Shown: positions 1 to 46,653 of the stretch, one piece after another
Layout of the letters: each line of letters starts with the position of its first letter
How positions within the stretch are numbered: position 1 is the first letter of the stretch
Assembly: GCA_949451605.1 (NCBI GenBank)
Contig: CASTSB010000002.1
Coordinates: 1 to 46,653 of the forward strand
Reading direction: 5' to 3'
Length of the DNA: 46,653 nt
Origin: an uncultured Bacilli bacterium
GTDB lineage: Bacteria > Bacillota_I > Bacilli_A > RF39 > UBA660
Made by a program: the position numbers and the translations under genes
The notes under the pieces: model-generated
Seen by the model: only the letters and a program-made list of their open reading frames with translations
The model's database searches: none
What the model was told of the DNA's origin: nothing

Positions 1-4728
<4,728 letters not shown>

Positions 4729-4765
4729 TATTTTTCACCCCACAAATAATTATTGTAAATTCTTA

Positions 4766-5353
4766 TTATAAAGCACACTCTATAATATAAAACCCTTTTT
4801 TCTTTTCAAGAACATTAACTTTACTATAAACATTTTTTAAGTCGATTAATAACGATTTTGCTCCCTGCTCTTTCCTGATTACTAAAAATAGTTTTCCGCC
4901 ATCTTCTAAATAATCTTTAGCATTCATAACAATATCATAGACAACTTTTTTGCCAGCCCTTATCGGAGGATTGGTAATTATAAAGTTATATTTAGAATCA
5001 ATTTTTTCATAAGTAAAACTAAGAAAAGCATTAATAGAAGAACAATTATTTTCTAAGATATTTCGCTCACTCAAATGAATAGCCCTTTTATTAACATCTA
5101 CCATATCAACAGATGATCCAGTTAACTTATTTAAAACAATTCCAAAAACACCATAGCCGCAACCCATATCAAGAATTTTGCCTCCAACTTCTTCAAGCGG
5201 GATTGTTTCAAGAAGAAGTCTACTGCCAAAATCCAAACCATCTTTTGAAAAGACACCATTATCAGTAAAAAAAGAAAATTTATGTCCTAAAACAACACAA
5301 TCATGCTTCTTTATATTACTTGGTAACTCTTCATTTGTAAAATATTGCCCCAT
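4766..5353 (-). CDS. ybxB: RsmC/YbxB-type class I rRNA guanine methyltransferase
   Basis: A 195-aa S-adenosylmethionine methyltransferase of the single-domain RsmC-like family; the E. coli relative methylates G1207 of 16S rRNA. Motif I is GKILDMGCGYGVFGI at about residues 58-72, and the catalytic NPP motif of N-methyltransferases is NPPIRAGKK near residue 127. The start ATG follows GAGG by 7 nt. In Bacillus the same gene (ybxB) lies between rplL and rpoB, as here. It is the first gene of the rpoB-rpoC operon, preceded by two promoters and a leader terminator. The exact target base is inferred from family, not shown. Confidence 0.88.
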   Translation of the reverse strand: MGQYFTNEELPSNIKKHDCVVLGHKFSFFTDNGVFSKDGLDFGSRLLLETIPLEEVGGKILDMGCGYGVFGIVLNKLTGSSVDMVDVNKRAIHLSERNILENNCSSINAFLSFTYEKIDSKYNFIITNPPIRAGKKVVYDIVMNAKDYLEDGGKLFLVIRKEQGAKSLLIDLKNVYSKVNVLEKKKGFYIIECAL

Positions 5354-5370
5354 TTTATCGCCTCGAACTT

Positions 5371-5413
5371 AAAAAAGAAAAAGATAACCATATTCAAAAA
5401 TATATAGTTATCT
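5371..5413 (-). terminator. Leader terminator (attenuator) of the ybxB-rpoB-rpoC operon
   Basis: On the minus strand AGATAAC (5413-5407) pairs with GTTATCT (5388-5382), extended by further A-T pairs around an 8-nt loop. It is followed directly by TTTTCTTTTTT. The hairpin lies between the downstream promoter (start near 5420) and the ybxB start codon, with no coding sequence before it, so it can only act as an attenuator or a leader structure. An AAAGGAG sequence precedes the stem; I see no convincing leader peptide. Confidence 0.6.
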
Positions 5414-5426
5414 CCTTTCGCAACAT

Positions 5427-5455
5427 ATAATATCGCAATTTTTCATGCAAGTCAA
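5427..5455 (-). promoter_or_regulatory. Proximal sigma-A promoter of ybxB-rpoB-rpoC
   Basis: Minus-strand -35 TTGACT (5455-5450), 17-nt spacer, -10 TATTAT (5432-5427). The predicted start near 5420 is just upstream of the leader hairpin. Confidence 0.7.
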
Positions 5456-5485
5456 CATTTTTTTATAAAAAAACGACATAAATTA

Positions 5486-5514
5486 ATTATATAATAATAC
5501 CAAAATTAATGCAA
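5486..5514 (-). promoter_or_regulatory. Distal sigma-A promoter of ybxB-rpoB-rpoC
   Basis: Minus-strand -35 TTGCAT (5514-5509), 17-nt spacer, consensus -10 TATAAT (5491-5486). It lies 31 nt upstream of the proximal promoter's -35 and just after a terminator, giving tandem promoters for the RNA polymerase operon. Confidence 0.65.
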
Positions 5515-5528
5515 GAATTTTTTGCAAC

Positions 5529-5549
5529 AAAAAAAGTCACTCACGTGAC
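5529..5549 (-). terminator. Intrinsic terminator in rplL-ybxB spacer
   Basis: Minus strand GTCAC-GTGA-GTGAC followed by seven T (5535-5529). It separates the upstream small transcription units from the tandem rpoB-operon promoters. Confidence 0.65.
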
Positions 5550-5864
5550 CGAGTTTTAATAATATTTATTTTTCTATTATCAGTAGAAATATAAATACAC
5601 TTACCATTAAGAGTTTACTTTCTCTCTATAATATTCATATCCTAGTCTCAATGAATTTCACCTTTAAGAATATATATAAGCTTTTAAACCATTTTATAAA
5701 AGATATACAAAAATAGTCATTATTGATATATTTACCAAAAGACAAGTAAGTATACCAAATATATTTACCCAAAGAATGAGCAAATAGAAAAAATAAAATA
5801 AAATTAATAAATTGTATATCATTTTACGTTTTTTAAAGTTCGATGCTTATATCATCTAGAATAC
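5529..5864 (-). ncRNA. Candidate small transcript 2 in rplL-ybxB spacer
   Basis: A stretch of about 335 nt bounded by a consensus promoter and the terminator at 5549-5529, with no recognisable gene. It contains a direct repeat (gatatatttaccaaaag at 5725-5741 and aatatatttacccaaag at 5758-5774, plus strand). One reading frame gives a hydrophobic 42-aa peptide beginning MIYNLLILFYFF, but without a clear ribosome site. A second, better-initiated short frame (AGGTG, 7 nt, TTG) would encode MRLGYEYYREKVNS. T-rich sequence makes hydrophobic frames by chance, so I call a transcript and leave coding open. Confidence 0.4.
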
Positions 5865-5870
5865 ACCCAA

Positions 5871-5899
5871 ATTGTAATATACAAAAAAGAAAAAGTCAA
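5871..5899 (-). promoter_or_regulatory. Promoter of small transcript 2
   Basis: Minus-strand -35 TTGACT (5899-5894), 17-nt spacer, -10 TACAAT (5876-5871). It lies immediately downstream of the terminator of small transcript 1. Confidence 0.55.
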
Positions 5900-5910
5900 T
5901 ATAAATACAC

Positions 5911-5944
5911 AAAAAAAATATACAGCCAATGATAAAACTGTATA
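5911..5944 (-). terminator. Terminator of small transcript 1
   Basis: Minus strand TATACAG (5944-5938), 12-nt loop, CTGTATA (5925-5919), then eight T (5918-5911). Confidence 0.65.
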
Positions 5945-6178
5945 CGGAAAAACATCATTAGGTTTTAACTTTCCTAAATTTCATAAAATGAAATGTTTTT
6001 TTCATACAAACCATCTGATAACTAGTTTGCACTTTGGTTTAGGTTGCTAAAGAGGTTAATCATTATGCTCTCTAGCAATTCATTGCTTGAAGTACCTTCT
6101 TCAAATATTATAACTAATAGGAATGGTAAGATTCTTGTAAATGATTGATAAAAGACTACCAATCTATCATCTATTAGT
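5911..6178 (-). ncRNA. Candidate structured small RNA 1 downstream of rplL
   Basis: A predicted transcript of about 268 nt between a perfect-consensus promoter and an intrinsic terminator. Stems seen on the minus strand, in order: ACTAATAG at the predicted 5' end (6178-6171) with CTATTAGT (6120-6113); TTGAAG-AAGGTA-CTTCAA (6104-6087); AGCAA-TGAA-TTGCT (6087-6074); TTTAG-CAAC-CTAAA (6051-6038); ATTTCAT-TTT-ATGAAAT (5994-5978); then the terminator. The 5' end starting inside a stem is typical of stable small RNAs. It does not match tmRNA, RNase P RNA or 6S RNA as far as I can tell. One frame without an ATG start is open and ends ELLESIMINLFSNLNQSAN, so a short peptide is not fully excluded. Confidence 0.5.
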
Positions 6179-6184
6179 AACTTA

Positions 6185-6214
6185 ATTATAATATTAAAGT
6201 AACAATTATGTCAA
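6185..6214 (-). promoter_or_regulatory. Strong promoter of small RNA 1
   Basis: Perfect -35 TTGACA (6214-6209) and perfect -10 TATAAT (6190-6185) on the minus strand, 18-nt spacer. Predicted start at about 6178. It begins 14 nt past the rplL terminator's T-run. Confidence 0.75.
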
Positions 6215-6227
6215 TAAAAATTAAAAT

Positions 6228-6255
6228 AAAAAAAGAAGTTAAATTACTTAACTTC
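6228..6255 (-). terminator. rplL terminator containing the stop codon
   Basis: Minus strand GAAGTTAA-GTAAT-TTAACTTC followed by T7. The 5' arm is the last sense codons of rplL and the stop TAA lies in the loop/arm junction. Confidence 0.8.
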
Positions 6256-6612
6256 TACAGTAGCTCCAGCTTCTTCAAGCTTAGCTTTGATTTCATCAGC
6301 TTCACTAGTTGGGATATTTTCTTTAACAACACCATTGTTATCAACGATATCTTTAGATTCTTTTAATCCTAATCCAGTAATTTCTTTAACAACTTTAATT
6401 ACAGCAACTTTAGCAGCTCCTGCAGCAGCGATTGATACTGTAACTGTGCTTGGTGCAGCGTCAGCGCTAGCTCCTGCAGCAGGTGCAGCAACTGCTACTG
6501 CTGATGGATCAACACCAAATTCTTCCTTCATTGCATCTACTAATTCTTTAACTTCTAATAAAGTCATTTCTTTTAAACTACTGATAAAATCTTCTCTTGT
6601 TAATTTTGCCAT
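6244..6612 (-). CDS. rplL: 50S ribosomal protein L7/L12
   Basis: Stalk protein of the large subunit, 122 aa, the normal length. The N-terminal dimerisation domain (MAKLTREDFISSLKEMTLLEV) is followed by the Ala-rich hinge (about residues 37-54). The C-terminal factor-binding domain contains KVAVIKVVKEITGLGLKES. The ATG follows a good AGGAGG site. It is the second gene of the rplJ-rplL unit, 24 nt after rplJ. Transcription ends at a terminator that includes its own stop codon, so rpoB expression is uncoupled and depends on its own promoters. Confidence 0.98.
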   Translation of the reverse strand: MAKLTREDFISSLKEMTLLEVKELVDAMKEEFGVDPSAVAVAAPAAGASADAAPSTVTVSIAAAGAAKVAVIKVVKEITGLGLKESKDIVDNNGVVKENIPTSEADEIKAKLEEAGATVEVK

Positions 6613-6636
6613 TTATATTTCCTCCTTATTTTTTTA

Positions 6637-7131
6637 TTAATTTTCTTCTTTTTGTTGACTATACAAGTCTAAGCAAATTGATAAGTCTTTTGCTATACCA
6701 ATCATACCACCAGCAAGCATAGTAAGTAATCCTTCACGAGAAGGGATAGTAGCATATTCAGCTAACTTAGCTTGATCTGCTTTTTCTCCATCAACAATAC
6801 CTACTTTTAAAACTAGAGCTGGGTGATCTTTAGCAAAATCAGATAACACCTTAATTGGAGCTATTTGATCTGTTCCAAACGCAAATGCACTTGGACCATT
6901 TAAACTTTCATTAAGATCGATACCTAAATCATTAAAAGCACGAGCCATCAAAGTATTTTTATATACTTTATAATCAGAATCAGACTCTCTTAATTTTATA
7001 CGAAGTTCTTTTGCTTCACTATCTGTAATTCCACGATAATCGAATAATACAATAGTGTTAGCGTTAGAAATACGATCTTTAATTTCGTCTATTACTGTTT
7101 GCTTTTGCTTTAAGATTTTTTCACTTGCCAT
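6637..7131 (-). CDS. rplJ: 50S ribosomal protein L10
   Basis: Base of the L7/L12 stalk; also the usual autogenous repressor of its own operon. The protein is 164 aa, beginning MASEKILKQKQTVIDEIKDR. I place the start at 7131 because AAGGAGG lies 7 nt upstream; the open frame continues 20 codons further, but that part falls in the structured leader and is not L10-like. Family features include VLFDYRGITDSEAKELR and the C-terminal L12-binding helix (GLLTMLAGGMIGIAKDLSI). It forms an operon with rplL, driven by a promoter inside the end of rplA. Confidence 0.97.
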   Translation of the reverse strand: MASEKILKQKQTVIDEIKDRISNANTIVLFDYRGITDSEAKELRIKLRESDSDYKVYKNTLMARAFNDLGIDLNESLNGPSAFAFGTDQIAPIKVLSDFAKDHPALVLKVGIVDGEKADQAKLAEYATIPSREGLLTMLAGGMIGIAKDLSICLDLYSQQKEEN

Positions 7132-7140
7132 AAAACACCT

Positions 7141-7267
7141 CCTTAATCTATTTAAGGATGCCATATAAAAAGTTCTTAGATAATTACCCAAGAACTTTCT
7201 TCAATTTCTATTAAAAGTCCTCGGTAGGATTTACTTTAACACCTACTGTCTATGGCACCAACAAATT
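7141..7267 (-). promoter_or_regulatory. L10 ribosomal protein leader (rplJL 5' UTR)
   Basis: Structured leader between the rplJL promoter and the rplJ ribosome site. The outer stem is minus-strand TGCCATA (7258-7252 region) with TATGGCA near the 3' end. An internal hairpin is AAAGTTCTTGGG with CTAAGAACTTT, and there is a CCTACCGAGGAC segment. This matches the general layout of the Firmicutes L10 leader (a known autoregulatory RNA bound by L10 or the L10-L12 complex). The assignment is by pattern recognition only. Confidence 0.75.
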
Positions 7268-7273
7268 GTCTAT

Positions 7274-7302
7274 ATCATACTACATATAAAATTATTTGTC
7301 AA
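7274..7302 (-). promoter_or_regulatory. rplJ-rplL promoter
   Basis: Minus-strand -35 TTGACA (7302-7297), 17-nt spacer, -10 TATGAT (7279-7274). The -35 box is formed by the last codons of rplA. Confidence 0.75.
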
Positions 7303-7987
7303 AACTATTTTCAACTTTAATTCCTGGACCCATAGCAGATGAAATTGAAATATTTTTAACATATTCACCTTTTACAGTTGCAGGTTTAATTCTTAATATG
7401 TGAGCAACAAAAGCTTCCATATTTGCTAATAAATCTTCTTCACTAAATGAAACTTTACCAATTACACTGTGAATATTTCCAAAACTATCAGTTCTGTATT
7501 CAACACGTCCAGCTTTAACTTCAGATACTGCTTTAGCAACATCCATAGTAACTGTACCAGTCTTAGGATTTGGCATTAAACCTTTTGGTCCAAGTACTCT
7601 ACCTAATTTTCCAAGTAAAGGCATCATATCTGGAGTAGCAATCATAGTATCAAAATCAAACCAATTTTCTTTTTCAATTTTTTCTAATAATTCTACATCG
7701 CCAACATAGTCAGCTCCAGCTTCTTTAGCTTGGTTAGCTTTTTCACCTTTAGCAATAACTAATACTTTCTTAGTTTTACCAGTTCCCTTAGGTAAAACAA
7801 TAGCTCCTCTTAATTGTTGATCTGCTTTTTTAGTATCTAAGTTAAGTCTCATAGATATTTCAACAGAACCATCAAATTTAGTAATAGAAGTTTCTTTTAC
7901 TAGCTTTACTGCATCTTCTTTAGAATAAACTGTATTCTTTTCTACTTTAGAAGCAGCTTCTACATACTTTTTACTTCTCTTTTTCAT
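7292..7987 (-). CDS. rplA: 50S ribosomal protein L1
   Basis: Primary 23S rRNA-binding protein of the L1 stalk, 231 aa (usual about 230). Recognisable sequences are [21 protein letters not shown], the [14 protein letters not shown] signature (about residues 128-141) and [18 protein letters not shown]. The ATG follows AAGGAGG by 7 nt. It is the second gene after rplK; a short spacer before it holds a 23S-like AGTGGGAGG element that may bind L1 itself. Its 3' end contains the -35 box of the rplJL promoter. Confidence 0.98.
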
Positions 7988-8012
7988 ATTTTTTCCTCCT
8001 TATGTGGTTTAA

Positions 8013-8047
8013 GCGGATTTAAATTTCCTCCCACTAGATTTCAAATC
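8013..8047 (-). promoter_or_regulatory. Possible L1-binding mRNA element before rplA
   Basis: On the minus strand GATTT and AAAT pair with ATTT and AAATC around a loop containing AGTGGGAGG (8035-8027). E. coli 23S rRNA carries GGTGGGAGG in its L1-binding helix, and L1 classically represses rplK-rplA by binding a mimic of that helix. Inference from sequence resemblance. Confidence 0.4.
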
Positions 8048-8074
8048 TATAGGATAGTATTAATTTCTATTCTA

Positions 8075-8500
8075 TTAGTCTTGAATAGAAATTCCCATGT
8101 TTTTAGCAGTTCCTGCTACAACTTTTTTTGCTTCTTCAACAGTATATGCATTTAAATCAGGTAATTTAATTTCTGCTATTTCTGCTAATTGAGCTTGAGT
8201 TAAAGTAGCTACTTGTTCTTTAGAACCTTTAGTAGAACCTTTATTTATTTTAGCATACTTCTTCAATAAGAAACTTGTAGGTGGAGTTTTAATAACGAAA
8301 TCAAAACTTCTATCATCGTATATTGAAATTTCAACTGGTAAAATGTCACCCATTTTTTCTCTAGTTGCATCATTATACTTTGTACAAAATTCTTGAAGAT
8401 TAATTCCTGCTGGTCCTAAAACAGTTCCAACTGGTGGAGCTGGTGTAGCTTTACCTGCAGGTATTTGTAATTTAATTTTCTTAATTGCTTCTTTTGCCAC
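8075..8500 (-). CDS. rplK: 50S ribosomal protein L11
   Basis: Binds the GTPase-associated region of 23S rRNA; 141 aa. The N-terminal domain shows KLQIPAGKATPAPPVGTVLG, and the RNA-binding C-domain includes TPPTSFLLKKYAKI and GTAKNMGI. I choose the GTG at 8500, 8 nt after GGGAGG; the frame opens three codons earlier at another GTG, too close to that site. It leads the rplK-rplA unit with its own promoter and a structured leader. Confidence 0.96.
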   Translation of the reverse strand: MAKEAIKKIKLQIPAGKATPAPPVGTVLGPAGINLQEFCTKYNDATREKMGDILPVEISIYDDRSFDFVIKTPPTSFLLKKYAKINKGSTKGSKEQVATLTQAQLAEIAEIKLPDLNAYTVEEAKKVVAGTAKNMGISIQD

Positions 8501-8549
8501 GAAAAACACCTCCCATATTTAATAGTTTTCGCGAGTGGTACAAATAGCT

Positions 8550-8610
8550 TGATTACCGCTTTAAATGCAAACCATGCTTCCCACTAAATCTGTATATAAA
8601 CGGATACAGC
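8550..8610 (-). promoter_or_regulatory. Structured rplK leader with L1-site-like motif
   Basis: The transcript starts with a CTGTAT...ATACAG hairpin (8609-8590), followed by TTTAGTGGGAAG (8588-8577) and a GCATGG...TTTGC fold. The AGTGGGA(A/G)G word and nearby TTTAAA sequence are shared with the element before rplA, suggesting a common binding protein, most likely L1. Inference. Confidence 0.4.
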
Positions 8611-8616
8611 ACCAAA

Positions 8617-8645
8617 ATAATAACATAGAATATATAAAAAATCAA
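8617..8645 (-). promoter_or_regulatory. rplK-rplA promoter
   Basis: Minus-strand -35 TTGATT (8645-8640), 17-nt spacer, -10 TATTAT (8622-8617), directly behind the nusG stop codon. Confidence 0.65.
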
Positions 8646-8652
8646 TAGATTT

Positions 8653-9186
8653 TTAACCTTTTTCTATTTGTCCTAATTCAACTTCAACAGAAGTTTCTTG
8701 TCCGAACAGATCAACTAATAACATAACTTTTTGATTTGGTAAATCAACACTATCAACTTTACCAAACATTCCATTAAATGGACCTGCAATAATTTTAACT
8801 TTAGCACCTTCTGTTAAATCAGTATCAACGTCTATTCTGCTTATACCCATACCACCTAAAATCTTATCAACTTCATTAGGTTGCAAAGGTGTAGGTTTAG
8901 CTCCTTTACCACTAGAACCAATAAATCCTGTAACTCCTGGAGTGTTTCTAACAACATACCAAGCTTCATCAGTCATTACCATTTCTACTAATATATAACC
9001 AGGAAACATCTTCTTAGTTTTTTCCTTTGTAACACCATCTTTTATTTCTACAACCTTTTCTTCAGGTATAACAACTCGATAAATGAAATCTTGCATATCC
9101 ATTGACTCAGATCTCATTTCAAGTTTTTCCTTAACTTTATTTTCATGACCAGAATAAGTATTAACTACATACCATTGTTTATCCAT
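8653..9186 (-). CDS. nusG: Transcription elongation/termination factor NusG
   Basis: Binds RNA polymerase and couples it to pausing, Rho or the ribosome. It is 177 aa, normal for Bacilli. The NGN domain starts MDKQWYVVNTYSGHENKVKE and contains FPGYILVEM and NTPGVTGFIG. The C-terminal KOW domain reads EGAKVKIIAGPFNGMFGKVD (about residues 125-144). It lies 16 nt after secE, the universal secE-nusG pair. Its stop is followed directly by the rplKA promoter. Confidence 0.97.
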   Translation of the reverse strand: MDKQWYVVNTYSGHENKVKEKLEMRSESMDMQDFIYRVVIPEEKVVEIKDGVTKEKTKKMFPGYILVEMVMTDEAWYVVRNTPGVTGFIGSSGKGAKPTPLQPNEVDKILGGMGISRIDVDTDLTEGAKVKIIAGPFNGMFGKVDSVDLPNQKVMLLVDLFGQETSVEVELGQIEKG

Positions 9187-9202
9187 AAATATTACTCCTT
9201 CC

Positions 9203-9466
9203 TTAAATAAATGATTGAACTAATGCAAATAAAACATCAATTACATAGAAAAACACTGCACTAAACAACATAAAGAAAATTGTCGCAACAGAATATCTTA
9301 CAAGATCTTTTTTAGAAGTCCAATGTACTTTAGTAAATTCACTTTTAACTCCAGCACAGAAAACTCTAAAACTAGCCCATAAATTTTTTCTTTCTTTTTT
9401 CTTTTTTGTTTCTTTTTTTACCTTTTTTTCTTTTTTTAACTTTTCAACTTTTTCTTCTTTAGCCAT
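9203..9466 (-). CDS. secE: Preprotein translocase subunit SecE
   Basis: Small essential subunit of the SecYEG channel. The protein is 87 aa and has one C-terminal membrane segment (about residues 60-85, VATIFFMLFSAVFFYVIDVLF). The conserved amphipathic part is FTKVHWTSKKDLVRYS. The N-terminus is a 28-residue very Lys/Glu-rich extension that Bacillus SecE (about 60 aa) lacks. No rpmG gene precedes it, unlike many Bacillota. It has its own promoter and forms an operon with nusG. Confidence 0.93.
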   Translation of the reverse strand: MAKEEKVEKLKKEKKVKKETKKKKERKNLWASFRVFCAGVKSEFTKVHWTSKKDLVRYSVATIFFMLFSAVFFYVIDVLFALVQSFI

Positions 9467-9499
9467 AATTTCACCTGTTTCTAAATTAAATCAAAATAA

Positions 9500-9516
9500 A
9501 AACACTTCCAAGTGCT
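9500..9516 (-). terminator. Weak hairpin with T-run after the kinase-like gene / in secE leader
   Basis: Minus strand CACTT-GG-AAGTG then TTTTTATTTT. It is placed at the very start of the secE transcript, so it may end transcripts from the upstream gene or be a leader hairpin. Confidence 0.4.
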
Positions 9517-9525
9517 TACAAGTAA

Positions 9526-9554
9526 AAAATACCACAAACACAAAGAAATGTCAA
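9526..9554 (-). promoter_or_regulatory. secE-nusG promoter
   Basis: Perfect minus-strand -35 TTGACA (9554-9549), 17-nt spacer, -10 TATTTT (9531-9526). Confidence 0.65.
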
Positions 9555-9566
9555 TATTTATATTAT

Positions 9567-10253
9567 TTATAATGATATTAAAACTATATATATAATAAGA
9601 AAAACAATAAATAAAATGCCAAATAACAAAGGATAAGCTGCAGCACTAACAAACGCCGATGCAGAATCTTTAAATCCATTAATCTGTTTATAAATAGAAC
9701 TATTTATTTTATCATTAACTAACATCTTATCTAAATCATATGAATCTTGAGAAGTTTTATTGTTTTGACCAGATATTTGATTTTCTAAATCATTTATATC
9801 TCTTTTTCTTCTTTCTACTTCAAATTCAGAAAAATATACCATAGCATCTCTTTCAATTACTCCACGATAGTAAGGTGAATCAACCTCTGGTAAAAAAACT
9901 AAAAAGCTATCAAAATTTTCTTTTACAAAATCTCTAGACAAATAATCTAGACAATTTGAATAAATTCCTATTTGCAACATACTTGAGTTATAAATATCTT
10001 CTTTAATAAGTTTTTTTTGATATTCTCTATCAATAGGCATTTCTAATAAAGTATTAAATTTAACTTTTGAAACGGAACCGTCTAAAAGTTCTATCTCTTT
10101 TGGATTAAATGTTTTAATGCAATAACCTCTATCATGAATATACTTCATCGCAATATCCATATTTAGAAATAAATCCCTTTTTTCTTCATCAGAATGTGCT
10201 TCACTAATCCAATTATTCAAATTAATAGTACTATTAGACTTTCTATTTGCCAT
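9567..10253 (-). CDS. Tail-anchored protein resembling a degenerate kinase C-lobe
   Basis: A 228-aa protein I cannot name. Residues about 33-60 (MKYIHDRGYCIKTFNPKEIE, then a short loop and VKFNTL) line up with the catalytic loop and DFG segment of Ser/Thr kinases (YIHxxGIVHRDLKPENIL...VKxxDFG), with all catalytic residues replaced. EDIYNSSMLQIGIY further on resembles the subdomain IX sequence DIYSLG. No N-lobe or P-loop is present. A charged stretch (about 140-185) follows, then a hydrophobic C-terminal helix (about 203-227) with a very short tail, suggesting a tail-anchored cytoplasmic pseudokinase. The ATG follows AGGTG by 7 nt. It sits between sigH and secE, where B. subtilis has rpmG. The kinase link is inference. 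Confidence 0.6.
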   Translation of the reverse strand: MANRKSNSTINLNNWISEAHSDEEKRDLFLNMDIAMKYIHDRGYCIKTFNPKEIELLDGSVSKVKFNTLLEMPIDREYQKKLIKEDIYNSSMLQIGIYSNCLDYLSRDFVKENFDSFLVFLPEVDSPYYRGVIERDAMVYFSEFEVERRKRDINDLENQISGQNNKTSQDSYDLDKMLVNDKINSSIYKQINGFKDSASAFVSAAAYPLLFGILFIVFLIIYIVLISL

Positions 10254-10293
10254 ATCTATTCACCTATCTTAATTTAATTTTAAATCAAAATAC

Positions 10294-10329
10294 AAAAAAA
10301 AACAATTTTAAAAATCTAATTTTAAATTG
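10294..10329 (-). terminator. sigH terminator containing the stop codon
   Basis: Minus strand CAATTT (10329-10324) pairs with AAATTG (10308-10303), extended by A-T pairs, followed by nine T. The sigH stop TAA lies inside the hairpin. Confidence 0.55.
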
Positions 10330-10889
10330 TTTTTTAGTTTATTTCTTATTAAACGGATTCTTCCATCTATAGTACTAATAGGTAAATCTAAAAAAATACT
10401 TATTTCTTTGTAGGTAAATTCATTATACCTTAGTTCAAAAACAATACTAAAGTCAAACTTCAATAAGTTTTTACATTCAAAAAACTTTTCATTTTCTAAA
10501 TAAATTCTTTCAGGATAAGAAAAATCATCTTCACTTACAGCAAAATTATCGATTGAAGAATCCCCTAAATTATAATTCAAAGGATAATTACTAAGTTTAT
10601 TATAATTTCTACAATAAGTAATTAACTGACTTTCAATACACATAATAGCGTAACTATAAAATAAACTTTTACTTTCATCATATCCATTAATTGCTTTCAT
10701 TAAGCCAATCCTAGCTTCTTGAATTAAATCATCATAAGAAATTCCAATATTTTTATATTTAACATAAAATTTGGAAACCATTTTTTTAATAATAGGCAAA
10801 TATTTATCAAACATAATATTTAATGCCTCATCGTCATTTTCTCTAATAGAATAACATATCTCATAATCATTTAAACTTTTATACTTCAA
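10308..10889 (-). CDS. sigH: Sigma-70 family factor of the SigH (Spo0H) type
   Basis: A 193-aa sigma factor with regions 2 and 4. Region 2 shows SYDDLIQEARIGLMKAINGYD and FYSYAIMCIESQLI; region 4 shows FELRYNEFTYKEISIFLDLP and a recognition helix near ISTIDGRIRLIRNKL. Its place right after rlmB and before secE is the sigH position of B. subtilis, where SigH drives early sporulation genes such as spoVG. The start appears to be TTG at 10889, 6 nt from the rlmB stop, with only a weak ribosome site, so translation may depend on coupling to rlmB. Sigma family is certain; the SigH identity rests on position and length. Confidence 0.88.
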   Translation of the reverse strand: MKYKSLNDYEICYSIRENDDEALNIMFDKYLPIIKKMVSKFYVKYKNIGISYDDLIQEARIGLMKAINGYDESKSLFYSYAIMCIESQLITYCRNYNKLSNYPLNYNLGDSSIDNFAVSEDDFSYPERIYLENEKFFECKNLLKFDFSIVFELRYNEFTYKEISIFLDLPISTIDGRIRLIRNKLKNNLKLDF

Positions 10890-10895
10890 ATCAAT

Positions 10896-11594
10896 CTACT
10901 TTCTATCACGGATAATTTCATAAATCATAATACCTGCTGCAACAGAAGCATTTAAACTATTAGTTTCTCCATACATTGGTATTTTAACAACATAATCACA
11001 AGACTTTTCCACCAATTTTGACATTCCACTTCCTTCATTGCCAATAATTAAAGCAATCTTACCAGAATAATCAACTTCACGATAATCTTCACTATTATTT
11101 AAAGAAGTTCCTACAATCCAAAATCCATTATCTTTTAATTCTTTTATAGTATTATTAATATTAACAACTGAGATAATATTAACATTGTCTAAAGTTCCTA
11201 CACTTGTTTTCATTACTGTTGAATTAATCTGAACTTGCCTATCCTTTGGTAAAATAATGCCATCAACACCAGCTGCCTCACATGTACGAATAATAGCACC
11301 CAAATTATGAGGATCTTCTAAATGATCAAGAATCACAAGAAATTGAGCATTATTATTTAAAATCTCTGATAGCTGTTTATATTTATAATCCGGGATGTTT
11401 AAGATTATACCTTGATGATTACCGTTAGACAAATGATCAAGTTTGCTTTTTTGAAGTGTTTCCACAGGCAATTTACTATTTTCTATTAACGAAATTAGTT
11501 CTTTGTCATCAAAACCATCCTGTAAAATTATTTTATTAACTTTTTTATTTTTTTTCAAAATTTCTTTTGCTACATTTCTTCCATATACTAACAT
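10896..11594 (-). CDS. rlmB: 23S rRNA (guanosine-2'-O-)-methyltransferase RlmB (SpoU family)
   Basis: A 232-aa TrmH/SpoU-class enzyme; E. coli RlmB methylates G2251 in the peptidyl-transferase P-loop. It has the N-terminal substrate-binding domain (MLVYGRNVAKEILK) and the SPOUT knot motifs DHLEDPHNLGAIIRTCEAAG (motif 1), IGNEGSGMSK (motif 2) and IPMYGETNSLNASVAAGI (motif 3). It is tightly packed, with 2 nt to mrnC. Same order as Bacillus yacO. Confident on family and, by synteny, on target. Confidence 0.92.
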   Translation of the reverse strand: MLVYGRNVAKEILKKNKKVNKIILQDGFDDKELISLIENSKLPVETLQKSKLDHLSNGNHQGIILNIPDYKYKQLSEILNNNAQFLVILDHLEDPHNLGAIIRTCEAAGVDGIILPKDRQVQINSTVMKTSVGTLDNVNIISVVNINNTIKELKDNGFWIVGTSLNNSEDYREVDYSGKIALIIGNEGSGMSKLVEKSCDYVVKIPMYGETNSLNASVAAGIMIYEIIRDRK

Positions 11595-11596
11595 TT

Positions 11597-11971
11597 TTAT
11601 TCTCCAATTATAAAATTCATAATTTCTTCAATACGTTCCTTATTATTAGTCATATCTAAATAACCTATTAACCCTTCTAAACCAGTAGAATGTTTATAAG
11701 TGATAACATCACAGCTTTTAGGATGTCCATGGCCTTTATGATTTCTAATACGAGTAAATATTCTTATTTCATCTTCTGTTAAAAAGTTATTTTCAATCAT
11801 TGTCTTAACAAAACTAGCTTGTGCTTTTGCACTAACATATTTAACTGCCTCTTTTTGTAAGTCATTAACATTATTTATACCTTTAAGCACTAGAAAATGC
11901 CTAATATAACTTTCATATACATTATCCCCAATATAAGCCAAAACTAAACTATTAATTTCTTCAACATTCAT
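11597..11971 (-). CDS. mrnC: Mini-ribonuclease III
   Basis: A 124-aa RNase III catalytic domain without a double-stranded RNA-binding domain; in B. subtilis it matures 23S rRNA termini. NSLVLAYIGDNVYESYIR (residues 7-24) carries the catalytic Asp of the family. AKAQASFV and FTRIRNHKGHGHPKS are also typical. It lies between cysS (8 nt) and rlmB (2 nt) in one operon, exactly as in Bacillus. Confidence 0.93.
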   Translation of the reverse strand: MNVEEINSLVLAYIGDNVYESYIRHFLVLKGINNVNDLQKEAVKYVSAKAQASFVKTMIENNFLTEDEIRIFTRIRNHKGHGHPKSCDVITYKHSTGLEGLIGYLDMTNNKERIEEIMNFIIGE

Positions 11972-11979
11972 AAAATTAA

Positions 11980-13386
11980 CTACTCCATTTCATAAGTTGT
12001 ACCTTCACGAGTATCAATAAGTTTAATATTCTTTGCTAATAATTCTTTTCTAATACTATCAGCTTTTTCAAAATCTTTATTTTTCTTAGCTTGATTTCTT
12101 TCTTCAATTTTATTTTCAATATATTGTTTTAAATCATCAGAAATACTAATCTCATTTTCAACATCTTCTTCAAAAAGTCCCAATGATAAAACACTATCAA
12201 AAGATTTTAATATAGCAACTTTTGTCGCATCATTTAACTCTGAATCTTTTAAAACATCATATACTAAAGTAATCATTTGTGACGTATTTAAATCATTTGA
12301 AATAGCTAAAGCAAATAAAGATTTATATTTATGAACTGCTTCTTCATCACTTAAGCCATTTTCAGTTAAAGTTGCTACTTTCTTCTTTAATTTAGAAAGA
12401 GAATTTTTAGCGATATCTAAAGAATCATAACTAAATACTAATGTATTACGATAATGACTATTTAAACAGAAATATCTGTAATCAATAGCACTATATCCTT
12501 TTGATATTAGTAAACTCAAAGTTAGAAATTCACCTTTAGATTTACTCATCTTACCAGATTGATCATTTAAATGGGCTCCATGACACCAATAATTGCACCA
12601 TTTATGGCCTAAGAATGCTTCACTTTGAGCAATTTCATTTGTATGATGTGGAAAAATATTATCAACTCCACCACAATGAATATCAACATATTCTCCTAAT
12701 GTTTCATAAGCTATACCAGAACATTCAATATGCCAACCAGGATATCCAACTCCCCAAGGAGAATCCCATTTCATTATTTGATTATCAAATTTAGAAACGG
12801 TAAACCATAATCCAAAATCAAACGGATTTCTTTTTAAAGAATCTTCTTCTACTGTATCTCTAACAGCAATTAACAAATCTTCAGGATTTTTTCCAGATAA
12901 CTTATAATAATCAGTTGCCTTAGTAACATCAAAATAAACATTTCCACCTGAAATATAGGCATATCCTTCCTCTATCATCTTGCTTATCATTTTAATATAA
13001 GTATCAATATGATCACTTGCTTTTTCTATAACCTTTGGAATTCTAATATTTAGCTTTTCCATATCAGATAAAAATGCTTTAGTGTAAAAATCAGCTATTT
13101 CATATACAGTCTTTCCTTCTCTTTTTGCACCTTTTAACATTTTATCTTCGCCGCTATCAGCATCACTTGTCATATGTCCAACATCTGTAATATTCATAAC
13201 TCGATTTACCTTATAATTCATAAATTCGAGACCTTTTTCTAAAATATCTTCAAAAATATAAGTACGTAAATTTCCAACATGTGCATAATGATAAACAGTA
13301 GGACCACAAGTATACATATTAACTACACCATCTACTTTTGGTACAAACTCATCAATATTTTTTGTTAAAGTATTATATATTTTCAT
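11980..13386 (-). CDS. cysS: Cysteinyl-tRNA synthetase
   Basis: A 468-aa class I synthetase. The N-terminal active site has the zinc-binding CGPTVY and the HIGH-equivalent HVGN (TCGPTVYHYAHVGNLRTY, about residues 27-44). Zinc ligands continue in WHIECSGI and HTNEIAQSEA, and the KMSKS loop is SGKMSKSKGEF. The C-terminal anticodon domain contains the typical IEERNQAKKNKDFEKADSIR helix. The ATG follows GGTGAT. It heads the cysS-mrnC-rlmB-sigH operon from a promoter with a very short leader, so no T-box is present here, unlike metG. Confidence 0.97.
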   Translation of the reverse strand: MKIYNTLTKNIDEFVPKVDGVVNMYTCGPTVYHYAHVGNLRTYIFEDILEKGLEFMNYKVNRVMNITDVGHMTSDADSGEDKMLKGAKREGKTVYEIADFYTKAFLSDMEKLNIRIPKVIEKASDHIDTYIKMISKMIEEGYAYISGGNVYFDVTKATDYYKLSGKNPEDLLIAVRDTVEEDSLKRNPFDFGLWFTVSKFDNQIMKWDSPWGVGYPGWHIECSGIAYETLGEYVDIHCGGVDNIFPHHTNEIAQSEAFLGHKWCNYWCHGAHLNDQSGKMSKSKGEFLTLSLLISKGYSAIDYRYFCLNSHYRNTLVFSYDSLDIAKNSLSKLKKKVATLTENGLSDEEAVHKYKSLFALAISNDLNTSQMITLVYDVLKDSELNDATKVAILKSFDSVLSLGLFEEDVENEISISDDLKQYIENKIEERNQAKKNKDFEKADSIRKELLAKNIKLIDTREGTTYEME

Positions 13387-13402
13387 ATTATCACCCGTCC
13401 AA

Positions 13403-13431
13403 AGTATATCATCAAAAGAAAAAAATGTAAA
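13403..13431 (-). promoter_or_regulatory. cysS operon promoter
   Basis: Minus-strand -35 TTTACA (13431-13426), 17-nt spacer, -10 TATACT (13408-13403). The predicted start leaves a leader of only about 10-12 nt. Confidence 0.65.
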
Positions 13432-13437
13432 ACAAAC

Positions 13438-13460
13438 AAAAAAAGAAGTGATTAATCACT
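13438..13460 (-). terminator. Terminator of the YfcC-type transporter gene
   Basis: Minus strand palindrome AGTGA-TTAA-TCACT (13460-13447), followed by CTTTTTTTG. Confidence 0.7.
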
Positions 13461-13484
13461 CCTCTTAATTATATTTGTTATTTA

Positions 13485-15104
13485 TTAAATTAATACTAAA
13501 ATAGTAAAAATAATTAATAAGATAACTAAAAGTTCAACTAGTAATTTCCAGATTGATTTTAACCATTCTTTATATGAAACTCCTAAATAAGATAATGTAG
13601 ACATTAACACTACACTAGTAGGAGCTAGTAACATTACAAAACCATACATTGATTGGAAAACAATCTCAACAATAGGATATACTTTTGCATTTGTAACTAC
13701 ACTAGTTAAATATGGAACTACTGATTGGAAAGCATATGTTGGATCTGCATTAAATAATCCAGCTAACATTGCAACAACACTTGAAGTAAATATATTAAAT
13801 TCTTTAGTTATTGTTAAAATCCATTTATAAATTGTTAATTGGAAAGGATGATATGTTGTAATTACTAATACTGTATAAATAAATAAAGTAACTACAGCAG
13901 GAGCTAAAGCTTTTTTAGCACCAGCTACAAAACCATCTAAAACATCTTGGAATTTTAACTTGTAAATTAATGATAATAACAATACTAATATTGCCATAAC
14001 TAGTACTATATCATTAATCATCCATTCACCAAATGCATTAATATTTCCTAGTAATTTAGCAAATAATTCAAATCCAAATAACTTAAATCCATAAACAGCT
14101 TCTTTTGCATCAGTCATAATATTTAAACCAAAAGCAGTATTCCATGGAATAAATGCTAAAACTAATATTACAAATAATATTACTAAAGCAACCATAACTG
14201 GCCATGACTTTAATAAACTATTAGTAGCTGTAGGAACTAAATTATCATCTTCATTTAATGATTCTTTAACTATAATAACATCACTATCTTTTACAGCAGC
14301 TTTATTATTATTTTTTGATTTAGTTGTTTTCTTACTTGTAGTCTTTGATGTAGTTTTAGATGAGCTTTTCTTAGATTTTGTATTTGTTTTTGTACTCTTC
14401 TTTTCTACAGGTTTTTCTACAACTTCAACTTCTTTTTCAATTAAAGTTGCAACTTCATCATTTTTACTTTCTTTTTTAGTTACTTTCTTAATTGTATTGT
14501 TTTTCTTAACATATAATGCTGTATTAAATATTAATAAAACAAGTCCTACTACTAAGATAATTACTTTAACTAAAATGTTATCAGCTAAGTCTAAAGATAA
14601 ATATTGTGTAAGGATACTAACATTACCATATCCATAAGTAGTACCTACAACACCTACCATTGTAGAACCAACAACAGTTAAAGCTGCAACAATTTTATCA
14701 TATCCCATTAATAATATTAATGAAACAATGAAAGGGAAAAATAACATTAATCCTATTTGTAAACCACAAATAGAAGTAATTACTGCTAACAAAATCATAA
14801 TAATAGAAATTGTTAACATCCCTCTTTTACTACCTTTTTTTGCAATCGCATCTAATAAATTACGATATGCAGGAATCTTATATAAAATTCCATAGAATCC
14901 ACCAACAACTATTATGAATAATGAAATATTTCCAAAATAAGATAATGATGTTAATGGATAATTAAATAAATCAAATAGTCCCATTTGAACGCGTCCTTGA
15001 TCTGCAAACTCACTATTGAAAACAGCTGATGGTATAATCCAAGTAAGTAGCATACATAACAATATAGTTACTAGAACGACTTTAATTGCATTATGTTTCT
15101 TCAT
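13485..15104 (-). CDS. YfcC-family membrane transporter (C4-dicarboxylate anaerobic carrier type) with Lys-rich insert
   Basis: A 539-aa polytopic protein of the YfcC/DcuC-like superfamily, related to carriers of dicarboxylates, basic amino acids or peptides; the substrate is unknown. The family start is seen in LLTWIIPSAVF (about residues 20-30) and ISLFIIVVGGFYGIL, with about 11-12 hydrophobic segments. Between two membrane halves (about residues 200-285) lies a hydrophilic insert with a Glu/Val part and a Lys/Ser/Thr run (KKSSSKTTSKTTSKKTTK), which the family normally lacks. It is monocistronic with its own promoter, a possible catabolite operator and a terminator. It interrupts the conserved lysS-cysS order, suggesting an insertion. 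Confidence 0.78.
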   Translation of the reverse strand: MKKHNAIKVVLVTILLCMLLTWIIPSAVFNSEFADQGRVQMGLFDLFNYPLTSLSYFGNISLFIIVVGGFYGILYKIPAYRNLLDAIAKKGSKRGMLTISIIMILLAVITSICGLQIGLMLFFPFIVSLILLMGYDKIVAALTVVGSTMVGVVGTTYGYGNVSILTQYLSLDLADNILVKVIILVVGLVLLIFNTALYVKKNNTIKKVTKKESKNDEVATLIEKEVEVVEKPVEKKSTKTNTKSKKSSSKTTSKTTSKKTTKSKNNNKAAVKDSDVIIVKESLNEDDNLVPTATNSLLKSWPVMVALVILFVILVLAFIPWNTAFGLNIMTDAKEAVYGFKLFGFELFAKLLGNINAFGEWMINDIVLVMAILVLLLSLIYKLKFQDVLDGFVAGAKKALAPAVVTLFIYTVLVITTYHPFQLTIYKWILTITKEFNIFTSSVVAMLAGLFNADPTYAFQSVVPYLTSVVTNAKVYPIVEIVFQSMYGFVMLLAPTSVVLMSTLSYLGVSYKEWLKSIWKLLVELLVILLIIFTILVLI

Positions 15105-15122
15105 AATTAACCTCCCACTATC

Positions 15123-15151
15123 ATTATAACTATTCCATCTTTATTTTACAA
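15123..15151 (-). promoter_or_regulatory. Promoter of the YfcC-type gene
   Basis: Minus-strand -35 TTGTAA (15151-15146), 17-nt spacer, consensus -10 TATAAT (15128-15123); GGGAGG ribosome site follows. Confidence 0.7.
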
Positions 15152-15160
15152 GCGTTTGCG
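15147..15160. promoter_or_regulatory. Possible cre (CcpA) operator
   Basis: Plus-strand tacaagcgtttgcg resembles the cre consensus TGNAANCGNNNNCA with mismatches only near the ends. It overlaps the -35 box of the transporter promoter, where binding would repress. Tentative. Confidence 0.35.
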
Positions 15161-15184
15161 TATGTTTTAGATGAAATTTTAGTG

Positions 15185-15209
15185 AAAAAAAAGATTCTAT
15201 TCAGAATCT
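15185..15209 (-). terminator. lysS terminator containing the stop codon
   Basis: Minus strand AGATTC-TGAATA-GAATCT then T8. The lysS stop TAG spans the end of the loop and the first base of the 3' arm. Confidence 0.8.
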
Positions 15210-16678
15210 TTTTTATCTTCATTTAATGGTCTCATAAGAGGGAATAAAATAACATCCTTAATATTTGCAGAATTTGTTAACAATTGAACAACTCTATCAA
15301 TTCCCATTCCCCATCCACTAATTGGAGGCATTCCACATTCCATAGCAGAAATATAATCAGAATCCATAGGCATAGCTTCTTCATCACCATTTGCTTTTAA
15401 ATTTGCTTGATCTATTAATCTTCTTTCCTGCTCTTGAGGATCTACTAACTCAGAATATGCATTAATTATTTCTGCCCCATTTATTACTAATTGGAAACGA
15501 TCAGTAATTTCAGGATTATCATCATTTGATCTTGCAAGTGGACTTAAACTAACAGGATGTTCAGTTAAGAAAATAGGATTCACAATATGTACTCTTGCAA
15601 TTTTCTTATATAATTGATCAACCAAATTTCCATATCCTAAACTTTCTAATGGTACATCACAATCAATTTCTATTTTATTTTCCTTAATTTTATTCAATAA
15701 TTTCTCTTTTGTATTATAAACATGTAAATCAATATCACTATATCTTAATAATAAATCTCTAAAACTTACACTTTCCCATTCTCCACTTAAGTCAACTTCT
15801 TTATCATCAATAGTTATTTGTAGTGTACCAAATAATTTATAAATAATTGTTTGAAGCATTTCTCTTAAAAATACCATATTATCTTTATAATTATAATAAG
15901 CACAATAACCTTCAATCATAGTAAAGTCTTGTAAGTGAGTTGCATCAATTCCTTCATTTCTAAAACATCTTGCAATCTCAAACACTCTATTAAACCCACC
16001 TACTACAGCTCTTTTTAAATAAGTTTCTGGTGCTATTCTTAGATACAAATCTATATCTAAAGCATTATGATGAGTAATAAATGGCTTAGCAGTAGCACCA
16101 CTTGCCTTATTATTTAATATTGGAGTTTCAATTTCAATATAACCTTTTTCATCTAAATAATTTCTAATTTCTCTAATAAATTTACTTCTAAATAAGAACT
16201 TTTTCTTACTATCATCATTCATTATTAAATCAAGATATCTTTCACGATAAATCTTTTCTACATCTTCAACTCCATGGAACTTTTCAGGAAGAGGCTTTAG
16301 TGCTTTACCTAAAAAAGTAATAGAGTTAGCACGAATAGTTTTTTCACCAGTATGAGTTGTAAAAATCTCTCCTTCAACTCCAATAAAATCACCTAAGTCA
16401 TAATTTGATTTAAATTCTTGATAGTTTTCTTCACCAATCATATCAACTTTAATAGAAACTTGAATTTTACCTTGAATATCACCAATTGTAATAAAACTCA
16501 TTTTTCCCATTTTACGCATTAGAACAATTCTACCAGCAACTTTAACTCCAGTTACTCCATCTTCTAATACACAAGCATCACATATATCATAATTTATTTC
16601 GTATTTTTCAGGATAAGGTTGTTTAATATTATTTAACTTTTCCCTTCTTACAATTTCTTGTTCACTAAATTCTCTCAT
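15197..16678 (-). CDS. lysS: Lysyl-tRNA synthetase, class II
   Basis: Charges tRNA-Lys; 493 aa, usual length. The N-terminal OB-fold anticodon domain (about residues 45-140; VAGRIVLMRKMGKMSFITI) precedes the class II core. Motif 2 lies around FNRVFEIARCFRNEGIDATH and motif 3 is GWGMGIDRVVQLLTN near the C-terminus. The ATG follows AGGAGG. It is the last gene of the dusB-RDD-lysS operon, and its terminator overlaps its own stop codon. Confidence 0.97.
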   Translation of the reverse strand: MREFSEQEIVRREKLNNIKQPYPEKYEINYDICDACVLEDGVTGVKVAGRIVLMRKMGKMSFITIGDIQGKIQVSIKVDMIGEENYQEFKSNYDLGDFIGVEGEIFTTHTGEKTIRANSITFLGKALKPLPEKFHGVEDVEKIYRERYLDLIMNDDSKKKFLFRSKFIREIRNYLDEKGYIEIETPILNNKASGATAKPFITHHNALDIDLYLRIAPETYLKRAVVGGFNRVFEIARCFRNEGIDATHLQDFTMIEGYCAYYNYKDNMVFLREMLQTIIYKLFGTLQITIDDKEVDLSGEWESVSFRDLLLRYSDIDLHVYNTKEKLLNKIKENKIEIDCDVPLESLGYGNLVDQLYKKIARVHIVNPIFLTEHPVSLSPLARSNDDNPEITDRFQLVINGAEIINAYSELVDPQEQERRLIDQANLKANGDEEAMPMDSDYISAMECGMPPISGWGMGIDRVVQLLTNSANIKDVILFPLMRPLNEDKKDSE

Positions 16679-16692
16679 AATTTTTCCTCCTC

Positions 16693-17295
16693 TTAAATAT
16701 TAACTACACTAGTTTTAGCAATTATATCATGTATTCCTTTTTTGTTTTTGGAATACAAAATCATTAAAGCAGAAACTATTATTATTAAATTTTGAATGCC
16801 TTCAAGAGCAAATTTTATACTCATATAATCTACAGAATTATTTATAAATGATACTAAAGCAACTCTAACTATTTGATAAAATATAGAATTAATTATTACA
16901 CTTCTAATTACCAAAGTATTTATGGATAAAGTATCCTCTTCACTTATAACTTTTATTTTCATTATTTTCTTACCAATAGTTTGTCCAGATTTATAAAATT
17001 GATATAGGACAAAATAAACTATACTTACAAAAATAGTTATTAAAATAACAACTCCTTCTTGTCTATCCAGTTGATAACTTAAAGAAGAAAATTCATCTAA
17101 ATAAGCTTTTGTATCAATTTCTTGTGCTAAATATTTAGTCGCAATATTTTTAGAATCTTCATTAAGATTATTTATAGAATCTTGATCTATAAATGGTAAA
17201 GATATTAAAGATACAATGAACGAGATAAGAATAATATCTATTAAATATGCTACTAATCTTTGTGTAAAACTTGCCTTTTTACTTTTATCTGCCAT
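16693..17295 (-). CDS. RDD-family membrane protein
   Basis: About 200 aa, start ATG at 17295, 6 nt after AAGGAGG; it overlaps the end of dusB by 11 nt. The RDD signature appears as FTQRLVAYLIDIILIS at the N-terminus (Arg and Asp of the first helix). A second conserved part is YKSGQTIGKKIMKIKVI, and the end is KNKKGIHDIIAKTSVV. Four hydrophobic segments are visible. Members are of poorly known function; some have been linked to ion or solute exchange. Its place between dusB and lysS is not found in B. subtilis. Confidence 0.8.
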   Translation of the reverse strand: MADKSKKASFTQRLVAYLIDIILISFIVSLISLPFIDQDSINNLNEDSKNIATKYLAQEIDTKAYLDEFSSLSYQLDRQEGVVILITIFVSIVYFVLYQFYKSGQTIGKKIMKIKVISEEDTLSINTLVIRSVIINSIFYQIVRVALVSFINNSVDYMSIKFALEGIQNLIIIVSALMILYSKNKKGIHDIIAKTSVVNI

Positions 17296-18265
17296 CAATT
17301 TCCTCCTTAAAACTACTTAATATATTTATTATATCATAAGTAGAAGTACATTGAAAAATTTTGTTTTTAATATTATTGGCTCCTTCTATACCTTTCAAAT
17401 ACCAACCAATATGATTTCTTATTTCTAGGCAAGAAGTTTTTTCATCTTTTATTTCCAATAAATAAGAAAGATGCTTAATGCACATATCTATTTTATCATT
17501 CGCAGTAATTTTCTTTATTTCTTTTCCGGCCAAAAAGTTAACTGTATTATTAATAAGCCAAGGATTACCAAGAACACCCCTTCCTATCATTACAGCATCA
17601 CATGAAGTTTCTTCTAGCATTCTTTTAGCATCTTCTGGTGTTTTTATATCTCCATTTCCAATAACTGGAATTTTAACGTTATCTTTTACTTGTTTTATAA
17701 TACTCCAATCTGCATGTCCAGAATAACCTTGACTACGAGTTCTAGGATGAACACAAATTGCACTAGCACCAGCTTTTTCTATAATTTTAGCCACTTCTAC
17801 TGCATTAATATGATTACTATCCCATCCACTTCTAATTTTAACAGTTACAGGAATAGGAACAGATTTAACCACTGCACTAACAATATCAAATATTTTATCA
17901 GGTGATTTAAGAAGTGCCGAACCTGCCTGGGCTCTAACAGCTACTTTTGGAACAGGACACCCCATATTAATATCTATTATATCTGGATGCATATTTTCGT
18001 ATATGTATTTAGCGGCAACAACAAAAGACTCTTTATCACTTCCAAAAATTTGTTGAACAATCGGACGTTCATTTTCAGTCATATACAACATATCAATTGT
18101 TTTTTGATTGTTATATGAAATAGCCTTATCACTAACCATCTCAGCATAAATAAGACCACATCCCATTTCTTTACAAATTCTCCTATAAGCAGAATTACAA
18201 ATACCAGCCATAGGAGCAAGTACTACTTGGTTAGCAATTTCTACATTTCCTATTTTCCACTTCAT
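17285..18265 (-). CDS. dusB: tRNA-dihydrouridine synthase (DusB type)
   Basis: A flavoenzyme reducing uridines in tRNA (in Bacillus also reported to act on rRNA). It is 326 aa, starting at the ATG at 18265, which follows AGGGTG by 6 nt; an upstream in-frame GTG lies inside that site. FMN/TIM-barrel motifs: APMAGICNSAYRRICKEMG, the catalytic Cys in INMGCPVPKV (about residues 94-103), TVKIRSGWD, CVHPRTRSQGYSG and IGNGDI. The Bacillus homologue sits next to lysS likewise. It heads the dusB-RDD-lysS operon. Confidence 0.94.
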   Translation of the reverse strand: MKWKIGNVEIANQVVLAPMAGICNSAYRRICKEMGCGLIYAEMVSDKAISYNNQKTIDMLYMTENERPIVQQIFGSDKESFVVAAKYIYENMHPDIIDINMGCPVPKVAVRAQAGSALLKSPDKIFDIVSAVVKSVPIPVTVKIRSGWDSNHINAVEVAKIIEKAGASAICVHPRTRSQGYSGHADWSIIKQVKDNVKIPVIGNGDIKTPEDAKRMLEETSCDAVMIGRGVLGNPWLINNTVNFLAGKEIKKITANDKIDMCIKHLSYLLEIKDEKTSCLEIRNHIGWYLKGIEGANNIKNKIFQCTSTYDIINILSSFKEEIDGR

Positions 18266-18325
18266 AAATATCACCCTTTATATTCAATAGACTTCAAAAG
18301 AAGATACTTAAATCTCCTTGTTTGT

Positions 18326-18353
18326 ATTATATATTGTTTTTATATTTTTGCAA
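18326..18353 (-). promoter_or_regulatory. dusB operon promoter
   Basis: Minus-strand -35 TTGCAA (18353-18348), 16-nt spacer, consensus -10 TATAAT (18331-18326), just after the ftsH terminator. Confidence 0.6.
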
Positions 18354-18389
18354 GAAAAAAAAGGAATTAAACTATTTATTCAATTCCTT
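18354..18389 (-). terminator. ftsH terminator containing the stop codon
   Basis: Minus strand AAGGAATT (18389-18382), loop holding the TAG stop, AATTCCTT (18368-18361), then T7. Confidence 0.75.
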
Positions 18390-20339
18390 AATTATTTCGC
18401 TTTTATTCATTTTAGAAGCATTCTTAATATTTTTATCCTTAGCAATAGAACGTAATTTTGTAAGTGACATAGCTTCATAATTGTCATCTTCTTCTGGCAT
18501 TTTTCCATTTTCTACTAAATAATCAATTTGCTCTTTTGTTAAAGTCTCATATTCTAATAAAGTCTCCGCAATAAGCTTTAACAAGTCTTTATTTTTCTTA
18601 ATAATTTCAGTAGCATTTTTATGACACTCATTTATTATTCTTCTCATTTCCATATCAATTTCATTTGCTACTTCATTAGAGAAATGTTGTGATTTATTAT
18701 AATCTCTTCCTAGGAAAACACTACCTTCTTGTTGTTCAAATTGTAAAGGACCAAGATTACTCATACCATATTCAGTTACCATACTTCTTGCAATCTTAGT
18801 AGCCTTTTCAAAGTCATTATGAGCTCCTGTTGTAATTTCTCCAAAAGTAATTTCCTCTGCAGTTCTACCACCTAACAATCCAGTAATTTCTTCTAATAAA
18901 TCAGTTTTAGTAGAACACATCTTCTCTTCTGTTGGTACCATCATATTATATCCACCAGCAGAACCTCTTGGAATGATTGTAACTTTTTGAACATCACTTG
19001 CATTTTTAAGCTTTAATCCAATAACTGCATGTCCAGCTTCATGATAAGCTACAAGTTTTCGATCATTTTCACTATACTTATGAGAGACTTTAGCAGGACC
19101 CATTAATACACGATCAGTTGCCTCATCTATTTCACTCATTGTAATTACTTCTTTATTTCTTCTAACAGCAAGAAGAGCAGCTTCATTTAAAAGATTTTCA
19201 AGATCAGCTCCACTAAATCCTGGTGTTCTTTTTGCAAGATTAGCAAGTGTAATACCATCCGCTAACTTTTTATTTCTAGCATGTACACCTAATATTTCTT
19301 CTCTTCCTTTTACATCAGGTAAATTAACAGTAACTTGTCTATCAAATCTTCCTGGTCTTAAAAGAGCAGGATCTAAAACATCAGGTCTATTAGTAGCCGC
19401 AATAATTATAATTCCTTCATTAGCACCAAAACCATCCATTTCAGTAAGTAATTGATTTAATGTTTGTTCACGTTCATCGTGTCCTCCACCTAAACCAGTA
19501 CCTCTTTGACGTCCTACTGCATCAATTTCATCAATAAATATTAAACAAGGAGCATTTCTCTTTGCTTGTTGGAACATATCTCTAACTCTACTTGCTCCAA
19601 CTCCTACAAATAATTCAACAAAGTCAGAACCACTTATAAAGTAAAATGGAACATCTGCTTCTCCTGCAACTGCTTTAGCAAGTAAAGTTTTTCCTGTTCC
19701 TGGCGGACCAAACAATAATACTCCTTTAGGAATTCTCGCACCCAATTTTTGGAATTTCTTAGGATTTTTTAAGAAATCAATTAATTCTTTTAATTCTTCT
19801 TTTTCTTCTTTTAAACCAGCGACATTATCAAATGTTACTTTATTAGTATCAGCATTTAACTTAGCTCTACTTTTTCCAAAGTCCATTGAACTTTTATTAC
19901 CAGCCATTTGTCGACTAAACAATAAAAATGCTAAAACTACTAATATTAATAAAGGCAATACATTAGCAATAATTATTATAAAAGCAGATGAACCTGGATC
20001 TTCTTTAACAACTAATTTAAATTCGTAAGCATCACTAGCTTCTATTAATTTTTTCATTACATTTTCACTTAATGGTAATTTAACAAAGAACTTTTCACCA
20101 TCTTTATATCCTTGTAAAACACCTTTCACTTCATAAGTGTAAGCACTTGATTTTGTAGTTACTTGTAATTCAGTAACTTTATTATCTTTTAACTTATCCA
20201 TAAATTCATCATAAGTTAAAACATTTACTTTTTTATTTAAGACATTAACAAAATAGAAAACACCAACAATTATTAATAATATAAATAAGTACGGTAATAA
20301 ATCTTTTTTATTATTTCTTTTATCAGTATTATTTATCAC
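18372..20339 (-). CDS. ftsH: ATP-dependent zinc metalloprotease FtsH with C-terminal Rho-N/SAP-like motif
   Basis: Membrane-bound AAA+ protease for quality control, 655 aa. Membrane segments lie at about 15-32 and 122-141, flanking the small extracytoplasmic domain. Walker A is GPPGTGKT (about 210), Walker B is [10 protein letters not shown] and the SRH region is [18 protein letters not shown]. The protease site HEAGH, with [12 protein letters not shown], is near 430. The last 30 residues are unusual: [13 protein letters not shown] followed by [12 protein letters not shown] matches the Rho N-terminal/SAP-type helix-extended-loop-helix, not a usual FtsH tail. It follows tilS by 11 nt, as in many Bacilli. 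Confidence 0.96.
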
Positions 20340-20350
20340 TTTTTCTCCTC

Positions 20351-21664
20351 CTAACTGTATTTCAATAGTATATCATAATTATCATTCTTATTTTTGTCAA
20401 ATATTGATTTTTTTATTCCAGGAATCCAAACAATTTTACCTGAAGAATCAACAACAATAGGCCAAGAATCTCTTAAATCGACAGGAACTTTACTATTTAT
20501 AAAAATATCCTTTATTTTCTTAGACCCATTCATATTTTTTACTTTCATTTTATCTCCAATTTTTCTACTTCTTACTATCAAAGGTAAAACGACTTCTTCA
20601 CTAGATAATCTGCAAATATAATTACTATTTGAGCTTTCTTCAGTTACACTTTCTATAATATGATTATTAGGTAATAATACATAATTATCAAATTCAACTT
20701 CATAACTACAAATTATATCAGAATTTCTAGATAATTCTAAAGTGTTATAACTTCTCTTTGCTTCAACAGAATTAGGAAGATTAATAGAAACATTAGATTT
20801 TTTTCCATTAACTATTTTCAATATCAAATCTATATGCCTATCATTTAATAAGATTAAATCATCCTCATAAAAAACATTAAGTATTTGATATAAAATTTCT
20901 TTTTGAATAAATAAATCTTCCTTTAAAAATTCATCTATCAAAATTTTATTATTTAGAACACATTGCTTGATTGCTTTTTCTTTTTCTTTTTCTATATAAG
21001 AATTAACTTCTTGAATGTTTTTACTAAATTTCAAAAACTTATTATGTACATTAGCTTCTTCTGATTTTAAAAAAGGGATTACATACTTTCGATATCTGTT
21101 TCTTGTATATTTATCTTTATCATTAGATGCATCAATATAATATTTAATATTATTTTCAATATCATATTTTTCCAATTCAGCTTTTGTAAAATGAATTAAA
21201 GGTCGTACTATCTTATAATTTCCTTTATCTACTACTTCATGAAACCCACCATAACCTCTAAGGTTGGTTCCTCTTACTATTCTCATAAGCACAGTCTCAA
21301 TTAAATCATCACCATGATGAGCAGTCATCAAATAATTAGCATTATATTTATTAACTAATGATTCAAAAAAATTATATCTTATATTATGAGCCTCATTATG
21401 AAAATTATCATCTCCATAAGATTCAATAGTCATAGTTTCAAAAACCAGATTATTTTTTAAACAATAATCTCTCATATATATAGCTTCATCATAACTTTCA
21501 ACTCTAACATTATGATTTACATGTGCAACTATTAAAAATAAATTATATTTATCTCTAACTTTTAATAACATATCAATTAACGCCATAGAATCAGGTCCAG
21601 TAGAACACCCTACAACAATAGTGTCTTTATTATTAAATTTAAATACTTCTTCAATTTTAATCAT
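20351..21664 (-). CDS. tilS: tRNA(Ile)-lysidine synthase
   Basis: Converts C34 of tRNA-Ile(CAU) to lysidine. It is 437 aa, starting at the ATG at 21664, 5 nt after AGGAGG; the open frame extends 21 codons further but that stretch covers the divIC terminator. The PP-loop is CSTGPDSMALID (usual SGGxDS, here the second residue is Thr). HHGDDLIETVLMRI, RNRYRKYVIPFL and the C-terminal domain around SRKIGDKMKV are all typical. The order divIC-tilS-ftsH matches Bacillus except that hprT between tilS and ftsH is absent. Confidence 0.94.
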   Translation of the reverse strand: MIKIEEVFKFNNKDTIVVGCSTGPDSMALIDMLLKVRDKYNLFLIVAHVNHNVRVESYDEAIYMRDYCLKNNLVFETMTIESYGDDNFHNEAHNIRYNFFESLVNKYNANYLMTAHHGDDLIETVLMRIVRGTNLRGYGGFHEVVDKGNYKIVRPLIHFTKAELEKYDIENNIKYYIDASNDKDKYTRNRYRKYVIPFLKSEEANVHNKFLKFSKNIQEVNSYIEKEKEKAIKQCVLNNKILIDEFLKEDLFIQKEILYQILNVFYEDDLILLNDRHIDLILKIVNGKKSNVSINLPNSVEAKRSYNTLELSRNSDIICSYEVEFDNYVLLPNNHIIESVTEESSNSNYICRLSSEEVVLPLIVRSRKIGDKMKVKNMNGSKKIKDIFINSKVPVDLRDSWPIVVDSSGKIVWIPGIKKSIFDKNKNDNYDILLKYS

Positions 21665-21685
21665 AGTACCTCCTATGCCAAGATT

Positions 21686-21694
21686 AGTATAACA
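21686..21694 (-). promoter_or_regulatory. Extended -10 promoter of tilS-ftsH
   Basis: Minus strand TGTTATACT (extended -10 with TATACT at 21691-21686), no good -35. It sits between the divIC terminator and the tilS ribosome site. Confidence 0.5.
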
Positions 21695-21703
21695 TATAGA
21701 AAG

Positions 21704-21730
21704 AAAAAAAGATGAAAAATTAATCATCTT
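21704..21730 (-). terminator. divIC terminator containing the stop codon
   Basis: Minus strand AAGATGA (21730-21724), loop with the TAA stop, TCATCTT (21715-21709), then a T-run. Confidence 0.65.
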
Positions 21731-22028
21731 CAGGAATTTTTATAATAAATTCTCCTTCTTTTGAATAAAAATACTTTTCTCTAGCATATCTGGCAATATA
21801 TTCTGAATCTTGTAATTTTTTTGCATCAAGCTCCAATTCTTTCTCTTTTTCTTGCAAAGATACTAATTCCTTTTCCAATGCCTGCTTTTCCTTATACTTA
21901 TCAAATATTTCAACCCAATATTTACCAACTGTTAAGGCAACAGTGATAATAACAGCAATAGAAGAAAGTCCAAATATTAAAAATCTCATTTTAGTTTTAT
22001 GATTACTCTGCTTTTTTCTATTTGCCAT
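21720..22028 (-). CDS. divIC: Septum formation initiator protein (DivIC/FtsB family)
   Basis: A 102-aa bitopic division protein, starting at ATG 22028 (8 nt after AGG). It has a basic cytoplasmic N-terminus, one membrane helix (about residues 13-32, MRFLIFGLSSIAVIITVALTV), then a coiled coil (KYKEKQALEKELVSLQEKEKE) and the family end YIARYAREKYFYSKEGEFII. DivIC/FtsB bridges the FtsL/FtsQ complex at the septum, implying walled division and not a wall-less mollicute. It follows yabP-yabQ as in B. subtilis. Confidence 0.9.
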   Translation of the reverse strand: MANRKKQSNHKTKMRFLIFGLSSIAVIITVALTVGKYWVEIFDKYKEKQALEKELVSLQEKEKELELDAKKLQDSEYIARYAREKYFYSKEGEFIIKIPEDD

Positions 22029-22098
22029 TTTATTCACCTACCATCTCAATTTTATTATAGATGATAGAAAAAAATCATTCAATATTTTTTATAAAAAG

Positions 22099-22365
22099 TT
22101 AATCCTTATTTACATATAAATAACACATATAAACACCTAAGAAAAAGTATAACAATATATAAATATGTAATGTCAAATTATTAAGAAAATATAAAATAAT
22201 AGCAAACAATAAGAAAAAAAGAAAATTAAAAACAAAATCAGAAAAAAATCTTTGATATATATTATTCTTTATTACGTTTTTTTTATATTTAAAGAACAGT
22301 AATAAATAAAAGACTCCAAACAAAAAAGAAATAAAAATTAATAATAGTTGAGTTTTTAAATCCAT
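22099..22365 (-). CDS. yabQ: YabQ-type spore cortex membrane protein
   Basis: An 88-aa very hydrophobic protein with three predicted membrane segments (about 5-23, 44-61, 66-83). It is much shorter than B. subtilis YabQ (about 210 aa) but it overlaps yabP by one base (TAATG) and precedes divIC, which is exactly the yabP-yabQ-divIC arrangement. In Bacillus YabQ is needed for spore cortex formation. The sequence alone is too hydrophobic for certain recognition; the call rests mainly on context. Confidence 0.65.
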   Translation of the reverse strand: MDLKTQLLLIFISFLFGVFYLLLFFKYKKNVIKNNIYQRFFSDFVFNFLFFLLFAIILYFLNNLTLHIYILLYFFLGVYMCYLYVNKD

Positions 22366-22658
22366 TATTTAAATAATCTATTAAATATACTATCTTCTTT
22401 TTCTTTTCTGCCTGCATCATCTGCATAATTAATACTAGAAACTGTACCTTTAATAGATACAACTCCTTGAATTGTATCCAACTTTAATAGTTCTAAACCA
22501 TCACCTTTGACAATCATATAGCCCATTAATGTTTCAATTATAAATTGCTTGTTATCAAAATTATCAATTTTTTTAACTCCTGAAATATTTAAATTCTTAC
22601 GTTCCAATAAATTCAAACTATGATTATAGCTACTTATCGTATTATCTTGTTTATCCAT
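22365..22658 (-). CDS. yabP: YabP-type sporulation protein
   Basis: A 97-aa protein of the YabP/YqfC family, mother-cell sporulation proteins of unknown biochemical role. It shows the family pattern HSLNLLERKNLNISGVKKI...FIIETLMGYMIVKGDGL and KLDTIQGVVSIKGTVSSINYAD. AGGAGG precedes the ATG. The upstream region contains minus-strand CATATAAT, which resembles a sigma-E -10 element, but I see no matching -35. Forms an overlapping pair with yabQ. Confidence 0.88.
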   Translation of the reverse strand: MDKQDNTISSYNHSLNLLERKNLNISGVKKIDNFDNKQFIIETLMGYMIVKGDGLELLKLDTIQGVVSIKGTVSSINYADDAGRKEKEDSIFNRLFK

Positions 22659-22712
22659 ATATTCCTCCTATAACTTCGATAAATTATATGATAAACAATG
22701 AGAAAAAAGAAC

Positions 22713-22735
22713 AAAAAAAAGATGCTTATGCATCT
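22713..22735 (-). terminator. spoVG terminator containing the stop codon
   Basis: Minus strand AGATGC-ATAA-GCATCT then T8; the spoVG stop TAA lies in the loop. Confidence 0.8.
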
Positions 22736-23010
22736 TCTTCAGTTGCTACCTCATCTGGAGCATTTTTATATGCTTCCAATATTGCCTCTTCAAACATAGA
22801 ACGAACTTCTGGATTAATTGGATGAGCAATATCTCTATATCCTCCAGTAGCAGTTTTACGACTAGGCATTGCTATAAATAAACCGTTGTCTCCTTCAATT
22901 ATACGAATATCATGTACAGCAAAACTTTCATCGATTAAAACTGAAGCGATTCCCTTCATACGAGAACCTTCTTTTTCAATCTTGTGTACATTAACAGATG
23001 TAATTTTCAT
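22726..23010 (-). CDS. spoVG: SpoVG regulator
   Basis: Small nucleic-acid-binding regulator widespread in Bacillota; in B. subtilis a SigH-dependent gene affecting septation and sporulation. It is 94 aa, the usual size. Conserved sequences include [49 protein letters not shown] and the variable acidic end. GGGAGG precedes the ATG. Monocistronic, with its own promoter and a stop-codon terminator. Confidence 0.97.
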
Positions 23011-23051
23011 GTAAATATCCTCCCTCTAAAGTACGAGTACTTTATAACTCA

Positions 23052-23080
23052 ATTCTAATATAACTATTCCCAAAATGCAA
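23052..23080 (-). promoter_or_regulatory. spoVG promoter
   Basis: Minus-strand -35 TTGCAT (23080-23075), 17-nt spacer, -10 TAGAAT (23057-23052), a sigma-A-type match. A GGGAATA...GAATTGA pattern vaguely recalls SigH promoters, but the spacing is wrong. Confidence 0.55.
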
Positions 23081-23095
23081 CAATTTTTAATTGTT

Positions 23096-23326
23096 TTACA
23101 ATTTACAAATATCAAGATCTAAAATTTCTAAATTTTTAGTTAAAATATCACTATAAGAAAAAGATCTAACGCCAAAGTTTTCAACTGCAATTGTAAAAAT
23201 TGCTGAATACGTTCCATTAATAGTTCCTCTAAACTCTTCTATTTGATTTCTAGAACCATTAAATCTAAAAAAGCATTCTTTTCCAACACTATTTTCAATA
23301 CTAGCTTTGATTTTATCTAGCATCAT
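23096..23326 (-). CDS. veg: Veg family protein
   Basis: A 76-aa Veg protein, abundant in vegetative Bacillus cells and linked there to biofilm gene control. Conserved parts are KIKASIENSVGKECFFRFNG and GTINGTYSAIFTIAVE, then FSYSDILTKNLEI. It overlaps the end of yabG (the TGA of yabG lies inside the first codons), matching the yabG-veg neighbourhood in B. subtilis. Confidence 0.93.
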   Translation of the reverse strand: MMLDKIKASIENSVGKECFFRFNGSRNQIEEFRGTINGTYSAIFTIAVENFGVRSFSYSDILTKNLEILDLDICKL

Positions 23327-24114
23327 CTTGGATACCCCACATACATTGTTCCATTAGTTATTATTCCTCCTATACCATCACTACCAAACTTTGTTTTATT
23401 AATAAGATTAATTAAATCAATACTTTGATTTTTATCAGAAAAAGCTAAAGAAACTGCAATTATGGCGGGATCTAATGCATGAATGTTAATTCTTTTAGGA
23501 CTAGAAGCAAAATTAGCTCCAGCCTTAATTAAATCTTCATAATCTGATTGGCAAGCTCCAGCAACAATAATTAACTTATCTTGATTCTTTTCATACCTTC
23601 TCGATTCTTTAACAGCATCAATATAGTTATTTGAATTTTGATATGAATTATTCTCTCTTGATTTAGAATTATTATAATAAGCATCATGCCCAGTAAGAAC
23701 TAAAATATCTGGATGAAAACGCTCTAATAAACTATAAATTTGGGTTGACATTTCCGGCTCAGGAACATATATTCCATTAACCTTTACATTCATCTTTTCA
23801 TAAAAAGACATACATCTACTTAAATATTCTTCATCTCCATCAATATGCAATATTGTCCCCGGCAAATAAAAATATTGATCTCTATTTAAATCCAAATTTT
23901 GAACACTTTCATTAATAATTTCATTATCACTTATTTTAGGATTATGTGACATCATTAAATCGCTTATATTAGCATCTGCACACAACCTCATATTAATTCC
24001 TTTTAAATAGGCAATATCATCTTCTATATTAGTAATTCTAAAGACAACATCATTATCATGAGAGATTCTAGTAACATAATCACCAATTTTAAATTTCGTA
24101 TTAATCATCTCCAA
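23323..24114 (-). CDS. yabG: Sporulation-specific protease YabG
   Basis: A 263-aa YabG-family cysteine protease; in B. subtilis it processes coat proteins during spore maturation. Family sequences: FKIGDYVTRISHDNDVVFRI, GTILHIDGDEEYL, the conserved PDILVLTGHDAYY (His-Asp), and IVAGACQSDYEDLIKAGANFASSPKRINIHALDP with a likely catalytic Cys. It ends with TGA, showing that UGA is a stop. The exact start is uncertain, because the GGAG abuts the first ATG. Confidence 0.93.
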   Translation of the reverse strand: MEMINTKFKIGDYVTRISHDNDVVFRITNIEDDIAYLKGINMRLCADANISDLMMSHNPKISDNEIINESVQNLDLNRDQYFYLPGTILHIDGDEEYLSRCMSFYEKMNVKVNGIYVPEPEMSTQIYSLLERFHPDILVLTGHDAYYNNSKSRENNSYQNSNNYIDAVKESRRYEKNQDKLIIVAGACQSDYEDLIKAGANFASSPKRINIHALDPAIIAVSLAFSDKNQSIDLINLINKTKFGSDGIGGIITNGTMYVGYPR

Positions 24115-24144
24115 TAAATTTTATGCACGAAAAAAAAAAATATT

Positions 24145-24942
24145 CTATGAAATAGCATTTGCAATTTCAACAAATATTTCAACAGAAAGCTTCTCAGCTC
24201 TTACACTTAAATCATAACCAAATCTGCTTAACACTTCTTCAACAATTAATAAATTATAACCTTTTAAATTATTACGTAAAGTTTTTCTCTTAAACTGAAA
24301 ACTATCTCTTAATAACTTTTGAAAAATATCAAAGTTCTTTAACTCCTGTTTATTTTCTTTCTCCTTCAAAGAAATAATTACACTATCAACATTTGGCTCA
24401 GGAATGAATTGTTTTCTTGATACTAAAAATTCTTTTTTTACATCAAAAAAATAATTTAATAAAACTGTAATCGAACCATATTCTTTACTTCCAGGCAATG
24501 TTGAAAACCTATCCCCAACTTCTTTTTGAACCATCATAACTATTTTTTTAAATTTTAATTTTGAATCTATTAATTTCATTAATATAGGAGTAGTTATATA
24601 GTAAGGAACATTACTAACAAAATACAAATTAGAAAAATTATAATTTTCTATATCTTTAATTAAATTTGACTCCAAAAAATCTTGAAACAAAACATTTACA
24701 TTTTCACAATTTATAAGCCTTTTTGATAATTCATCTTTTAATTCATTATCGATCTCATAAGCCAATACATTAGTAGCAACTTTAGATAATTCTCTAGTCA
24801 TAATTGCCCCACCAGGACCAACCTCAATTACCAAAGAATCATTTATTATATCTGCACATCTAACTATCTTATTAACTATATTAACATCTTTCAAAAAGTT
24901 TTGACCATATCTTTTTTTAAAGTTAACTGTGTATTTTTCCAT
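24145..24942 (-). CDS. rsmA: 16S rRNA (adenine1518/1519-N6)-dimethyltransferase KsgA
   Basis: A 265-aa Erm/KsgA-fold methyltransferase that dimethylates two adenosines near the 3' end of 16S rRNA. Motifs: KKRYGQNFLKD at the N-terminus, motif I VIEVGPGGAIMTREL, the catalytic NVPYYITTPILMKL (about residues 112-125) and RKQFIPEPNVDSVII. It lies 30 nt before yabG, as in Bacillus (ksgA-yabG-veg). rnmV, usually upstream, is missing. Confidence 0.96.
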   Translation of the reverse strand: MEKYTVNFKKRYGQNFLKDVNIVNKIVRCADIINDSLVIEVGPGGAIMTRELSKVATNVLAYEIDNELKDELSKRLINCENVNVLFQDFLESNLIKDIENYNFSNLYFVSNVPYYITTPILMKLIDSKLKFKKIVMMVQKEVGDRFSTLPGSKEYGSITVLLNYFFDVKKEFLVSRKQFIPEPNVDSVIISLKEKENKQELKNFDIFQKLLRDSFQFKRKTLRNNLKGYNLLIVEEVLSRFGYDLSVRAEKLSVEIFVEIANAIS

Positions 24943-24972
24943 TTAATCACCACCAAAAATATAACATAAAAT

Positions 24973-25008
24973 AAAAAAAGAAAAAAGGTATAACTAACTA
25001 CTTTTTTC
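24973..25008 (-). terminator. Weak terminator containing the signal peptidase stop codon
   Basis: Minus strand GAAAAAAGTA (25008-24999) pairs with TACCTTTTTTC (24990-24980) with one bulge; the TAG stop is in the loop and T7 follows. Confidence 0.45.
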
Positions 25009-25596
25009 TTGCTTACTTTGTAAAAAACTATATCTATTTAGATATATTATTAATAAAACAGGAATAATTACAAATAAAGAAAAGCCAAATCCAGATTTTA
25101 TAAAATTTTGAAAATAACCAAATTTAGGAATTCTAAAAATAACTTTCCCATAAATAGAACTAACTGGTACAACAGAGGAATCTTCTAGATTGTTATTATC
25201 TCCTTTAGTTCTATATACTAATTGATTATTATTAATACGTTGAGTTCCAACTATTCTATGTGTAATGGTAATACCATTATATAAATCATCACTAGATCTA
25301 AAAGTAATTATATCTCCTATACCAAGTTTATCTTCATCTGTTCGTTTAACAACTACTGCATCATTAACTTTAATTGTAGGAACCATACTTTTTGTTACAA
25401 TTACATATCCTGCAAATAAAGGAATATAATCATTATCTTCTTTTGCATTAATTAATCTATCTCCAACTAGTAGAAAAGCTATTAATAAAAATAGTAAAAA
25501 TAGTATGGCAACAGCAATAAAAATAGATTTACCGATAAAATATAAAAAATACAAAATAGTATCAAGCTTTGTATATTTAGAATTCTGCACTTCCAT
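24994..25596 (-). CDS. SipW/ER-type signal peptidase I
   Basis: A 200-aa membrane serine protease of the S26B type, which uses a Ser-His dyad, unlike the bacterial Ser-Lys enzymes. The nucleophile is Ser70 in VTKSMVPTIKV and the His is in THRIVG (His113); GIGDIITFRSS and YRTKGDNN are the other conserved blocks. Membrane segments flank it (about 13-44 and 172-190). In B. subtilis SipW matures TasA and TapA, and here the gene follows two paralogous secreted proteins, its likely substrates or partners. It is not at this chromosomal place in Bacillus. It has its own extended -10 promoter. Confidence 0.88.
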   Translation of the reverse strand: MEVQNSKYTKLDTILYFLYFIGKSIFIAVAILFLLFLLIAFLLVGDRLINAKEDNDYIPLFAGYVIVTKSMVPTIKVNDAVVVKRTDEDKLGIGDIITFRSSDDLYNGITITHRIVGTQRINNNQLVYRTKGDNNNLEDSSVVPVSSIYGKVIFRIPKFGYFQNFIKSGFGFSLFVIIPVLLIIYLNRYSFLQSKQEKSS

Positions 25597-25613
25597 ATTA
25601 TCACCCTATTTTA

Positions 25614-25622
25614 ATTATAACA
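25614..25622 (-). promoter_or_regulatory. Extended -10 promoter of the signal peptidase gene
   Basis: Minus strand TGTTATAAT: TG plus consensus TATAAT at 25619-25614, between the upstream terminator and the GGGTG ribosome site. No clear -35. Confidence 0.5.
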
Positions 25623-25628
25623 TGAAAA

Positions 25629-25658
25629 AAATAAAAGAAAAGCATTAAGATGCTTTTC
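25629..25658 (-). terminator. Terminator with stop codon of the second secreted paralogue
   Basis: Minus strand GAAAAGCA-TCTTAA-TGCTTTTC followed by TTTTATTTTTTT. The TAA stop is the loop. Confidence 0.75.
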
Positions 25659-26247
25659 CTTTTACAACTATCTTCGCTTTATAATTATCTAATTCAGAAA
25701 GTTGCAACTGACTACTATCTGATACCCACATTCTCAAACGATAATTATTATTAGTTGACTTTGTACTTGTTTCTTTGTATAAAAGCATTGATCCTTTTGG
25801 AGAATCTAAAGAAGATTTTTCTTTTGACAATTTTATTATTGTAGGCTTTAACACTTCTTTAAAAGCTCCACTTTTTTGTTTTTCAAGATAAACTTTAACG
25901 ACACTATTATCTATTGTAGAAGATTTGTCAGGAATCAAGGCTATTTCATAATCTACTTTTTTTGCATCTTCTAACTTAACTGATACACTAAAATCAAAAT
26001 ACAAATTAGCTGCATCTAACTTTTTTCCAACAGCATCACTCATTGCTGTAACATTTGATATAGATAATCCACATTCATCATCTGTATAAGTTAATGAAAT
26101 ATTGCCACCTTCTAAAGTTTCTTTTTTTACTTTTTTAGGAGCATTTAAAAATATATAAATTGATAAAGCAATAGCAATAATTATTAAAATAGATAAAATT
26201 AAAACACTAACTACTACCTTTTTAGATACTTTCTCTTCACTTTTCAT
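25645..26247 (-). CDS. Membrane-anchored secreted protein, TasA/camelysin-like, paralogue 2
   Basis: About 200 aa with the start at ATG 26247 (MKSEEKVSKKVVV); the frame opens 24 codons earlier inside the preceding gene, but that part has no family character. One N-terminal membrane segment (about 12-33) is followed by an extracellular domain. The extracellular part ends YRLRMWVSDSSQLQLSEL...YKAKIVVKG, the pattern seen in many SipW-associated TasA/camelysin-type proteins (YxLRxWxxD then xKIxV). It is clearly paralogous to the gene one base upstream (PKG, LLYK, RLRMWVSD against PKG, LYYG, KLRVWFSD). No clear signal-peptidase cleavage motif is seen, so it may stay anchored. Function unknown. Confidence 0.65.
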   Translation of the reverse strand: MKSEEKVSKKVVVSVLILSILIIIAIALSIYIFLNAPKKVKKETLEGGNISLTYTDDECGLSISNVTAMSDAVGKKLDAANLYFDFSVSVKLEDAKKVDYEIALIPDKSSTIDNSVVKVYLEKQKSGAFKEVLKPTIIKLSKEKSSLDSPKGSMLLYKETSTKSTNNNYRLRMWVSDSSQLQLSELDNYKAKIVVKGKAS

Positions 26248-26248
26248 A

Positions 26249-26818
26249 TTAGCTATCAGCCTCCACAAATAACTTGATACTAAAATTTTTATCTTCCTGT
26301 TCAAGTTTATAAGAATCACTAAACCATACTCTTAATTTATATTTTTTAGCTTCATTAGGATTTATAGTTCCATAATATAATCTTTTACCTTTTGGATTTA
26401 AAGAAGAAACTCTTAAGTTATAAAAGGTTGGAACTGCAAAATCTTCATATCCAGAAACAGGATTATCATTTTCATCGGTTAAATAAACTTTAACATAATT
26501 CGGATGAATTATAACATTATCATCTTCTACTGCATAAATTTCATATTTAGACTTAACAGTAGATTTAGATACTACTTCAAACTCTAAATATCCTTGAAAC
26601 TTATCTTTTGATTTATCATAATATATAGCTTTTCCATGATCATCATCCATAGTAATTTTACTTTTGATAGAAATACTATTATTACTTCTACTCGACAAGC
26701 TAACATCTACTACTCTATTTTTATTTTTTATATAAAACGTTGTAAGTATTAATGACAAACACAAAATAAATAAAAATACAATTAGGAAAGATGAAGAATC
26801 TTTTATTCTACTATACAT
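26249..26818 (-). CDS. Membrane-anchored secreted protein, TasA/camelysin-like, paralogue 1
   Basis: 189 aa; ATG 7 nt after AGGTGG. A single N-terminal hydrophobic segment (about 10-29, SFLIVFLFILCLSLILTTF) is followed by an exported domain rich in beta-type sequence. That domain has YLEFEVVSKSTVKSKYEIY and ends KKYKLRVWFSDSYKLEQ...FSIKLFVEADS. It resembles its downstream neighbour along the whole exported part, so the pair arose by tandem duplication. The gene precedes the signal peptidase and follows tatD. It could be a surface or matrix component; this is inference from the TasA-SipW association. Confidence 0.65.
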   Translation of the reverse strand: MYSRIKDSSSFLIVFLFILCLSLILTTFYIKNKNRVVDVSLSSRSNNSISIKSKITMDDDHGKAIYYDKSKDKFQGYLEFEVVSKSTVKSKYEIYAVEDDNVIIHPNYVKVYLTDENDNPVSGYEDFAVPTFYNLRVSSLNPKGKRLYYGTINPNEAKKYKLRVWFSDSYKLEQEDKNFSIKLFVEADS

Positions 26819-26843
26819 GTAGCACCACCTTTGCTACCCCCAT

Positions 26844-26862
26844 ATTATAGTTACAGCGTAAC
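26844..26862 (-). promoter_or_regulatory. -10 element and dyad before the secreted paralogue pair
   Basis: Minus strand consensus TATAAT (26849-26844) immediately preceded by the inverted repeat GTTAC-GCT-GTAAC (26862-26850). The -35 is poor, so an activator or operator role for the dyad is possible. Confidence 0.4.
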
Positions 26863-26869
26863 ATAAAAA

Positions 26870-27625
26870 CTACTTTAAGTCAAATAGTTTAGTGGCGTTC
26901 GAGCTTGTCACTTCAGCAACTTTAGCAACATCAACATTAAGCGTTTTTGCTATTTTCTCAACAATGTATACTAGATATTTTGAACTATTTTGACTACCTC
27001 TAAAAGGTTCAGGAGCAAGATATGGACTATCAGTTTCTAATACTATATTTTCTAACCCTACTTCTTCAACTACTTTATATAAATTACTATTCTTAAAAGT
27101 AACTACTCCACCAATTCCTAATAAATATCCCATACTAACATACCTTTTAGCAGTTTCTATACTTCCACTAAAACAATGTATTATACCTCTAACTTTATAC
27201 TGCTTTAAAATATTTATTGTATCTTCAACAGCATCTCTTGAATGTATAACAACTGGAAAATTGTTTTCTTCAGCAAACTTTAGCTGTTTAGAAAATAATT
27301 CTATTTGCTTTTCTTTATCTTCTTTTCCATAATGATAATCTAAACCAATTTCACCAATTCCAACTACTTTATTAAACTCTTTAAACTTATCAAGCATATT
27401 TAATTCTTTTTCAGTGGTAATAGTAGCTTCAGATGGATGAAAACCAATAGTAACAAAAACATCATCATATTTAGAAGTAATATCAATTGACTCTAATATT
27501 GACTCAGCTGTACATCCAGATATTATAATTTTTGAAACATTATTACTTCTATTTTCTAAAATCACTTTGTTTATATCATCATAATCTTCTAAAGATAGAT
27601 GACAATGAGTATCAATAAACATCAT
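26870..27625 (-). CDS. tatD: TatD-family metal-dependent nuclease
   Basis: A 251-aa TIM-barrel hydrolase of the TatD DNase family. Metal ligands are visible as DTHCHL at the N-terminus, GEIGLDYHYG (Glu and His), PVVIHSRDA, IHCFSG and the late ETDSPYLAP. AGGAG precedes tandem ATG codons. It follows metG by 14 nt as in Bacillus (metS-tatD), probably in one transcript under the T-box. Precise substrate unknown. Confidence 0.93.
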   Translation of the reverse strand: MMFIDTHCHLSLEDYDDINKVILENRSNNVSKIIISGCTAESILESIDITSKYDDVFVTIGFHPSEATITTEKELNMLDKFKEFNKVVGIGEIGLDYHYGKEDKEKQIELFSKQLKFAEENNFPVVIHSRDAVEDTINILKQYKVRGIIHCFSGSIETAKRYVSMGYLLGIGGVVTFKNSNLYKVVEEVGLENIVLETDSPYLAPEPFRGSQNSSKYLVYIVEKIAKTLNVDVAKVAEVTSSNATKLFDLK

Positions 27626-27639
27626 TAATATCTCCTATT

Positions 27640-29160
27640 CTACTTTTCTACTTCAATTCTTTTAAATAAAGGATGTGGTTGAGTTAAATTATAAGTATTA
27701 TTTTCATTAAATTCCAAAAGTTTATCATTATTTCCTATTTGATTTAAAATATCATCACTTGTACTTGGCATAAAAGGAGCTAATAGAGTTCCACATACTC
27801 TGATTGACTCAAGCAAATTATAAATTACTGTTTCAAGTCTATCTCTTTGATTTTCATCTTTCGCCAAAACCCAAGGTGCAGTCTCATCAATATATTTATT
27901 AGATAATCTTAATACATTAAAAATTTCATCTATTGCAGAACTAACATTCAAATTTTCTATGCTTTTTGAAGCCAAGCTATATAAATTATTTATACTGCTT
28001 ATAAATTCATTATCTATTTCATCTTTTGAAGCTTTAAATGTAACAACGCCATCAAAATATTTATTTCCCATTGAAATTGTTCTTTGTACTAAATTTCCTA
28101 AGACATTAGCAAGATCTCCATTAATTCTTTCTGTAATTAAATCATAAGTAATATTACCATCACTTGCAAAAGGAATTTCGTGAAGTAAATAATATCTAAC
28201 TGCATCTACTCCAAACTTTTCTACTAATTCATCAGCATAGATAACATTACCTTTTGACTTGCTCATCTTATCATTATTCATTAATAACCATGGATGGCCA
28301 AATACCTTCTTTGGCAACTCTAAACCTAAAGACCATAAAAAGCAAGGCCAATAAATAGTATGGAATCTAATAATATCTTTACCTATGATTTGTAAATCTG
28401 CAGGCCATAATTTTCTAAATTGATCAGTTTGATTATCAACGTCATATCCAATATTAGTTATATAATTAGTAAGTGCATCTAACCATACATACACTACATG
28501 TTTATCATCGAAATCTACTGGTATTCCCCATTTAAAAGAAGTTCTAGAAACACATAAATCTTCTACACCAGGTTTAATAAAATTATTGTACATCTCATTT
28601 CTTCTAGAAGCTGGCTGAATAAAATCTGAATTTGTAGTAAATAATTCTTCTAACTTCTTTTGATATTTACTTAATTTAAAGAAATAAGCTTCTTCTGACT
28701 GTTCATAAACATCTCTTCCACAATCAGGACATTTCCCATCTACTAATTGAGATTCAGTCCAAAAAGATTCACATGGAGTACAATAAAGACCTTTATATTC
28801 ACCTTTATATATATCACCATTTTCATACATTTTTCTAAATATATGTTGTACTATCTTTTCATGACTTGAGTCAGTAGTTCTTACAAATTTATCATAGCTA
28901 GTATTCATTAAATCCCAAATACTTTGAATTTGAGCTGCAATTCCATCGACAAATTCTTTTGGAGAAATTCCTGCTGAATTGGCCTTTTCTTCTATTTTTA
29001 TACCATGTTCATCTGTACCAGTTTGAAAATACACATCATATCCTTGCAATCTTTTAAATCTTGCTATAGCATCAGCTAAAACAATTTCATAAGTATTACC
29101 TATATGAGGCTTACCTGAAGTATAAGCAATAGCTGTAGTTAAATAAAATTTTTCTTTCAT
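27640..29160 (-). CDS. metG: Methionyl-tRNA synthetase
   Basis: A 506-aa class I synthetase. The HIGH-equivalent is HIGN (TSGKPHIGNTYEI, residues 14-26) and the KMSKS loop is KMSKSKGNVI. The zinc knuckle CTPC...CPDCG lies near residues 127-147. The C-terminal tRNA-binding (Trbp111-like) domain of B. subtilis MetS is absent, giving the short form. GGGAGG precedes the ATG. Expression should respond to uncharged tRNA-Met through the upstream T-box. Confidence 0.97.
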   Translation of the reverse strand: MKEKFYLTTAIAYTSGKPHIGNTYEIVLADAIARFKRLQGYDVYFQTGTDEHGIKIEEKANSAGISPKEFVDGIAAQIQSIWDLMNTSYDKFVRTTDSSHEKIVQHIFRKMYENGDIYKGEYKGLYCTPCESFWTESQLVDGKCPDCGRDVYEQSEEAYFFKLSKYQKKLEELFTTNSDFIQPASRRNEMYNNFIKPGVEDLCVSRTSFKWGIPVDFDDKHVVYVWLDALTNYITNIGYDVDNQTDQFRKLWPADLQIIGKDIIRFHTIYWPCFLWSLGLELPKKVFGHPWLLMNNDKMSKSKGNVIYADELVEKFGVDAVRYYLLHEIPFASDGNITYDLITERINGDLANVLGNLVQRTISMGNKYFDGVVTFKASKDEIDNEFISSINNLYSLASKSIENLNVSSAIDEIFNVLRLSNKYIDETAPWVLAKDENQRDRLETVIYNLLESIRVCGTLLAPFMPSTSDDILNQIGNNDKLLEFNENNTYNLTQPHPLFKRIEVEK

Positions 29161-29169
29161 ATTTTTTCC

Positions 29170-29404
29170 TCCCTAAAATAAAAAAATATTATGCCATAAG
29201 GACGATAAAGTTCGCGGTACCACCTTATTTCATAATATTTATTACACACTTAATTAAGTTAACGCCTTTATACGTCTTAGCTTACATATCAACTAAGAAG
29301 TTCAGAAGCCATACCAATATATCTTTTATACTTATTTTCACCAAACATAAGCTCTCTTAAATAAAATAATATACTAGCTCTTCATCAAAACATTTAAAAT
29401 GTTA
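29170..29404 (-). promoter_or_regulatory. T-box riboswitch with AUG specifier (metG leader)
   Basis: The minus-strand leader contains the T-box core TGGTACCGCG (29222-29213) within AAGGTGGTACCGCGAAC, and stem I with GATGAAGAGCTAGTA and AGAGAGC. The specifier region GGTATGGCTTCTGAAC has the ATG at 29312-29310, matching methionine. The 3' part can fold either as antiterminator or as the terminator hairpin. Confidence 0.92.
29179..29239 (-). terminator. T-box-controlled terminator of metG
   Basis: Minus strand AATATTATG-AAATAAGG pairs with CCTTATGG-CATAATATT (arms 29239-29223 and 29203-29187), followed by a T-run. It is mutually exclusive with the T-box antiterminator. Confidence 0.8.
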
Positions 29405-29409
29405 CATGT

Positions 29410-29438
29410 AATTTAACACATAAAATAGAAATTATCAA
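29410..29438 (-). promoter_or_regulatory. metG promoter
   Basis: Minus-strand -35 TTGATA (29438-29433), 17-nt spacer, -10 TAAATT (29415-29410), directly behind the stop of the upstream unknown gene. Confidence 0.5.
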
Positions 29439-29444
29439 CTTTTT

Positions 29445-30101
29445 TTAAATATTATCTTTAAATAATCTAGAATTTGACAACGTAAATAAATATCTTTCTG
29501 TTTGTTCTTTAATAAGATTTATTAAAGTAGTATCTTTAATTAAAATCTTTATATCAATATTTTCTAATAATTGCTTTTGAAAATTATTAGAAATATAGCT
29601 GCAAACATCTTTTATTACTTTTTCTTTTACCTTTAGGTCTATTTCATCTAGAAAAACAGTATCAATTTTTGATATTAACTTATCATAAGAATTATTTATC
29701 TGCTCTTTAATAATTTTCTTTATTTTTTTATTTGAATCAGTAAAATCTTTTTTTAATATTTTAATAATCTGCTCCTCTGTTGAATTTTGATAAGAATTTA
29801 CTTTACCACTTAATTCATCAATTCTTATTTTTTTTACTTTTTTGATACACTTTTGTAAATTATTTCTGTATTCTGATAATAACTCACTTAAATATTCAGT
29901 ATTTAATATTATTTTATTCTTTTTTGCCAATTCCAAAAATTTTACTTTTATTAAATCCATTGAATCCAAAGGTGGCTTTTTCATTAAAGACATAATATCT
30001 TCTTCAGTTAATGCGTTAGTATTATTTATTATACTATCTAAAATAGCATTTTTATAATTATCAAAGTGTTGTTGCTTAAATTTATCTATAGTATCATTCA
30101 T
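29445..30101 (-). CDS. Unknown Lys-rich helical protein
   Basis: 218 aa, not recognised. It is rich in Lys, Asn, Ile and Leu, with no Trp or Cys-pair motif, no signal peptide and no membrane segment. It is predicted largely helical, with heptad-like stretches around KCIKKVKKIRIDELSGKV and EEQIIKILKKDFTDSNKKI. GGGAG precedes the ATG. It has its own promoter and lies between mfd and metG, where Bacillus has abrB, spoVT and other genes; no similarity to those is apparent. Likely a cytoplasmic lineage-specific protein; no function is proposed. Confidence 0.7.
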   Translation of the reverse strand: MNDTIDKFKQQHFDNYKNAILDSIINNTNALTEEDIMSLMKKPPLDSMDLIKVKFLELAKKNKIILNTEYLSELLSEYRNNLQKCIKKVKKIRIDELSGKVNSYQNSTEEQIIKILKKDFTDSNKKIKKIIKEQINNSYDKLISKIDTVFLDEIDLKVKEKVIKDVCSYISNNFQKQLLENIDIKILIKDTTLINLIKEQTERYLFTLSNSRLFKDNI

Positions 30102-30123
30102 TTTTAACTCTCCCAGTATATTA

Positions 30124-30153
30124 ACTATACATTTTATAACTAAAATTAGTCAA
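30124..30153 (-). promoter_or_regulatory. Promoter of the unknown helical protein gene
   Basis: Minus-strand -35 TTGACT (30153-30148, overlapping the end of mfd), 18-nt spacer, -10 TATAGT (30129-30124). Confidence 0.5.
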
Positions 30154-33100
30154 TACAATCATTTAAATTATCCAAAATTTTATTCATAAAATTTACTAAA
30201 TAATATATAGGATGTTTATCTAGTTTAATAATATCTAAAACAATTATTAAATTAGATCCTTTACTTAAAAATCTAAACATATTAGAAACTTCAAAAGCAT
30301 CGACAAATAATTTTTCTGTATCAATTGAAGAAACAAAATCTCCATCAAATACTAATTCAATAGAATTTTTATTTTGTCTTACAGTTTTGACTTTTACCTT
30401 TTCCGCTAGTTTTTCAAACCATTCTTCATACATATAAATAACTAACTCTTCACTAACTTTACCAAATCTATCTTCCAATTCTGCCTTTACTTCATTAAAT
30501 GTTTCTAAAGAATCTATTGTATTAATTTTTTTATGAATCTCTATTTTTATCTCATCTTCTTTAACATAAGAATCTTCAATATGAGTAGAAACATTTATTA
30601 AAGGCTGTGTAGTATCTTCTTCATTAGAAACAGAAATATTTTTTCTTTTATTTACTTCTTCATTTAACATCTTTAAATAAAGATCAATACCTACTGAATC
30701 AATGAACCCGGCTTGTTCACTACCTAATATATCTCCTGCACCTCTTATCGATAAATCTCTAGTTGCAATTGAAAAACCACTTCCCAATTCAGTAAATTCT
30801 TTAATAACATTAAGTCTTTTTACTGCAGTTTCAGTTAATTGTTTAAACGGCTGATACATTAAATAAGCAAAAGCAAACTTATCACTACGTCCTACTCGAC
30901 CTCTTATTTGATATAGCTGACTCAAACCAAATCTATCTGCATCTATTATAATTAAAGTATTTACATTTGGAATATCAATACCTGTTTCAATTATAGTAGT
31001 ACAAATTAAAACATCATATTCATTATTAATAAATGCAAATAATTTTTCTTCTAATTGCAACTTATTCATTTGACCATGAACTACCGCAATTCTCGCCTCA
31101 GGTACAAGATTTTGTATTTTATAACATTCTTCATCTATTGATTGCACTCTGTTATAAAGCAAAAAAACTTGACCATGACGTGCTAATTCCTTATATATAG
31201 CATCCTTAATAATCTGCTTATTCTCTTCAATAACATATGTTTGTACTGGAAATCTATTAACTGGAGGAGTTTCTATTAATGATAAACTTCTTATTCCTGT
31301 TAGAGACATCTGTAAAGTTCTAGGAATTGGTGTAGCAGTAAGAGTTAATACATCTACATTAACTTTTATTTGCTTAAGCTTTTCTTTATGAACAACACCA
31401 AATCTTTGTTCTTCATCTACAATTAATAATCCCAAATCTTTTAAAACTACATCATCACTTAATAAACGATGTGTACCTATTACCATATCAATAGTACCTT
31501 GTTGTAAACCAGTAATAATCTTCTTACATTCATTAGTACTTGTAAACCTGTTTAACAAAGCTATTGAAACTGGAAAATCACTAAATCTTTTTAAAGCATT
31601 TTCGTAGTGTTGACTAGAAAGAATAGTAGTAGGACATAAAAATAATACTTGTTTAGAATCTAATATAGCCTTAAATGCAGCAACAAATGCGACTTCAGTC
31701 TTACCAAAACCAACATCTCCACACAAAAGTCTATCCATTGGAACCGGTGACTCCATATCACTTTTAATTTGAGCAATTGCTTTCTTTTGATCTTTTGTTA
31801 ATTCATAAGGAAAAGCAGCTTCAAATTCTTTGGATAATTCACAATCTTTTGAAAAAGCGAAACCTTTATGTGCTTCACGTTCAGAATAAAGTTTTAATAA
31901 CTGATCTGCCATATCATTAATTTTACTTTTAACTCTGGCCTTAGTCTTTTGCCACTCTACACTATCAAGCTTATTAATTTTAGGTTGAGCACCTTCTTTT
32001 CCTGAATATTTATAGAGTAAATCTATTTTTTCTACGGGTATATATATTTTATCTGTTCCTTGATATAAAACTTCAATATAATCTTTTGAAATATTATTCA
32101 TAGTAAGATTCTTTATTCCGTTATAAATTCCAATTCCATGAACATTATGTACAACATAATCTCCTATAGACAATTTAGATACATCCTTAATACTAACACC
32201 ATATTTAAAATTAGTATTAAATTTCTTCTTTATATCATTATTATTAAACAATTCATTTCCTGTTAAAACTATAAATTCATTATATGCAAAACCGCAATTA
32301 ATTTCTGATTCAATTAAATTAACTGTATTCTTTTTAATATTTTCAAAAGATGATTCACAAACTTTCATATTTAAATTTTTTAATATTTTTTGTAATTGAT
32401 ATTTTTTTAAACATATAAGAATAGTTTTATCATTAGAAAGTTTTTCGCGGATATAATTATTAATAGCTTCGCTACACTCATTAAATTTATTAATAGTATG
32501 AACCTTAAAATCTTTTAAAGTAGAAATGTAAGATGTCGATAAATTATCGATAGTTAAATAATGAACAGAAAAGTCATTTTTTTGTTTTAAAAATTCAAAC
32601 ATATACTGTCCAGAAAACTCAATATCTTTTGTTTCTTTATAGGTTAAAGCTTCATTTTGAATATTATTATAACTTATTTCTAGCTGACCAAAATCTTTAT
32701 AAAAAGTAACGCAATCTTCTAAGTAATCTTGTATAGAAACCGTTTTTTCATAAAAAGGTAAATATTTTTGTTTATCAAAATGACCTTCTTCTATTTTATT
32801 TAGAGTCAAAAACTCAGAAAAAGGATAAATATTTATAGAATTAATATTTTCCGTAGATTTTTGTGTATCATAATCAAAATATCTAATAGATTCTATTTCA
32901 TCTCCAAAAAATTCAATTCTAACAGGATACTCACTACCTATTGGAAAAATATCTAATACAAATCCCCTTACTGCCAATTCACCTGTTTTATTAACCAAAG
33001 TAGTTCTAGAATAACCTGATGTTATTAAACTTTCTGCTAAAATAATAGGATTTATAGTTTGGCCTATAGAAAGATTAAAACAATGTTTAAGGTAAGTATT

Positions 33101-33451
33101 TTTAGAAGGTAAGAATCTTAAATAACCCATTAGATTAGTCAAAACTATTTTCTTGTTTGAATTAATAATGGAATTAAGAGTCTCTAGTCTTGATATTTTT
33201 AAATCTGGACTTATAGCTAGAGCTTCACTAGTTAAAAAATCATCCATAGGAAATAATAGGACATCTTTTGTATAATTGCTTAATGATAAATATAATTGAT
33301 TTAATTCAAATAAAGAATTAACAACAACTAAAATAGATTTATTACTTTTAGCAAATAAAGAATTTAAATATACACAAAAAAATTCATCGGTAACACCTAT
33401 GATACCCATGTCTTTTTCTATTTTAATATCAATTAGATCATAAAAGTTCAT
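30146..33451 (-). CDS. mfd: Transcription-repair coupling factor Mfd
   Basis: A 1101-aa DNA translocase that removes stalled RNA polymerase and recruits UvrA. The UvrB-like N-terminus is present (SNYTKDVLLFPMDD; EFFGDEIESIRYFD). The CarD/RID domain is at about 420-490 (LSIGDYVVHNVHGIGIYNGI), the translocase Walker A is GDVGFGKTEVAFVAAF (about 575) and the DEEQ box is LLIVDEEQRFG. The TRG motif region is LSIRGAGDILGSEQ, followed by the C-terminal TRCF domain. It lies 4 nt after pth, as in the Bacillus pth-mfd pair; fin is absent. Confidence 0.97.
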   Translation of the reverse strand: MNFYDLIDIKIEKDMGIIGVTDEFFCVYLNSLFAKSNKSILVVVNSLFELNQLYLSLSNYTKDVLLFPMDDFLTSEALAISPDLKISRLETLNSIINSNKKIVLTNLMGYLRFLPSKNTYLKHCFNLSIGQTINPIILAESLITSGYSRTTLVNKTGELAVRGFVLDIFPIGSEYPVRIEFFGDEIESIRYFDYDTQKSTENINSINIYPFSEFLTLNKIEEGHFDKQKYLPFYEKTVSIQDYLEDCVTFYKDFGQLEISYNNIQNEALTYKETKDIEFSGQYMFEFLKQKNDFSVHYLTIDNLSTSYISTLKDFKVHTINKFNECSEAINNYIREKLSNDKTILICLKKYQLQKILKNLNMKVCESSFENIKKNTVNLIESEINCGFAYNEFIVLTGNELFNNNDIKKKFNTNFKYGVSIKDVSKLSIGDYVVHNVHGIGIYNGIKNLTMNNISKDYIEVLYQGTDKIYIPVEKIDLLYKYSGKEGAQPKINKLDSVEWQKTKARVKSKINDMADQLLKLYSEREAHKGFAFSKDCELSKEFEAAFPYELTKDQKKAIAQIKSDMESPVPMDRLLCGDVGFGKTEVAFVAAFKAILDSKQVLFLCPTTILSSQHYENALKRFSDFPVSIALLNRFTSTNECKKIITGLQQGTIDMVIGTHRLLSDDVVLKDLGLLIVDEEQRFGVVHKEKLKQIKVNVDVLTLTATPIPRTLQMSLTGIRSLSLIETPPVNRFPVQTYVIEENKQIIKDAIYKELARHGQVFLLYNRVQSIDEECYKIQNLVPEARIAVVHGQMNKLQLEEKLFAFINNEYDVLICTTIIETGIDIPNVNTLIIIDADRFGLSQLYQIRGRVGRSDKFAFAYLMYQPFKQLTETAVKRLNVIKEFTELGSGFSIATRDLSIRGAGDILGSEQAGFIDSVGIDLYLKMLNEEVNKRKNISVSNEEDTTQPLINVSTHIEDSYVKEDEIKIEIHKKINTIDSLETFNEVKAELEDRFGKVSEELVIYMYEEWFEKLAEKVKVKTVRQNKNSIELVFDGDFVSSIDTEKLFVDAFEVSNMFRFLSKGSNLIIVLDIIKLDKHPIYYLVNFMNKILDNLNDCID

Positions 33452-33455
33452 TAAA

Positions 33456-34025
33456 TCACCTATTTTTTTTATTATATTTACTCATTAAATCACTAAACTC
33501 TAATTTAAAATAAGAATTCATTACTTCAACTAATTCATTAAATTCACTATCAAGCATTTTACGATCTTCATCAGAAAACTTTCCTAACACATAATCTTTT
33601 GTATCATATTTCTTATCATTAGAAATACCTATTTTTAATCTTTTATAATCTTGAGTCCCAATCTTATTGGCTATATCCTTATGACCATTATGGCCTCCAG
33701 AAGATCCTTTACTCTTTAATTTATAATTACCTAATGTCAAATCTAAATCATCAGAAATAACTAAAATATCTTCCGATGATATCTTATAAAAATTCATAAA
33801 TTTTTGAACTACATCTCCTGATAAATTCATATATGATTGCGGCTTTAAAAAAATAACCTTTTCGCCATATATTATTGTTTGATAAAATAAACCATTAAAT
33901 TTAGTAAACCATGAAATATTATTATCAATTTTACTTAAGTAATAATCAATAAACTCAAAACCAATATTATGTCTAGTATTATTATACTCACTACCTGGAT
34001 TACCTAAACCTATTATTAACTTCAT
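33456..34025 (-). CDS. pth: Peptidyl-tRNA hydrolase
   Basis: Releases peptides from prematurely dropped peptidyl-tRNA; 189 aa, usual size. Signature LGNPGSEYNNTRHNIGFEF includes the catalytic His (about residue 20); KPQSYMNLSG, ISDDLDLTLG and GSSGGHNGHKDI are the other conserved blocks. It is packed between rsmI (5 nt) and mfd (4 nt). Confidence 0.96.
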   Translation of the reverse strand: MKLIIGLGNPGSEYNNTRHNIGFEFIDYYLSKIDNNISWFTKFNGLFYQTIIYGEKVIFLKPQSYMNLSGDVVQKFMNFYKISSEDILVISDDLDLTLGNYKLKSKGSSGGHNGHKDIANKIGTQDYKRLKIGISNDKKYDTKDYVLGKFSDEDRKMLDSEFNELVEVMNSYFKLEFSDLMSKYNKKNR

Positions 34026-34030
34026 CTATT

Positions 34031-34870
34031 TCACTTCCCATTATGATATTCTTTATAAATTATTGATTTAGAAACGTTTCTTTCTTTCGCAACAATTTTA
34101 ATTGCATCATTCGTAGACATTCCATCTTTTAAATATAAATTCACATGTTCTTTTATTGATAAATCCTCATAACTAATTTCTTCATGACTTCCTTCTACTA
34201 TTAAAACAAATTCTCCTTTTAAACTATCTGCAATTGGAATAATTTCACTTATTTTATCTCTATACACTTCTTCATGTAATTTAGATATTTCTCTTTCCAA
34301 ACATATTTCTCTATTACCTAAGATTTCAAGCATATGAACTAATGTTTCTTTTAATCTATGAGGAGCTTCATAAAAAATCATTGTATATTTTAAAGACTTT
34401 AACTGTTCCAACTCCTTCTTTCTCTTAGAAGATTTAGCATTTAAAAAACCATAAAATAAGAAAGGCGCTGGTTCAATTCCAGAATTAATTAATGCTGGAA
34501 CAAAAGCAGTAGCTCCAGGTAAACTTATTACATTAAAATCGTTGTTTATAACCTCTTTTACAACTACGAATCCAGGATCACTTATAATTGGAGTTCCTTG
34601 ATCAGTTACTAACCCAATATTCTTTCCTTTTTTTAATTCCTCTATAACATAAAATTTAACCTTTTCTTGATTAAATTCATGACATGCAACTAATTTCTTT
34701 TTTATTTCATATTTATTTAAAAGTTTACTAGTCTCTCTTGTATCTTCACATAAAATAAAATCAACAGACTTTAAAATATTTAAAGAACGAATTGTAATAT
34801 CTTCCAAATTTCCAATTGGAGTAGGTATCAAATACAAACTTGCAGTATCGTTATAACTTTTTTGACTCAT
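34031..34870 (-). CDS. rsmI: 16S rRNA (cytidine1402-2'-O)-methyltransferase RsmI
   Basis: A 279-aa tetrapyrrole-methylase-fold enzyme; it methylates C1402 at the decoding centre. Motifs: LYLIPTPIGNLEDITIRSL, CEDTRETSKLLNKY, GLVTDQGTPIISDPG and FYEAPHRLKETL. A small C-terminal helix-turn-helix-like part ends VSKSIIYKEYH. It overlaps yabB by 4 nt (ATGA), so translation is coupled. Bacillus order yabB-yazA-yabC is kept without yazA. Confidence 0.95.
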   Translation of the reverse strand: MSQKSYNDTASLYLIPTPIGNLEDITIRSLNILKSVDFILCEDTRETSKLLNKYEIKKKLVACHEFNQEKVKFYVIEELKKGKNIGLVTDQGTPIISDPGFVVVKEVINNDFNVISLPGATAFVPALINSGIEPAPFLFYGFLNAKSSKRKKELEQLKSLKYTMIFYEAPHRLKETLVHMLEILGNREICLEREISKLHEEVYRDKISEIIPIADSLKGEFVLIVEGSHEEISYEDLSIKEHVNLYLKDGMSTNDAIKIVAKERNVSKSIIYKEYHNGK

Positions 34871-35598
34871 TTTCTCACTTCTTTCGTAATGCTAGAATAT
34901 TCTTCTGTCATACTACCATCAGAATTATAAAGAATTAAAGGACTTTCAACTTTTAAACCCTTTTTTCCAGCTTTTTGGCCTTCAACTAAAATTATGTTTG
35001 AATCTTTACCATATTTTTCGTACACAAATCTTATCCTCTTAGGCTCTATACCATATTCTATCATCAATGTTAAAATTTCCATTAATCGCTCTGGTCTATG
35101 TACTATAGCTAAATTACCATTATTTTTCAAGGATTTTTTTGCAACTTTTAACATTTTTCTTAAATCCATACAAAACTCATGTCTTGCTATTCTTTTTTCA
35201 ATAGATAAATTCACATTACTGCCTTCACTTATTGGAAAATATGGAGGATTACAAAGAATTAAATCAAAGTATTCATTAAAATCGAATTTTTCTTTATCAG
35301 CTATATCAGAATTAATAATTTTGATCTGCTTATCCAAATTATTATATAAAATTGATTCATTAGCTAGCATATATAATTTTTCTTGTATCTCTACTCCTAT
35401 TATATTAGAAGAAGTTCTCTTCGATAAAATAAGAGGAATCACAGCATTACCAGTACCAAAATCACATATATTTTTATCTCTTAACCTAATAGTAGCAAAA
35501 TTAGCTAATAAAACACTATCTAGAGAAAAACAAAAAAAATCTAAATCCTGATAAATTTTAAGATTTTCATAGCCTAAAATATCATTTAATACTTTCAC
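34867..35598 (-). CDS. yabB: YabB/TrmN6-type tRNA adenine-N6 methyltransferase
   Basis: A 243-aa class I methyltransferase of the TrmN6/YfiC type, which methylates A37 of tRNA-Val in E. coli. SAM motif I is ICDFGTGNAVIPLILSKR (about 43-60) and the catalytic motif is LILCNPPYFP (about 125). The start is GTG, sharing its first G with the TAG of ricT; the stop is TGA. Sits between ricT and rsmI as in Bacillus (yaaT-yabA-yabB), lacking yabA. The tRNA target is inferred. Confidence 0.88.
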   Translation of the reverse strand: MKVLNDILGYENLKIYQDLDFFCFSLDSVLLANFATIRLRDKNICDFGTGNAVIPLILSKRTSSNIIGVEIQEKLYMLANESILYNNLDKQIKIINSDIADKEKFDFNEYFDLILCNPPYFPISEGSNVNLSIEKRIARHEFCMDLRKMLKVAKKSLKNNGNLAIVHRPERLMEILTLMIEYGIEPKRIRFVYEKYGKDSNIILVEGQKAGKKGLKVESPLILYNSDGSMTEEYSSITKEVRK

Positions 35599-36386
35599 TA
35601 TTTATCATCCTTACTATACTCTATTACACCTTTATCTTTTAAATCCACACAATAAGTACCCTTTAAAATATTCGTTGATACCACTTTTCCCATACCTCCA
35701 GGAGTATCAGTAATCATACCTACTTTAGGTAATGAACTTTTTAATTCAGTATAAACTTCATTTTCATAACCTAAACAACAAAGCAATCTACCACATACAC
35801 CATTAATTTTTGTAGGAGTTAAAGCTAAAGCTTGATTCTTTGCCATATTTATTGAAACACTATTAAAATCAGATAAAAAGGAATTACAACACAAAAATAA
35901 GCCACAAGGTCCAAGCCCACCTATACGCTTAGCTTTATCTCGTACCCCAATTTGTCTTAACTCAATTCTAGTTTTAAACTTCTGAGCTAGTCTCTTAGCT
36001 AATTCTCTAAAATCAATTCTAACTTCTGATAAATAGCTAATTATTAATACACTTTTATCATAATTAAATTCAGCATCAACAAAATTCATATCCAATTCAA
36101 GAGATTTACTTGTTTTTTTAGCAAACTCCAATGCCTTTTCTGCTTCATTAACTAAAGAATTAATAAATCTATAATCTTCAGATTCTAATATTCTAATTAC
36201 TTTTTTTAAAGGTAATATTAGATTTTTTTCATCTTCTAAATAATTCTCTTTAATTATTTGTGCAGGAAACATACCATATTCAGACTCAATTAGTACATTA
36301 TTTCCCTTTTTTAAGGATAAATTGTTAGCAGATAAATAATATAAGTTCTTACTTAAATCTGTTTTTGCAACTACTATTTCAATCAT
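35598..36386 (-). CDS. ricT: RicT (YaaT), PSP1-domain iron-sulphur protein
   Basis: A 262-aa PSP1-domain protein; in B. subtilis RicT with RicA and RicF forms the Y-complex that stimulates RNase Y processing and helps competence, biofilm and sporulation. Cysteine clusters consistent with iron-sulphur binding are GPCGLFLCCNSF (about 165-176) and GVCGRLLCCLGYE (about 200-212). DFRELAKRLAQKFKTRIELRQIG is the typical PSP1 helix. It overlaps holB by 8 nt and yabB by 1 nt. Confidence 0.94.
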   Translation of the reverse strand: MIEIVVAKTDLSKNLYYLSANNLSLKKGNNVLIESEYGMFPAQIIKENYLEDEKNLILPLKKVIRILESEDYRFINSLVNEAEKALEFAKKTSKSLELDMNFVDAEFNYDKSVLIISYLSEVRIDFRELAKRLAQKFKTRIELRQIGVRDKAKRIGGLGPCGLFLCCNSFLSDFNSVSINMAKNQALALTPTKINGVCGRLLCCLGYENEVYTELKSSLPKVGMITDTPGGMGKVVSTNILKGTYCVDLKDKGVIEYSKDDK

Positions 36387-37236
36387 ATACTTCTCCCATT
36401 ATTCTAGAGAAAAAAGAATCCATCCAAATTTTATAATTCAAATTATATTCCAATTTCTGTAGTTCACTTTCTATTATTTTAACATATAAAACCATTTCAT
36501 TTATAGTTAATTTATTAAGTAAATCATAAGTATTGCTATTATTTACAGTTTTATCTTTTTCTAGGTAAGAAATAAAATATTTTTCTAATTCAGATAATAC
36601 TTTTTTACAGGTATCCTTATCAGTCAAAATATTTTCATAAATATCTTTATAGTAAATAAATAAATTACGTTTCATAGAAATGTATTCAATAAAGTTTTCA
36701 ACTTTTTCTAAAGTTTCAGCGTTTAAAACAAATTCTTCCTTTTTTAAAGAAAAAATCTGACATCTAGAAATAATAGTATCTAATAATAAATATCTATTTT
36801 TAGTTAACAAAATAGCTATAACATCATCACAAGGTTCTTCTAAAAATTTTAATAAAGAATTGGATGATGATGTATTTAACCTTTCAGCTTCTTTAATTAT
36901 ATAAATTCTCTTGTTATTAAAAAGAGACTTATTATTAAACTCAGTCTGTAAATCAATCAACTGTTGTTTTTTTATCCAATTACCATCAGAAGAAATAATT
37001 TTAATGTCTGGATAAGTATCAGAATCAATTAATTTGCAAATATTACATTTAGAACAATTCATTTTATCAATTGATTTATCAACATTTTGACATAATATTA
37101 ATTTAATTATTTCTTTAATAAATTCCATAGAAGTATCAGAATCATCAACTTCAAACAAAAGTGCGTGAGAAACTTTATTATTATTTATCATATTAGTTAA
37201 AATCTCTAAAACATTTGTTTGATTTTGACCATTCAT
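36379..37236 (-). CDS. holB: DNA polymerase III delta' subunit
   Basis: A 285-aa clamp-loader subunit. The zinc-binding cysteines are seen in CQNVD...NCSKCNICKLID (about 50-70). The sensor-type SSSNSLLKFLEEPCDDVIAI and SRCQIF are characteristic. The P-loop is absent, as expected for delta'. It lies after bofA (9 nt) and overlaps ricT, the Bacillus holB-yaaT order; tmk, which normally precedes holB, is absent here. Confidence 0.9.
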   Translation of the reverse strand: MNGQNQTNVLEILTNMINNNKVSHALLFEVDDSDTSMEFIKEIIKLILCQNVDKSIDKMNCSKCNICKLIDSDTYPDIKIISSDGNWIKKQQLIDLQTEFNNKSLFNNKRIYIIKEAERLNTSSSNSLLKFLEEPCDDVIAILLTKNRYLLLDTIISRCQIFSLKKEEFVLNAETLEKVENFIEYISMKRNLFIYYKDIYENILTDKDTCKKVLSELEKYFISYLEKDKTVNNSNTYDLLNKLTINEMVLYVKIIESELQKLEYNLNYKIWMDSFFSRIMGEVYD

Positions 37237-37245
37237 AATAACACC

Positions 37246-37431
37246 TCACAAAAACATAACTTTAAAAAAAATTAAAGCAAAAAAACCAGGAACACCTAAT
37301 AAGTAAATTATTATAATATTTAAAAAGTTAAACGGAATCATCATATTTATATTTACTGCCAACAAATTATAAGTATAAAGCATTAAACAACATAAAATTA
37401 ACTTCTTAATTATCTTCAAAATATTCATCAC
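37246..37431 (-). CDS. bofA: BofA-like small membrane protein
   Basis: Up to 61 aa, very hydrophobic. The C-terminal half, MIPFNFLNIIIIYLLGVPGF followed by FALIFFKVMFL, matches the BofA family end (IPINxxxxxIxGxLGVPGxxxLxxLxxL). Position directly after recR is the bofA position of B. subtilis. There BofA inhibits pro-sigma-K processing by SpoIVFB during sporulation. It is shorter than Bacillus BofA (87 aa), having about two membrane segments. The start is unclear: AGGTG is too close to the GTG/ATG pair and best fits TTG at 37419. Confidence 0.72.
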   Translation of the reverse strand: MMNILKIIKKLILCCLMLYTYNLLAVNINMMIPFNFLNIIIIYLLGVPGFFALIFFKVMFL

Positions 37432-37460
37432 CTATTAGATGATATGATAAATTAAATTAT

Positions 37461-38057
37461 TTATTCAATAGTTTTTCTATCATTTAAAGCTCTTTCTAAT
37501 GTTAATCCATCTAAAAATTCCATATCAGCACCTATAGGTATACCACTAGCAAGTCTACTAACCTTAATATTCATTCCATCAACAATTTTCTTTATATAAA
37601 GAGAAGTAGTTTCACCCTCTATACTGGGCTTGAAAGCAAAAATTATTTCGTTAAATTTTTCTTTTTCAAGTCTATCTAGCAACTTATCAATTCCAATATC
37701 TTCGGGATTAATTCCGTCCAATGGAGAAATCAAACCATTCAATACATGGTATTTTCCTTTAAATATACCTAACTTTTCAAATAGAAAAACATTTTTGCTA
37801 TCTTCAATTACACATAAAGTATTATTATCTCTATTTAAATCAGAACAAACCGAACAAAGTTCATCATCTGTTAAAGTATTACAAATAGGACAACTGTGAA
37901 TATTATCTTTAACTACTGATAAACTTTCTTTAAAATATTCTATTTGCTCTTCTTCCAAATCTAATATAGAAAAAGCCAAACGTTCAGCAGTTTTTTGACC
38001 AATTCCTGGTAAAAATCTAAAACTATCTATTAAATTTTTTAAACTATTAGGATACAT
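37461..38057 (-). CDS. recR: Recombination protein RecR
   Basis: Recombination mediator acting with RecO/RecF to load RecA; 198 aa. It has the N-terminal helix-hairpin-helix (FRFLPGIGQKTAERLAF), the Cys4 zinc finger CPIC...CSVC (about residues 57-72), and the Toprim domain from CVIEDSKNVFLFEK with the closing SRLASGIPIGADMEF. It lies 8 nt after ebfC in the dnaX-ebfC-recR operon, conserved across bacteria. Confidence 0.97.
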   Translation of the reverse strand: MYPNSLKNLIDSFRFLPGIGQKTAERLAFSILDLEEEQIEYFKESLSVVKDNIHSCPICNTLTDDELCSVCSDLNRDNNTLCVIEDSKNVFLFEKLGIFKGKYHVLNGLISPLDGINPEDIGIDKLLDRLEKEKFNEIIFAFKPSIEGETTSLYIKKIVDGMNIKVSRLASGIPIGADMEFLDGLTLERALNDRKTIE

Positions 38058-38065
38058 TTTATCGC

Positions 38066-38362
38066 CTAAAACAACCCAGGAATATTACCAAATTTTCCCA
38101 TTTTCTTTTCTGTAGCTTCATCTATTTTCTTATTTGCATCATTGATAGCACTAACAATCATCTCTTGTAACATATCTATATCTTCAGTATCTAATGAATC
38201 CTGAATTTTTAATTCAGCCATTTTAGCTTTTTTATCCCCAGTCATTGTCAATTTAATCATCGCATTTTCAACAACAAATTCAGTATTATCAATCTCAGAT
38301 TTTATCTTCATCATGTCTTTTTGCATAGCTTGAGCCTGTTTCATCATTGCTTGTATATTCAT
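38066..38362 (-). CDS. ebfC: YbaB/EbfC nucleoid-associated protein
   Basis: A 98-aa DNA-binding protein of the YbaB/EbfC family. Met/Gln-rich N-terminus IQAMMKQAQAMQKDMMKI, then the conserved DTEDIDMLQEMIVSAINDANKKIDE and the end MGKFGNIPGLF. Between dnaX and recR as in nearly all bacteria. Confidence 0.95.
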   Translation of the reverse strand: MNIQAMMKQAQAMQKDMMKIKSEIDNTEFVVENAMIKLTMTGDKKAKMAELKIQDSLDTEDIDMLQEMIVSAINDANKKIDEATEKKMGKFGNIPGLF

Positions 38363-38371
38363 ATTTTCCTC

Positions 38372-40129
38372 CTATTTTACTTCTACAATATCGCCAAATA
38401 GTTCAATTGCGTTCGTATTAATTATATCATTATTTTCTTCTTCAATAAAGACTTCTTCTGGTTCTGGAATAATTTTTAATTCAACTTTATTTTTTAAGTC
38501 TTCTATATACTTTTTCTTTACTTCATCCCATTTAGCATCCGAAATAATTGCTAACTTTTTATTAGAATTAGTTATTTTATTATATATATTATTTATATCC
38601 TCCAAATTATCCAAGTTTTGATCAACTATAGAATCAAATTCATAACTCATAATAAGGTTTTCTTCACTTGCAGCACGCAATTTTCCATCTAAAATGGCAC
38701 AAGCCACATATCCTATTTCTTGATCAAAAGTATAATCATTAAAAATATCTAACGCAGAAATTTCATTCATTAATATCTGCTTATTAGCTTTTGCTAAAGT
38801 ATTATTAACTCTTATCTCAATAATCTCATCCAAATTTTTGATATGTCTCATATTTTTTTTGGCATCTTTATCAAGTTTTTCTAATTCTGTTTCTGTTTTT
38901 ATAATTTCTATTTCTTTTTGCATTTCTAAATCTTTTGCAGTTTCTTTTTCCATCTTGTGGAAATTCTCAGTTTCTTTTTCAGATTTTTCAATTAGATTTA
39001 CCGAATTTTCAACTGTTTTATCCAAAGAATGAATTTTCAACGAATTAGGCGTATCATTACCCTGTGACTTAGAATTAATTTGCTTAGAATTCATTTTGAA
39101 ATTGTTCATAAATTCTAACAAAAGCATTTCTACATATATATTAGGATTGCTACTTTTTTTAATATCGATCATTTTTTCATTTACTAAAAGAATTAAATTT
39201 TGTACTTCACTAATCTCAAAATTAATATTTTTTGAATCTAAGTAAAATTCAACTATTTGATTACGCAAATAGCGTATCATTTTTTCCATAATTATTATAA
39301 TATTCTTCCCAGAATCATTATATTTCTTTATGCTATTCAAAACTTCAGCGTATTGTGCGTGCATGATATTATTAATAAAAGCATTTAACTCTTCATTTGT
39401 TAATGAACCATTTACATCTGCATATTCTTTCAATGTTATTTTGGTATCACAATAAGAATGTAGTTGATCCAAAATACTTAAAGCATCACGCATTCCACCA
39501 TCAGATGCAAAAGCTATTTCTTCTAAGACATTATTTTCAATATCAATTTTTTCTTCTTCACAAATATTTTTTAAATTAGTGACAATTTTATCACCAGAAA
39601 TGCGTTTGAAAGAAAAGGTTTGACATCTAGAAATAATTGTTTCTGGAATTTTCTGAGGATCAGTTGTTGCAAGTATAAAAATCACATGTTCTGGTGGCTC
39701 TTCAATTGTTTTTAATAAGGCATTAAATGCTCCAATTGATAGCATATGAACTTCATCTATAATATATACTTTATATTTTAATTCAGTAGGTACCAAAGAA
39801 ATTTTATTTTTTAATTCTCTTATTTCATCTACACCATTATTTGATGCTGCATCTATTTCAATAATATCAACACATTCTTTTTCGTAAGAATTTTTACAAT
39901 TCTTACATTCACCACACGAATTACCATTAATTGGATTTAAACAATTAACGGATCTAGCAAAAATCTTAGAAATGCTAGTTTTTCCAGTACCTCTTGGGCC
40001 AAAAAATATATATGCATGACTATAAGAATTATTTATTATTGAATTTCGTAAAGTTTTTACTATAACATCCTGCCCATAAACATTATCGAAATTTAATGGA
40101 CGATATTTTCTATATAGCGCTTTATACAT
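38372..40129 (-). CDS. dnaX: DNA polymerase III gamma/tau subunit
   Basis: Clamp-loader ATPase, 585 aa. Walker A is FFGPRGTGKTSISKI (about 42-56), the zinc cysteines are CLNPINGNSCGECKNC, Walker B is YIIDEVHML and the sensor region is ILATTDPQKIPETIISRCQ. A charged Lys/Glu linker (about 370-425) leads to a C-terminal tau-like domain. At codons 424-426 the mRNA has eight consecutive A (plus 38860-38853) after GCC. A -1 slip there meets a stop after about ten codons, giving a gamma-sized product of about 434 aa. An extended -10 promoter precedes it. Confidence 0.96.
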   Translation of the reverse strand: MYKALYRKYRPLNFDNVYGQDVIVKTLRNSIINNSYSHAYIFFGPRGTGKTSISKIFARSVNCLNPINGNSCGECKNCKNSYEKECVDIIEIDAASNNGVDEIRELKNKISLVPTELKYKVYIIDEVHMLSIGAFNALLKTIEEPPEHVIFILATTDPQKIPETIISRCQTFSFKRISGDKIVTNLKNICEEEKIDIENNVLEEIAFASDGGMRDALSILDQLHSYCDTKITLKEYADVNGSLTNEELNAFINNIMHAQYAEVLNSIKKYNDSGKNIIIIMEKMIRYLRNQIVEFYLDSKNINFEISEVQNLILLVNEKMIDIKKSSNPNIYVEMLLLEFMNNFKMNSKQINSKSQGNDTPNSLKIHSLDKTVENSVNLIEKSEKETENFHKMEKETAKDLEMQKEIEIIKTETELEKLDKDAKKNMRHIKNLDEIIEIRVNNTLAKANKQILMNEISALDIFNDYTFDQEIGYVACAILDGKLRAASEENLIMSYEFDSIVDQNLDNLEDINNIYNKITNSNKKLAIISDAKWDEVKKKYIEDLKNKVELKIIPEPEEVFIEEENNDIINTNAIELFGDIVEVK

Positions 40130-40153
40130 GTAATTACCTCCAAATCATCAAAT

Positions 40154-40162
40154 ATTATAACA
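40154..40162 (-). promoter_or_regulatory. Extended -10 promoter of the dnaX operon
   Basis: Minus strand TGTTATAAT with consensus -10 at 40159-40154; no good -35. A DnaA-box-like AAATCCACA (40176-40168) lies just upstream, where a regulator could act. Confidence 0.5.
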
Positions 40163-40176
40163 TAAATTGTGGATTT

Positions 40177-40632
40177 TTAATTGTTTCTCTGTGAATTAAA
40201 AAATATTTTTAATAATTTCAATTCTTCTGAGGAAAACAAGTCATTTTCTATATTAACTTGTGGATTTGATTTATCGGCTTTTAAAATATTTATAACGTTA
40301 TTGTGGATAGTTTCATCGTCATTTGATAAAGCTGAATAAATATTAGAAATTCTTGATTGTTTTATAGCAGAAGCACACATCTCACATGGTTCTAAAGTAA
40401 CATACATATCACATTCACTTAGTCTCCAATTGTGGATTTTTTTTGTTGCTTTTTTTATAGCAATTAATTCCGCATGATATAATGCACATTTTTTCTTTTC
40501 TTTCAGATTATGTGCTGTGGAAATTATTTTTCCGTTTTTAACAATAACAACTCCTACAGGTACTTCACCTATGGATAAAGATTTTTTTGCTTCATCAAAT
40601 GCAATTTTAAAGATTTTTTCATCGTATTTCAT
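40177..40632 (-). CDS. tadA: tRNA-specific adenosine deaminase TadA
   Basis: Deaminates A34 to inosine in tRNA-Arg; 151 aa. Zinc/catalytic motifs are YHAELIAI (HAE) and LEPCEMCASAI (PCxxC). The start is ATG 40632, 5 nt after GAGGT; the open frame runs 9 codons further but into the SRP RNA gene. Its coding sequence carries four copies of plus-strand TGTGGA, part of an unusual cluster. It sits between SRP RNA and dnaX; in Bacillus the RNA gene is between tadA and dnaX. Confidence 0.95.
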   Translation of the reverse strand: MKYDEKIFKIAFDEAKKSLSIGEVPVGVVIVKNGKIISTAHNLKEKKKCALYHAELIAIKKATKKIHNWRLSECDMYVTLEPCEMCASAIKQSRISNIYSALSNDDETIHNNVINILKADKSNPQVNIENDLFSSEELKLLKIFFNSQRNN

Positions 40633-40644
40633 AATTACCTCAAA

Positions 40645-40725
40645 ATAAAAAGTGCACATGGAAATTGGTCCTTAAGGCTGCTATCTTCCAATCCTGACCT
40701 GGTTCAAACATTTCCATTGCACATG
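40645..40725 (-). ncRNA. ffs: Signal recognition particle RNA, short 4.5S type
   Basis: About 80 nt. The conserved SRP domain is seen on the minus strand: GGTCAGGATTGGAAGATAGC then AGCC, with a GGAA tetraloop, the CAGG/AGCA symmetric loop and flanking ACC/GGAC. The terminal stem pairs GTGCA and ATGGAAAT with ATTTCCAT and TGCAC, and a T-run ends it. No Alu domain is present (B. subtilis scRNA is about 270 nt). The -10 element lies just upstream. Confidence 0.93.
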
Positions 40726-40733
40726 TTAATTTT

Positions 40734-40739
40734 ATTATA
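40734..40739 (-). promoter_or_regulatory. -10 element of the SRP RNA gene
   Basis: Minus strand consensus TATAAT about 7-9 nt before the predicted RNA 5' end. No convincing -35 hexamer at the right distance. Confidence 0.5.
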
Positions 40740-40789
40740 AAGATAAAGCTTTGTAAACTGTTTTTTAAATATTTTAAATAATTATTTAA

Positions 40790-40805
40790 TGTTCCACGTG
40801 AAACA
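40790..40805. other. parS site (ParB/Spo0J binding), perfect
   Basis: Plus strand TGTTCCACGTGAAACA, exactly the 16-bp Bacillus parS consensus TGTTNCACGTGAAACA. Non-coding spacer between SRP RNA and gyrA, near the expected origin, where parS sites are normally clustered. Confidence 0.92.
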
Positions 40806-40822
40806 TTAATTTCAATATCACA

Positions 40823-40844
40823 AATTATTTCCCAGGAAATAATT
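40823..40844. other. Noc-binding-site-like palindrome 1
   Basis: Core ATTTCCCAGGAAAT (40827-40840) matches 13 of 14 positions of the B. subtilis Noc site ATTTCCCGGGAAAT. The palindrome extends four bases on each side. Confidence 0.7.
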
Positions 40845-40899
40845 CTGAATAATTAATAGATTATTTACCATTTTTTTAAATCAAATGTTGCTTTTTAAT

Positions 40900-40915
40900 A
40901 GTTTCACGTGAAACT
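40900..40915. other. Near-consensus parS site
   Basis: AGTTTCACGTGAAACT is a perfect palindrome that differs from parS (TGTTTCACGTGAAACA) only at the two outer bases. Confidence 0.75.
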
Positions 40916-40973
40916 ATGGAATTTGCTATGTTAAATATATTGTTATTTTAATTTATAAACTGTGGATACTTTA

Positions 40974-41005
40974 TTTAAAATTATTTCCCGGGAAATAATT
41001 TTAAA
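40974..41005. other. Noc-binding-site palindrome 2, perfect core
   Basis: The core ATTTCCCGGGAAAT (40983-40996) is identical to the B. subtilis Noc site. The perfect dyad extends to 32 bp (40974-41005), more than Noc's 14-bp site needs. Confidence 0.8.
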
Positions 41006-41029
41006 ATCATATTATTTTGATTTTTTTAT

Positions 41030-41044
41030 AACGCATTATGCGTT
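41030..41044. repeat. Short perfect inverted repeat AACGCAT-T-ATGCGTT
   Basis: A 15-nt dyad in the gyrA-SRP spacer directly abutting a DnaA-box-like word. ACGCAT recurs at 41105-41110 and GCGTAT near 41151, flanking the gyrA terminator. Role unknown. Confidence 0.4.
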
Positions 41045-41120
41045 GTGGAAAAAATGTTTTCCAATAATTATTAAACAAAAAACACTAGCTTGTGGAAAAA
41101 ATATACGCATTAAATAGCAC

Positions 41121-41149
41121 AAAAAAACCAACTTTTTTTAGTTGGTTTT
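41121..41149 (-). terminator. gyrA terminator
   Basis: Minus strand AAAACCAACT-AAAAAA-AGTTGGTTTT with a continuing T-run, about 20 nt after the gyrA stop. It marks the end of the recF-gyrB-gyrA operon. Confidence 0.85.
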
Positions 41150-41169
41150 TGCGTATTAATTTTTGATGC

Positions 41170-43608
41170 TTATTCAGATTGTGTTTCTTCATCTTCGATA
41201 AGCTTAGATACTATTGCAACTGATGAAACAATTTGATCATCTTTCAAATTAATTAACCTTAATCCTTGCGTTGCTCTTTTTAGTATCGCAACTTGCGTTA
41301 ATGGCATTTTTATAACCATACCAGTATTAGTTATAAGCATAAGATCGTAATTTTCGATGTCTTCAATACGTTTTAACGAAGTCATTAATCCGTTTTTATC
41401 AGAAATGTTATATGCTTTAACACCTTTGCTACCTCTATGTGTTAATCTATATTCACCTATTGTGGAAATCTTTCCATAACCTTTTTCAGTAACAACTAAG
41501 ACTAAATCGTCTGGATTCATAACTTCGGCACCTACTACTATACTTCCATCTAAATCTATTCCCTTAACTCCAGAAGTACATCTACCCATAAGTCTTACTT
41601 CTTTTTCATCAAACCTAACTAATTTACCATTTTTAGCACCTATAGATATTTCACTGTTTCCACAAGTCTTTTTAACACTTATTAATTGATCATTATCTTT
41701 TAATACAATTGCTATTTTTCCACTCTTACGTATATTATTAAATTCTTCAACTCTTGTTCTTTTTACTAATCCATCTCTAGTAACAAAAACTAAATGCTTA
41801 ATTTCCTCATCATTATTAATATTTACAATCGAACTAATGTTCTCTTCTTTTTCAAGTGGTAATAAATTAATGATCGGTAAACCTTTAGATTGTCTAGAAA
41901 ATTCAGGAATCTCATATCCTTTAATTCTATATACCTTTCCAAGATTTGAGAAGAATAATACATAATCGTGAGTTTTCAAAGATATCATATGCTCAACTAC
42001 ATCTTCCTCGTTAGTTGCCATACCTTTTATACCCACTCCACCTCTATTTTGAGTCTTATAAGTATCTGTTTTTAATCTTTTTATATAACCATTTCTTGTC
42101 AATGTAACTATTACATCTTCATTTGGAATAAGAGATTCATCTTCAATATAATCAATAGCAGTCATATCAATATTTGTTCTTCTCTCATCGCCATATTTTT
42201 CTTTAATTTCTAATAATTCATTTTTAATTACTTCTAACACCTTAGCATTACTAGCTAAAATAGCTTTTAAATCGACAATTTGTTTCAATAAGTCATTTAA
42301 CTCATTCTCAATTTTTTCTCGCTCTAAACCTGTTAAACGACGTAATTTCATTTCCAAAATAGCATTAGCTTGAACTTCTGATAATTTAAAGTTTCTCATC
42401 AAACCTTCTCTTGCAATATCATCAGACTTAGCAGCCCTAATTAATGCAATAACAGCATCAATATTATCTAGTGCAATTTTCAAACCTTCTAAAATATGTA
42501 CTCTTTCTTCTGCTTTACTTAAATCAAACTTAGTTCTTCTAATGATTATTTCCTTTTGAAATTCAATATATTTAGAAATAATATCTATTAATCCTAAAGT
42601 TTTTGGAACTCCTTGATCCAACATCAAGAAAATTATTCCATAACTTTTTTGAAAATCAGTATGTTTATATAATTGATTCAATATAACTTGTGCATTAGCA
42701 TCTTTTTTTAGAGTTATTGTAATTTTTATACCATTTTTCAAATCAGAATGATAATCTGAAATTCCTTCAATAGTTTTACTATGAACAAGTTCAGCAACTT
42801 TATTTTTTAAATCTAATGTATTAACTCCATATGGAACTTCATCTATAATAATGCATTGTTTTCCATTTATTGTATCAATTGTTGCCTTACTTCTTATAGT
42901 TATACTACCTCTACCAGTATCATATGCTTGTCTAATACCACTATTTCCTAGTATTGTAGCTCCTGTAGGAAAATCAGGACCTTTAATATATTGCATCATC
43001 TCATCTAATGTTATATCATGGTTATCAATATAAGCTACACACCCATCAATTACCTCACTTAAATTATGAGGTGGAATATTAGTTGCCATACCAACAGCAA
43101 TACCTGTAGTTCCATTAACTAGTATATTTGGAAATCTAGAAGGCAAAATTTCAGGTTCTTTCTCACTCTCATCAAAGTTTGGTAAGAAGTTAACAGTATC
43201 TTTATTAATATTTCTTAATAATTCTAATGATATTTTTGATAATCGTGATTCTGTATAACGCATCGCTGCAGCTCCATATCCCTCAATATTACCAAAATTT
43301 CCATGACCATCAACTAACATATATCTATATGAAAAGTCTTGAGCCATTCTAACCATAGCTTCATATATTGAAGAATCTCCATGTGGATGGAATTTACCCA
43401 TAACATCTCCAACTATTCTAGCACTCTTTTTATGAGGTTTATCTGGAGTATATCCAGAAGCATACATAGAATAAAGTATTCTTCTATGAACAGGCTTTAA
43501 ACCATCCCTTAAATCAGGCAAAGCTCTAGCTACAATAACACTCATAGAATACTCTAAAAATGAATCTTGAACTTCTTTTACAATATTATTTTTTTCTAAT
43601 CTATCCAT
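41170..43608 (-). CDS. gyrA: DNA gyrase subunit A
   Basis: An 812-aa type II topoisomerase subunit. The N-terminal winged-helix/tower with catalytic Tyr is in RYTESRLS, and the quinolone pocket is [20 protein letters not shown]. The C-terminal beta-pinwheel has the GyrA-box region [11 protein letters not shown] (consensus QRRGGKG, two changes). The ATG follows AGGAGG, 12 nt after gyrB. Order recF-gyrB-gyrA matches Bacillus (without remB). Confidence 0.97.
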
Positions 43609-43620
43609 AATTTATACCTC

Positions 43621-45549
43621 CTAAACATCTAGATTCTCAACATAAGTTGCATTAGTCTCTATAAATTCTCTTCTAGGTTCAACCTCTTCACCCATTAATT
43701 TAGCAAATACTTCATCAGCAGCTAGTGTATCTTCTACTGTTATTTGTCTTAAGACACGTTTATTAATATCCATTGTTGTTTCATTCAATTCTTCAGCATC
43801 CATTTCACCCAAACCTTTCATACGCATTATGTCATATTTAGTATTAGGAGATAATGTTGCTAAATAAGCATCTCTTTCTTGTTCATTTAAAACATATTTA
43901 ATAGTTTTACCATGTTTTATTACAAATAATGGAGGTTGAGCTGCATATACATGCCCAGCTTCAACAATAGGTCTAAAGAAACGATAGAATAAAGTTAAAA
44001 GTAAAACTCTAATATGACTTCCATCAACATCAGCATCAGTCATTATTACAATTTTATGATATCTTAACTTTGATAAGTCAAAATCATCACCGATTCCTGT
44101 TCCAAAAGCTGTAATTATAGTTCTTATTTCCTCATTTGATAAAGCTCTATCTAATCTAGCCTTTTCAACATTTAATATTTTTCCTCTTAATGGAAGAATC
44201 GCTTGAGTCATACTATCTCTTCCTTTAATAGCAGAACCACCAGCTGAATCTCCTTCGACTAAGAATATTTCACACTCAGATGCATCTTTACTCTTACAAT
44301 CTGAAAGTTTTCCATAAAAGTTAGTTACATCTAGATCTCCTTTTCTTCTTGTTAGTTCTCTTGCTTTCTTAGCTGCAACTCTTGCTCTACTCGCTGTCAT
44401 AGCTTTATCAACTATAATTTTTGCTTGATCAGGATTCTCCATTAAAAATCTTTCAAATACTTCTGAAAAAACTTTATCAGCTATTGCTCTTACTTCACTA
44501 TTACCTAATTTAGTCTTAGTTTGCCCTTCAAATTGAGGATTAGGATGCTTAACTGAAATTATCATAGTCAATCCTTCTCTTACATCATCTCCAGTAAGTG
44601 GATCGTCTTTTTCTTTTAGCATTCCTTGACTAGTAGCATATTTATTAAGAATTCTAGTTAATGCTCTTCTAACACCATCTTCATGAGTTCCTCCTTCAGG
44701 AGTAGTAATATTATTTACGAAAGAGTAAATACTAGAATTATAAGTTTCATTATACTGTAAAGCTACTTCTACTCTAATATCTTTATCTTCTCCATCTACA
44801 TCAATGATTGTTGGATGAATTGGTTTTTTATTTACATTTAACATTTGTACATATTCAATTAATCCACCTTCATAATGAAATGAATCTTTTTTATCTTCTT
44901 CTCTTTCATCATATAGACTAATTCTTAAACCTTTATTTAAAAACGCTAATTCTTTTAATCTATTTTTCAATATTTCATAATCGTATACTGTTGTTTCTGT
45001 AAATATTTCATCATCTGGCAAAAATTTAACAGTTGTACCTGTTCTGTTTTCATCACATTTATCGATTATCTTTAAAGCATCATCTGGATGTCCACCTCTA
45101 CTATATCTTTGATAATAAACATTACCATTTTTATAAACTTTAACTTCTAACCAATCACTAAGAGCATTTACAACACTAGCACCAACTCCATGTAGTCCTC
45201 CAGATACTTTATATCCTCCTCCACCAAATTTACCACCGGCATGAAGTACTGTATATACTGTTTCTACAGTACTTTTACCTGTTTTTGGATGAATATCAAC
45301 TGGAATACCACGTCCATCATCTTTTACTGTTATACTGTTATCCTTACCGACAACAACTTCAATATGAGAACAATAACCTGCTAAAGCTTCATCTATCGCA
45401 TTATCTACTATTTCCCAAACTAAATGATGTAAACCTCTTGAACTAGTACTACCAATATACATACCTGGTCTTTTTCTTACTGCTTCTAACCCTTCCAATA
45501 CTTGAATGGCAGAAGAATCATATTCTTTTTCAACTTTTTCTTCACTCAT
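43621..45549 (-). CDS. gyrB: DNA gyrase subunit B
   Basis: A 642-aa ATPase subunit. GHKL ATP-binding features are [15 protein letters not shown] and [32 protein letters not shown] is the ATP lid. The Toprim domain has [14 protein letters not shown] and [17 protein letters not shown], and the C-terminal signature is [14 protein letters not shown]. It begins 9 nt after recF. Confidence 0.98.
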
Positions 45550-45558
45550 ATACTCTTC

Positions 45559-46653
45559 CTACTTTCTTTCAATATTTGCATTTTTTACTTCAAAAATATA
45601 TGCATTATCTAGATTTTTCTTATTTATGTTTTTAATATCCGTTGTTGTAATAATGCTTTGAATATCATTAACATTTATCAACTTTAATAACTTATTACGT
45701 TTCTTTATATCAAGTTCACTAAATATATCATCAAATAATAAAACTGGATAAAAACCTGAATAATTTTTAAATATAGGTATTTCTGATAATTTAAAAGATA
45801 AAATTGCCACTTTTTGTTGACCTTGAGAACCATAAATTTTTAAATCCTTATTATTTAATTCAAAAATTATATCATCTCGATGTGGACCATATAAAGTCAT
45901 TCCATTTTGAAGCTCACGAGAATAATTTTTTGTTAGTTTTTCTTTATAAACTTTAATTATATTAGAAGAACTATAATCACTTAATCCTATATTATCAATA
46001 TATTTAACTACTAGCCCCGATTCACCAGAAATATAATTATAATTTTTATCAATGTAATTATTAATGAGATCAACATAGTCTTTCCTTGATTGATAAATGA
46101 TAACTGCTTTTTCAATAAGCTTATCTGTAATTACATCTAGATACTTTTTATCAGCTATATTATTGTTATAAAGTATTTTTAGGTATTCATTTCTATTTTT
46201 AAGAATTTTATTATATTCATTATATGTATTTAAATATGTTTTAGAAATCTGTGATAATTGTATATTTAATAAATTTCTCCGTATACTAGGAGAACCTTTT
46301 ATTATTTCCAAATCGTCTGGTGTAAATACTATAACATTAAGAATTGATATATAATCTGAAACTTTTCTAATTGGATTATTATCTATTTTTAACTTTTTTT
46401 CTATCTCAGATAAGGAAATTTCTAATTTAGAAATTAATCTATCTTTTTTTATAACACCTTGTATTTTGCAACTATTTTTGCCAATTGTTATTAGATTAGG
46501 ACTATTAACTACTCTATGAGACTTAGTTAATGCTAATATAATGATAGATTCAAGTATATTAGTCTTTCCTTGGGCATTATCTCCAACTATAATATTCATT
46601 TTTTCATTGAATAAAATATTTGTTTTAGAGTAATTTCTAAAATTAGTAAGATT
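45559..46653 (-). CDS. recF: DNA replication and repair protein RecF (5' end cut by right edge)
   Basis: An SMC-like ATPase that helps load RecA at gaps. 364 residues are visible; the frame is open to the window edge (LTNFRNYSKTNILFNEKMNI), so the true start lies beyond 46653 and the internal ATG at 46599 is not the start. Walker A is VGDNAQGKTNILES, the signature motif is YGSQGQQKVAILSFKL and Walker B is PVLLFDDIFSELD. It heads gyrB and should be preceded by dnaN/dnaA off-window. Confidence 0.96.
   Translation of the reverse strand, partial: NLTNFRNYSKTNILFNEKMNIIVGDNAQGKTNILESIIILALTKSHRVVNSPNLITIGKNSCKIQGVIKKDRLISKLEISLSEIEKKLKIDNNPIRKVSDYISILNVIVFTPDDLEIIKGSPSIRRNLLNIQLSQISKTYLNTYNEYNKILKNRNEYLKILYNNNIADKKYLDVITDKLIEKAVIIYQSRKDYVDLINNYIDKNYNYISGESGLVVKYIDNIGLSDYSSSNIIKVYKEKLTKNYSRELQNGMTLYGPHRDDIIFELNNKDLKIYGSQGQQKVAILSFKLSEIPIFKNYSGFYPVLLFDDIFSELDIKKRNKLLKLINVNDIQSIITTTDIKNINKKNLDNAYIFEVKNANIERK

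Follow-up and report, generated by a model that had tools for sequence, protein, structure and literature searches.

Two adjacent structured RNAs with covarying intermolecular pairings, predicted to form a heterodimer derived from PGK RNA

The window, the whole stretch of 46,653 nucleotides that we analyzed, carries two structured RNA genes, RNA-A and RNA-B, between rplL and the methyltransferase-rpoB operon. From comparison of relatives, we consider it highly probable that these are separately transcribed paralogues that form a heterodimer and that derive from the single-gene PGK RNA (RF03040). RNA-A would pair with RNA-B by two helices, i (CUUACCAUU/AAUGGUAAG) and X (UUAUAAUAUUUG/UGAAUAUUAUAG), with a loop-loop contact, UUAUCAG/CUGAUAA, in addition. 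The ancestor would have been a single-gene PGK RNA with both loops and an X complementary to itself. After a duplication in the window's clade, one copy would have diverged and X would have lost its self-complementarity, leaving one side of each contact per gene. Sequence comparison documents five features on which this proposal draws: promoter and terminator signals belonging to each gene, co-occurrence of the two genes, covariation between them, palindromes in the single-gene relatives, and a nested phylogeny. Dimer formation in the cell, and its stoichiometry, are what we infer from them.

Two RNA genes between rplL and the methyltransferase-rpoB operon

An earlier note on this DNA had described a stand-alone small RNA of about 268 nt with a perfect TTGACA/TATAAT promoter, a predicted start on the first base of an 8-bp stem, further stem-loops, and an intrinsic terminator. 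All of these are present (Table 1). The promoter is the only 12-of-12 sigma-70 promoter within 16 kb, the predicted start at 6178 is the first base of ACUAAUAG, and the same closing stem, ACUAAUAG/CUAUUAGU, forms the 5' end of RNA-A in most relatives. RNA-A is indeed an independent, terminated, and structured gene, but it appears to be one subunit of two, and the description missed RNA-B, which lies directly downstream on the minus strand (5899-5529, including its promoter). Upstream of RNA-A, rplL (minus strand) ends at 6244 and has a separate terminator at about 6255-6230, the hairpin of which overlaps the rplL stop codon.

Table 1. Positions of the features of RNA-A and RNA-B in the window
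Feature	Position	Strand	Remarks
RNA-A promoter	6185..6214	-	TTGACA 6214-6209, 18-nt spacer, TATAAT 6190-6185; 12/12; homologous promoters in relatives
RNA-A	5911..6178	-	268 nt, predicted start to terminator; covariance model R2 matches
RNA-A closing stem, 5' arm ACUAAUAG	6171..6178	-	3' arm CUAUUAGU at 6120-6113
RNA-A helix i strand CUUACCAUU	6122..6130	-	complementary to RNA-B 5608-5600
RNA-A helix X strand UUAUAAUAUUUG	6102..6113	-	complementary to RNA-B 5637-5626
RNA-A purine-loop hairpin GAAGAAGGUACUUC	6089..6102	-	conserved in alignment A1
RNA-A internal loop with AAUGAU	6055..6067	-	complementary to RNA-A terminator loop AUCAUU
RNA-A hairpin, loop UUAUCAG	6007..6029	-	putative partner of RNA-B loop CUGAUAA
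RNA-A intrinsic terminator	5911..5944	-	7-bp hairpin and T-run
RNA-B promoter	5871..5899	-	TTGACT, 17-nt spacer, TACAAT
RNA-B	5529..5864	-	about 336 nt; core related to PGK RNA (RF03040); R1 match 5550-5658
RNA-B helix X strand UGAAUAUUAUAG	5626..5637	-	complementary to RNA-A helix X strand
RNA-B conserved hairpin GAGAGAAAGUAAACUCUU	5609..5626	-	GAGAAAG hairpin
RNA-B helix i strand AAUGGUAAG	5600..5608	-	complementary to RNA-A helix i strand
RNA-B hairpin, loop CUGAUAA	5571..5589	-	loop near-invariant
RNA-B intrinsic terminator GGUCACGUGAGUGACUUUUUUU	5529..5550	-	terminator signal; also in relatives

Folding of the single sequence gives modest support for structure in RNA-A (minimum free energy -58.7 kcal/mol, against -46.1 in shuffles, sd 4.3; z -2.95). 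Comparison points to it strongly, as about 30 loci share the stems, the promoter, and the terminator. In an alignment of relatives, the UUAUCAG hairpin shows double changes in 8 of its 11 stem pairs around an invariant loop, and no frame on the RNA-A sense strand is both open and conserved; a weighing of synonymous against compensatory change, to exclude a peptide, had been proposed as a check. A further match, between the internal loop and the terminator loop of RNA-A, exceeds permuted partners (z 4.5; 0 of 20,000) and is AAUGA/UCAUU in sequence, becoming AACGA/UCGUU in L089; the window's own pair does not exceed the mean of the permuted ones.

An Rfam search matches RNA-A to no family, as the note had anticipated. 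RNA-B scores 39.8 bits against RF03040 by cmscan, under the cut-off of 50.8, and has a GAGAAAG hairpin (5626-5609) followed by a CUGAUAA hairpin (5589-5571), the order seen in PGK RNA. Of the 12 predicted pairs in its model, 8 have double changes, and with one exception these lie in the stem of the CUGAUAA hairpin. The RNA-B promoter reads TTGACA/TAAAAT in the two nearest relatives. The methyltransferase-rpoB operon that follows has its own promoter, at 5455-5427, downstream of both RNA terminators.

Pairing between RNA-A and RNA-B across relatives

To compare relatives, we fetched 80 loci via the methyltransferase that adjoins rpoB and built covariance models from them (R1 for RNA-B, R2 for RNA-A). 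The spacer from rplL to the methyltransferase ranges from 64 to 3,267 bp among these loci, so the notion that other Bacilli have almost no spacer here is only partly right. Both RNAs occur together in 29 loci, in either order (A-B in the window, L031, L032, and L061; B-A in L043, L055, L076, L080, and others) and in some genomes on opposite strands; with few exceptions, each copy has a good promoter and a good terminator. In the R1 and R2 searches, every RNA-B at the rplL locus with enough flanking sequence has RNA-A adjacent, and compact rplL-methyltransferase spacers have neither. One or two small protein genes sometimes stand alongside the RNA pair.

The R2 search, which covered 23 chosen genomes and the fetched loci, finds RNA-A as a separate gene in 7 of the 23, and in these 7, RNA-B is non-palindromic. 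The two genes lie on opposite strands, and are still complementary, in G184 (L123, L193) and G009 (L129); they are also on opposite strands in G284 and G126. These arrangements indicate that the two RNAs are separate transcripts. As the X of RNA-B in G126 is non-palindromic, we looked there for an RNA-A, and this predicted copy emerged only when the filters were off (30.3 bits, E 1.5e-4), with an X match of 6 bp. No RNA-A was found in G180 by model searches, including one with filters off, and a pattern search for the missing partners in G180 and G126 returned matches only in or beside protein genes. The locus in G055 is cut by a contig end.

Two stretches of RNA-A are complementary, in antiparallel order, to two stretches of RNA-B, giving helix i (such as CUUAUCAU/AUGAUAAG) and helix X (such as AAAAUUACAUU/AAUGUAAUUUU). 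From locus to locus the letters differ but complementarity persists: the pairing is CUUACCGUU/AACGGUAAG in L031, CACGUCA/UGACGUG in L061, and AGUUACAGUCA/UGACUGUAACU in L063, and in L056, the two sides of the pairing are exchanged. Helix i is missing in L053 and L063. Across the 29 loci, native partners exceed permuted ones for both X (z 9.9) and i (z 8.8; 0 of 20,000 permutations each), and the swapped controls stay at chance (A-X with B-i, z -0.4; A-i with B-X, z 0.2). When the loci are aligned without gaps, with conserved bases as anchors, 93.4% of in-register cells pair, as against 35-49% when the register is slid by 1-3 columns. Double compensatory changes are found in 14 of the 18 intermolecular pairs, with 55 double-change cells against 16.2 in shuffles; the covariation shuffles ignore kinship, whereas the slid versions and swapped controls retain it. 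An earlier energy-based test gave the same direction (duplex energy -16.4 for native partners, -11.3 for permuted, sd 0.59). By these comparisons, the best-supported pairings of RNA-A are those predicted with RNA-B.

The hairpin loops also match, UUAUCAG in RNA-A with CUGAUAA in RNA-B, on stems that both covary strongly. In two-gene members, this contact could form, but the loops are nearly invariant there; the covariation that bears on it is confined to single-gene members, in which the contact may be intramolecular. Cofolding of whole molecules at 8 loci did not prefer A:B over A:A, B:B, or mismatched partners.

In many relatives, though not in the window, two small genes (about 124-128 and 83-90 aa) adjoin the RNA pair. 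They lie at 3230-3893 (+) in L056; the spacers of L042, L043, L055, L076, L080, and L089 hold similar genes. The second is WXG100-like by eye, and no Pfam family scores above cut-off for the pair. We rejected the idea that the RNAs are remnants of these genes, as they are found beside them.

Single-gene relatives and the direction of change

B-like cores are found by R1 in 21 of 145 genomes of the family; among 395 genomes sampled from the class, matches fall only in the window's own family (11). Many of these cores are single RNAs that score above the RF03040 cut-off (51.4-96.2 bits). Each carries all the parts together: i, i', the CUGAUAA hairpin, and UUAUCAG in the loop of the terminator. 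In several, the A model and the B model match the same place, which supports common descent of RNA-A and RNA-B. Since many genomes of the family have no detectable copy, the RNAs are probably not essential family-wide.

A homodimer would require an X that matches itself. The single-gene X is mostly a continuous palindrome (UUUACAAUUGUAAA in L137) with differing centres (AAUU, UGCA, GAUC, GCGC, GUAC, and UAUA). The mean palindrome score is 23.1, against 12.4 in shuffles (sd 0.96), over 22 stretches that include one spurious low-scoring match (L132_792); the X of two-gene members scores at chance. About 4 of the 21 single-gene X sequences have weak or interrupted palindromes (L115, L126, L127, and L138). 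Such a palindrome could also fold back on itself into a hairpin with a 4-nt loop. That hairpin would need no self-complementary centre, and it is simpler to suppose that two copies pair with each other. The loop pair covaries as well, in loops picked by hand: CUGACA/UGUCAG in L114, CUAGUAA/UUACUAG in L115, and UGACUG/CAGUCA in L133. With X self-complementary and both loops in one RNA, the single-gene PGK RNA most likely works as a homodimer.

Three tandem single-gene copies lie on the minus strand of L133 (genome G146; 570-665, 1056-1151, and 1501-1596); their palindrome (UAUAUGCAUAUA) is unusual, and their loop pair has changed.

In an RpoB tree, whose root is presumptive with a poorly placed outgroup, the two-gene genomes form one clade together with G126 and G180 (96/91), and the single-gene genomes fall outside it. 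G136, the nearest single-gene genome and the sister of this clade, carries two palindromic copies in tandem, spaced 311 nt apart. The simplest history would be tandem duplication followed by loss of self-pairing. We think it likely, on this evidence, that a structural RNA passed from homodimer to obligate heterodimer in this way, with the palindromic contact split into complementary halves.

The single-gene relatives also sit elsewhere in the genome, such as upstream of hup, or occur in a tandem array of three; the rplL/rpoB neighborhood is therefore weak evidence on function. A growth-linked role, as had been suggested for RNA-A, leans on position and promoter strength, and that position is not fixed in the single-gene relatives.

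Alternative readings and comparison with known RNAs

Antisense regulation, too, can involve a loop contact together with two short stretches of complementarity, and the genes for RNA-A and RNA-B are adjacent. One RNA could thus be a trans-acting regulator and the other its target or sponge, the complementarity being regulatory and not a matter of joint assembly. We consider this unlikely, as the same set of contacts is present inside one RNA in single-gene relatives, elaborate structure is kept in both RNAs, no reading frame is conserved in RNA-A (the RNA that the frame check covered), and the strong promoters of the two look constitutive.

It is less probable still, indeed very improbable, that the two are domains of one long transcript that pair in cis after read-through. 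They are usually close and on the same strand, as this would require, but both orders occur, each has a promoter and a terminator, and in the four genomes named above, the strands are opposite.

Rfam types PGK RNA as 'Cis-reg', and the terminator loop of single-gene members matches a loop farther upstream, as in a leader that switches the next gene through its terminator. We find this hard to credit here, even more so than read-through. The next gene in the window has its own promoter past both terminators, downstream neighbors vary among relatives, L133 has three copies in tandem, and in some loci RNA-B is followed by RNA-A or by a gene on the opposite strand. A degenerate gene or peptide-coding transcript, which the small genes at the site in many relatives might suggest, can be set aside with near certainty, as RNA-A has no conserved open frame, indels change length, the stems covary, and the RNAs adjoin the small genes rather than replace them. 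Split 6S, tmRNA, or RNase P RNA was rejected as an identity, since the window's genome (G000) has all three elsewhere.

Among known systems, PGK RNA itself stands close to the proposed pair. RNA-B shares with it two hairpins, GAGAAAG(N)AAACUC and CUGAUAA, and the GAUAAG strand, but its X is non-palindromic, and RF03040 does not describe its separate partner, RNA-A. The RF03040 model spans 92 nt, about a third of the length of the RNAs that it represents. Rfam types it as cis-regulatory, whereas RNA-B ends in its own terminator and the next gene starts from another promoter. A literature search on PGK RNA gave no match, the original motif paper lying outside its scope, and a dimer or partner may have been noticed earlier.

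OLE, ROOL, and GOLLD are structured bacterial RNAs of largely unknown function that are assembled by covarying intermolecular pairs and kissing loops and are reported as homo-oligomers (PMC12286853); neither 'heterodimer' nor 'hetero-oligomer' appears in the text of that paper. RNA-A and RNA-B resemble them in having intermolecular pairs conserved by covariation (between A and B, or in the self-complementary X of single-gene members), here deduced from sequence alone, but differ in that the subunits come from two different genes. An Rfam search finds no sequence match between these families and RNA-A or RNA-B. We infer that the putative dimer, much as OLE or ROOL, is a stable, constitutively made structural RNA rather than a gene switch.

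Like two-piece tmRNA, the pair would be one functional RNA made of two base-paired chains. The pieces of that tmRNA are cut from a permuted precursor; RNA-A and RNA-B differ in having separate promoters and, at times, opposite strands, and a tmRNA of the genome's own is present. In crRNA:tracrRNA and U4:U6 snRNA, too, two RNAs from separate transcripts function as a base-paired pair, but neither is known as diverged duplicates of a self-pairing RNA; RNA-A and RNA-B differ from them in that no cas genes and no spliceosome are involved.

If true, the history proposed here would be an RNA counterpart of a protein homodimer turned heterodimer of paralogues. Homodimer- and heterodimer-type forms would stand side by side in one bacterial family, with the sister's tandem palindromic copies as a plausible intermediate. 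As the A/B contacts could be broken and restored by point mutation, a transition from homo- to hetero-oligomeric RNA would be directly testable. PGK RNA is filed as a cis-regulatory motif, but the comparison suggests that it is in fact a free-standing RNA with a gene of its own. RNA-A is added as a second RNA, one that has no Rfam entry.

The window holds other RNA elements as well. In the methyltransferase-rpoB leader (window 5413-5371, minus strand), a hairpin and then a T-run stand just past the promoter. Across 26 loci, the arms of this hairpin vary yet stay complementary (GGAGACAACU/AGUUGUCUC, GGCGAAAACU/AGUUUUCGC), with double changes in 4 of 9 pairs, and it is possibly a conserved attenuator of rpoB. 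Known RNAs on the minus strand of the window are an L10 leader (7157-7273), a T-box leader (29195-29397), and the bacterial small SRP RNA (40640-40731).
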